Assembly: GCA_003214235.1 (NCBI GenBank)
Contig: QCLW01000012.1
Location: 1-34,935 of the forward strand
DNA from: Prochlorococcus sp. AG-418-F16
GTDB lineage: Bacteria > Cyanobacteriota > Cyanobacteriia > PCC-6307 > Cyanobiaceae
Direction: 5' to 3'
Length of the DNA: 34,935 nt
Of this stretch, positions 1-34,935 are shown one piece after another (the stretch's first letter is position 1; each line of letters opens with the position of its first letter). Position numbers and translations under genes: made by a program. The notes under the pieces are model-generated. The model saw only the letters and a list, made by a program, of their open reading frames with translations, ran no database searches and was not told where the DNA came from.

Positions 1-49
1 TGCCAACGGCCATAAATAAATAAACATTGTTCTAGAAGTTATTCAATTT

Positions 50-1753
50 TTATGAAGAACAGCTGTAATGAGATACTCCTCCATAGTTAAAATACTTGCT
101 TGGCTTTAGTCGATTATATTTCTGATCTATTTCTGAGGGTTGTTCTTTGTATGGATTGCTAAAAACAGACTGTAACTCCTTTATTTTGTTGTAATTACCT
201 TTTTCAGCCTCTTCATATGCAGGGACGACCATCCATTCGCGCCATGTATAAACTGGGTTAAGAGATTTCATTGATGCCGATTTTGCTTTAATATTTGTCT
301 CTTTCTTCAAGATTGATTGCCATTTTTTAAGCCAGACTTCCCACCTATTATTGAGCTCATCATTAATGGGCAAATAGAAACTTGCTTTTAAAGAATCTAA
401 GTTATCAGGTACTTCAGAGAGTTTACGGAACAAAATTGTATAGTCTGCTTTTGAAATGACCATAAGATTAAAAAATTCATTAATAAGAGTTTCTTTGTAA
501 TGTTCTAAACCTAGCTTGTTCGCCCACATTTTCTCCAACTCTTTGTTCATTAATTCTGAAAAATCATTTTTGATTTGTTCTAGCTTTTCCAGATCTTGAT
601 CACTTTCTGAGAGTAACGGACGAAGAGAAGAACAAAATGTTTTAAAGTTGATTTCTGCAGCAGAAGGTTGGTTGAAAAATGAGAAATGCTTACCTCCACC
701 AGTCCATGGTTGAAATCTTGGATCAAATAATTCACAGAATCCAAAGGGTCCATAGTCTAGTGTGAAGCCTCCAGCAGCACAATTATCACTATTGAAATTA
801 CCCTGGCAATAACCAACTCGCATCCAATTAGCTACAAGAGATATAAGTCTCGATCTGTATAAAGAAGCCAGTTTTATTACCTTACTTTCAAATGAAATCT
901 CATAGTCAATTTCACCTTTGTAGTTTCTATCTATAAGATGTTGAACTATCATCTTTAGTTCATTAAGTGCCTCATCATGAGCATTATTGCGTACTCTTCG
1001 TGCAAAAAGTTCAAGCTGTCCAACTCGTAAAAAAGATGGAGCGACTCGCGTAGTAATTGCCGCTCGATTATCAATCATGATGTCAGGTTCAAAATACCTA
1101 GAGTCTTTGGAATACCATGGCCTCCTAACTTTTTCTGATTGTGAGACAAAAAGTGTTAAAGACCTTGAGGTAGGAATGCCCAAGGCATCCATTAATTCCT
1201 GTGCAAGAAATTCTCTAACGCTAGACCTTAAGACAGCCCTACCATCTGCTCCACGACAGTAGGGAGTTGGACCTCCTCCTTTAAGTTGCATCTCCATTCT
1301 TTTCCCATTGAATAAACCTTCAAAAACAGAAATTGCTCTGCCATCCCCATAACCATTCCCAGTGCCAAATGGACATTGTTGAGTATATTCAGTCCCGTAA
1401 ATTGATAATGCATAACCTGTTGCCCAACCAATAGGACTCATTGGATAACTAGCAACAGAAATATCACCTGAAAAAAAACGACAAAAATTCTTGTCTTTAG
1501 TAAGATCTGAGCTCAGCTTTAGTTCTTTAAAAAGTTTGTTGCTATGGGAAATATATTCTGGCTCTGGAATAGCAGTTGGAACAACTGGTACGTAATGACC
1601 TGAATATACTGAACGCGGCTTATGATCATTTCCATCTTTTGTTGATTGAGGATCTGCTCTAAGAGAATTCATAAAAGAATAGTCAGATAGTTGAGAAAAT
1701 TCAGAAAAATTTTCCGTAAGCTTTCCTTTTAATGAATCAGATTTGTTTGACAT
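50..1753 (-). CDS. selO: Protein adenylyltransferase SelO (YdiU/UPF0061 family)
   Basis: SelO is a pseudokinase-fold enzyme that transfers AMP from ATP to Ser/Thr/Tyr of target proteins; in bacteria it is tied to redox-stress responses. The 567-residue product has the family's usual length. Family signatures are visible: the YG.QFG-like segment (FGTGNGYGDGRA near residue 130), the QLKGGGPTPYCRGADGRAVLRSS nucleotide-binding region, the conserved VGYCQGNFNSDN segment (catalytic Asn/Asp) and LDYGPFGF with the metal-binding Asp. I place the start at the ATG at 1753; an in-frame TTG directly upstream would add only one residue. The C-terminal selenocysteine of some homologues is not evident (the end is SHYSCSS). 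It stands alone on the minus strand. Confidence 0.93.
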   Translation of the reverse strand: MSNKSDSLKGKLTENFSEFSQLSDYSFMNSLRADPQSTKDGNDHKPRSVYSGHYVPVVPTAIPEPEYISHSNKLFKELKLSSDLTKDKNFCRFFSGDISVASYPMSPIGWATGYALSIYGTEYTQQCPFGTGNGYGDGRAISVFEGLFNGKRMEMQLKGGGPTPYCRGADGRAVLRSSVREFLAQELMDALGIPTSRSLTLFVSQSEKVRRPWYSKDSRYFEPDIMIDNRAAITTRVAPSFLRVGQLELFARRVRNNAHDEALNELKMIVQHLIDRNYKGEIDYEISFESKVIKLASLYRSRLISLVANWMRVGYCQGNFNSDNCAAGGFTLDYGPFGFCELFDPRFQPWTGGGKHFSFFNQPSAAEINFKTFCSSLRPLLSESDQDLEKLEQIKNDFSELMNKELEKMWANKLGLEHYKETLINEFFNLMVISKADYTILFRKLSEVPDNLDSLKASFYLPINDELNNRWEVWLKKWQSILKKETNIKAKSASMKSLNPVYTWREWMVVPAYEEAEKGNYNKIKELQSVFSNPYKEQPSEIDQKYNRLKPSKYFNYGGVSHYSCSS

Positions 1754-1756
1754 CAA

Positions 1757-2157
1757 ATTTGTTATCTATTCTTGATTGCGTTGTAATTTCTATAAATTAA
1801 ACACTTAAATGTATTTTATATAGATTCTATTAGGGATGGTTTTTGCCGATACTTTTGAGATTAAATAGAAGTTAAAATTTAATATTTACTTAAAAAAGGC
1901 TTCGCAGTAAAACATATTTTAATAAAAAGTTTATAGGCTTTTAAAAATCAAAAAATAACTTTTCCAATATGTCAATTTTCTAGACAAGAAGCATTGCAAA
2001 TACTTATTTATTGACTAATACCTATTTTAGGTCGCTTAAAAAATAATGTAAAAAATCAACCATTTAATTTTTTGATCTACTTATGCCTCCCCCTCCTTAT
2101 TTCCGCACTATATCGCAGTAAAAATATCAATATTAAAATAACTTATTATTGTATTTT
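1757..2157. other. Gene-free AT-rich gap
   Basis: About 400 bases between two minus-strand genes. I see no convincing ORF, tRNA or strong hairpin, only AT-rich sequence with a short pyrimidine-rich patch near 2085-2100. It should hold the promoter of selO at its left end. Confidence 0.5.
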
Positions 2158-3501
2158 TTAACTTACCCAGCCTTTCAGCAAGTCAAACAAACTAACAAAT
2201 AGTCCAAAACCAATAACTGGAGGAGCCACCCATCTTGTCATGAATGTCAAATAACGGGTTGTTTTGATTCCAACTTTTGAATCACTGAGCTCTTCATTGA
2301 ACTTTCCTGGGACTACCCATCCCATAAAGAAAGTTACTAAGAATCCTCCAAATATAAGTAATACGCCTCCAAAAATCGAATCAACTGTTCCAAGAATGTT
2401 TAAGTTCAATGCAGAAGGAATTCCAGCTAAGAATAGGAATAGAGTTATCATCCAAACAGATTTTTCTCTTTTAAAACCAAATTTATCCATTAAAGAGGAA
2501 ACTGGAACTTCTAATAATGAAACAGAGGAAGTTATGGCTGCAATATAAGCTAATGCAAAAAATGCAACTGCTACAATTCTTCCTGCGGCACCATATGAAC
2601 CTAGGCCTGTTGGAATTGATATGAATAAAGCACCAACTGTGGATTCAGAAATAGCGTCACTTAAACCGAATGTTAAAACTATTGGGAAAGTTATTAATCC
2701 AGCCATTAGCCCAACCAAAGTATCTAATGATGCGACTCCAAAACTTAGTTTTGGAAGATTACTTTTTTTATTTAGATAAGATGCGTAAGTAACCATAATT
2801 CCAATTCCTAAGCTTAATGAAAAGAAAGCTTGTGTAAAAGCGTTTCTTATTGTCTGAGGATTTCTTAATTCGTTAAAATCAAACTTAAATAAAAATGTTT
2901 TATATCCTTCCCATGCTCCTGAAAGTGAAGTAGCCCAAATAGCAAGAATTACAATAATTATGAAAAGGATCGGCATGAAATATCTAGTAACCTTTTCTAT
3001 ACCTTTTTTTATACCTGATGAAACTATTATCGCTGTAAGTACAAGACTTAATAGATGGCCCAACAAAACACTGCTTCCACTACTTATTGAGCCAAAAAAG
3101 GTTTCTGCTTCAGTTAAATTCTTCGGTAAACCAAAAAATAAAGAATGGAACAAGGTGTCGGCTGTCCAGCCCATTATCACTGAATAATAAGATGCTATAC
3201 CCAAAGGAGCTATAAAGAACAAGATCCCTAATGGATACCAATTTTTCCCAGCAAGCTTAACTGGTGCAAGTAATGTACTTGCCATCGCATTTCTCCCTAA
3301 AGCCATTTCAGCAACAAATACTGGAAGGCATACAATTAAAACGATCAGTATGTATAAAAGTACAAAAGCAGCCCCTCCCCCTTGAGAGGCTCTGTAGGCG
3401 AAACCCCAAAGGTTGCCAAGACCTACTGCGCTACCAGCAGCCGCGAGAATGAATCCCAATTTACTAGTCCACTGTTCTCTTTGAGAAATTTTTGAGTCCA
3501 A
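2158..3501 (-). CDS. Sodium-dependent transporter, NSS/SNF (LeuT-like) family
   Basis: Membrane symporter predicted to couple Na+ entry to uptake of an amino acid or related amine; substrate unknown. At 447 residues it has about 11 hydrophobic helices. The N-terminus REQWTSKLGFILAAAGSAVGLGNLW is the classical NSS TM1 signature with the unwound GLGN segment that binds Na+ and substrate. TM1 continues WGFAYRASQGGG, whereas LeuT-type members have WRFPY, so the extracellular-gate Arg is replaced by Gly. The only plausible start is TTG at 3501, which places REQW at the normal position; no clear Shine-Dalgarno is visible. Confidence 0.9.
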   Translation of the reverse strand: MDSKISQREQWTSKLGFILAAAGSAVGLGNLWGFAYRASQGGGAAFVLLYILIVLIVCLPVFVAEMALGRNAMASTLLAPVKLAGKNWYPLGILFFIAPLGIASYYSVIMGWTADTLFHSLFFGLPKNLTEAETFFGSISSGSSVLLGHLLSLVLTAIIVSSGIKKGIEKVTRYFMPILFIIIVILAIWATSLSGAWEGYKTFLFKFDFNELRNPQTIRNAFTQAFFSLSLGIGIMVTYASYLNKKSNLPKLSFGVASLDTLVGLMAGLITFPIVLTFGLSDAISESTVGALFISIPTGLGSYGAAGRIVAVAFFALAYIAAITSSVSLLEVPVSSLMDKFGFKREKSVWMITLFLFLAGIPSALNLNILGTVDSIFGGVLLIFGGFLVTFFMGWVVPGKFNEELSDSKVGIKTTRYLTFMTRWVAPPVIGFGLFVSLFDLLKGWVS

Positions 3502-3641
3502 AATTAAAATCTGTTTTTTATAGTTGATTTATAACTCATAAATAAAAATTAGTTAATACTTTGCTTAATAAAAACTAATCTTTATTCAATTATTTTTTTT
3601 GAAAAAAAGATTTAGAATCTAAAAATATTTCATTAATTCTT

Positions 3642-3923
3642 ATGGCTATTGAAACAACTATTCTAGATTTTCAACTAAGTAATACTTTTGAACAATATGA
3701 ATCACATATGAATGCAAAGGAACAGCAGACGATGTTTAAAGAAATGGGAGTCAAAACTTTTTATATTGGTAAATCATTAGATGATCCTCATAGAGCAACT
3801 GTGATTTTTAAAGGACCAGAAAATGTTTTATATGATATTTTTATTAATCCTGAAACAAAAACTATAGTTGAGGCTTCAGGACATATTTATGAGGGAACAA
3901 AAATAACTCGCTGGATTTCATAA
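3642..3923 (+). CDS. DUF3764-like small protein
   Basis: A 93-residue soluble protein without signal peptide. The beginning (ETTILDFQLSNTFEQYESH) and the central DDPHRATVIFKGPENVLYDIF block resemble DUF3764, a small cyanobacterial family with a ferredoxin-like (dimeric alpha-beta barrel) pattern and unknown function. The C-terminal SGHIYEGTKITRWIS also fits that family. It starts about 140 bp from the divergent NSS gene, so the two likely have back-to-back promoters in 3502-3641. The assignment is from remembered family pattern only. Confidence 0.7.
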   Translation: MAIETTILDFQLSNTFEQYESHMNAKEQQTMFKEMGVKTFYIGKSLDDPHRATVIFKGPENVLYDIFINPETKTIVEASGHIYEGTKITRWIS

Positions 3924-3934
3924 ATGAACTTTTT

Positions 3935-4234
3935 ATGAATTATCAACTTTTAATTGAATCATATTCATTTGGGATAGCTCTTTCTGAGCAAGAAATAGAA
4001 CTTTTAAGTGTGGAACTTGAAACTCAAATCATGAACATTAATATTTCAAAAGAATTTGGTTGTTTTAAATCGGCTCCCTCTCATATTTGTGAAAGGCTTA
4101 ATTTAAAAAAAGATACTTCTTGGATTATGTGTCTTGCTGAAATATTAGATTTAAATAGGCCATCCAAATTAGGGAAAACAAAAAGTGTGGAAGTTTTCGA
4201 TTTACTTCTTGAAAAAGGACTTGTTATTGGTTAA
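3935..4234 (+). CDS. Hypothetical protein
   Basis: A 99-residue protein that I do not recognise. It is soluble, acidic in the first half (SEQEIELLSVELETQ) and has two Cys (FGCFKSAPSHICERLN; another at WIMCLAE). It starts 11 nt after the DUF3764-like gene and is probably co-transcribed with it. An ATG directly at 3924 opens only a four-codon frame, so the start at 3935 is preferred. Confidence 0.6.
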   Translation: MNYQLLIESYSFGIALSEQEIELLSVELETQIMNINISKEFGCFKSAPSHICERLNLKKDTSWIMCLAEILDLNRPSKLGKTKSVEVFDLLLEKGLVIG

Positions 4235-4319
4235 TTAATTATTCAGTTATTTGAGTATAAAAAAAATGAAGTGTTATTTCTTTATGCTGATAAAATTAAT
4301 TAAAGGGTAAATAAAAAAA

Positions 4320-4676
4320 ATGGAAGATTCTGATTTATTGATATTGGATAATCTTATTAATTTAACTAAATCAAGTGAAAATAAATTTAAGCGAGGAAAT
4401 TTCAAAGGGGCTTTAGACGACAAAATGAGAGCTAATGCAATATTGAAATCTAAATCTTGTAATGAAAAAATTATTGAAAAATATAGAAAAGAATTATCCA
4501 GCTTGTATTCCTCAAAATTCGATCTTATATTTGATCATAAGATTAAAATTGATGAAATAAAGATAAATGAAATAGTAAAAATGTTGGAAAATAAAAGTAA
4601 TGAAAAATTAAAAAATCTTAATTATAAAGGAGCAATAAAAGCTTTAAGGAGGGCAGAAAAATATTTATTATATTAA
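4320..4676 (+). CDS. Hypothetical helical protein with two similar GALxxxxRA segments
   Basis: A 118-residue Lys-rich soluble protein with no family I recognise. Two segments look alike: KFKRGNFKGALDDKMRANAIL (residues ~22-42) and KLKNLNYKGAIKALRRAEKYL (~97-117). Both have the spacing of TPR-like or other helical-hairpin repeats (N-[FY]-K-G-A-[LI]). The rest is predicted helix. It is preceded by an A-rich tract rather than a clear ribosome-binding site. Confidence 0.6.
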   Translation: MEDSDLLILDNLINLTKSSENKFKRGNFKGALDDKMRANAILKSKSCNEKIIEKYRKELSSLYSSKFDLIFDHKIKIDEIKINEIVKMLENKSNEKLKNLNYKGAIKALRRAEKYLLY

Positions 4677-4776
4677 TAAAAAGCTAAATCAGAATTAATT
4701 TTAAAGATTTTAAGAAGTTTTGCTTATTGTGTTTTTTTTAACTCAGTTTAAATTTTAAATAGTCAAAAAATAACTT

Positions 4777-4893
4777 ATGCAAAAACAAAATAATAAGAAA
4801 CTCAAAAAGTTTGATAAAAAGAAATTAGATATTCTAGATAGGTTTTTGAGGATATTATGGAGAAAAGAGGTTGAATATAAAATAAATATCTAA
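4777..4893 (+). CDS. Small basic ORF, 38 residues
   Basis: ATG at 4777 opens a 38-residue frame rich in Lys (MQKQNNKKLKKFDKKKLD) followed by a short amphipathic segment (ILDRFLRILWRKEVEYK). No family is recognised and no good ribosome-binding site is seen. It is listed because the 379-base gap 4677-5055 holds little else. A hydrophobic 18-codon frame from 4921 follows and ends in TGA; I do not call that one. Confidence 0.3.
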   Translation: MQKQNNKKLKKFDKKKLDILDRFLRILWRKEVEYKINI

Positions 4894-5055
4894 TAAAAAT
4901 ATATTTAAGAGAAATATCTTATGAAAGTTCAAATAGGATTCCTAATTATACTTTTTATCTTTCAGTCATTATTCTGATATTGCATTAAAAAAAAGTATTA
5001 AAAAATAAATTTAGAAAAGCTAAAAAAGTAAATTAAATTATTTGATTAAAAAAAC

Positions 5056-6360
5056 ATGAATTTAACAAAAGGAATACAAAAAAGTTTAGGTCCAGGCATT
5101 TTGCTGGCTGGAGCGGCTATTGGGGGTTCACATTTGTTGTCATCAACTACGGCTGGTGCGAGGTTTGGTTTTTCATTAGTAGGCCTAATTCTTCTTATTA
5201 ATCTTTTAAAATATCCATTCTTGTTGGTTGGGACTAGATTTACAGCATCTACTGGTAAATCATTATTAGAAGGTTTCAAAGAGAGGAATTCTTATTATCT
5301 TCCTTTATTTCTAATAGTTAGTCTAATTACAGGTACTTTTACAATAGCTGCTGTAAGTTTTGTTTCTGGTGTTCTATTAACTAATATTCCTTTTTTCTCT
5401 TCTTTTCCCCCGATGGATTTGTCTATAGGAATCCTTGGTGTCTCTGGAATGATATTGATTCTTGGTGAATATAAAGCCCTTGATAGAATTGCAAAATTTC
5501 TAGTAGCTCTATTAACGTTTTTAACTTTATTTGCGGTTTTATCTCTTTTATTAAAAGGTTCTATAAATGAGTCTCTAAATATGAGTTTTTTTGAACCAGA
5601 AATCAGCCCATGGAAGTTAACAAATTTAGCTTTTTTGATCCCTCTAATGGGATGGATGCCTTGCCCAGTAGAGTTATGTGTTTGGCCTTCTTTATGGATG
5701 TTTTCTCGATCAAAAGATTCAAACTATACCCCAAATATTAGTGAAGCAGAATTTGATTTTAATCTTGGTTACGCAATAACTGTTATTACAGCTATTTTCT
5801 TCCTTACTCTTGGAGCAATAACTATGTACGGTACTGGAGATGGAATGCTTTCTGGGAGCGGAGTCTCCTTTGCTCAAAAGTTAATACTCCTTTACACTAA
5901 ATCCATTGGTGATTGGTCCAAATTGATCATTATCCCTGCAGCATTTGCCGCAATGTTTAGTACTACAATTACTTGTCTAGATGCATATCCAAGAAGTATT
6001 TCTGCTATTCATGGTTTATTGAGGGGGACTGATTTTGGACACATGGATTCCAAGGCAGAGCGAAATAGATTTAAATTTTGGATGATTGTGCATATCTTTG
6101 CATCCTTATTAGCTTTGCTAATTGCAAGGTCTGGAGGTATAGGAATAAAAGATTTTGTATTTACTGCAATGACGGGAAGTTTTCTTACCGCACCTTTATT
6201 TGCATGGATGGCAATGGATACTATAAATAGCAAATTAGTGCCAATTAAAAATAGATACGGATTGTTTCTAAAAACAATATGTTGGATAGGATTGATTTTC
6301 TTAACTTTATTTAGTTTATTGTTTATTGCAAATTCATTTTTTGGGTTTGGAATTGGATAA
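5056..6360 (+). CDS. NRAMP-related divalent metal transporter, divergent subgroup
   Basis: A 434-residue membrane protein with about 11 helices, of the SLC11/NRAMP (MntH, COG1914) superfamily. TM1 begins GPGILLAGAAIGGSHLLSST, and the spacing to TTAGARFGF matches NRAMP TM1. The metal-binding DPGN motif is replaced by GGSH, and the TM6 MPH motif reads GWMPCPVE. Such GGSH/GVSH-type members form a bacterial subgroup whose substrate I do not know. Classical Mn/Fe transport therefore cannot be assumed; Mg or another ion is possible. The ATG at 5056 gives a short N-terminus ahead of TM1, typical of the subgroup. Confidence 0.82.
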   Translation: MNLTKGIQKSLGPGILLAGAAIGGSHLLSSTTAGARFGFSLVGLILLINLLKYPFLLVGTRFTASTGKSLLEGFKERNSYYLPLFLIVSLITGTFTIAAVSFVSGVLLTNIPFFSSFPPMDLSIGILGVSGMILILGEYKALDRIAKFLVALLTFLTLFAVLSLLLKGSINESLNMSFFEPEISPWKLTNLAFLIPLMGWMPCPVELCVWPSLWMFSRSKDSNYTPNISEAEFDFNLGYAITVITAIFFLTLGAITMYGTGDGMLSGSGVSFAQKLILLYTKSIGDWSKLIIIPAAFAAMFSTTITCLDAYPRSISAIHGLLRGTDFGHMDSKAERNRFKFWMIVHIFASLLALLIARSGGIGIKDFVFTAMTGSFLTAPLFAWMAMDTINSKLVPIKNRYGLFLKTICWIGLIFLTLFSLLFIANSFFGFGIG

Positions 6361-6502
6361 TTGTCAATAATTAAAAAACTTTTATCTAAGAGATTTATTA
6401 AGACTAATTAAATTTATTAATTTGAAAATAAAAAATAATTAAAGGGTTGATTTTTCTTCAGAATTCGTTTTTCTAGAAATATATTATTTTTCGGTACTAA
6501 TT

Positions 6503-6616
6503 ATGCTTATGCCCCAATCTACTTTGGAAAGCTTACTGTTTTTTTTGATACTATCTATTGTCGCAACATACATTGTAAATTTAAAATTTTCCTCTAAGTT
6601 AAAACCACAAAAGTAG
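6503..6616 (+). CDS. Small single-helix membrane protein, 37 residues
   Basis: ATG at 6503 opens a 37-codon frame: a short polar start (LMPQSTLES), one hydrophobic helix (LLFFLILSIVATYIV, residues ~11-25) and a basic tail (NLKFSSKLKPQK). This layout (Nout/Cin by the positive-inside rule) is common among the tiny thylakoid or plasma-membrane proteins of picocyanobacteria. No family is recognised. Confidence 0.45.
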   Translation: MLMPQSTLESLLFFLILSIVATYIVNLKFSSKLKPQK

Positions 6617-6664
6617 TATTTTAATATTTATCTTTTTCCTTGATTTAGATTTATTTACTTCGAT

Positions 6665-6889
6665 ATGAATCGTTTTAGGATTGTTAAGATAATTATAGTT
6701 TTTTCATCATTAACGTATTTGAGCGTAACTTTTTTACGAAATTATAATTCCCCAGAAAATATAGAAAAAAGATGTATTTTTAAATTTGAAAAAGATTTTA
6801 AAAATTCCTTAGAAACATCTCGTAAAGAATGGGATCAAATTTTAGATTTAGCTGATAATAATTATTTAAAATGTATGGATATACCTTAG
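6665..6889 (+). CDS. Hypothetical protein with N-terminal anchor
   Basis: A 74-residue protein with a basic start (MNRFRIVK) followed by a hydrophobic segment (IIIVFSSLTYLSVTFL), so a signal anchor or uncleaved signal peptide. The remainder is charged, with Cys at residues ~37 and ~70 that could form a disulfide outside the cytoplasm. The stop lies 8 nt before the DUF2839 gene, suggesting co-transcription. No family is recognised. Confidence 0.5.
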   Translation: MNRFRIVKIIIVFSSLTYLSVTFLRNYNSPENIEKRCIFKFEKDFKNSLETSRKEWDQILDLADNNYLKCMDIP

Positions 6890-6897
6890 TATTAATT

Positions 6898-7113
6898 ATG
6901 GGAGAAGCAAAGAGAAGAAAAAATTTAGGAATTCCGCCTAGAGAAAGAACTGAAGATATAAATTTGCCACAACTCGATAAAAAAGCTATACAACAAAAAG
7001 TTAGGTCTACATTATATAAATATCCAATCATCCCTTTGCTTTTTTATGGAGCTGCAATATTGATCCTTATCGGAGGTTTATTTTATGCTTATAAATCCTT
7101 TATTATTGCCTAA
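6898..7113 (+). CDS. DUF2839 family membrane protein
   Basis: The product opens MGEAKRRKNLGIPPRE, the signature start of DUF2839, a small cyanobacterial family with one C-terminal transmembrane helix. Here the helix is about residues 47-67 (IIPLLFYGAAILILIGGLFYA). I take ATG 6898 as the start because the family begins at MGEAKRR; an upstream in-frame ATG (6871) would add an unlikely extension overlapping the previous gene. A second, frame-disrupted family member is at 9335-9534. Function unknown. Confidence 0.85.
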   Translation: MGEAKRRKNLGIPPRERTEDINLPQLDKKAIQQKVRSTLYKYPIIPLLFYGAAILILIGGLFYAYKSFIIA

Positions 7114-7323
7114 TTATAAGGATTTTTAATTTTGATAATAATTTCTCTATGGATCTTGATTATTTATGACTCTATGAAATTATCAATTAAAAAGTATTTA
7201 AGGGATAAGAAAAATGAATAAAAATAACTTTGCAATAAATGATGAAAAAGTAATATAAGGTATTTATTTACGATTGACATCATCTTAGGTTGTTGTAATT
7301 TTGAATTAATTAAAAGTTTTTCT

Positions 7324-7458
7324 ATGAAAAAAATAAATAAAAAATATGCTGAAATATTACTTCAAGCTGATAATGCCGTTGGTAGAAAAGAAGTTGTTAG
7401 CTTATTAAAAAAAGCTGCAATTATTATGTCAAAATCTGAGGAAAACTTAGCTGCTTAA
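7324..7458 (+). CDS. Small conserved protein, paralogue of 30802-30936
   Basis: A 44-residue basic, helical protein (MKKINKKYAEILLQADNAVG then RKEVVSLLKKAA). It is clearly paralogous to the 44-residue product at 30802: both read MKK[IL]NKKYA, then A[DE]xAxGRKE[VA]V and an alternating Leu/Lys helix. Identical length and start support both as real genes. The function is unknown; the small amphipathic helix could bind a protein or nucleic acid. Confidence 0.7.
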   Translation: MKKINKKYAEILLQADNAVGRKEVVSLLKKAAIIMSKSEENLAA

Positions 7459-7467
7459 ATTAGAAAA

Positions 7468-7599
7468 CTATTTTATTAGAATAAATAAAACTCCATAAAG
7501 AATAATAGAGGAAGAGGCAGCCATAAAAACCAATGGCAATATCATTCCTGAGTTCAACCATCTTAAAAATCTTATTTTTTTGTTAATTACTCTTGGCAT
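7468..7599 (-). CDS. Small single-helix membrane protein, 43 residues
   Basis: On the minus strand ATG at 7599 opens MPRVINKKIRFLRWLNSGM followed by one hydrophobic helix (ILPLVFMAASSSIILYGVLFIL) and a terminal Lys. The basic N-terminus and clean helix give an N-in topology. It converges with the 44-residue gene at 7324 (stop codons 9 nt apart). No family name is known to me. Confidence 0.6.
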   Translation of the reverse strand: MPRVINKKIRFLRWLNSGMILPLVFMAASSSIILYGVLFILIK

Positions 7600-7810
7600 T
7601 GTTTTTTATCTATATTATTTGAAACTTAACAAGTAAATAAATCGTGTAAATGATTAATTAATCTTTATTCAATTTCTTTCCTTAGCAATTTTTAATATAA
7701 ATTTGTGTAAAAAAGTTTATTTTGATTTATTCCTAAATCTTTTAGGTAATTAATACCTTGAATTTTCTAAATATTTGAAGCAAGATTTATAAACATATGA
7801 TTTCCCAATA

Positions 7811-8086
7811 ATGATTGAAAATTTCAAAGTGAAGCCTGATGATTTTAAAGATTATGATTCCGAATTGTTACTTAAGATTCTAAATAAAAGCTCAATTAAC
7901 AAAACAAATACTGATGATAAAGAACTATTTGTAGATGAAAATTGGAAAATTAATTCAAAAAATATGACTAATATAATTCCTTCAGATAATTCAAATTTGA
8001 AAAGAATATTATCAGATATTTTTCCAAATAAAAAAATAGTTATTCAGGATAATAATGATGGGTCGCAAACAATTTTCTTATCCTAA
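7811..8086 (+). CDS. Hypothetical acidic protein
   Basis: A 91-residue soluble protein rich in Asp, Asn, Lys and Ser (MIENFKVKPDDFKDYDSELL near the start; NDGSQTIFLS at the end). No motif is recognised and there is no membrane segment. It stands alone between AT-rich gaps, and the body lacks internal stops or low-complexity drift. Lower confidence because composition alone could give such a frame. Confidence 0.5.
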   Translation: MIENFKVKPDDFKDYDSELLLKILNKSSINKTNTDDKELFVDENWKINSKNMTNIIPSDNSNLKRILSDIFPNKKIVIQDNNDGSQTIFLS

Positions 8087-8194
8087 TTTACTAAGTATTA
8101 AAAGCTTATTTATCCTATTTATTCAATATTTATTTTTTTGATAAAAATTAGTAAAAATTACTCTCGCGGAATTTTTTGAAGATGTTATTGTTCA

Positions 8195-8262
8195 ATAACG
8201 TTCATCCATGTTTATATCTCTGGACACATGACATGGGAGTACGGAACGGGATTCTCATTAAC
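8195..8262 (+). promoter_or_regulatory. Glutamine-II riboswitch (downstream-peptide motif)
   Basis: Conserved elements visible: CGTTC (8199-8203) pairs with GAACG (8244-8248); inside it CCATGT (8206-8211) pairs with ACATGG (8231-8236). The stretch GGGAGTACGGAACGGGATTC is, from memory, the hallmark of the downstream-peptide RNA that binds glutamine. A pseudoknot between ATGGGAGT (8233-8240) and ATTCTCAT (8251-8258) can form with G-U pairs, partly competing with the inner hairpin and lying just before the start codon at 8274. This layout suggests control of translation by nitrogen status. The class is frequent in marine picocyanobacteria and cyanophages. Confidence 0.72.
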
Positions 8263-8273
8263 TGCAAAAGACC

Positions 8274-8444
8274 ATGAATAACCTCTTACAAATAAGAGAA
8301 AAAATCAAAAGAGCCAATAGGCTATATGAAGTCCAACTTTTGGCAACTAAAAGTGGAGAAGTTACTCCATATAGAAGATCCGTCTTTGAAGAAAGAATTA
8401 GGAAAACACAAAAAGAAATGAAATTGAAAGACTCAAAAAATTAA
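8274..8444 (+). CDS. Downstream-peptide gene under glutamine-II riboswitch, 56 residues
   Basis: A 56-residue basic helical protein (MNNLLQIREKIKRANRLYEV, then TPYRRSVFEERIRKTQKEMK). It starts 12 nt after the riboswitch pseudoknot, exactly where the short peptides of that RNA class lie. By analogy with other glutamine-responsive small cyanobacterial proteins it may tune nitrogen assimilation by binding an enzyme; this is inference. A rho-independent terminator follows 25 nt after the stop, so the transcript is monocistronic. Confidence 0.75.
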   Translation: MNNLLQIREKIKRANRLYEVQLLATKSGEVTPYRRSVFEERIRKTQKEMKLKDSKN

Positions 8445-8468
8445 ATTCTTTTTTTAAACTTATCAATA

Positions 8469-8497
8469 AGAGGGGGTTTAATCCCTCTCTTTTTTTA
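8469..8497 (+). terminator. Intrinsic terminator of the downstream-peptide gene
   Basis: Stem AGAGGG (8469-8474) with CCCTCT (8483-8488), loop GGTTTAAT, followed by a run of T. Confidence 0.88.
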
Positions 8498-8635
8498 TTT
8501 TTATAAAAACAACGTAATTATTAATTTATTTTTCCGATTATCGATTATTAAAAAGGACATAATTTTGATGTTTTTACTATTGCTTTAAGCTATATAAATG
8601 GCAAATTTAACTCAGTAGTTAAAATGTAAATAAGG

Positions 8636-8926
8636 ATGTTTAAAAAGAAATATAAACAATTTAATAACTCACCCCATAAATCAAAGTTAGATGAAGTCTT
8701 ATGGTTTATAGAAAATTACTTGCCCCAGAAGAAAGATCGAGATGTTCAAAAAAAATTCTATATGGATAATCTAGAAGCAGATAGTTTTAAGAAATTCTCT
8801 AAATTAGACTCACTACTTTTTAAAACAGTATCGCCATCTACAAAAAATACGACAATCTCTTTTACCTTTGGTAATTGGGCCTTACCTTACCTGAAATTGC
8901 TTAAGAAAATAGGAATAGCAAAGTAG
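8636..8926 (+). CDS. Hypothetical protein, 96 residues
   Basis: Basic soluble protein with no recognised family. It has a Lys-rich N-terminus (MFKKKYKQFNNSPHKSKLDE), a WFIENYLPQKKDRD segment, and a C-terminus GNWALPYLKLLKKIGIAK that could be an amphipathic helix. No signal peptide. It stands alone. Confidence 0.55.
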   Translation: MFKKKYKQFNNSPHKSKLDEVLWFIENYLPQKKDRDVQKKFYMDNLEADSFKKFSKLDSLLFKTVSPSTKNTTISFTFGNWALPYLKLLKKIGIAK

Positions 8927-9081
8927 GAAAATTGTAACGGACCGGGACAAGATTTAACCTAAAAATATAATTAAATAAAGATTATAAAGTCTCACAAAGT
9001 TCTTTATTAATTTTAAGGAGGAATACTTACTTTACATAAAAAATACAATTGCTAAGTTTAAGATAAGAGATCTATTCATTA

Positions 9082-9228
9082 ATGTTTCTAAATTATCTGC
9101 CTAGTGAAATGGTTGAAGTTGTTGGTTTAACAATGATTTTTTCATTTCTAGTTGGAACTATATTAATTTTGTTATTTACATCAGATCAGGCAAATACAAA
9201 GAATCTATATTTAAAGAAGGCTAAATAA
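9082..9228 (+). CDS. Small single-helix membrane protein, intact member of a two-copy family
   Basis: A 48-residue protein with short polar N-terminus (MFLNYLPSEMVEVVGLTM), hydrophobic helix (IFSFLVGTILILLF) and tail SDQANTKNLYLKKAK. The same helix-tail pattern (FSFL.VTIL.LLF..Q.PNTKNLY) occurs at 18215, where the frame stops four codons earlier. Two related copies with conserved tail support real coding. Function unknown. Confidence 0.65.
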   Translation: MFLNYLPSEMVEVVGLTMIFSFLVGTILILLFTSDQANTKNLYLKKAK

Positions 9229-9334
9229 ATTTTAAATAATTTATTTATCTATAATGGACCTCTGTTTTTAATAAAGTGAACTTGAAGGTGTAGAACATAA
9301 TTTTTAATATTGATACATAAACAAATTTAAGATT

Positions 9335-9534
9335 ATGGGCGAAGCTAAAAGAAGAGAAGAATTAGGATGGCCACCTAGACAAAAAAAGTTGAATTAAATA
9401 AATCTGATAGATACCTTTCATGGCTTCCAATTACTAAATCAAGAATTAAGAAATACCCTTATATGGGTGTGGCAACAATGGCACTAGTAGCGATAATTTT
9501 CTTAGTAAGTGGGGGCGCAAATAGTATTAATTAG
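9335..9534 (+). pseudogene. DUF2839 gene split by a -1 shift at an A AAA AAG heptamer (pseudogene or frameshifted gene)
   Basis: ATG 9335 opens MGEAKRREELGWPPRQKK, the DUF2839 start, but the frame ends at TAA 9395. The rest of the family, including the membrane helix (MGVATMALVAIIFLVSGG), continues in the -1 frame from GTT at 9388 to TAG 9532-9534. The junction is c-AAAAAAA-g with codons CAA AAA AAG, so the heptamer A AAA AAG is exactly in phase, the slippery sequence used by dnaX. AGGATGG lies about 10 nt upstream. Either a one-base deletion in an A run, or expression by ribosomal or transcriptional slippage. The intact paralogue is at 6898. Confidence 0.8.
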
Positions 9535-9562
9535 TTAGATTTTGGATTGGCTTAGAATATAT

Positions 9563-9823
9563 CTAAGATTTTTTTTGTAATAATTTAACTCCAGATATTA
9601 TTGAGATTATTGAAGCTAACCCAAGAAATATCGAGTAAAAAGGTTGCAAATTAATAATGCCAAAATTACCTGTATGCCATTTTATTAACCAAAAAGCATC
9701 TATTCCTAGTGGTTGAAGAATACTATAAATAGTCCCAGATACAATAGTAATTAGTAAAGGGATTGCTGAAATTGCGGTTATTTTTCTGTGAATTTTTCTT
9801 TGATTTGTTTTTAATTTTTCCAT
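9563..9823 (-). CDS. PepSY-associated-like two-helix membrane protein
   Basis: An 86-residue protein with two transmembrane helices (ITAISAIPLLITIVSGTIYSI and FYSIFLGLASIISIISGVKLL). The start KIHRKITAI and the loop WLIKWHTGNFG carry His residues in positions reminiscent of PepSY-associated membrane segments, which often accompany heme or metal reductases. It is the last gene of the operon running from 11589; its ATG abuts the stop codon of the DUF3721 gene (no gap), so translation is probably coupled. Confidence 0.65.
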   Translation of the reverse strand: MEKLKTNQRKIHRKITAISAIPLLITIVSGTIYSILQPLGIDAFWLIKWHTGNFGIINLQPFYSIFLGLASIISIISGVKLLQKKS

Positions 9824-10045
9824 CTATTTCCTCAAATAGATATGTAATTCTTTTTCGTTTTTGCATGGCATCCATTTATCTTGATTCTTATGTATTCCTT
9901 CGCAACCAAGTTCTAAAGATCTATTTTCAGCGTCCTCTTCAGAAAGAGATGTACCCCTCATATGTGCATACGAATAAATATTGAAATTTAGAGATAAGGA
10001 AAATAAAAAAATAAAAAATTTAAAATTTCTAAGAAAAATATGCAT
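9824..10045 (-). CDS. DUF3721 domain protein, exported
   Basis: A 73-residue protein with a basic start and hydrophobic segment (residues ~5-25, ending near YSYAHM), so a signal peptide or anchor. It is followed by a DUF3721 motif: SEEDAENRSLELGCEGIHKN then DKWMPCKNE. The two Cys (LGC and MPC) and the His are the conserved family residues and suggest metal or thiol chemistry in the periplasm. It sits 22 nt after DUF411, a frequent neighbour type. Function not established. Confidence 0.75.
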   Translation of the reverse strand: MHIFLRNFKFFIFLFSLSLNFNIYSYAHMRGTSLSEEDAENRSLELGCEGIHKNQDKWMPCKNEKELHIYLRK

Positions 10046-10067
10046 TATTTTAAATTAAGTATTTGTA

Positions 10068-10586
10068 TTAAGGAGAGATTTTATCAAATATTTTTGTTTT
10101 ACCAGTTTTACTAAATGAAACTACTTTGTAGTTCTCATAATCATGAGAGTGCGAGTCGTGAGAATGCATTTCCATCCCTGGAGAGCCAAGTGGCATGCCC
10201 GGAACTGCTATCCCATGGATATTTGGCTTTTCTCTGAAAAGTTTGTTGATTGATTCAATCGGGACATGTCCTTCAATCGTATAGTTAGCTATTTGAGCAG
10301 AGTGACATGATCTCAGATTATTGGGAATTTGATATTGGTTTTTAATTACTGAAACATCCTCAACTATATTATCAACAACTTCTAATCCATTATCTCTTAA
10401 ATGATTGATCCATTTTTTGCAACAACCACATGATGCTGATCTGTAAGAGACAACTTTCGGGATAGCTATATTTTCTTGAGTTAAAGCAATACTCTTATTT
10501 GGATTAATTATATTTGCAAAAAGAATTACAGAAAAAATTAGATAATTTAAAAATCCTCTTTTTATAAATATTTTATTAAGTGCCAT
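10068..10586 (-). CDS. DUF411 family periplasmic metal-binding protein
   Basis: A 172-residue protein with an N-terminal hydrophobic export segment (residues ~12-34). The DUF411 core follows: VVSYRSASCGCCKKWINHLRDNGLEV with a CGCC motif, then SCHSAQIANYTIEGHVPIESI and GIAVPGMPLGSPGMEM with Met clusters. DUF411 proteins are thioredoxin-like and are usually found with copper resistance or copper delivery genes. The His-rich insert MHSHDSHSHD adds further metal ligands. It lies mid-operon between MauE-like and DUF3721 genes. The role is likely periplasmic copper (or related metal) handling. Confidence 0.85.
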   Translation of the reverse strand: MALNKIFIKRGFLNYLIFSVILFANIINPNKSIALTQENIAIPKVVSYRSASCGCCKKWINHLRDNGLEVVDNIVEDVSVIKNQYQIPNNLRSCHSAQIANYTIEGHVPIESINKLFREKPNIHGIAVPGMPLGSPGMEMHSHDSHSHDYENYKVVSFSKTGKTKIFDKISP

Positions 10587-10647
10587 ACTAATTACGACGA
10601 TTAAATTTAATATTTAAATTAACCATAAATGAAAATTTATTAAATCG

Positions 10648-11100
10648 CTATTTAATCAAAATTAAGACACTCATAATTGCCATTAAAAGATTTTCGATAA
10701 AACTAATAATTCCCAAAGGAGTTTTTGCATATCCACCAATACATGCACAATTTAATTTTAATTTATCCAAATAAACAGCCTTAAATACTGAAAACATTCC
10801 AGAAATTCCTAAAATTAGGGCAATAAAAATAATTAAAGAGGGTGGAGAAGAATTAAGAAAACTTATTCCAATTAATAATTCGCAAAAAGGATAAATATTT
10901 ATCCAGCCATCAAATTTAGAAGATATTAAATCATATTTCTTATAACTTTTTCCAAAAGCTTCAATATCCATAAGCTTGAGCATCGCTAAAAGACAAATTG
11001 ATATCCCCATAAAAATTTGGAAACTTTTAAGAAATGAAATGGTTATCAGAAATGAAGTGCCAAAGACTGCAATTAAGGGGGTAAATGACTTAATCTTCAT
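10648..11100 (-). CDS. MauE/DoxX-like redox membrane protein
   Basis: A 150-residue protein with four hydrophobic helices. The hallmark is LNCACIGGYAKTPLGIISFIENLLM, matching the C-x-C loop and following helix of the MauE/DoxX group, which partners periplasmic thiol-disulfide exchange (MauE in methylamine dehydrogenase maturation). The first loop carries GKSYKKYD, usual for the group. It starts 2 nt after the upstream gene's stop and precedes DUF411, so it may keep the CGCC cysteines or other periplasmic thiols in the right state. Confidence 0.8.
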   Translation of the reverse strand: MKIKSFTPLIAVFGTSFLITISFLKSFQIFMGISICLLAMLKLMDIEAFGKSYKKYDLISSKFDGWINIYPFCELLIGISFLNSSPPSLIIFIALILGISGMFSVFKAVYLDKLKLNCACIGGYAKTPLGIISFIENLLMAIMSVLILIK

Positions 11101-11102
11101 TT

Positions 11103-11333
11103 TTAACTTTTAAGGATAGAGTCACAAATACTAGATGGATTTGCTTGTTTAACTATTTTTAGTTTTTTGATAAGTTTGTCTCGATCTATTTGATGTTTTA
11201 AATATTTAATACATAAAATTTTTTCCTGATATACCTCTGCTATTGGAGCAATCTTTAAAGCAATAGCAAAAGTACCAATAACTAAAAGAATGTTTGTAGC
11301 AAGTCGAATATTTGGTCGGAAATTAGATCTCAT
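11103..11333 (-). CDS. Hypothetical membrane-anchored protein of the DUF411 operon
   Basis: A 76-residue protein with a single N-terminal helix (LATNILLVIGTFAIALKIAPI) and a basic extracytoplasmic tail with two Cys (EKILCIKYL and PSSICDS). No family is recognised. The start ATG overlaps the stop TGA of the preceding 38-residue gene by four bases (ATGA), and the MauE-like gene follows after 2 nt, so it belongs to the same operon. Confidence 0.6.
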   Translation of the reverse strand: MRSNFRPNIRLATNILLVIGTFAIALKIAPIAEVYQEKILCIKYLKHQIDRDKLIKKLKIVKQANPSSICDSILKS

Positions 11334-11446
11334 TCGTATTTTTTAGTTTGGTCTAAAACTTCTCTTAAATATATATCTTTTAGTTCATCATTGTAGGCAT
11401 TCTCTTTTACAAATTCCTCTAATTCCTCTAGCTTTTTTTCTTGCAT
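11330..11446 (-). CDS. Small acidic helical protein, operon member
   Basis: A 38-residue frame rich in Glu/Lys (MQEKKLEELEEFVKENAYND then ELKDIYLREVLDQ). Its start overlaps the upstream stop by one base (TAATG) and its stop overlaps the downstream start by four (ATGA). Such double coupling strongly supports translation. Probably a short coiled helix; function unknown. Confidence 0.6.
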   Translation of the reverse strand: MQEKKLEELEEFVKENAYNDELKDIYLREVLDQTKKYE

Positions 11447-11589
11447 TAAGCAGCTTTGGATATGTTGTTTTTCATATCTTCAATTTTGTTGATTAATTCA
11501 TCTAACCATTCTGTATTATTTTCGGATCTTTTCTGAAAATATGAGATTTTTGGTTGATTAATTTCTAATGTCTCATAATCTCCACTCAT
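11446..11589 (-). CDS. Small protein, first gene of the DUF411 operon; related to 16927-17034
   Basis: A 47-residue protein starting MSGDYETLEINQPKISYFQK, with a shared block YFQKRSENNTEWLDELINKI. The product at 16927-17034 carries the similar YFKDTKKINNTLWLDKLINQL, so a family NNT.WLD[EK]LIN is evident. It heads the minus-strand operon; a promoter is expected in 11590-11735. Function unknown. Confidence 0.6.
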   Translation of the reverse strand: MSGDYETLEINQPKISYFQKRSENNTEWLDELINKIEDMKNNISKAA

Positions 11590-11735
11590 AAATTCCCCCT
11601 AAATTTATATTCTGCCTAATTTATCTAGAGAAATTATCCTCATCAATAGGCGCTAATACTTATTTGTAATTTACTATTGCTAATAAGTTCCCTTTTTCAA
11701 TAATATAAATTTCAAGAAATATATCTCCCAAAAAT

Positions 11736-11840
11736 ATGGCTAAGAATGAAGAATTAGAAAAAAGAATTGAGACTTTAGAAAAAGAAGTGCAACACCTAAA
11801 AGCTATTCTGCAATATCAAATGAGAAATAAGAAAAAGTGA
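11736..11840 (+). CDS. Short coiled-coil peptide, 34 residues
   Basis: The product (MAKNEELEKRIETLEKEVQH then LKAILQYQM) shows heptads with Leu/Ile at a/d positions, a typical dimeric coiled coil. It starts 146 bp from the divergent operon at 11589. Comparable short coiled-coil proteins are widespread in picocyanobacteria; partner unknown. Confidence 0.55.
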   Translation: MAKNEELEKRIETLEKEVQHLKAILQYQMRNKKK

Positions 11841-12022
11841 TTCATTCTTAATGAAATAGCAATAACTTATAGTGCAATAAACATTTTCCTTTTGTAGTTT
11901 CGCAATTCTAACTTCAAAGCCAAAGATATAGAATTTGACAATATAGCTATATTTTTAGAAATTAAATTTTAATCATTGATATTTAGAACAAATTTGTTTC
12001 TATATATATAAAAGTATTTAAT

Positions 12023-12139
12023 ATGATTAACTCTATTGCTATTACATTATTGGTACTAGGCTCTTTAGTTGCTTACAAAAGACTCAAAAGAAAGAAAAGG
12101 AAATTTCATGCACCTCCTACGAACCAACTTCCTAGTTGA
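12023..12139 (+). CDS. Small membrane protein, paralogue of 31994-32134
   Basis: A 38-residue protein with one N-terminal helix (INSIAITLLVLGSLVAY), then a very basic stretch (KRLKRKKRKFH) and Pro-rich end (APPTNQLPS). The frame at 31994 shares the pattern PLVLLGFFAVYKRSKRKK, and in its -1 frame also the ending ENKPPS. The conserved architecture supports coding. Function unknown. Confidence 0.55.
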   Translation: MINSIAITLLVLGSLVAYKRLKRKKRKFHAPPTNQLPS

Positions 12140-12451
12140 AAATTAAATTCCTCTTCGTCTCCTCCAAAAGGATTATATCTATTATCCCAAATTAGAACTA
12201 CTGCTATGGATAAGCAATAGATGTCTTACATAAGATTACTTTTGTGCAATCCACTCCCTCCCTATAGATAATCAAAGAAGTTATGCATTCAAAAAAGTTC
12301 CAATGCATCTGAATCTTTAATGTTTGCATAAATGTCTTTTTTTCATAATTAATTAACCACTTTGGAGCTTATCTAGCAATTACTTTTTAATAATTTCAAA
12401 TTCTAGGTAAAGTAAACCTATTAACCATTTTTAAAAAAAAAACTATTGAAT
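12140..12451. other. Gene-free gap
   Basis: About 310 bases with no supported gene. It contains an ATGCAT inverted pair around 12283-12310 and AT-rich sequence. A minus-strand frame reading LSIAVVLIWDNRYNPFGGDE exists at 12106-12231 but has a stop as codon 2 and overlaps the 12023 gene, so I did not call it. Confidence 0.4.
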
Positions 12452-12660
12452 CTATAAGTTTTCCCCCCATCCCTCCGTTAATAGTTCTTTAGATTCTTTT
12501 TCTCGCTTCTTCGATAGATTCAACACTTGAGCCTTTTATAACTAACTTACTTGATCGTTTATAAAACACAACCATAAGAAATCAAAATTGCATTTAATTT
12601 TAGGTGAAGGATTTGAACTATCTTAAAAGGTTTAAATACTTATATCCTCGATCTATTTTT
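12452..12660 (-). pseudogene. Decayed DUF1651 gene
   Basis: Read on the minus strand in shifting frames, this region matches the intact DUF1651 product at 25486 from end to end: RSRI-stop-VFKPF (intact: RSRIKVFEPF), then EDSSNPSPKI, then NAILISYGCV (intact: DAMMISYGCV), then YKRSSKLVIKGSSVESIEEARK, then ESKELLTEGWGE (intact: EYKKLMVQGWKK). At least four single-base indels, several in A or T runs, plus one AAA-to-TAA change and loss of the start codon separate these blocks. It is a genuine relic of a fourth DUF1651 copy and cannot encode a continuous protein. Confidence 0.75.
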
Positions 12661-12683
12661 ATTGATTAAAGTAAATTTTTCCA

Positions 12684-12709
12684 TAAAAAAAGGGCGGAAG
12701 CTTCGCCCT
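12684..12709 (-). terminator. Intrinsic terminator, minus strand
   Basis: Hairpin AGGGCG (12691-12696) with CGCCCT (12704-12709), followed on the minus strand by seven T (12685-12691 read in reverse). On the plus strand no T run follows, so it ends a minus-strand transcript coming from 12720-12870. Confidence 0.7.
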
Positions 12710-12719
12710 AATCAAAAAG

Positions 12720-12852
12720 CGGGATAATCCCCATCACCCAACCTTTATAAAATACTAGCACTACATATGGTGTTTGTAAGTAATAAAAATTACCTATTGA
12801 TGGGGTTGTTAGTTTCAGTTTAATTTGTCATGATAGGAATCCCCATCACCTA
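12720..12852. ncRNA. Candidate structured RNA with repeated CCCCATC/GATGGGG arms
   Basis: The 13-mer AATCCCCATCACC occurs at 12726-12738 and again at 12838-12850. A complementary GATGGGG lies between them at 12799-12805 and can pair with either copy, giving two mutually exclusive hairpins. No ORF is present, and terminators flank it on both strands (12684-12709 minus, 12853-12875 plus). The strand is uncertain. It is either a non-coding RNA or a switch-like leader for the DUF3303 gene at 12974. I recognise no known riboswitch class. Confidence 0.45.
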
Positions 12853-12875
12853 GGCTCGCAAGAGTCTTTTTTTTT
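12853..12875 (+). terminator. Intrinsic terminator with GCAA tetraloop
   Basis: GGCTC (12853-12857), loop GCAA, GAGTC (12862-12866, one G-U pair), then nine T. It ends a plus-strand transcript about 100 nt before the DUF3303 start. Confidence 0.75.
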
Positions 12876-12973
12876 GACTATTTATGCTTATATCTTTTTT
12901 AAATTAGTGTTTAAAGATTTTTTATTTAATTTTTAAATTCGATAATTAATAATTAAAAAAAATTATTTTAGTT

Positions 12974-13285
12974 ATGCAAACTTACATTGTTCACTGGCAA
13001 TTCCCAGATCAAGAAAGTCATATGCAAGGAGCGGAAGCTTTCGCGGGTTTTGTGGAAGGAGGATGCGAAGGCGATGAATTTGATGGGTTTAAAGTTGTTA
13101 ATCGAGTAGTAAATCCTGAGGGAGCTAATGGTTGGGCAATTGTTGAATCTTCAAACCATCAGAATATTTGGAAATGGAGTAGTATTTGGGTCGATAACTT
13201 TGGCGTAGAAATTGAAGTCACACCAGTATTAACAGACCAAGAATTTCTCTCAGTACATAAAGACATTGCAACATCTTCAAATTAG
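12974..13285 (+). CDS. DUF3303 family protein
   Basis: A 103-residue soluble protein that fits DUF3303 closely: MQTYIVHWQFPDQESHMQGA, EGDEFDGFKVVNRV, NGWAIVESSNH, then IWVDNFGVEIEVTPVLTDQE. The family is common in marine cyanobacteria and cyanophages, has a ferredoxin-like dimeric alpha-beta barrel pattern, and lacks a defined function. The start at 12974 matches family N-termini. It lies downstream of the candidate structured RNA. Confidence 0.9.
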   Translation: MQTYIVHWQFPDQESHMQGAEAFAGFVEGGCEGDEFDGFKVVNRVVNPEGANGWAIVESSNHQNIWKWSSIWVDNFGVEIEVTPVLTDQEFLSVHKDIATSSN

Positions 13286-13302
13286 TAATTAATCTTTTAA
13301 AA

Positions 13303-13323
13303 GATTGACAGTCGATCTAATAG
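13303..13323 (+). promoter_or_regulatory. Operator-like palindrome, copy A
   Basis: GATTGAC-A-GTCGATC (13303-13317) is a near-perfect 15-bp dyad, directly followed by a -10-like TAATAG (13318-13323). The TTGACA of the dyad is only 7 nt from the -10-like box, so it is not a standard -35. The start codon lies 44 nt from the first T of TTGACA. It overlaps the end of a second palindrome AATCTTTTAAAAGATT (13291-13306). Confidence 0.7.
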
Positions 13324-13348
13324 AGAGGGGTAAAACCCTCTTTTTTTT
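13324..13348 (+). terminator. Terminator-like hairpin between operator and start codon
   Basis: AGAGGG (13324-13329) pairs with CCCTCT (13336-13341), followed by T8 that abuts ATG 13349. It looks like an intrinsic terminator placed in a leader, either ending DUF3303 transcription or attenuating the next gene. Confidence 0.65.
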
Positions 13349-13483
13349 ATGGGAAAATTCTCTTCTAAAGAAATTGAAAGTCAATACAATGTGATAAAAA
13401 TGCTTTTATCTGAGCCGGAAAAGTATAAAGATGGAATTAAGCAAGATAGTGCTTATGTACCTATAGAACTTAAAAAAACTTGA
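13349..13483 (+). CDS. Small protein behind operator copy A, 44 residues
   Basis: MGKFSSKEIESQYNVIKMLL followed by SEPEKYKDGIKQDSAYVPIE and a basic end. Soluble; no family known. The ATG follows directly after the hairpin T-run, as in the copies at 21149 and 21451, which is the main support for this start. There is no Shine-Dalgarno. Confidence 0.55.
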   Translation: MGKFSSKEIESQYNVIKMLLSEPEKYKDGIKQDSAYVPIELKKT

Positions 13484-13567
13484 GGATGAAAATATTACCT
13501 TATGAATTAAAAGCTAATTTCATCAGCAATTTTCGTTAATTTTTAATTTTATTGCTATAAATTAATA

Positions 13568-13687
13568 GAGGCCAAACCTCATTGAGTACACTCTACGTTT
13601 ACTCCAAGAGAAAGATTGACTTTATATAGTACGAGTCAATTTTATAACCCCTTCAGTATTTGGAATTTCTGGAGGGGTTTCTTGTTT
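13568..13687 (+). ncRNA. Candidate small RNA of about 115 nt
   Basis: A -10-like TATAAAT precedes position 13568. Three ordered hairpins follow: GAGG/CCTC (13568-13580), ATTGACT/AGTCAAT (13615-13621 with 13634-13640), and a strong terminal hairpin AACCCCTTCAG/CTGGAGGGGTT (13646-13656 with 13669-13679, one mismatch) trailed by T-rich sequence. No ORF of note lies inside. The arrangement promoter-hairpins-terminator fits a free-standing sRNA, otherwise unassigned. It fills most of the gene gap 13484-13831. Confidence 0.45.
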
Positions 13688-13831
13688 AAAACGTGATAGA
13701 GAAAAGCATGCTAGGTTAATATGTTTTTTTGAGAAAAAAATATATTAATCCACTAACTGCAATGGAAGCAGTAAATTAATCTCTACTAAATAATTATCCT
13801 GAATATTGGTTCGCCAATGAATAAATGTTTA

Positions 13832-14017
13832 CTAAATTGAAATTCTATAAAGCATCAATATATCTTGAGCTTGAATTGTATCTCTCTTATCTTCATCCTC
13901 AGAATCTTGATAAGATTCAATTTCAGCTTGAATTCTTCTCTTGTAAACTCCCTTTATATAATGCATTTTTCTTCTCTCATTATTGAAGATTGAGTATGGG
14001 GATTTTTTAGAATTCAT
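13832..14017 (-). CDS. Hypothetical protein, third of a minus-strand trio
   Basis: A 61-residue charged protein: MNSKKSPYSIFNNERRKMH, a basic middle, and an acidic block (YQDSEDEDKRD). The N-terminus MN[SL]K[KR]SP[YF]xI is shared with its upstream neighbour (14038-14202), suggesting duplication of the 5' end or a common recognition signal. Twenty nt separate the two genes. Function unknown. Confidence 0.55.
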   Translation of the reverse strand: MNSKKSPYSIFNNERRKMHYIKGVYKRRIQAEIESYQDSEDEDKRDTIQAQDILMLYRISI

Positions 14018-14037
14018 AACTAGCTATTCATAATAAA

Positions 14038-14202
14038 CTAACCAAGAGAATCTAAATCTCTTCTATGGTGAACTGTATCCTCCTTATTGATTAGGACATT
14101 CTGTTCTCGCATTAAATCTGCAATAGTTGGATAATCTTTTGCATTATCAAGATCTCTTGCATTTTTATCTTGAATTGCGAATGGTGATCTTTTTAAGTTC
14201 AT
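14038..14202 (-). CDS. Hypothetical protein, second of a minus-strand trio
   Basis: A 54-residue soluble protein starting MNLKRSPFAIQDKNARDLDN and continuing DYPTIADLMREQNVLINKED. It shares its first ten residues' pattern with the 13832-14017 product. It starts 11 nt after the stop of the 14214-14399 gene, so the three form an operon. No family is known. Confidence 0.55.
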   Translation of the reverse strand: MNLKRSPFAIQDKNARDLDNAKDYPTIADLMREQNVLINKEDTVHHRRDLDSLG

Positions 14203-14213
14203 AATTAATTACC

Positions 14214-14399
14214 TCAAAATTTTTGTTGAATTCTGGTTACAGAATTTGGATGGTCGTGTACATAAGAATTAAATTCTCTCGCAAGCATTAGGCAGTCGTA
14301 TGCATCGCGAGCGTAAAACCCTAATTGATGTGTACTGTTTGATGAATCTTTGTAACTTAGTACATATTTTTTACAAGATCTGATTGGTGTTGAAGACAT
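14214..14399 (-). CDS. Hypothetical protein, first of a minus-strand trio
   Basis: A 61-residue soluble protein (MSSTPIRSCKKYVLSYKDSS, then GFYARDAYDCLMLAREFNSY). The YARDAYDCLMLAREF block looks like a conserved helix. Two Cys. Function unknown. It heads the trio 14399-13832; its upstream region 14400-14627 holds the promoter. Confidence 0.6.
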   Translation of the reverse strand: MSSTPIRSCKKYVLSYKDSSNSTHQLGFYARDAYDCLMLAREFNSYVHDHPNSVTRIQQKF

Positions 14400-14436
14400 T
14401 TGAACTCGTTGCTGCTACTACTAAGTTCTAACTAGA

Positions 14437-14517
14437 ATGACTCACCAACCGACTAAAAAAGATGTACGGTTTGAGGTACATACATATACGGATAGAGGAC
14501 CAACAATTAAATTTTAA
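14437..14517 (+). CDS. Possible 26-residue ORF
   Basis: MTHQPTKKDVRFEVHTYTDR followed by GPTIKF. The frame lies divergently from the 14399 gene in an otherwise gene-poor 300-base stretch. No homologue or clear ribosome-binding site is apparent; weak call. Confidence 0.25.
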   Translation: MTHQPTKKDVRFEVHTYTDRGPTIKF

Positions 14518-14627
14518 AATGCATATAATAATCGAGTAAGTTGTGATAAAGCTAGATAATATTTACTTTATCCTAGGACCTCTGAAACCTTTCCAAGATT
14601 GAAAATAGTAAGTTATTTTTGAGAATA

Positions 14628-14646
14628 TTGACAGTCGACCTAAAAT
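14628..14646 (+). promoter_or_regulatory. Operator-like palindrome, copy B, before SRAP gene
   Basis: TTGAC-A-GTCGACC (14628-14640) carries the shared core TYGACWGTCRA and is followed directly by TAAAAT (14641-14646), then GG...CC and T7. An ATG at 14672 lies 44 nt from TTGACA, as in copy A, but the SRAP gene itself starts at 14701. Confidence 0.7.
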
Positions 14647-14700
14647 AGGAATAATTAGCCCGTTTTTTTAAATGAGCTATCAGAAATTTTTTAAAAATAA

Positions 14701-15339
14701 ATGTGTGGAAGATTTGAGCTTAAGACAAAGTTTGATCAGTTACCAAAGGTTTTGAAGCGAGACTATCCAAGTGGACTTGATATTAAATATGAGACTCAAA
14801 ATTTAATAAGACCTACAGATCCTATTCTTGTGATTAAAAACGAAGGAAGAGTTAAAACTACTTTTATGTCATGGGGTTTTATTTCACCTTGGGCTAAAGA
14901 CCCATTTGATAAAGAAACACCAAGACCATTTAATGCTAGATCAGAAACTGTAGAAGAAAAAAAATTATTTAGTGGAAGTTGGAAACATAAAAGGTGCTTA
15001 ATACCTGCAAGTGGTTTTTTTGAGAAAAAATATCGTATTCGAAAGGAGAACTATGAGACTTTTTGGTTGGGCGGAATCTGGAGTAAGTGGACCTCGCCTG
15101 ATGGAGCTGAATTAGAGAGTTGCTGCATTTTAACAACTGAACCTAATAAATTAGTTAAACCTATACATCGCCGCATGCCAATAGTTGTCCCTAATGGATA
15201 TGAGGAAAAATGGACTGAGCAGGTTAAAGATGCTGACGAATTAAAAGGTTTACTTCCAATAATGATGGGATGGTCTCCTGATGGATGGCTAGTAGAAGAT
15301 GTAAATGAAAAAGATACTCATCAAATTAGGTTGTTTTAA
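14701..15339 (+). CDS. SRAP/HMCES-family abasic-site protein (YedK-like)
   Basis: A 212-residue SRAP-domain protein. The family crosslinks to abasic sites in single-stranded DNA through Cys2 and shields them during replication; it was named from association with SOS genes. Visible key residues: Cys2 (MCGRFELK, after Met removal), Asn and Arg in RPFNARSETV, Glu in the ASGFFE motif (usually GYYEW), and the active His in PIHRRMPIV. Length and motif order are normal. The ATG at 14701 is fixed by the required Cys2. A short overlapping frame from 14672 precedes it. Operator copy B suggests regulated, perhaps damage-linked, expression. Confidence 0.93.
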   Translation: MCGRFELKTKFDQLPKVLKRDYPSGLDIKYETQNLIRPTDPILVIKNEGRVKTTFMSWGFISPWAKDPFDKETPRPFNARSETVEEKKLFSGSWKHKRCLIPASGFFEKKYRIRKENYETFWLGGIWSKWTSPDGAELESCCILTTEPNKLVKPIHRRMPIVVPNGYEEKWTEQVKDADELKGLLPIMMGWSPDGWLVEDVNEKDTHQIRLF

Positions 15340-15371
15340 ATGAAACACTTACTACTTGCAGAACTTAATTA

Positions 15372-15629
15372 ATGGCTAAATCTTTTTGGTTGATTAATTC
15401 AAGAAGAACAGAAGTGAAAAGATTTATAAAAAACGAAAAGAGCATTGATGGAGTCTTCGAGTATATGTTTGTAGATACTGGAAAAATAGTCGGCGAATTA
15501 GAAAAAGAACCACCTGTAATTACAATAACAGTTTCTGTAGAAATAGATTTAGCTAGAGAAATTTATCAAAGATTACTGTCTCAGGGATGGAGTAGAACTG
15601 AAGAGGTTTGGACAAAAAAAGAGAGCTAA
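15372..15629 (+). CDS. DUF1651 family protein
   Basis: An 85-residue soluble protein: FWLINSRRTEVKRFIKNEKS, FEYMFVDTGKIVG, and C-terminal LAREIYQRLLSQGW. The last motif ([AE]ARxxYxxLxxxGW) is the DUF1651 signature. Closest relative in the window is the product at 32802 (EVRRFIKNK, FEYMFVDSGIVVG). It follows SRAP by 32 nt on the same strand and may be co-transcribed. Function unknown; the family is expanded in picocyanobacteria. Confidence 0.82.
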   Translation: MAKSFWLINSRRTEVKRFIKNEKSIDGVFEYMFVDTGKIVGELEKEPPVITITVSVEIDLAREIYQRLLSQGWSRTEEVWTKKES

Positions 15630-15774
15630 GGTTGCGCCCTTAAATTCTCGAGTGCCCAAAGCTAATTAATCTACCTCAGAAACTTAGGTTAACTATAAAT
15701 TTAGCCTGAAAAGCCAATTGTTTGACCGTAATTTATCCGTATATTTAAAATAAATAAAAGGTAACTTTGATAAA

Positions 15775-16497
15775 ATGGCTACCAGAATAAATAAATTCTT
15801 AAGTGAAGTAGGTTACTGTTCTAGAAGAAGAGCAGATAAACTAATTGAAGAGGGAAAAGTAACCATTAATGGTAAAGTCACTAAAATAGGTACCAAGGTA
15901 GAGAATGGTGATCAAGTAGAAGTTGAAGGTCAAAGAATAGAAGAATCAACTAAACAAAAAAAAATATACTTAGCCTTTAATAAACCTGTGGGAATTGTTT
16001 GTACAACTGATAGAGGAGTAGAACCTGACAATATCATAGATTTCATTAAATATCCTAAAAGAATTTTTCCTATCGGAAGATTGGATAAGCCCAGTGAGGG
16101 ATTAATTTTTTTAACTAACGATGGAGATATCGTAAATAAAATACTCAGAGCAAGAAATAATCATGAAAAAGAATACATTGTAATCGTTAATCGTTTGATT
16201 AATAGAGAATTTATTCAAACCATGAGTAATGGAGTTGAAATATTAGACACCTTAACTAAGAATTGTTTCGTAAAACAATTGGGGCCAAAAAAATTTAAAA
16301 TTATTCTCACCCAAGGACTTAACCGTCAGATTAGGAGAATGTGTGATTCCTTAGGCTACAGAGTAAAATCATTAAAGCGTGTAAGAATTATGAATATTAA
16401 GTTAGACCTGCCAACAGGAAAATATCGCGAGTTTACCAAAGATGAACTCTTAGAATTAAATGAATTACTTGAAAACTCTTCAAAAACATTTCACTAA
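15775..16497 (+). CDS. rluF: 23S rRNA pseudouridine synthase, RluF type
   Basis: A 240-residue RsuA-family enzyme that isomerises uridine to pseudouridine in 23S rRNA (RluF: position 2604 region). An N-terminal S4 RNA-binding domain is visible (INKFLSEVGYCSRRRADKLI then EGKVTINGK). The catalytic motif is IGRLDKPSEGLIFLTNDGD with the essential Asp. RluF-type features follow: NKILRARNNHEKEY, the TQGLNRQIRRMC block and KRVRIMNIKLDLPTGKYREF. The short length fits RluF rather than RluB or RsuA. The gene stands alone. Confidence 0.92.
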   Translation: MATRINKFLSEVGYCSRRRADKLIEEGKVTINGKVTKIGTKVENGDQVEVEGQRIEESTKQKKIYLAFNKPVGIVCTTDRGVEPDNIIDFIKYPKRIFPIGRLDKPSEGLIFLTNDGDIVNKILRARNNHEKEYIVIVNRLINREFIQTMSNGVEILDTLTKNCFVKQLGPKKFKIILTQGLNRQIRRMCDSLGYRVKSLKRVRIMNIKLDLPTGKYREFTKDELLELNELLENSSKTFH

Positions 16498-16599
16498 GCA
16501 AAACCCCCCTAATATGGCTTAATAAGATTATTTTTATCAAATAATGCAAAAAGGGTTACTACAAAATAATCTATTGCGTTTAAATTCTTCTAAGGATCT

Positions 16600-16683
16600 T
16601 TAATAAATGTTAGCTGTGAGGATTGCTCCAAAGTTTACTAAAACCACAGTTAATAAAAGTAGCTCTATCCCGATGTTGCTCAT
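16600..16683 (-). CDS. Tiny membrane protein, 27 residues, with strong ribosome-binding site
   Basis: MSNIGIELLLLTVVLVNFGA followed by ILTANIY forms a single hydrophobic helix. The start is preceded by TAAGGAGGG about 7 nt upstream, one of the best Shine-Dalgarno sequences in this window, which supports translation despite the short length. Size and composition resemble small photosystem or cytochrome subunits, but no specific family is recognised. Confidence 0.6.
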   Translation of the reverse strand: MSNIGIELLLLTVVLVNFGAILTANIY

Positions 16684-16753
16684 AAGATTACCCTCCTTAA
16701 ACTTTTTAAAACTCTATAAACGAAATAATTAGTATGAAATAGAGCTTGAATGC

Positions 16754-16924
16754 TTATTTTTTGGGATCTAAATTCTCTGATGAGGGAGTCCAATCACAAA
16801 TGACCAAACATTCTTCTAAAGTTTTCTCTGAAGAATTTTTAAGCTCGCAACTAAGGAGACAATCATAAAAAGCATATTTGGGGTCTAATTCGTTTTTGAA
16901 TTGTTTATTTCTGAAAGTATTCAT
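16754..16924 (-). CDS. Small twin-CX3C protein
   Basis: A 56-residue protein without signal peptide. It contains two CX3C motifs, DCLLSCEL (Cys22/26) and ECLVICDW (Cys39/43), separated by 12 residues, flanked by helical sequence. This spacing is that of an alpha-hairpin stapled by two disulfides (as in alpha-hairpinins and small Tim/CHCH proteins) or of a four-Cys metal site. It starts 2 nt after the stop of 16927-17034 and forms an operon with it. Function unknown. Confidence 0.6.
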   Translation of the reverse strand: MNTFRNKQFKNELDPKYAFYDCLLSCELKNSSEKTLEECLVICDWTPSSENLDPKK

Positions 16925-16926
16925 AA

Positions 16927-17034
16927 TTAAACTCCCGTTTCTTTTCTTTTAAGTTGATTAATTAATTTGTCCAACCAAAGAGTGTTGTTGATCTTTTTTG
17001 TGTCTTTAAAGTATTTTGTTTTGTACGTACTCAT
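16927..17034 (-). CDS. Small protein related to 11446-11589
   Basis: A 35-residue basic protein (MSTYKTKYFKDTKKINNTLW, then LDKLINQLKRKE). The block YFK...NNTLWLDKLINQL matches YFQ...NNTEWLDELINKI in the first gene of the DUF411 operon. It is followed by the twin-CX3C gene after 2 nt. Function unknown. Confidence 0.55.
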   Translation of the reverse strand: MSTYKTKYFKDTKKINNTLWLDKLINQLKRKETGV

Positions 17035-17260
17035 GAAGTTAAACCTCAATTATTGGATCTAACTTATATGCGATGGTTTGAATTTCCTAGAGCAAAAATA
17101 CTGATTATGAATATAGTGAAATATTAAAAATGATTAATAGATAATTTATATTTTAGTTATTAAAACTCTTGATTTTGTGTTTATTTGATACTAATTAACA
17201 ACCAGATCAAAGGAGTTAATTATTACTTGTGGAAATTTGATTTAACATGAAATTCGAAAT

Positions 17261-17374
17261 ATGTTGGATAATTTGTTTGATATTTTAATATTGGAAAGGA
17301 AGCCAACCGATGATCAAATGGAATGTATTCAATTTGGTATTTGTGATTATGCTATAAAAAAATATAAGATTTGA
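17261..17374 (+). CDS. Possible 37-residue ORF
   Basis: MLDNLFDILILERKPTDDQM followed by ECIQFGICDYAIKKYKI. Soluble, amphipathic, with two Cys. No family or clear ribosome-binding site; it has the look of the other small picocyanobacterial genes here. Confidence 0.35.
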   Translation: MLDNLFDILILERKPTDDQMECIQFGICDYAIKKYKI

Positions 17375-17451
17375 GTTGATATTTTGACGGCAATATGAAG
17401 GATATTTAGGTTGATTATAAGAATATTTTTATCTCACTCATTCGAGATCAG

Positions 17452-17766
17452 TTAATCTCTTCTCAGATCTTTCTTTTTTTTCTTCTTCTTATCTTTCTTT
17501 TTTTTCTTCACTTTTTCATAAACTTCATCTGCCTTCTCTTCAATATTATCCAGCTTATTTGATAGGTTATTTATAGCTTTTGCTTTGTCTTCTTTAACTA
17601 AAGTTTCTTTTACCTCAATAACTTTAACTGGATCTTCTTTAACTAAAGTTTCTTTCACCTCTTCCGCTTTAACTTCAAACTTTCCTTTAATGAAATTAGC
17701 AATAACAATAAGAACAGGAATATGGGCTAGACCACCTATTACAATTTTTGTTTCTGAATAAGCCAT
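17452..17766 (-). CDS. Membrane-anchored protein with internal repeat and poly-Lys tail
   Basis: A 104-residue protein. An N-terminal hydrophobic segment (IVIGGLAHIPVLIVIANFI, residues ~8-26) anchors it. Residues 36-45 and 51-60 are an identical ten-residue repeat, EVKETLVKED, with 15-residue period. A helical Glu/Lys region follows (NNLSNKLDNIEEKADEVYEK), and the C-terminus is almost pure Lys/Asp (KKKKKDKKKKKKKDLRRD), suited to binding membrane or nucleic acid. No family is recognised. It stands alone. Confidence 0.6.
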   Translation of the reverse strand: MAYSETKIVIGGLAHIPVLIVIANFIKGKFEVKAEEVKETLVKEDPVKVIEVKETLVKEDKAKAINNLSNKLDNIEEKADEVYEKVKKKKKDKKKKKKKDLRRD

Positions 17767-17935
17767 TTATAAGTTAATAAGATTTGAAGTATTTAAGCAT
17801 GATTATTGTTAATTTTTTATTTAGATTTGTTACTAGAACTTAGTCATATCAATAGTTTCGGTATATTTGCTTATTGATAATAATAAATTCATAGAGTTAT
17901 ATTTGTTATCGAAATTTATATTTGGTTGATTTTAG

Positions 17936-18019
17936 ATGATTAGATTTTTAAAAATGATTAAAAGAAGAATCGATATTTATAGAGCAGAGACTGAATTAAG
18001 ATTTATCTTGGAGAATTAA
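17936..18019 (+). CDS. Possible 27-residue basic peptide
   Basis: MIRFLKMIKRRIDIYRAETE followed by LRFILEN. It ends 2 nt before the CPIC-motif gene at 18022, so it could be a coupled leader. A GGAG within its end serves the next gene. Weak call. Confidence 0.35.
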   Translation: MIRFLKMIKRRIDIYRAETELRFILEN

Positions 18020-18021
18020 GA

Positions 18022-18192
18022 ATGGGATTCCCACATTGTCCGATCTGTGTCGCTCTAGCATTTTTTACTTTTTGTGTAGTGTTAACTCGTAGTTATATGA
18101 TATTTCTTATTTTTAAAGATTCTCTACACAGTAGTAGAAATGAGAAATATTACTCTTATCTAGAATTTAAATACTTGTTATTTTTGAAATAG
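18022..18192 (+). CDS. Small membrane protein with N-terminal CPIC motif
   Basis: A 56-residue protein beginning MGFPHCPICVALAFFTFCVV, with one helix right after the Cys pair and a polar tail. The product at 31861 begins MGFPNCPICIAAAFLTACIT, so a two-copy family with invariant MGFPxCPIC and a third Cys in the helix is clear. CPxC at a membrane edge could bind a metal, cluster or heme, or act in thiol exchange. Translation is supported by GGAG 8 nt upstream. Function unknown. Confidence 0.68.
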   Translation: MGFPHCPICVALAFFTFCVVLTRSYMIFLIFKDSLHSSRNEKYYSYLEFKYLLFLK

Positions 18193-18214
18193 AAATCTTA
18201 TAAAAGAGGATAAT

Positions 18215-18316
18215 ATGGAAGTTTTTGAGTTAACTTTTACCTTCTCTTTTTTATTTGTAACTATATTATTTTTATTGTTTTCAGCACAAAACCCAAATAC
18301 AAAGAATCTATATTAG
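18215..18316 (+). CDS. Small single-helix membrane protein, C-terminally shortened relative to 9082
   Basis: A 33-residue frame, MEVFELTFTFSFLFVTILFL then LFSAQNPNTKNLY, ending at TAG 18314. The related gene at 9082 continues NTKNLYLKKAK; here the codons after TAG still read KKAR-stop, so a Leu (TTA) codon has become TAG. Losing five tail residues may be harmless. It lies 22 nt after the CPIC-motif gene. Confidence 0.5.
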   Translation: MEVFELTFTFSFLFVTILFLLFSAQNPNTKNLY

Positions 18317-18500
18317 AAAAAGGCTAGATAATTTAAGGAACTCTTGTAAAAGGATCCAAATTTTTAAAAAAGTTCTTATCTTCCTCATAATTAGAGCCAC
18401 CTAAGCTCTTAATAACTTAAGTGGTAGAGTGATAACAATGACTTTGCTGAAATATTTAAAATGTTTTGACTGTGAGATTACTGCCTTCATAAATTAGATA

Positions 18501-18595
18501 ATAAAAAAGACAGGCTGGGAAACCTATATATGTATTGTTTTTTAAGAGTCGGGTAGAAAGAATTCGAACCTGCGACCTAGTGCTCCCAAAGCACT
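18501..18595 (-). repeat. tRNA-Pro 3' fragment with terminator remnant, copy 1
   Basis: 18546-18595 read on the minus strand gives the anticodon arm (AGTGC-TTTGGGA-GCACT, anticodon UGG), T-arm (GGTTCGAATTCTT, mutated) and part of the acceptor end. 18501-18530 is the degenerate terminator that accompanies most copies. No 5' half is present, so it is not a functional tRNA. It marks one edge of the barrel/secreted-protein cassette. Confidence 0.8.
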
Positions 18596-18757
18596 TAATA
18601 ACCCTAGTAGGACACTATGTCTACAGACCATTACTAAATAGTTGCTGGGTAATGCTTAATTTGACATGCCAAACTTGGATATATTTGTTGGCGATTTGTT
18701 GGCGCAAATTAATATAAATAATTCTAAATAAAGAGAAAATCTATCTTTTTAAATAAA

Positions 18758-19600
18758 TTAATAGGTTGAGAAACTTGGACTAAAGGGCCCACCTCCAAAG
18801 CCACTCATTCCTCCACTTCCATCAGGGATGATTGTCATTCCTCTATCTGTAATACTGAAATTAACTTCTAAGCCTTTTGTTGCATCTGTAATTACAACTG
18901 CACTAGAAGGAGCAAAAGTCCCATATAAATGAGTTGAACTTCCGCATGAAGAGTCAGCAGTATAAGTTCCTAAGTTGCCACCACTTACTTGTGCTAATAC
19001 TGCCTTCATGGTTCCAGTAGGCGCTGATGTGAAAACTTCCGCTCCAGCCAACTCTGGACTTCCTGAACATGTTTTTCCATTACTGAAGTCCATTAAATCT
19101 TCATCAAATTCAGCATAAGATCCTTCCGCAACTGGAGATCCACTATTTGAACTATAAAATGTTTGATTATTAATTTGATATGTACCTTTTAAGCCAAAAG
19201 TATTACTAATTTTTATATATGCATAAGGATATCTTCCTGCTGGAGGCCTTATATTGGTCCCAGTTAATGCTTGAGTGGCATTACCAGCTAAATTTACTAA
19301 ACTTCCTGTTGATGATTGAAAAGTAGCCGTACAGGTAGAATCTGTAATAGTATTGTCTGTCACAACCACATCACTACTATTTATAGTAGTTCCAGCAAGA
19401 GGATCAGCTGTGCATAAACCCATTTCGTAGACTCTTATTTTGTAAGTATTAGGAGTTATATAACAGGAACTAGTGAGATTTGATGGATTATCTGCACAAG
19501 CGTTTGCAAAAGCCTTCTCATTGGAAGAGATGATTGACGCTACAAGGCAAAAGCTAAAACCTGCTGTTGCTTTTAAAGAGAATTTAGAAAAAAGTTTCAT
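18758..19600 (-). CDS. Secreted Cys-containing surface protein, candidate detached passenger
   Basis: A 280-residue protein with a Sec signal peptide (basic start, hydrophobic core AGFSFCLVASII, cleavage likely after AFA near residue 32). The mature part is rich in Ser, Thr, Gly and Asn, has several Cys (for example FANACADNP, SSCYITP, GLCTADP, GKTCSGS, SSCGSS) and ends Gly-rich (GGMSGFGGGPFSPSF). No family is recognised. It lies 32 nt after the inverse-autotransporter barrel gene in the same direction, so it is likely exported together with, or displayed by, that barrel. That link is inference. Confidence 0.75.
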   Translation of the reverse strand: MKLFSKFSLKATAGFSFCLVASIISSNEKAFANACADNPSNLTSSCYITPNTYKIRVYEMGLCTADPLAGTTINSSDVVVTDNTITDSTCTATFQSSTGSLVNLAGNATQALTGTNIRPPAGRYPYAYIKISNTFGLKGTYQINNQTFYSSNSGSPVAEGSYAEFDEDLMDFSNGKTCSGSPELAGAEVFTSAPTGTMKAVLAQVSGGNLGTYTADSSCGSSTHLYGTFAPSSAVVITDATKGLEVNFSITDRGMTIIPDGSGGMSGFGGGPFSPSFSTY

Positions 19601-19632
19601 TTTAAGTTTTAATAAATAAAGATAGAAAAAAT

Positions 19633-20748
19633 TTAAGAACCTTTAGCTCTGTTCGTAAAACTTCCTAAAGAGCGCTCTAGAAGTACATCATATTCTCGTT
19701 TGACTGGTTGAGTCATTTGAGTAATCATGTTTTTCTTATAATTTGATTTTTCAAACTTCACAGGACTTCCAGTAATATTCATTCTTAAACCAAAGAAAGT
19801 TTCATCGGTTCCTGGGAGAGAAGTATTAACAGTTGTAGAAGCAGAAGAAATTTCATTAGAAACCCAAGCCTCAAGGCCGACATATGGTGTAGCTTGCCAA
19901 CTCACTGATCCTTCTAAACCTGAGTTGTCTTGGGTATGTTTGTAATCCCAGTTAAACCCTCTTACAAAGAAAGCAAGTTCTGGATTATTTGGAAGTCTGT
20001 AACCTAATTCCACGTCCCATCCTGGAACTACTCTTTCTTTATATGAAGTGCCTTTTATGGTTACATCCTTTTCATCTGTTATTGACATATACCAATTATT
20101 TCTAAACTCAAAATCCTTCCAGAAATATTCTCCACCTAATCCAAGTCTGCTATGAGCATTACTATAATTAGTCATTCTATAATCCCAGAAAGCATTGGCT
20201 CCAATCATAGAAACATCATTGGGACGATTTCTAATTCCTAAACCAAGGTTAATAGTGGACCCATCTGCATTTGTAGCGGTAGCAAACCTTGCCTGAGAAA
20301 ATGCCAAGGTCTTCAGATCCCCCTCCTCATCTTTTGCAAGTTCACCAAGTTTCATCAAACTATTTATTGAGAAGCTTGTATCTGATTCTGTTCCGCCTGA
20401 GATATTTACTGATGTCTGAGCAAAAAATGGGATCTTTTGTATCTCACCATTTGCTTTTGCATTTGCAAAATCAAATCCAGCGTCAACTAATAATCTATTA
20501 AGATCATTCGCCATGATGCTTGTATATTCACTACCTTCTGCACCATCATTCATTAATGGAACAAATTTGGTTGAATAAGTAGCTCCTTTGATTATGTATT
20601 CATCTAATTTGTCTTTTGGCTTATATGTATCTTGCTTAATTTGAACTTGATCAAATTTGATATCTTCAAATTTGTATTCATTAGCTGAGGCAGATAGAAT
20701 TGATCCAAAAGCAAGTGGAATTAAAGATAAAGCTTTAAATAATTTCAC
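19633..20748 (-). CDS. Inverse autotransporter (intimin/invasin-type) beta-barrel protein without passenger
   Basis: A 371-residue outer-membrane protein. The signal peptide ends near ASA (residue ~22). The IAT beta-domain pattern is clear: LGLGIRNRPNDVSMIGANAF, WDYR, SRLGLGGEYFWKDFEFRNNW, GWDVELGYRLP, FFVRGFNWDY and TPYVGLEAWVSNE, all alternating strands with aromatic girdles. After the barrel comes a linker (PVKREYDVLLERS) resembling the one preceding passengers in intimins, but the protein ends about 13 residues later. Intimins carry the passenger C-terminally on the same chain; here the following gene may supply it. It is flanked by tRNA-Pro fragments 1 and 2. Confidence 0.85.
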   Translation of the reverse strand: MKLFKALSLIPLAFGSILSASANEYKFEDIKFDQVQIKQDTYKPKDKLDEYIIKGATYSTKFVPLMNDGAEGSEYTSIMANDLNRLLVDAGFDFANAKANGEIQKIPFFAQTSVNISGGTESDTSFSINSLMKLGELAKDEEGDLKTLAFSQARFATATNADGSTINLGLGIRNRPNDVSMIGANAFWDYRMTNYSNAHSRLGLGGEYFWKDFEFRNNWYMSITDEKDVTIKGTSYKERVVPGWDVELGYRLPNNPELAFFVRGFNWDYKHTQDNSGLEGSVSWQATPYVGLEAWVSNEISSASTTVNTSLPGTDETFFGLRMNITGSPVKFEKSNYKKNMITQMTQPVKREYDVLLERSLGSFTNRAKGS

Positions 20749-20890
20749 TTAAGTAAGAATATTAAATTTAATTATTTATAGTTGCAAATATTGAATAAGT
20801 AAATTAAGTGTTGATTTTTAATTACATAAGGACATAATTCTTGAAGTTTGTTGGCTATTTGTTGGCCGCTATGAGCCAACAAGTAAAAGC

Positions 20891-20997
20891 AAAAAAAAGC
20901 GAGTCTGGGTAACTCGCTAGTATGACTTGGTTTTAATTGAGTCGGGGCGACAGGATTCGAACCTGCGACCTAGTGCTCCCAAAGCACTCGACACCCC
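20891..20997 (-). repeat. tRNA-Pro 3' fragment with terminator, copy 2
   Basis: 20939-20997 contains a perfect tRNA-Pro(UGG) 3' half on the minus strand, including CAGGTTCGAATCCTG (T-arm) and CGCCCCGA (acceptor). 20891-20919 is a terminator for minus-strand transcription: ACTCGCT/AGCGAGT stem with T8. Its 59 bp at 20939-20997 are identical to copy 3 at 22034-22092. Confidence 0.9.
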
Positions 20998-21104
20998 AAA
21001 GCGAGCACTACGTTTTCAAGCTATATCTATTTTCTTGCGTACTCTTGCGTAGTTTCTCCTGACAAATAAACCCTCACATAACATAAATATGACATAATTT
21101 CTTT

Positions 21105-21125
21105 GATTGACAGTCGATCTAAAAT
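21105..21125 (+). promoter_or_regulatory. Operator-like palindrome, copy C
   Basis: GATTGAC-A-GTCGATC (21105-21119) followed directly by TAAAAT (21120-21125), then GGAGG...CCC and T8 that abuts the ATG. The start codon lies 42 nt from TTGACA. Confidence 0.72.
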
Positions 21126-21148
21126 GGAGGTATAAGACCCTTTTTTTT

Positions 21149-21403
21149 ATGTCACCTAATAAAGGCCCAAAAGTTATCAAATACTGTGTAATTACATCTA
21201 CATCTTCGATAGTACTCATTCTTATCTCTTTAATACCGGTATCAAAAAAGGCATTTTATTGGAATCAATGCTTTAAAAAAACTTTCCAATGGATCGATAA
21301 AAATGAGATGGAGCTAAAAAATTGGGATAAAGCATCAAAAGAAAGTATTGCAGTAGCAGTTTGCAATGGTGCTGTGTACGAACCTGAACCTAAAACAAAA
21401 TAA
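21149..21403 (+). CDS. Small membrane protein behind operator copy C
   Basis: An 84-residue protein (MSPNKGPKVIKYCVITSTSS) with one helix (IVLILISLIPV, residues ~21-31, extended by flanking residues), then a charged region (FQWIDKNEMELKNWDKASKE) and VAVCNGAVYEPEPKTK. No family is recognised. I prefer ATG 21149, immediately after the T-run, to an upstream TTG within the operator. The stop lies 3 nt before operator D, so each gene has its own control element. Confidence 0.65.
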   Translation: MSPNKGPKVIKYCVITSTSSIVLILISLIPVSKKAFYWNQCFKKTFQWIDKNEMELKNWDKASKESIAVAVCNGAVYEPEPKTK

Positions 21404-21406
21404 TTC

Positions 21407-21427
21407 GATTGACAGTCGATCTAAAAT
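21407..21427 (+). promoter_or_regulatory. Operator-like palindrome, copy D
   Basis: GATTGAC-A-GTCGATC (21407-21421) followed directly by TAAAAT (21422-21427), then AAGG...CCTT and a T-run before ATG 21451, 42 nt from TTGACA. Confidence 0.72.
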
Positions 21428-21450
21428 AAGGGGCATTAGCTCCTTTTTAA

Positions 21451-21834
21451 ATGTCAAATACTAAAGCCATAGAAGATTTAATTAATGGTTATGCAACCAG
21501 TGAAGATTCTTCTTTTCTAATACCAAACGTAACTGAGGATTTTTTAGCTGTAAGACCAAGTGGAAATCCAATATCTGCTAAGGGATTAGTGGGAATGTTT
21601 GATAGTAAAGATTTAGTCGCAGAGTCATCAGAACTAATCAAAACCCACAAAATTGAAATTTACGGTGAAATAGCTTACGCAGTTTTTACTTTAAATGAAA
21701 TCTTCAGTTATAAAGGGAATCAAAATAAAGATCTTTCAACTTACACGTGCATTTTTAAAAATGTAAATGGTACTTGGAAATATTCTTGGATGCAAAGATC
21801 ACAAGGAACTACTGACATGAAAACTTGGGAATAA
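21451..21834 (+). CDS. NTF2/SnoaL-like protein (DUF3804-like)
   Basis: A 127-residue soluble protein: MSNTKAIEDLINGYATSEDS, PNVTEDFLAVRPSGNPISAK, EIYGEIAYAVFTLNEIFSYKG, and TYTCIFKNVNGTWKYSWMQRS. The pattern of an N-terminal helix pair followed by strands ending in Ws...W.Q.S is that of the NTF2-like cone fold. It is similar to DUF3804 proteins of cyanobacteria, whose function is unknown; NTF2-like domains often bind small ligands. It is under operator copy D. Confidence 0.75.
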   Translation: MSNTKAIEDLINGYATSEDSSFLIPNVTEDFLAVRPSGNPISAKGLVGMFDSKDLVAESSELIKTHKIEIYGEIAYAVFTLNEIFSYKGNQNKDLSTYTCIFKNVNGTWKYSWMQRSQGTTDMKTWE

Positions 21835-21990
21835 AGGAAACGCTTATTAATACCTCTAGGTCTTATTTCTTAAATACCTACTCTTGAAAAATCTGTTAGG
21901 AATAACTAAGAATATCTGCGAATAACTTTGCAAATACCGGCATATGACATAAATATGACATAAATGCGAATATGTCATATTCCAACCAAT

Positions 21991-22092
21991 AAAAAAGACA
22001 GGCTGGGGAACCTGTCTATAACTTGGATTCTAAGAGTCGGGGCGACAGGATTCGAACCTGCGACCTAGTGCTCCCAAAGCACTCGACACCCC
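21991..22092 (-). repeat. tRNA-Pro 3' fragment with terminator, copy 3
   Basis: 22034-22092 is a perfect 3' half identical to copy 2. 21991-22016 forms, on the minus strand, the terminator GACAGG/CCTGTC plus T6. Probably the least decayed copy and closest to the original tRNA-Pro 3' flank. Confidence 0.9.
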
Positions 22093-22196
22093 AAAAATAG
22101 TACTACGGTTTCGAGCTATAACTAATATCTTGTGTAGAAGTGCTTTATTAGACATGGAAAATTGTTCGGGAAACGAAATCAATTTGACATCAACTT

Positions 22197-22748
22197 CTAC
22201 CAAATATTGCCTTGATCGCATCCTGGCTTAGATGAATCACCACATAATTTTTGAGCCTCTCCTGTAATCTGGTCAATTTCTATTTGAAACCAAGTTGCAT
22301 CTAAGTTACGATTCCAAAAAAAAATGCTTCTTAAACCACTTTTTAAATTTCTTGGTTGAGATTTATATACAGTACATTCATTTTGGGTTTTAGGAATATA
22401 GGTTTTATAGAGAGCATTCCCAGGACTTATCTTGGATCTCATTTCTGTCGAGTTAAGTTCAGAGATTCTGCATTTTAGTGCCTGATTATTTAATGATCTT
22501 TTGACTTCCTCTGTAAATATATCATTTCGTAAAAGTACAAAAGATGGATAAGAAGTAAGAATAAAGGGGACTATTCCAAAAACAGTCCACAATGCCCATT
22601 TGCTTTTATGAATAAAGTCACCTTTTTGTCTATTAAGTAAAAAAAATATTAAGGTAGATAAAAACAGTCCACCAGGTCCAGTTAGTGCCCCTCCTGAAAA
22701 GGCAGCAATAAAATACTCTATTAACTTATGTTCTTGTGTATTATGCAT
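22197..22748 (-). CDS. Hypothetical membrane protein
   Basis: A 183-residue protein with two helices in the first 75 residues (FIAAFSGGALTGPGGLFLST with LIFFLL; WALWTVFGIVPFILTSYPSFVLL), then a soluble domain with Cys residues (ALKCRISEL, NECTVYK, KLCGDS, PGCDQG) that could form disulfides outside the cytoplasm. No family is recognised. It lies between tRNA-Pro copies 3 and 4 as a single-gene cassette. Confidence 0.7.
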   Translation of the reverse strand: MHNTQEHKLIEYFIAAFSGGALTGPGGLFLSTLIFFLLNRQKGDFIHKSKWALWTVFGIVPFILTSYPSFVLLRNDIFTEEVKRSLNNQALKCRISELNSTEMRSKISPGNALYKTYIPKTQNECTVYKSQPRNLKSGLRSIFFWNRNLDATWFQIEIDQITGEAQKLCGDSSKPGCDQGNIW

Positions 22749-22891
22749 TTATTAAATTTATTTTTTCTTTCGAAGAAATTACCAAATAAAACTTAAATTA
22801 TTCTTAAAAAAGATAAAAAAAATCATATCTTGAAATGTAATTGATATCAAACTGACATCAAGAAAGTTATAATTATGTCAATTTTTACCCA

Positions 22892-22990
22892 ATAAAAAAA
22901 ACAGGCTGGGAAACCAGTCTATTAATTCGATTGTTAGAGCCTGGGCGACAAGGATTCAAATCTGCGACCTAATGCTCCCAAAGTACTCGA
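22892..22990 (-). repeat. tRNA-Pro 3' fragment with terminator remnant, copy 4
   Basis: 22937-22990 is a degenerate 3' half (GGATTCAAATCTGCG for the T-arm; AAGTACT breaks the anticodon stem). 22892-22920 retains the ACAGGCTGGGAAACC hairpin remnant. The psbA cassette follows. Confidence 0.8.
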
Positions 22991-23210
22991 TCGGCAAATC
23001 GCGACAGTAACCACAAGAACCATTAAGTCTATGAATTTGTTTTGAAATATTTGTTTCCCTAATTAGTCTTATTAGCGGTTTCATATATAACAAAGTAACG
23101 CAAAGTTCTGCATTTGATCGACCGTTTACGACCTAGTGTCGTAATGACCCTAAATCAAATATGATTAACTGGAGAAGCGGTATATTAAATAGCAAATTAT
23201 AAAAATAAAC

Positions 23211-23238
23211 AAAAAAAAGCCCCCAAAAAGGGGGCTTT
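23211..23238 (-). terminator. psbA intrinsic terminator
   Basis: On the minus strand AAAGCCCCC-TTTTT-GGGGGCTTT followed by T-rich sequence, 20 nt after the psbA stop. Nine-base-pair stem, very strong. The gap 22991-23210 also contains a palindrome ACGAC-CTAGT-GTCGT (23128-23142) and no gene. Confidence 0.95.
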
Positions 23239-23257
23239 AAATTTAAGAACTTTAATC

Positions 23258-24340
23258 TTAACCGATAGCTGGAGCTGAAAGAGCTACTGTTGTAGACTCA
23301 GCTGCTGCTAGATCAAGTGGGAAGTTATGAGCATTACGCTCGTGCATTACTTCCATACCTAGGTTTGCTCTGTTAAGAACGTCACCCCATGTAGGAACAA
23401 TCTTACCGTTTGCATCAACAACTGACTGGTTGAAGTTGAAACCGTTAAGGTTGAATGCCATTGTGCAGATACCCATTGAAGTTAACCATACACAAACAAC
23501 TGGGAATACAGCTAGGAAGAAGTGAAGACTTCTGCTGTTGTTGAAACTTGCATATTGGAAGATCAAACGACCGAAGTAGCCATGAGCTGCAACGATGTTA
23601 TATGTTTCTTCTTCTTGTCCAAACTTGTAACCATAGTTCTGAGACTCTGTCTCAGTTGTTTCTCTGATTAGAGATGAAGTAACAAGTGAACCGTGCATAG
23701 CTGAGAATAGAGATCCTCCGAACATACCAGCAACACCAGCCATGTGGAATGGGTGCATAAGAATGTTGTGCTCTGCCTGGAAAACAAACATGAAGTTAAA
23801 TGTTCCAGAGATACCTAGAGGCATTCCGTCAGAGAATGAACCTTGACCGAATGGGTATACAAGAAATACTGCGAAAGCTGCTGAAACTGGTGCAGAGTAT
23901 GCAACACAGATCCAAGGACGCATACCTAAACGGTATGAAAGCTCCCACTGTCTTCCCATGTATGCTGAGATACCAATTAGGAAGTGGAAAATTACAAGCT
24001 GGTAAGGACCACCGTTGTATAACCACTCATCTACAGTAGCTGCTTCCCAAATTGGGTAGAAGTGTAGACCAATAGCGTTTGAAGAAGGAACAACTGCACC
24101 TGAGATGATGTTGTTTCCATAAAGGAATGAACCAGCAACTGGCTCTCTAATTCCGTCGATGTCTACTGGAGGTGCTGCGATGAATGCAACGATGAAGCAA
24201 GCCGCTGCTGTAAGTAGGCATGGGATCATTAAGACGCCGAACCAACCAACATAAATTCTGTTGTTAGTTGATGTTACCCACTCACAAAACTGTGGCCAGC
24301 CTTTTAACAGCGAAGAACGCTGCTGCTGAATAGTTGTCAT
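23258..24340 (-). CDS. psbA: Photosystem II reaction-centre protein D1
   Basis: 360 residues, the standard D1 length, with five transmembrane helices. It carries P680, pheophytin and QB and most ligands of the Mn4CaO5 cluster. Visible residues (one position later than usual numbering): Tyr-Z in FLVYPFGQG, the Asp of GSFSDGMP, Glu-His of [10 protein letters not shown], and the C-terminal [14 protein letters not shown] cluster ligands, after which CtpA cleaves. The residue next to pheophytin is Gln (MGRQWELSY), as in the low-light or standard isoform rather than the Glu form. It lies between tRNA-Pro fragments 4 and 5, not in a photosynthesis operon. High GC relative to neighbours reflects codon bias of a highly expressed gene. 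Confidence 0.99.
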
Positions 24341-24361
24341 GAGTTCGTTATTTTATTGCCT

Positions 24362-24405
24362 CTTATATAGAGACGTTTAAGTAAGAACGGATTAAAAATT
24401 TCCGT
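24362..24405 (-). promoter_or_regulatory. psbA promoter region
   Basis: A -10-like TATAAG/TATATA lies at 24362-24369 on the minus strand, about 25 nt before the ATG. Upstream, ACGGA (24387-24391) and TCCGT (24401-24405) form an inverted repeat where a -35 or regulator site would be; no canonical TTGACA is seen. The rest of the gap up to 24584 is featureless. Confidence 0.4.
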
Positions 24406-24584
24406 CTTTCAGATCATAGTCCAATAATGCAATAAATGTGCGGAGTAAATCTTATTAAATTGATAAATTATTCTTATACTACTTGCACCACTTTTTATAT
24501 GAAAATAAATTCTAGAAAATTACAATTATCTGGAGAAAAATCTTATGCTTGCTATTCTTGTTTGGAGATTGCAATTAATTACCA

Positions 24585-24734
24585 ATGAAGGAATTAGAAG
24601 AAAATACTATTGAACAAATAAGAACTCTTCTAAATTATTTGGAGCAAACAGACCTATTAAAAAATAAAGATATTCTTAGATGTTTAGATGTAATAGCGAG
24701 AGAATATGGCGGAGAAGTAGTAGATAAAAATTAA
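24585..24734 (+). CDS. Small acidic helical protein, 49 residues
   Basis: MKELEENTIEQIRTLLNYLE followed by QTDLLKNKDILRCLDVIARE and YGGEVVDKN. Soluble, helical. The stop TAA is directly followed by an ATG (24735). No family is recognised; divergent from psbA. Confidence 0.5.
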   Translation: MKELEENTIEQIRTLLNYLEQTDLLKNKDILRCLDVIAREYGGEVVDKN

Positions 24735-24791
24735 ATGGCTAATCCAAATCAAAATACAATATTGCTAGAGAAAGCTTATGAGGTAATTTAA
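24735..24791 (+). CDS. Possible 18-residue peptide
   Basis: MANPNQNTILLEKAYEVI, starting immediately at the preceding stop (TAAATG). It may be the truncated N-terminus of a once longer protein; the next frame (24805) is separate and lies in another phase. Weak call. Confidence 0.25.
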   Translation: MANPNQNTILLEKAYEVI

Positions 24792-24804
24792 AGTCATTTG
24801 CACC

Positions 24805-24921
24805 ATGTTCCAAGACGAATCTGTAGCTAAAGATATGGAAGTAATAAGTCTACTAAGAGAACTTACTATGGTTTGGGACAAAGATATTGATAACGATTAC
24901 GACATGGATTGGGAAGTTTAA
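24805..24921 (+). CDS. Small acidic protein, 38 residues
   Basis: MFQDESVAKDMEVISLLREL followed by TMVWDKDIDNDYDMDWEV, with an Asp-rich end. No family. It could be co-transcribed with 24585 and 24735. Confidence 0.4.
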   Translation: MFQDESVAKDMEVISLLRELTMVWDKDIDNDYDMDWEV

Positions 24922-24988
24922 ATAAGTATTTTCTACGTTGTTTTAGTTAGAGATTCTGATTTGAATAGAAATAGCTTTAGAGATTCTT

Positions 24989-25093
24989 ATGCAGAAAATA
25001 CTTGCTAATTTCTTCTACTGGTTATTACTGAAGACAGCGGAAAGTTACTATGGAGACGCGATAAAAATAGAAGAAGAAGCTTTCTATACTTAA
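24989..25093 (+). CDS. Possible 34-residue ORF
   Basis: MQKILANFFYWLLLKTAESY followed by YGDAIKIEEEAFYT. A short hydrophobic helix, then an acidic tail. It overlaps by 4 bases the convergent fragment at 25090. Weak call. Confidence 0.35.
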   Translation: MQKILANFFYWLLLKTAESYYGDAIKIEEEAFYT

Positions 25094-25293
25094 TTATTTT
25101 TAATTAAATATAGTTTTAATTGTGATTTTCTTGCAATTTGTCTCAATCTACTTTCCTGTTCCCATTTTTTAAGAGATAACAATAATAATAGTTCTCTGTT
25201 CTTTGGTTTTCCTTTCGATCTTTCTAATAATTCTTGGGCTATATGGAGCACAGGGACATAGGATTTATGCCATGTTTGTTCGGAAGCGTTAGC
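25090..25293 (-). pseudogene. Start-less gene fragment, up to 67 codons
   Basis: On the minus strand an open frame after a TAG reads EQTWHKSYVPVLHIAQELLE, then RSKGKPKNRELLLLLSLKKW, then EQESRLRQIARKSQLKLYLI. The composition is protein-like and helical, but there is no ATG; a GTG at 25251 would start internally. I read it as a 5'-truncated gene remnant. No family is recognised. Confidence 0.4.
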
Positions 25294-25390
25294 CTAAAGT
25301 AGCGGAAGCAATAGAAAGACTGGAGTGAGAACCTTCTGGAGTTATTGATATTTAATTGAAAATAATTAATCTAAATGAAAGAGTATTTTT

Positions 25391-25462
25391 ATGACTATTA
25401 ATTCACAGGGGTGGAGTTTAATTTTTAGTATTGGAGCAATCGTTTGCTTATTGCTTATTTGA
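25391..25462 (+). CDS. Possible 23-residue membrane peptide
   Basis: MTINSQGWSLIFSIGAIVCL followed by LLI, a single helix. It ends 23 nt before the DUF1651 ATG. Weak call based on composition and position. Confidence 0.35.
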   Translation: MTINSQGWSLIFSIGAIVCLLLI

Positions 25463-25485
25463 TGGAGAAATTTACTCTTATTAAT

Positions 25486-25710
25486 ATGGCCAGAAGTAGG
25501 ATAAAAGTTTTTGAACCATTTGAGGATGTATCAAAAGCCAGTCCTAGTATTGATGCAATGATGATTAGTTATGGATGTGTATACAAAAAGAGTAGTAATC
25601 CAGTTATGAATGGAAGCAGAGTTGAGACTATAGAAGAAGCAAGAAAAGAGTATAAAAAATTGATGGTACAAGGGTGGAAGAAAACAAGTATCTTCAATAG
25701 CTACTACTAG
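25486..25710 (+). CDS. DUF1651 family protein
   Basis: A 74-residue protein: MARSRIKVFEPFEDVSKASP, MMISYGCVYKKSSN, and the family-defining IEEARKEYKKLMVQGWKKT. I choose ATG 25486 because the decayed copy at 12452-12660 aligns from RSRI onward; an in-frame ATG at 25444 would add 14 unsupported residues overlapping the small frame before it. It sits just inside tRNA-Pro copy 5, as the 32802 gene sits inside copy 7. Confidence 0.75.
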   Translation: MARSRIKVFEPFEDVSKASPSIDAMMISYGCVYKKSSNPVMNGSRVETIEEARKEYKKLMVQGWKKTSIFNSYY

Positions 25711-25780
25711 CACGAGGGGAACTTTGAAGACTCTAGATCGCCCTACAGATCACTTTTGGGTTCTAAGACTAACAGATAAT

Positions 25781-25876
25781 AAAAAGATAGAGTCTGGGTA
25801 ACTCGCTAGTATGAATTGGTTTTTGAGAGTCGGGGCGACAGGCTTCCAACCTGCGACAAAGTGCTCCCAAACCACC
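25781..25876 (-). repeat. tRNA-Pro 3' fragment with terminator, copy 5
   Basis: 25827-25876 is a degenerate 3' half (GGCTTCCAACCTGCGACAAAG; anticodon stem broken). 25781-25806 matches the terminator of copy 2 (GTCTGGGTAACTCGCTAGTATGA shared in 19+ bases), so copies 2 and 5 form a subgroup. Confidence 0.82.
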
Positions 25877-26072
25877 GGTCCTCCATTTTGAGACAATTAC
25901 CTAAATAAATAAGTCAAGCTCAGACTAGTTAGTTGCATGCTCTTAGAAGTTGCCAGTCACATAAATATGCAATAGACATAATAAATTATACAAAAATAGA
26001 CAAATACTCGCCCGTTTGTCGCCCGCCATCTAAAAAAGGTTTTATAAATTTTATTTAATTCAAAAAACTAAC

Positions 26073-26804
26073 TTAAATTTTATTCATCCAGCTAATCCAA
26101 TCGGCGGATATCTCTTTAGGGCAAACAGCCTCGCATTCAAGATTATTACTGCATTGACCAAAACCTTCAATTATCATTTGTTTTCGCATTTTTATTGACC
26201 TTTCTTTTTTACCATTAATACCTTGAGGGAGTTGGCCTAAATGAGCTAGTTTCGCAGCCACAAAAAGACTTGATGATGCATTTTTACACCCAGCAACACA
26301 CGCACCACAACCTATACAGGTAGCAGTTTCAAAAGACGAAAATGCTTTTTTAGGACTTATTGGAATTAAATTAGCATCTGGTACGTTACCAGTTTCAGTA
26401 GAAAAATACCCTCCCGAAATAATTAATTTATCCAATGCATTTCTATCTACTGACAAGTCTTGAATAATTGGGAATGATTTTGCTTGCCATGGTTCAAGGA
26501 TTATCAACGCATTATTTTTAAAATTTCTCATATAAAGCTGACAAGTAGTTGTTCCTCTTTTTGGTCCATGAGGTTGACCATTTATTAAAAAACCACAACT
26601 TCCACATATGCCTTCTCTACAGTCGTGATCAAAGGTAATAGGCCTTATATTTTTAGTTGTTAATTCTTCATTCAATTGATCTAAGGCTTCGAGTAAAGAT
26701 ATTTTTATAGATACTTTTTCTAAACTAAATTCTTCATATGAGCCTTTAGATTTATTACTAACCTGCCTCCAAACTTTAAATCTAATAGAAATAAAATCTT
26801 TCAT
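26073..26804 (-). CDS. sdhB: Succinate dehydrogenase / fumarate reductase iron-sulfur subunit
   Basis: 243 residues. It passes electrons from SdhA to the membrane subunit. Cluster motifs in order: [2Fe-2S] CREGICGSCGFLINGQ with a later Cys in GTTTC; [4Fe-4S] CIGCGACVAGC; and the C-terminal Cys set CSNNLECEAVCPKEIS for [3Fe-4S]/[4Fe-4S]. All Cys are present. Its ATG overlaps the sdhA stop by four bases. The gene belongs to the C-A-B order typical of Bacteroidetes/Bacillus-type (b558) enzymes. Confidence 0.95.
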   Translation of the reverse strand: MKDFISIRFKVWRQVSNKSKGSYEEFSLEKVSIKISLLEALDQLNEELTTKNIRPITFDHDCREGICGSCGFLINGQPHGPKRGTTTCQLYMRNFKNNALIILEPWQAKSFPIIQDLSVDRNALDKLIISGGYFSTETGNVPDANLIPISPKKAFSSFETATCIGCGACVAGCKNASSSLFVAAKLAHLGQLPQGINGKKERSIKMRKQMIIEGFGQCSNNLECEAVCPKEISADWISWMNKI

Positions 26805-28726
26805 TTATAATTTCTGGTATTTAAGTTAATCTTCTTGAAGTTTAGGTCTTCAGAATATCTTGTATGAGAATTATTGCCAGAATTAAATTTCCAAACTGCT
26901 ATGTGCGAGAAAAGGTCATCATTCCTCTTAGCTTCTCCTTCATTAGTTTGATATTCTTCTCTGAAATGGGCTCCACACGATTCCTCCCTTTGAATAGCAT
27001 CTTTAATCATCAGTATTGAGAGTTCAATAAAGTCTTCCAGCCTTAAAGCCTTTTCAAGCTCTACATTTAAACCGGAATTTGTTTCAGGTATTTTTAAATT
27101 GGATTTAAAATTTTTACTTAAAATTTCTACTTCATCAAGAGCGGATTTTAGGTCATTTCTATTTCTACTAATACCGCATTTTGAGATCATTATTTCCCCT
27201 AGTGCTCTGTGGAAATAGTCAACAGGTTTATCCCCTTTTATTTTTAGTAAAACTTTTATTTTTTTATCGACGTAATTTAAAGCCTCTTTACAAGCCTCAT
27301 CAATTTTTCTATTGTCTATTTCCTTATTATTAGCTAACCAAGAGGTGATAGTTTTTGGAGAGATAAAGTATCCATCACATAAGCATTGCAATAAAGCATT
27401 CGCACCTAGCCTATTAGCGCCATGCACAGAATAGTTCGCCTCTCCTAAAACGAAAAGGCCACCAATATTGCTCATTAAATTGTAATCAACCCATAAACCA
27501 CCCATTGTGTAATGAGGGGCTGGATAAATCTTCATAGGTACTTTTGTTGGATCTTCACCAACAATTCGTTCATACATTTCTAATAAATTCCCATATTTAG
27601 CCTTTATTACCTTTAATCCATCTTTTTTTATTGAGTCTTTTAAGTCAAGATATACTCCTTTACCACCAAAACCAATGCCAAAACCTTTTTCACAGATCTC
27701 TTTTGCTCTTCTAGAAGCGACATCTCTGGGAATCAAATTCCCATATTTAGGATATTGTCTTTCCAGAAAATAGTCTCTTTCATGTTCTGGAATATTTTCA
27801 GGTTCATCTTTGGAACTAATTTCTTTTGGTAACCAAATCCTTCCATCATTCCTTAAACTTTCGCTCATTAAAGTTAATTTGCTTTGATAACGACCTCCAG
27901 GAGGGATGCATGTTGGATGTATTTGTGTGAAAGAGGGATTTGCAAAATTCGCCCCCCTTTTGTGTGCTCTCCAAATTGCAGTGGCATTTGATTTTAATGA
28001 ATTTGTTGATAGGTAATAGACGTTGCTATATCCACCAGTGGCTAAAACAACACAATGTGCTTTATAAGTCTCTAAATTTCCATTAATTAAATTTCTTGCA
28101 ATTACTCCTCTTGCAATATCATTAACTATTACTAAATCAATTACATCTCTTTTTGTAATAAGTTCAATATTTCCAAGATTCACCTGTCGCAATACAGATT
28201 GGTAAGCTCCATAGAGTAACTGTTGTCCTGTTTGACCACGTGCGTAAAAAGTTCTGCTAACTACAGCACCTCCAAATCTTCGGGTAGAAAGAGTACCATC
28301 ATATTCACGAGCAAAAGGGACCCCTTGTGCGACACACTGATCAATTATCGAACTACTTAGTTCAGAAAGACGTTGGCAACTTGCCTCTCTAGCTCTAAAA
28401 TCACCTCCAAGGACAGTGTCTTTAAATAATTGATCTATAACAACTTTATTTTTTTCATCTAATAATGATCTTGCCGCATTAATACCTCCTTGGGCTGATA
28501 CTGAGTGGGCTCTTCTGGGACTATCATGATAAGTAAGAAGTTTAATCTTAAATCCTTCCTCAGCGAGTGTAGCTGCTGCAGAACTTCCTGATAAGCCGCA
28601 TCCTACAATAATAATTTCAAATTTATTTTTCTTTTCAGTAGTAAGATTTGATAAGTTTTTAACTGTTTTTTGCCACCCTCCTTCGACTTCTCCAGTTGGT
28701 AAATTTGGATTGAGGAAGTTGTTCAT
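26801..28726 (-). CDS. sdhA: Succinate dehydrogenase / fumarate reductase flavoprotein subunit
   Basis: 641 residues, the length of type-B enzymes. It oxidises succinate to fumarate with covalently bound FAD. Visible: Rossmann dinucleotide motif VGCGLSGSSAAATLAEEG (residues ~42-59), FAD-linking His in RAHSVSAQGGINAA, active-site residues in QIHPTCIPPGG, RDVASRRAKEI (catalytic Arg) and PAPHYTMGGLWVDY, and GEANYSVHGANRLGANALLQ. It is complete and shows no decay. It starts 4 nt after sdhC. Confidence 0.97.
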   Translation of the reverse strand: MNNFLNPNLPTGEVEGGWQKTVKNLSNLTTEKKNKFEIIIVGCGLSGSSAAATLAEEGFKIKLLTYHDSPRRAHSVSAQGGINAARSLLDEKNKVVIDQLFKDTVLGGDFRAREASCQRLSELSSSIIDQCVAQGVPFAREYDGTLSTRRFGGAVVSRTFYARGQTGQQLLYGAYQSVLRQVNLGNIELITKRDVIDLVIVNDIARGVIARNLINGNLETYKAHCVVLATGGYSNVYYLSTNSLKSNATAIWRAHKRGANFANPSFTQIHPTCIPPGGRYQSKLTLMSESLRNDGRIWLPKEISSKDEPENIPEHERDYFLERQYPKYGNLIPRDVASRRAKEICEKGFGIGFGGKGVYLDLKDSIKKDGLKVIKAKYGNLLEMYERIVGEDPTKVPMKIYPAPHYTMGGLWVDYNLMSNIGGLFVLGEANYSVHGANRLGANALLQCLCDGYFISPKTITSWLANNKEIDNRKIDEACKEALNYVDKKIKVLLKIKGDKPVDYFHRALGEIMISKCGISRNRNDLKSALDEVEILSKNFKSNLKIPETNSGLNVELEKALRLEDFIELSILMIKDAIQREESCGAHFREEYQTNEGEAKRNDDLFSHIAVWKFNSGNNSHTRYSEDLNFKKINLNTRNYK

Positions 28727-28730
28727 TTTA

Positions 28731-29348
28731 TTACTTAAATCTTAAGTAAAAAGTTATTATTAAATAAGAAAGTCCAAAAAATATAGATATAAATCTACTT
28801 ATATATCTTATATTTAACGAATTACTTTGAGTTAAGATCCCTAAACTTCTATGACCTGATTCAATACCTTGTACCAGATGAAAGAAAAGTGAGATTGAAG
28901 CTAAAGAATAAAGAACAAATATATGAAAATCTTCTAGTTTATTTTTAAGAGTAGTTAACTCCAAATTATCGCCTGGTCTAGGGAATCTCAATTGCAAGAG
29001 GTGAATTATTAAAAAGGAAGCCAATATTACTCCTGTAAAAGGTTGAACCTTGGATGCAAGTGCTCCCAGATAATCATTTCTCCTAGTCTTTAATATTGCG
29101 TTATTACCACTTAATCTATTTTTTAAGACCTTTTTTATCGTTAGAAAAATATGAATCATGAATGTTATAGCAAGTCCTATTTCAAAATAAGGTAAAAATA
29201 CACTTGAATGTAAATTTGACGCGTATATTTCAAAAGCATCAGGATTAATTCCTATAAGAATAACCCCTGCAAGGTGTACCGCAATAAAAAAAACTAAAAC
29301 TAATCCACTGTAGGATTGAAATTTTTGTGTAAAAGCTTCAAGTTCCAA
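28731..29348 (-). CDS. sdhC: Succinate dehydrogenase cytochrome b subunit (b558 type)
   Basis: 205 residues with five hydrophobic helices, as in single-subunit diheme anchors of B. subtilis and Bacteroidetes. Candidate heme His residues lie in separate helices (FIAVHLAG, FMIHIFLT, LIIHLLQL, LFFHLVQG). It anchors SdhAB and reduces quinone. First gene of sdhCAB; 28730-28727 is the only spacer. Upstream 29349-29550 has no gene. The operon is bracketed by tRNA-Pro fragments 5 and 6. Confidence 0.9.
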   Translation of the reverse strand: MELEAFTQKFQSYSGLVLVFFIAVHLAGVILIGINPDAFEIYASNLHSSVFLPYFEIGLAITFMIHIFLTIKKVLKNRLSGNNAILKTRRNDYLGALASKVQPFTGVILASFLIIHLLQLRFPRPGDNLELTTLKNKLEDFHIFVLYSLASISLFFHLVQGIESGHRSLGILTQSNSLNIRYISRFISIFFGLSYLIITFYLRFK

Positions 29349-29550
29349 AAATCAAATATTAATGCGTTAAATTTATGGTTTTAATTTTAATCCAACATTA
29401 AATAAGTGTAAGAAATTTAAGAATATAAAAATTATTTATATAGATGCATATTCATTATGAAAACTGGCGAGATAGCTTCTAAAGTTTTTTAAAGCTATAA
29501 AAACCCTCGCCCATTCCTCGACCGCAACGTTTTTGAGAATAGTGAGAAGT

Positions 29551-29600
29551 CAATCGGGGCGACAGGATTCGAACCTGCGACCTAGTGTTCCCCAAGCACT
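29551..29600 (-). repeat. tRNA-Pro 3' fragment, copy 6, no terminator
   Basis: The minus strand shows an intact T-arm (CAGGTTCGAATCCTG) and acceptor end, but the anticodon loop reads TTGGGGA, so the anticodon would be GGG instead of UGG, and the stem has one mismatch. The usual companion terminator is missing; the flank is unrelated (CCTCGACCGCAACG). Confidence 0.85.
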
Positions 29601-29683
29601 CCTTTGATCATTTGAGAATAACCAATAAAATCAAGCCATAACTAGAGTATAAACAAGTTAGTGGCAATTTTTGAGACTGGATT

Positions 29684-29878
29684 TTGTACAAAATAGATGC
29701 TTCTACATACCAGATATATAATCTCAGCCCCCCTGAAAACCTAGTGCCTCATGTTAACGAGGTCGAAGAAATGATGTTTTTCACTCTCGACGATATACTT
29801 AAATTTAAGAACAAAAATGATGCGATCTTTGATCATCAACGTCCGCCATTAAATCATATTCTTTCAATTTTTTTGTAA
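29684..29878 (+). pseudogene. Possible C-terminal fragment of a Nudix hydrolase
   Basis: A 64-residue frame: MYKIDASTYQIYNLSPPENL, VNEVEEMMFFTLDDILKF, IFDHQRPPLNHIL. The NEVEEMMFFTLDDI block resembles the segment after the Nudix box (NxEVxxxxWxxLDEL), but the Nudix box itself is absent. It starts 84 nt from tRNA-Pro copy 6, so recombination may have removed the 5' part. The family assignment is tentative. Confidence 0.35.
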
Positions 29879-30053
29879 TCCTTTTATATTCAATATCATT
29901 TGCAAAATTAGCTAAATATTTTTCTAAAAAATTTATATTAATTTTTAGGTTCATTAATATCCTTTTTTTATTAATAGCTATTAATTCTTTTTTTAACTTT
30001 TTTTTGATTTACATTCGTTCTAAACTTAGGTAAATAAATCCTATTTTTTATTT

Positions 30054-30280
30054 ATGTTGAGAAAAAAAGAAAAACAAACTTTAACAAGACTCTTCCTTTC
30101 TGGAGTTTGGGCACCAATTGGGCTTGATCGCTTCTATTAAGGAGATGTGACAGGTGGATCCTTGGCTATTTGGGCTTTCTTCTCGCTTTGATAACAGTAG
30201 TGAGTTTGTTAGTATAAATCATACCTTTTATTTCAAAAACTTTTCGTTTGCTAAGAGAACTTGAAGATGCAGAAGATTAA
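30054..30280 (+). pseudogene. TM2-domain protein pseudogene
   Basis: ATG 30054 opens MLRKKEKQTLTRLFLSGVWA then PIGLDRFY, after which a TAA stands where TM2 proteins have a residue before the Gly (family pattern G.xxHRFYxGxxxxG). The same frame continues GDVTGGSLAIWAFF; the second helix (LITVVSLLV) and the tail SKTFRLLRELEDAED lie in another frame with a further stop. TM2 proteins are small two-helix membrane proteins. At least one nonsense change, one more stop and one shift make it non-functional. The remnant ends exactly at the next gene's ATG. Confidence 0.75.
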
Positions 30281-30574
30281 ATGAAAGTTCTTGAAAATAT
30301 TGCAGCAGATTTAGAACAAAGAATTGCTGATGCTTCAATTGGCAATACTTCTAGACCAACTATTTTGTTTTGTGGCTGTGATCCTCGACTTAAAAAAGAT
30401 ATGCATAAACGTGCAAAACGCATCGGTTTTACTCCCTCTTACTCAATAAAACATCCCACTATCAAAGTTGAATTACAGAATTTAGGTAATAGAAGAATAG
30501 AAACAGATATTTTTAAGACAATAACTATGGACTACGAGAACTTTGAATTTATTTGCAGATATTTAGAGAGTTAA
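30281..30574 (+). CDS. Hypothetical protein, 97 residues
   Basis: MKVLENIAADLEQRIADASI, then TSRPTILFCGCDPRLKKDMH, then KTITMDYENFEFICRYLES. Soluble, with an FCGCD motif of two close Cys and a third Cys near the end. The ATG directly follows the TAA of the TM2 pseudogene (TAAATG), so it was probably translated by coupling and now depends on its own signals. No family is recognised. Confidence 0.65.
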   Translation: MKVLENIAADLEQRIADASIGNTSRPTILFCGCDPRLKKDMHKRAKRIGFTPSYSIKHPTIKVELQNLGNRRIETDIFKTITMDYENFEFICRYLES

Positions 30575-30801
30575 GCACTTTTCAAATTTCCATGTTTGTT
30601 ATTGTGTTATTGTTAACTAATCTCAGGTAGAGATAAGACTAAGCAATATTGACCAGCTAAAGAATTTTTGAAAAAGAATCCCACCTGCAAGAGTCAAATA
30701 CTTTCTTATAAACAAGTTGTGTTTATCTATCCAATAGAGCAAATGCAAAGAATGACAATCACTTATTAAGCCTGTGTATATCAAACTAAACAAATAAACT
30801 T

Positions 30802-30936
30802 ATGAAAAAACTAAACAAAAAATATGCTGACTTAATGCGCAAGGCTGAACAAGCCACTGGAAGAAAAGAGGCAGTTGGATTAATACATAAAGCAGCAAAG
30901 TTAAAAACTAAATTCGATCAATATGAGATGATGTAG
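30802..30936 (+). CDS. Small conserved protein, paralogue of 7324-7458
   Basis: A 44-residue basic helical protein (MKKLNKKYADLMRKAEQATG then RKEAVGLIHKAAKLKTKFDQ). It aligns without gaps to the 7324 product over the first 35 residues. It precedes DUF1330 by 26 nt. Function unknown. Confidence 0.7.
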   Translation: MKKLNKKYADLMRKAEQATGRKEAVGLIHKAAKLKTKFDQYEMM

Positions 30937-30962
30937 TCTAATTGAAATACTAAGATAAATAA

Positions 30963-31304
30963 ATGGATAAAAAAGGGGCTAAAGGTTATTGGATATCAAC
31001 GGCAAAAATAATTAATCAGGACTTATTTGATGAATATGTAAATAAAGTTGGCCCATGGCTAAAAGAGGTTGGAGGTCAGGTCTTTGCAAAAGATTCAGAG
31101 CCTCAAGGGAAGGAGAGGACCGAGGATGCCGATTTAGCAGTTATTTGTGAATTTCCATCAATGAGGACAGCCGTTGAAGCTTATGAATCTGAAGAATATA
31201 AAGAGCTTTCAAAGTTAAGAAAAGAAGCAACTGAAAATTCCACGTTTACAATTATGGAAGGTTTAGATGAAGCTGCAAAGCTAAGAAGAGCAATGGGGAT
31301 GTAA
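30963..31304 (+). CDS. DUF1330 family protein
   Basis: A 113-residue soluble protein: KGYWISTAKIINQDLFDEYV, GPWLKEVGGQVFAKDSE, LAVICEFPSMRTAVEAYESE and EYKELSKLRKEAT. These are the DUF1330 landmarks (A.I.....Y......W....GG, E.PS...A..w..S..Y) of the dimeric alpha-beta barrel superfamily. Function not known. The N-terminal MDKKGA extension is short and typical. Confidence 0.88.
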   Translation: MDKKGAKGYWISTAKIINQDLFDEYVNKVGPWLKEVGGQVFAKDSEPQGKERTEDADLAVICEFPSMRTAVEAYESEEYKELSKLRKEATENSTFTIMEGLDEAAKLRRAMGM

Positions 31305-31435
31305 TATATCTGAATTTCTTCTACTCGTTTTACATAGCGAATAAAGAGTTAGAGTATGAATAATGGAAGCATTTGATTGGAGATAAGTTCACTAGTCCAA
31401 AGCAACTATTTATACCTTCAAAAAAAAACAAAGAA

Positions 31436-31723
31436 ATGACTATTTTTATTGGAAATTTATCTTGGGAAACTGAGGTTGAAGATCTTGAACATCTTTTTAG
31501 TAATTATGGAGTAGTAAAGAAATGTTATTTACCTCTTGATAGAGAAACAGGAAGAAAAAGAGGTTTTGCTTTTGTAGATTTAAATGATCATAATTCTGAA
31601 AAACTAGCTATTGATGATCTTCAAGATGTTGAATGGATGGGAAGAGAGATAAGGGTTGATGAGGCTGAGAAAAGAAACGCACCCAATAATAAAAAACACA
31701 ATAATTTCAATAGAAACAATTAG
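31436..31723 (+). CDS. RRM-type RNA-binding protein
   Basis: A 95-residue single RNA recognition motif protein of the cyanobacterial Rbp type. RNP2 is IFIGNL and RNP1 is KRGFAFVDL; the tail is Asn/Lys-rich (NAPNNKKHNNFNRNN). I start it at ATG 31436 since the RRM begins at the next residues; an upstream in-frame ATG (31373) would add 21 atypical residues. Such proteins are often cold- or stress-induced and bind mRNA. Confidence 0.92.
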   Translation: MTIFIGNLSWETEVEDLEHLFSNYGVVKKCYLPLDRETGRKRGFAFVDLNDHNSEKLAIDDLQDVEWMGREIRVDEAEKRNAPNNKKHNNFNRNN

Positions 31724-31860
31724 TACTTATTTCTTGCCTTTATATCTCACTGTTTGAATATATATTTGTGACTATATACTAGTTATTTAATACTATTTAG
31801 TATTTCTGCTTATTGATAGCTCTAGATTCTCAACAATATAATCAAAAATAAACTTTAAAT

Positions 31861-32001
31861 ATGGGATTTCCAAATTGTCCTATATGTATCGCTGCAGCAT
31901 TTCTAACCGCTTGTATAACAGTTACTAGAGGTTATTTTTTGTATTTTCTTTATACGGAGGCTGAGAGAAGAGCCTTACAATTAGTTCCCGTGTATGATTA
32001 A
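31861..32001 (+). CDS. Small membrane protein with N-terminal CPIC motif, paralogue of 18022
   Basis: A 46-residue protein, MGFPNCPICIAAAFLTACIT then VTRGYFLYFLYTEAERRALQ. The first 23 residues follow the 18022 product closely (MGFPxCPIC, Cys in helix, VTR[GS]Y). Its end overlaps the start of the next frame (ATGATTAA), indicating coupling. Function unknown. Confidence 0.68.
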   Translation: MGFPNCPICIAAAFLTACITVTRGYFLYFLYTEAERRALQLVPVYD

Positions 32002-32134
32002 TTTCCCTTTATTTCTAGAGGGCTTACTAATTCCTTTAGTACTTTTAGGATTTTTTGCTGTTTATAAGAGGTCAAAAAGAAAAAAAATAATAAAGTCTAT
32101 AATCGACCTGAAAACAAACCTCCAAGTTAATTAA
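31994..32134 (+). CDS. Small membrane protein, probable -1 shift relative to paralogue 12023
   Basis: The zero frame from ATG 31994 gives 46 residues: MINFPLFLEGLLIPLVLLGF then FAVYKRSKRKK, then IIKSIIDLKTNLQVN. The paralogue at 12023 ends ...YKRLKRKKRKFHAPPTNQLPS. In the -1 frame after AGA AAA AAA the sequence reads NNKVYNRPENKPPS-stop (at 32128-32130), which resembles that ending. The shift point is an in-phase A AAA AAA run (eight A, 32080-32087). Either product may be made. Confidence 0.5.
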   Translation: MINFPLFLEGLLIPLVLLGFFAVYKRSKRKKIIKSIIDLKTNLQVN

Positions 32135-32278
32135 GCAAATTGGTGAGTTTTGTGCATTTTTCTGTAATCATCGTGCAATCTTTCAGTCGCTAATCTTCTC
32201 TTCTTCTTTAAATATCTAGTAAAATCTATTTCGTGAAAGTTTTTTATTAAGGATAGTGAAAGAAGTAATGAGTTTCAT
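32131..32278 (-). pseudogene. Frame-disrupted small gene with strong ribosome-binding site
   Basis: Minus strand: GGAGG lies 6 nt before ATG 32278, which opens MKLITSFTILNKK. This frame stops after LSRNRFY. Skipping one A in the AAAAAA run gives NFHEIDFTRYLKKKRRLATE then RLHDDYRKMHKTHQFA and a stop at 32131, a convincing basic helical protein. So a one-base insertion disrupts an otherwise good 48-residue gene, or slippage rescues it. It converges with 31994-32134. Confidence 0.6.
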
Positions 32279-32406
32279 AATACCTCCTGTGTCTAAATCT
32301 ATATTCTCAATCTATTGTTAATAAATTATATAGTGTGGTTTTAGGAACTAAAAACAACATAATTAAAAAAAACTTTTTAAGATATCTAAATTAAATTTTT
32401 AATAAA

Positions 32407-32664
32407 ATGGTTAATTTTAAATCAGAAAATATGTCCAGCGAAAGCTTTTACCCAGATAGTAATTATTATCTTGATCAGGACAATACTCCTAATGATATCC
32501 CACTTTCAGAAGATCAAATTTCCAATTTGGGAAAAAATTTTGAATGGCCAAATAGCTATTGGTTTATTGCAGAAAGGACTAATGGTCGGCTTGCAATGAT
32601 TGGATTTATGGCTGTCATTATTAACTACACCTTATTTGGTTGGATAGCATATCCAATTCTTTAA
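32407..32664 (+). CDS. hli: High-light-inducible protein (HLIP, one-helix chlorophyll-binding)
   Basis: An 85-residue protein whose end contains the HLIP signature ERTNGRLAMIGFMAVI, with Glu and Asn/Arg as chlorophyll ligands, followed by the rest of the helix (NYTLFGWIAYPIL). The first 50 residues are acidic and variable. HLIPs protect photosystem assembly and dissipate excess energy under light stress; they are multi-copy and often in islands or phages. It starts at ATG 32407; a second Met at residue 9 is an alternative. Confidence 0.92.
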   Translation: MVNFKSENMSSESFYPDSNYYLDQDNTPNDIPLSEDQISNLGKNFEWPNSYWFIAERTNGRLAMIGFMAVIINYTLFGWIAYPIL

Positions 32665-32801
32665 TTGAATTATAGAATTTTTTAAGGAGCTTTGGCAGAA
32701 CCATCATGACCCATCCCATGCAATTCTTGGTATGAGATGAGTATTAGTATTGTTGGTAATTTATAATCGATTACTCAATAAATTTCAGTAGTATTTTTTT
32801 A

Positions 32802-33065
32802 ATGGATAGAGACTCTAGAAAGGTTACTGAAGAAGCTTGGTTAATATGTCCTAACTGGACTGAGGTAAGAAGATTTATAAAGAATAAGAATAATAAAGAT
32901 AAGTTTTTTGAGTATATGTTTGTTGATAGTGGAATAGTTGTTGGATCAAGTGGAGAAGCTCCACCGCTTATGAAAACAAGAAAAGAGATAAAAATAGATG
33001 AAGCTAGGAAGGAGTACCAACAATTAATTACATTAGGTTGGCAAGTAACTGAACCTAAATGGTAA
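32802..33065 (+). CDS. DUF1651 family protein
   Basis: An 87-residue protein: EEAWLICPNWTEVRRFIKNK, FFEYMFVDSGIVVGSSGEAP, and DEARKEYQQLITLGWQVTEP. It matches the 15372 product over most of its length. It lies directly inside tRNA-Pro copy 7 with a strong hairpin between, repeating the layout seen at 25486/copy 5. Function unknown. Confidence 0.82.
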   Translation: MDRDSRKVTEEAWLICPNWTEVRRFIKNKNNKDKFFEYMFVDSGIVVGSSGEAPPLMKTRKEIKIDEARKEYQQLITLGWQVTEPKW

Positions 33066-33074
33066 GCACCTAGA

Positions 33075-33100
33075 GGGGATCTTCGAAGATTGAGATCCCC
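33075..33100 (+). repeat. Strong hairpin GGGGATCT/AGATCCCC
   Basis: Perfect 8-bp arms, GGGGATCT (33075-33082) and AGATCCCC (33093-33100), just after the DUF1651 stop. There is no T-run, so it is not a classic terminator. The arm overlaps the palindrome ATCTTCGAAGAT (33079-33090). A related GAGGGGA...GATCGCCC arrangement follows the DUF1651 gene at 25710. Confidence 0.7.
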
Positions 33101-33139
33101 CTACAGATCCCCTTTCTCAATATGAGACAATCATCCAAT

Positions 33140-33227
33140 AAAAAAGACTGACTGGGAAACTTGTCGATAACTAGGATAATAAGAGTAGGGACGACAGGAT
33201 TCGAACTTGCGACCTTGTGCTCCCAAA
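33140..33227 (-). repeat. tRNA-Pro 3' fragment with terminator remnant, copy 7
   Basis: 33183-33227 keeps T-arm and acceptor end with several changes (GAGTAGGGACGACAGG, GAACTTGCGACC) and stops at the anticodon loop (CTCCCAAA). 33140-33170 is a degenerate GACTGACTGGGAAACTTGTC hairpin. The following 33228-33482 contains no gene, only a GTAGAGGA/TCCTCTAC inverted pair (around 33405-33457) and a second ATCTTCGAAGAT (33323-33334). Confidence 0.82.
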
Positions 33228-33482
33228 TTAATGGGCGTTATTTTTAAGAATTGCTTGAGAATCTAGTTATAGTTTTGTCTAAAGGAAGAGAGTGTAACGA
33301 GTTTGAGACTGTCCATTGAATAATCTTCGAAGATCATACAAGATTTTTATAGAACTTAGAGACCCCACTATGCCAAAGTTAACTGAAACATAAGATTGGG
33401 TTGCCGTAGAGGATCTTCATTAATTGGGATGCTGAAACTGCTACTATTCCTCTACATTTAAAAAGTTCAAAATTGTAAATAA

Positions 33483-33707
33483 CTAATTTTCTACACCACC
33501 CGCTATTTTTTGTTCCTCAAGTCGTTTTTTTAGAATTGAATAATTTTGTGAAGCCCATTTTCTAGAAATATCAAATTCAACATCTAACTTCTCTCTAAGT
33601 AATTTGCCAATTTTAAATACTTCAACGAAGCCTAGATAAATTATTACCAGCACCTTAGTTATGTTTATTGAAACAGCTGCTATTTTTTCAATTCTTTGAT
33701 CTTGCAT
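33483..33707 (-). CDS. Hypothetical protein with one membrane segment
   Basis: A 74-residue protein: MQDQRIEKIAAVSINITKVL, hydrophobic VIIYLGFVEVF, then charged (KLDVEFDISRKWASQNYSIL) and a basic end. No family is recognised. Another frame upstream (33680-33895) overlaps it by 28 nt; I regard that one as unlikely. Confidence 0.5.
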   Translation of the reverse strand: MQDQRIEKIAAVSINITKVLVIIYLGFVEVFKIGKLLREKLDVEFDISRKWASQNYSILKKRLEEQKIAGGVEN

Positions 33708-33997
33708 TTGAACTTATTCAAGTTCACTAAAATTACCAGAGGTGAGAAATTATGCAAATGTTTTTGAGATAATATATTTGAAATTGGATTTAGTCCTATA
33801 TGTATTAGGTATATAAGGAAAATACCTAAAGAATTAAATCTATAACTAAAGAATTTATGCTTTTTGCTATTGAAAGACTTGAAGGAGAACCCCAAGCAAT
33901 AGAGATTTAAACTCTTTCGTCAAATTTTAGGTAAAGTACCTATTCTTGGTTATTTATTTAAAAGCTATTATTTTAGCAAATAACAGGATTTAAAAAA

Positions 33998-34102
33998 ATG
34001 ATGAAACTTGCTATCGTTTTCTTACCAATAATTTTTGCAATTATTTGGATGCTGTTCATTGGGCTAAATGTTAATAAATTAAATAAAAAAATTAATTATT
34101 AA
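33998..34102 (+). CDS. Small one-helix membrane protein, PsbY-like layout
   Basis: A 34-residue protein, MMKLAIVFLPIIFAIIWMLF then IGLNVNKLNKKINY. The pattern [KR]L.IV.LPI..A..W..F followed by a basic tail resembles PsbY, a peripheral photosystem II subunit, but conservation is too weak to assign it. Either of the first two Met codons could start it. Confidence 0.45.
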   Translation: MMKLAIVFLPIIFAIIWMLFIGLNVNKLNKKINY

Positions 34103-34143
34103 TTGTTTGATAAAGAAGAAGCACTTGCGGAATTAAATGCTTA

Positions 34144-34272
34144 CTAGCTCTTTCTACCGAACTTAATCATTGCGACAGGAAACCCAACAGTCAAAACAAC
34201 TCCAATAAAAATAATCAAAATCCCTATTGGAGAAAAAATATCTACACCTTGTCCAGTTTTTGCGAAGAGCAT
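34144..34272 (-). CDS. Small one-helix membrane protein, 42 residues
   Basis: MLFAKTGQGVDIFSPIGILI followed by IFIGVVLTVGFPVAMIKFGR and KS. One long helix with a basic C-terminus; size and layout are those of thylakoid low-molecular-mass subunits, but no family is recognised. Convergent with 33998-34102. Confidence 0.55.
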   Translation of the reverse strand: MLFAKTGQGVDIFSPIGILIIFIGVVLTVGFPVAMIKFGRKS

Positions 34273-34395
34273 TTTTCTTACTTAGTAACGTTTCAAAAAA
34301 TATTATATATAAGGAATAAATTAATTACCTTTTCAAGATCTTCGAAGATATTAAAGCCTCCCCTAGAGCCCCTTTTTATTTGAGATAGTACACAA

Positions 34396-34498
34396 TAAAA
34401 AAAGAGGGCCTGGTAAACTCTCTAGTATAAATTGGTTTTAAGAGTCGGGGCGACAGGATTAGAACCTGCGACCTAGTGCTAGTGCTCCCAAAGCACTT
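34396..34498 (-). repeat. tRNA-Pro 3' fragment with terminator remnant, copy 8
   Basis: 34442-34498 is a 3' half with two changes: T-loop GGATTAGAACC (C to A) and an internal duplication (CTAGTGCTAGTGCTCCC). 34397-34425 is a weakened hairpin (AGAGGGCC...ACTCTCT) with an A-run that is a T-run on the minus strand. Beyond it, 34510-34590 resembles the sequence beyond copy 2 (TCCTGACAAATAA shared). The palindrome ATCTTCGAAGAT recurs at 34338-34349. Confidence 0.85.
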
Positions 34499-34666
34499 AA
34501 CAGCCCTAGTGAAGCACTAGGTTTTTAGACTATAATTAATTTTCTGCTTAGTTTTTCGTAGGTTGTCCTGACAAATAACGCTTTATTTGTCGGCGATTAT
34601 TTATTTAAGTAACTTGATGAAAATAATTCTAAAACAAACTAAATTAATAGAAATATAAATTTTTTT

Positions 34667-34935
34667 ATGAAAAAAATAATTATATTTAACTTCATTCTTT
34701 TACTAATTACGACTTCAGGTTTGTTTGCTAAGTCCAAAGATATCTTTATTACTCATGGAGGAAGACTTAATTCTGAAGGTTGTCATAATGACAAAAAGAA
34801 CAACAGTTACCACTGCCATAACAAAAATAGTCAAAGTGATAAGCTCGAATCGAACAAAAAAAATGTAATTATTGAGAGTTGTTATGATGGAGATACTTGC
34901 ACAACTAGTGAAGGTGAAAAGATAAGGCTAGCTTG
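34667..34935 (+). CDS. YHYH-motif plus thermonuclease-like protein, truncated by window end
   Basis: The 5' part (89 codons) of a secreted protein. The signal peptide is IIIFNFILLLITTSGLFA with cleavage after FA near residue 21. A HGGRLNSEGCHNDKKNNSYH segment ending CH follows: the YHYH-type Cys/His motif often found before nucleases. After a Lys/Ser linker comes ESCYDGDTCTTSEGEKIRLA, the first strand and Ca-binding Asp of staphylococcal-nuclease (TNase) domains. Likely an exported nuclease that salvages nucleotides. The catalytic Arg/Glu pair would be outside the window. Confidence 0.85.
   Translation, partial: MKKIIIFNFILLLITTSGLFAKSKDIFITHGGRLNSEGCHNDKKNNSYHCHNKNSQSDKLESNKKNVIIESCYDGDTCTTSEGEKIRLA

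Follow-up and report, generated by a model that had tools for sequence, protein, structure and literature searches.

The gene for a small DUF2839-like membrane protein in Prochlorococcus sp. AG-418-F16 is interrupted by a change of reading frame at a run of adenines, and this is best explained by a recent loss-of-function allele of a dispensable gene, a reading to which we assign a probability of about 0.7. The gene lies in a stretch of 34,935 nucleotides of contig QCLW01000012.1 (the window), and a sequence-only reading had described it as either a programmed frameshift or a fresh pseudogene. Comparison with related genomes confirms the observation and supports the pseudogene, which is the most likely explanation, with an assembly error as the main rival; the programmed frameshift did not hold up, as the gene is uninterrupted in nearly all matched genomes of the genus and the lone similar case arose independently.

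Structure of the interrupted gene

The features discussed below are as follows.

6898 to 7113, + strand: intact DUF2839-like paralogue, 71 amino acids from the methionine of MGEAKRR; 17.9 bits at a Pfam cut-off of 22
9335 to 9397, + strand: zero-frame open reading frame of 20 codons plus TAA with the DUF2839-type N-terminal signature; truncated product
9364 to 9370, + strand: AGGATGG, proposed as a stimulatory Shine-Dalgarno sequence, within codons that stand for Leu-Gly-Leu in the family, the last of which encodes Trp only here
9381 to 9388, + strand: A-run (seven A, then G), the point of frame loss, holding the in-phase A_AAA_AAG
9388 to 9534, + strand: rest of the gene in the -1 frame with the membrane segment, ending at TAG; 48-amino-acid match at 9388 to 9531 without a stop

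The ATG at position 9335 of the forward strand starts a zero-frame open reading frame of 20 codons, which encodes a DUF2839-type N-terminus (MGEAKRREELGWPPRQKKLN), runs ...AGA CAA AAA AAG TTG AAT TAA and terminates with the TAA at 9395 to 9397. The -1 frame stays open until the TAG at 9532 to 9534, and the membrane part is encoded up to 9531. Both parts join at CAA AAA AAG (C, seven A and G), where the A-run at 9381 to 9387 contains most of the in-phase heptamer A_AAA_AAG (9382 to 9388). The frame split of the window gene is thus real and located at the A-run. An hmmscan analysis of the two pieces (9335 to 9397 and 9385 to 9531) revealed that they match successive parts of the DUF2839 profile PF10999 (positions 1 to 9 and 17 to 51), which bears out the initial description of an N-terminal signature in one frame and a membrane part in the -1 frame, joined exactly at this site. 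The pieces score 13.8 and 16.5 bits, both under the 22-bit cut-off; an intact orthologue (G190) reaches 31.1 bits over profile positions 1 to 50, which is above the curated cut-off of 22. No PF10999 match was obtained in a family search of the whole genome of the window strain. A weak match to ABC2_membrane_5 was set aside, its score being under the cut-off of that family.

An intact paralogue (MGEAKRRKNLGIPPRERTEDINL...) is located at 6898 to 7113 (+), 2.2 kb upstream of the broken copy, and another DUF2839-like match is found on a different contig of the same genome (G000:C41:4580-4699). A literature search found no tested function for DUF2839; a passage in PMC3597751 reports that DUF2839 co-clusters with a photosystem I domain.

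State of the gene in related genomes

The -1 part was used as a query against 266 genomes of the genus, including the window's own (E up to 0.001), and matched in 178 of them and in 72 of the 87 near-complete genomes. The 88 genomes without a match, which include 15 of the 87 that are at least 90% complete, pool absence, divergence and missing contigs. In the 178 matched genomes, the gene is uninterrupted in 167, broken in 9 and partly seen in 2. The 150 listed matches were examined at the DNA level, and 148 of them have one frame through the site (146 recognized by script; L108 and L179, which failed the start pattern, by tblastn); the two broken copies are those of the window and of G038 (Prochlorococcus sp. 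scB245a_519A13). The remaining 28 genomes were searched again and read by tblastn, which yielded 19 intact, 7 broken and 2 partial copies, although three of the 19 intact, weaker matches (G264, G258 and G024) share only about 55 to 57% identity with the orthologue and are possibly paralogues. Partial copies are present in G106, where only the last 28 residues matched, and in G222, where the gene is at a contig end. The seven decayed copies, L199 (G149), L213 (G105), L214 (G035), L215 (G217), L216 (G021), L221 (G093) and L223 (G031), carry stops or frame changes, and the gene has therefore been lost repeatedly; in G217 and G035, the region of the same A-run is itself altered in length or frame, in addition to other lesions. 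Alignment of orthologues had been suggested as a check for functional frameshifting: the split frame is not conserved among them.

With an intact orthologue as query, 131 of 151 genomes across the family gave a match, six of them from the same genus, and no stop inside the gene was found among the matches listed outside the genus. Since the latter are weak and mostly extend over the N-terminal two thirds, they probably represent the main DUF2839 copy and provide no close test of this site.

Origin of the frame break

The commonest forms of the site in relatives, CAAAAAAATGAATT, CAAAAAAAAGTTGAATT and CAAAAAAAAATTGAATT, are all in frame, and 134 of 148 copies have a longest A-run of 7 to 9 residues. 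It had been argued that an uninterrupted frame with eight A in all relatives would speak against frameshifting; the frame is indeed kept in almost all of them, but the number of A's differs between copies, and the most frequent of the in-frame forms consists of seven A and then TGAA. Across the genus, a three-base in-frame length difference at the A-run is widespread (CAAAAAAATGAATT versus CAAAAAAAAGTTGAATT).

The window site (CAAAAAAAGTTGAATT) and the G038 site (CAAAAAAAATTGAATT) are each one base short of a common in-frame form, and G038 is the only other copy whose sole defect is the loss of one base at this A-run. A scan of genome contigs with one 31-base pattern for either frame-broken form, which demanded exact flanks and possibly excluded records of the window genome, returned a single record, JFNH01000118.1 (Prochlorococcus sp. 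scB245a_519A13), which is taken as the genome of G038; the same pattern found no frame-broken form in viral contigs. The window's sister, L042, has CGAAAAAAAGTTGAATT and is uninterrupted, with CGA AAA AAA GTT in the sister genome G016, and L039, the sister of G038, carries the full 9-A form, also uninterrupted. A tree of 28 of 30 loci requires that the frame was lost twice independently, and the two broken copies group together in 0% of 200 bootstrap replicates. Because the tree needs two events and the sister of each broken copy is intact, the sequences identify the break as recurrent mutation at a homopolymer and not as an inherited split. The base lost in the window may be an A or the G of the sister's CG, since the sister has CG where the window has C.

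The ancestral gene would have read CAA AAA AAA GTT or a close variant, from which one base would have been lost at the A-run, with replication slippage at a poly-A hotspot as the simplest cause, as a result of which translation stops after 20 codons. We infer that the base change is present in the DNA of the cell and not in the assembly; polymerase slippage would be its cause, and the gene is presumably dispensable, its protein being absent or scarce.

For the analysis of private changes, 15 N-terminal codons (148 of 150 copies) and 42 C-terminal codons (142 of 150) were compared, and about 8 codons in between were omitted. Set against the intact orthologues, the disabling change is private to the window strain, the like change in G038 being separate. 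Besides the frame loss, two substitutions in the 57 compared codons are private to the window copy, and both are nonsynonymous: Leu12 has become Trp (1 of 148), and a Gly that 141 of 142 copies share is replaced by Val. No synonymous change is private to this copy; its one synonymous difference from the majority is found in 12 of 142 copies, including the window's. The two private changes fit a recent loss of constraint as supporting evidence only, and this support is weak because such changes are also frequent in intact neighbours: four intact neighbouring genes have 5 nonsynonymous and 4 synonymous private changes in the window. An intact downstream part had been considered unusual for a decayed gene; a recent loss accounts for it. 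The G038 copy has no private change in the compared codons, and its lesion is either very recent, an error or bypassed.

Signals for recoding

A dnaX-type slippery heptamer of the form X_XXY_YYZ is present in phase, but such a heptamer by itself means little. Counted on both strands, the window contains 57 copies of AAAAAAG, more than base composition alone predicts (100 shuffles gave a mean of 42.8 with an sd of 5.7 and a maximum of 55). In phase, A_AAA_AAG is found 4 times in the 32 window reading frames of at least 80 amino acids and 0 to 4 times in the regions of each of seven relatives. That the heptamer coincides with the frame break here is a consequence of the deletion, because removing one A from CAA AAA AAA G leaves CAA AAA AAG.

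No downstream stimulatory fold was detected by a model that covers structures other than pseudoknots, with z values against shuffles of -0.06 (83 nt from the heptamer end) and -0.01 (47 nt from position 9394). The upstream AGGATGG had been likened to the stimulatory Shine-Dalgarno sequence of dnaX. AGGA is indeed present, but it lies within Leu-Gly codons, and most relatives have AGGATTG or AGGATTA, which encode Leu-Gly-Leu. Of 148 copies, 143 encode Leu as residue 12, three Ile and one Phe, and only the window has Trp; the TGG within AGGATGG is thus private to the window, and the stimulator-like appearance stems partly from a private substitution.

Alternative explanations

The new null allele is supported by the 167 intact copies in 178 matched genomes, a site that is one base short, an independent event in G038 and the absence of conserved stimulators. 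Two observations stand against it: beyond the break, the -1 frame remains open with hardly any change, and the deletion produced a heptamer known for -1 shifting in dnaX. Programmed -1 frameshifting that gives two products would make use of this heptamer, of the upstream AGGA-containing stretch and of a family sequence split over two frames. It was rejected, and we regard it as highly improbable, since it fails conservation within the genomes searched and folding is no better than in shuffles. In addition, a -1 slip in relatives with 8 A and GTT would hit TGA as the second codon, and the upstream AGGA belongs to protein-coding codons kept in relatives.

That the gene is really intact and a homopolymer in this partial genome was wrongly sequenced or assembled is unlikely, but it is the strongest of the alternatives. 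The genomes of both copies with a lone defect are partial drafts (that of the window has 1.17 Mb in 54 contigs and is 71.75% complete; that of G038 has about 220 contigs and is 67% complete), and the defect is one of A-run length. An indel-rich assembly was looked for in gap columns over 3.1 kb and in reading-frame clusters of eight genomes and was not seen. A 3.1-kb alignment of 17 hand-picked near-clade rows including the window contains no private gap column in the window, the frame gap itself being uncounted because other rows are gapped there, and the window's 20 private substitutions are fewer than those in 13 of the 16 other rows. Furthermore, the window has intact copies of 29 reading-frame clusters that four or more of 8 genomes share, and three further clusters are not intact there, namely the DUF2839-like gene, a 55-amino-acid frame at 12207 to 12342 and a 45-amino-acid frame matched over 33 amino acids at 7502 to 7600.

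A mutated DNA whose lesion is accidentally corrected, by ribosomal -1 slippage on A_AAA_AAG or by transcriptional slippage, so that enough protein is restored in an unprogrammed way, appears improbable, somewhat more so than the error. The site would allow it, with a zero-frame stop 6 bases past the in-phase heptamer and a long open -1 frame beyond, and the unchanged compared codons of the G038 copy agree with it. According to passages in PMC3812077, indels in an 8A repeat arise often in E. coli and can be bypassed, as was measured, and variants with an A deleted from the repeat showed activity at basal expression; the part of PMC5009743 that bears on this question describes corrected transcripts at long poly(A) runs of AT-rich endosymbionts. 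However, the window copy carries its two private substitutions, at Leu12 and at the conserved Gly, rescue appears needless as seven other relatives lost the gene by several defects, and known homo-A slippage hotspots usually comprise 10 or more residues according to PMC3812077, whereas the run here has seven. It is more doubtful still that the A-run serves in Prochlorococcus as an on/off switch operated by slippage or as a lesion that can be bypassed, with the protein lost and regained by one-base changes and, as long as the frame is broken, rescued at a low level by ribosomal or transcriptional slippage. Under the favoured null allele, some full-length protein may nevertheless be made as accidental leakiness, because the 8A-repeat indels described in PMC3812077 are bypassable in E. 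coli.

As a separate observation, the 55-amino-acid frame at 12207 to 12342 (-) is split over two frames in the window; it is found in 6 of 8 compared genomes, the window not among them, and in its alignment to G038 a gap of two bases adjoins a T-run and a gap of one base lies further along.

Comparison with known systems

A deletion can, as a side effect, create an attractive slippery site exactly where the frame breaks, and in AT-rich genomes such sites should be compared with orthologues before recoding is claimed. The gene resembles the small cyanobacterial DUF2839 (PF10999) proteins in its MGEAKRR...LGLPPR start and its membrane-like segment; with about 66 amino acids, it is a divergent relative of the better-scoring copy, whose open frames mostly have about 83 amino acids, and unlike those proteins the window copy is frame-broken. 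It shares the in-phase A_AAA_AAG with the programmed -1 site of dnaX, as this site is given in a passage of PMC5009743, but has neither its conservation nor a downstream stem, and its Shine-Dalgarno-like AGGA is part of protein-coding sequence. A literature search found no frameshift pseudogenes described in Prochlorococcus single-cell genomes. A further likeness is to the homopolymer indels with partial bypass that passages of PMC3812077 and PMC5009743 describe, with which the gene shares a one-base loss in an A-run of about 8 that is potentially bypassable; the bypass in the window gene is a potential read from the sequence, in contrast to those cases. The window gene is nothing new in kind but an ordinary gene break of an already known type.
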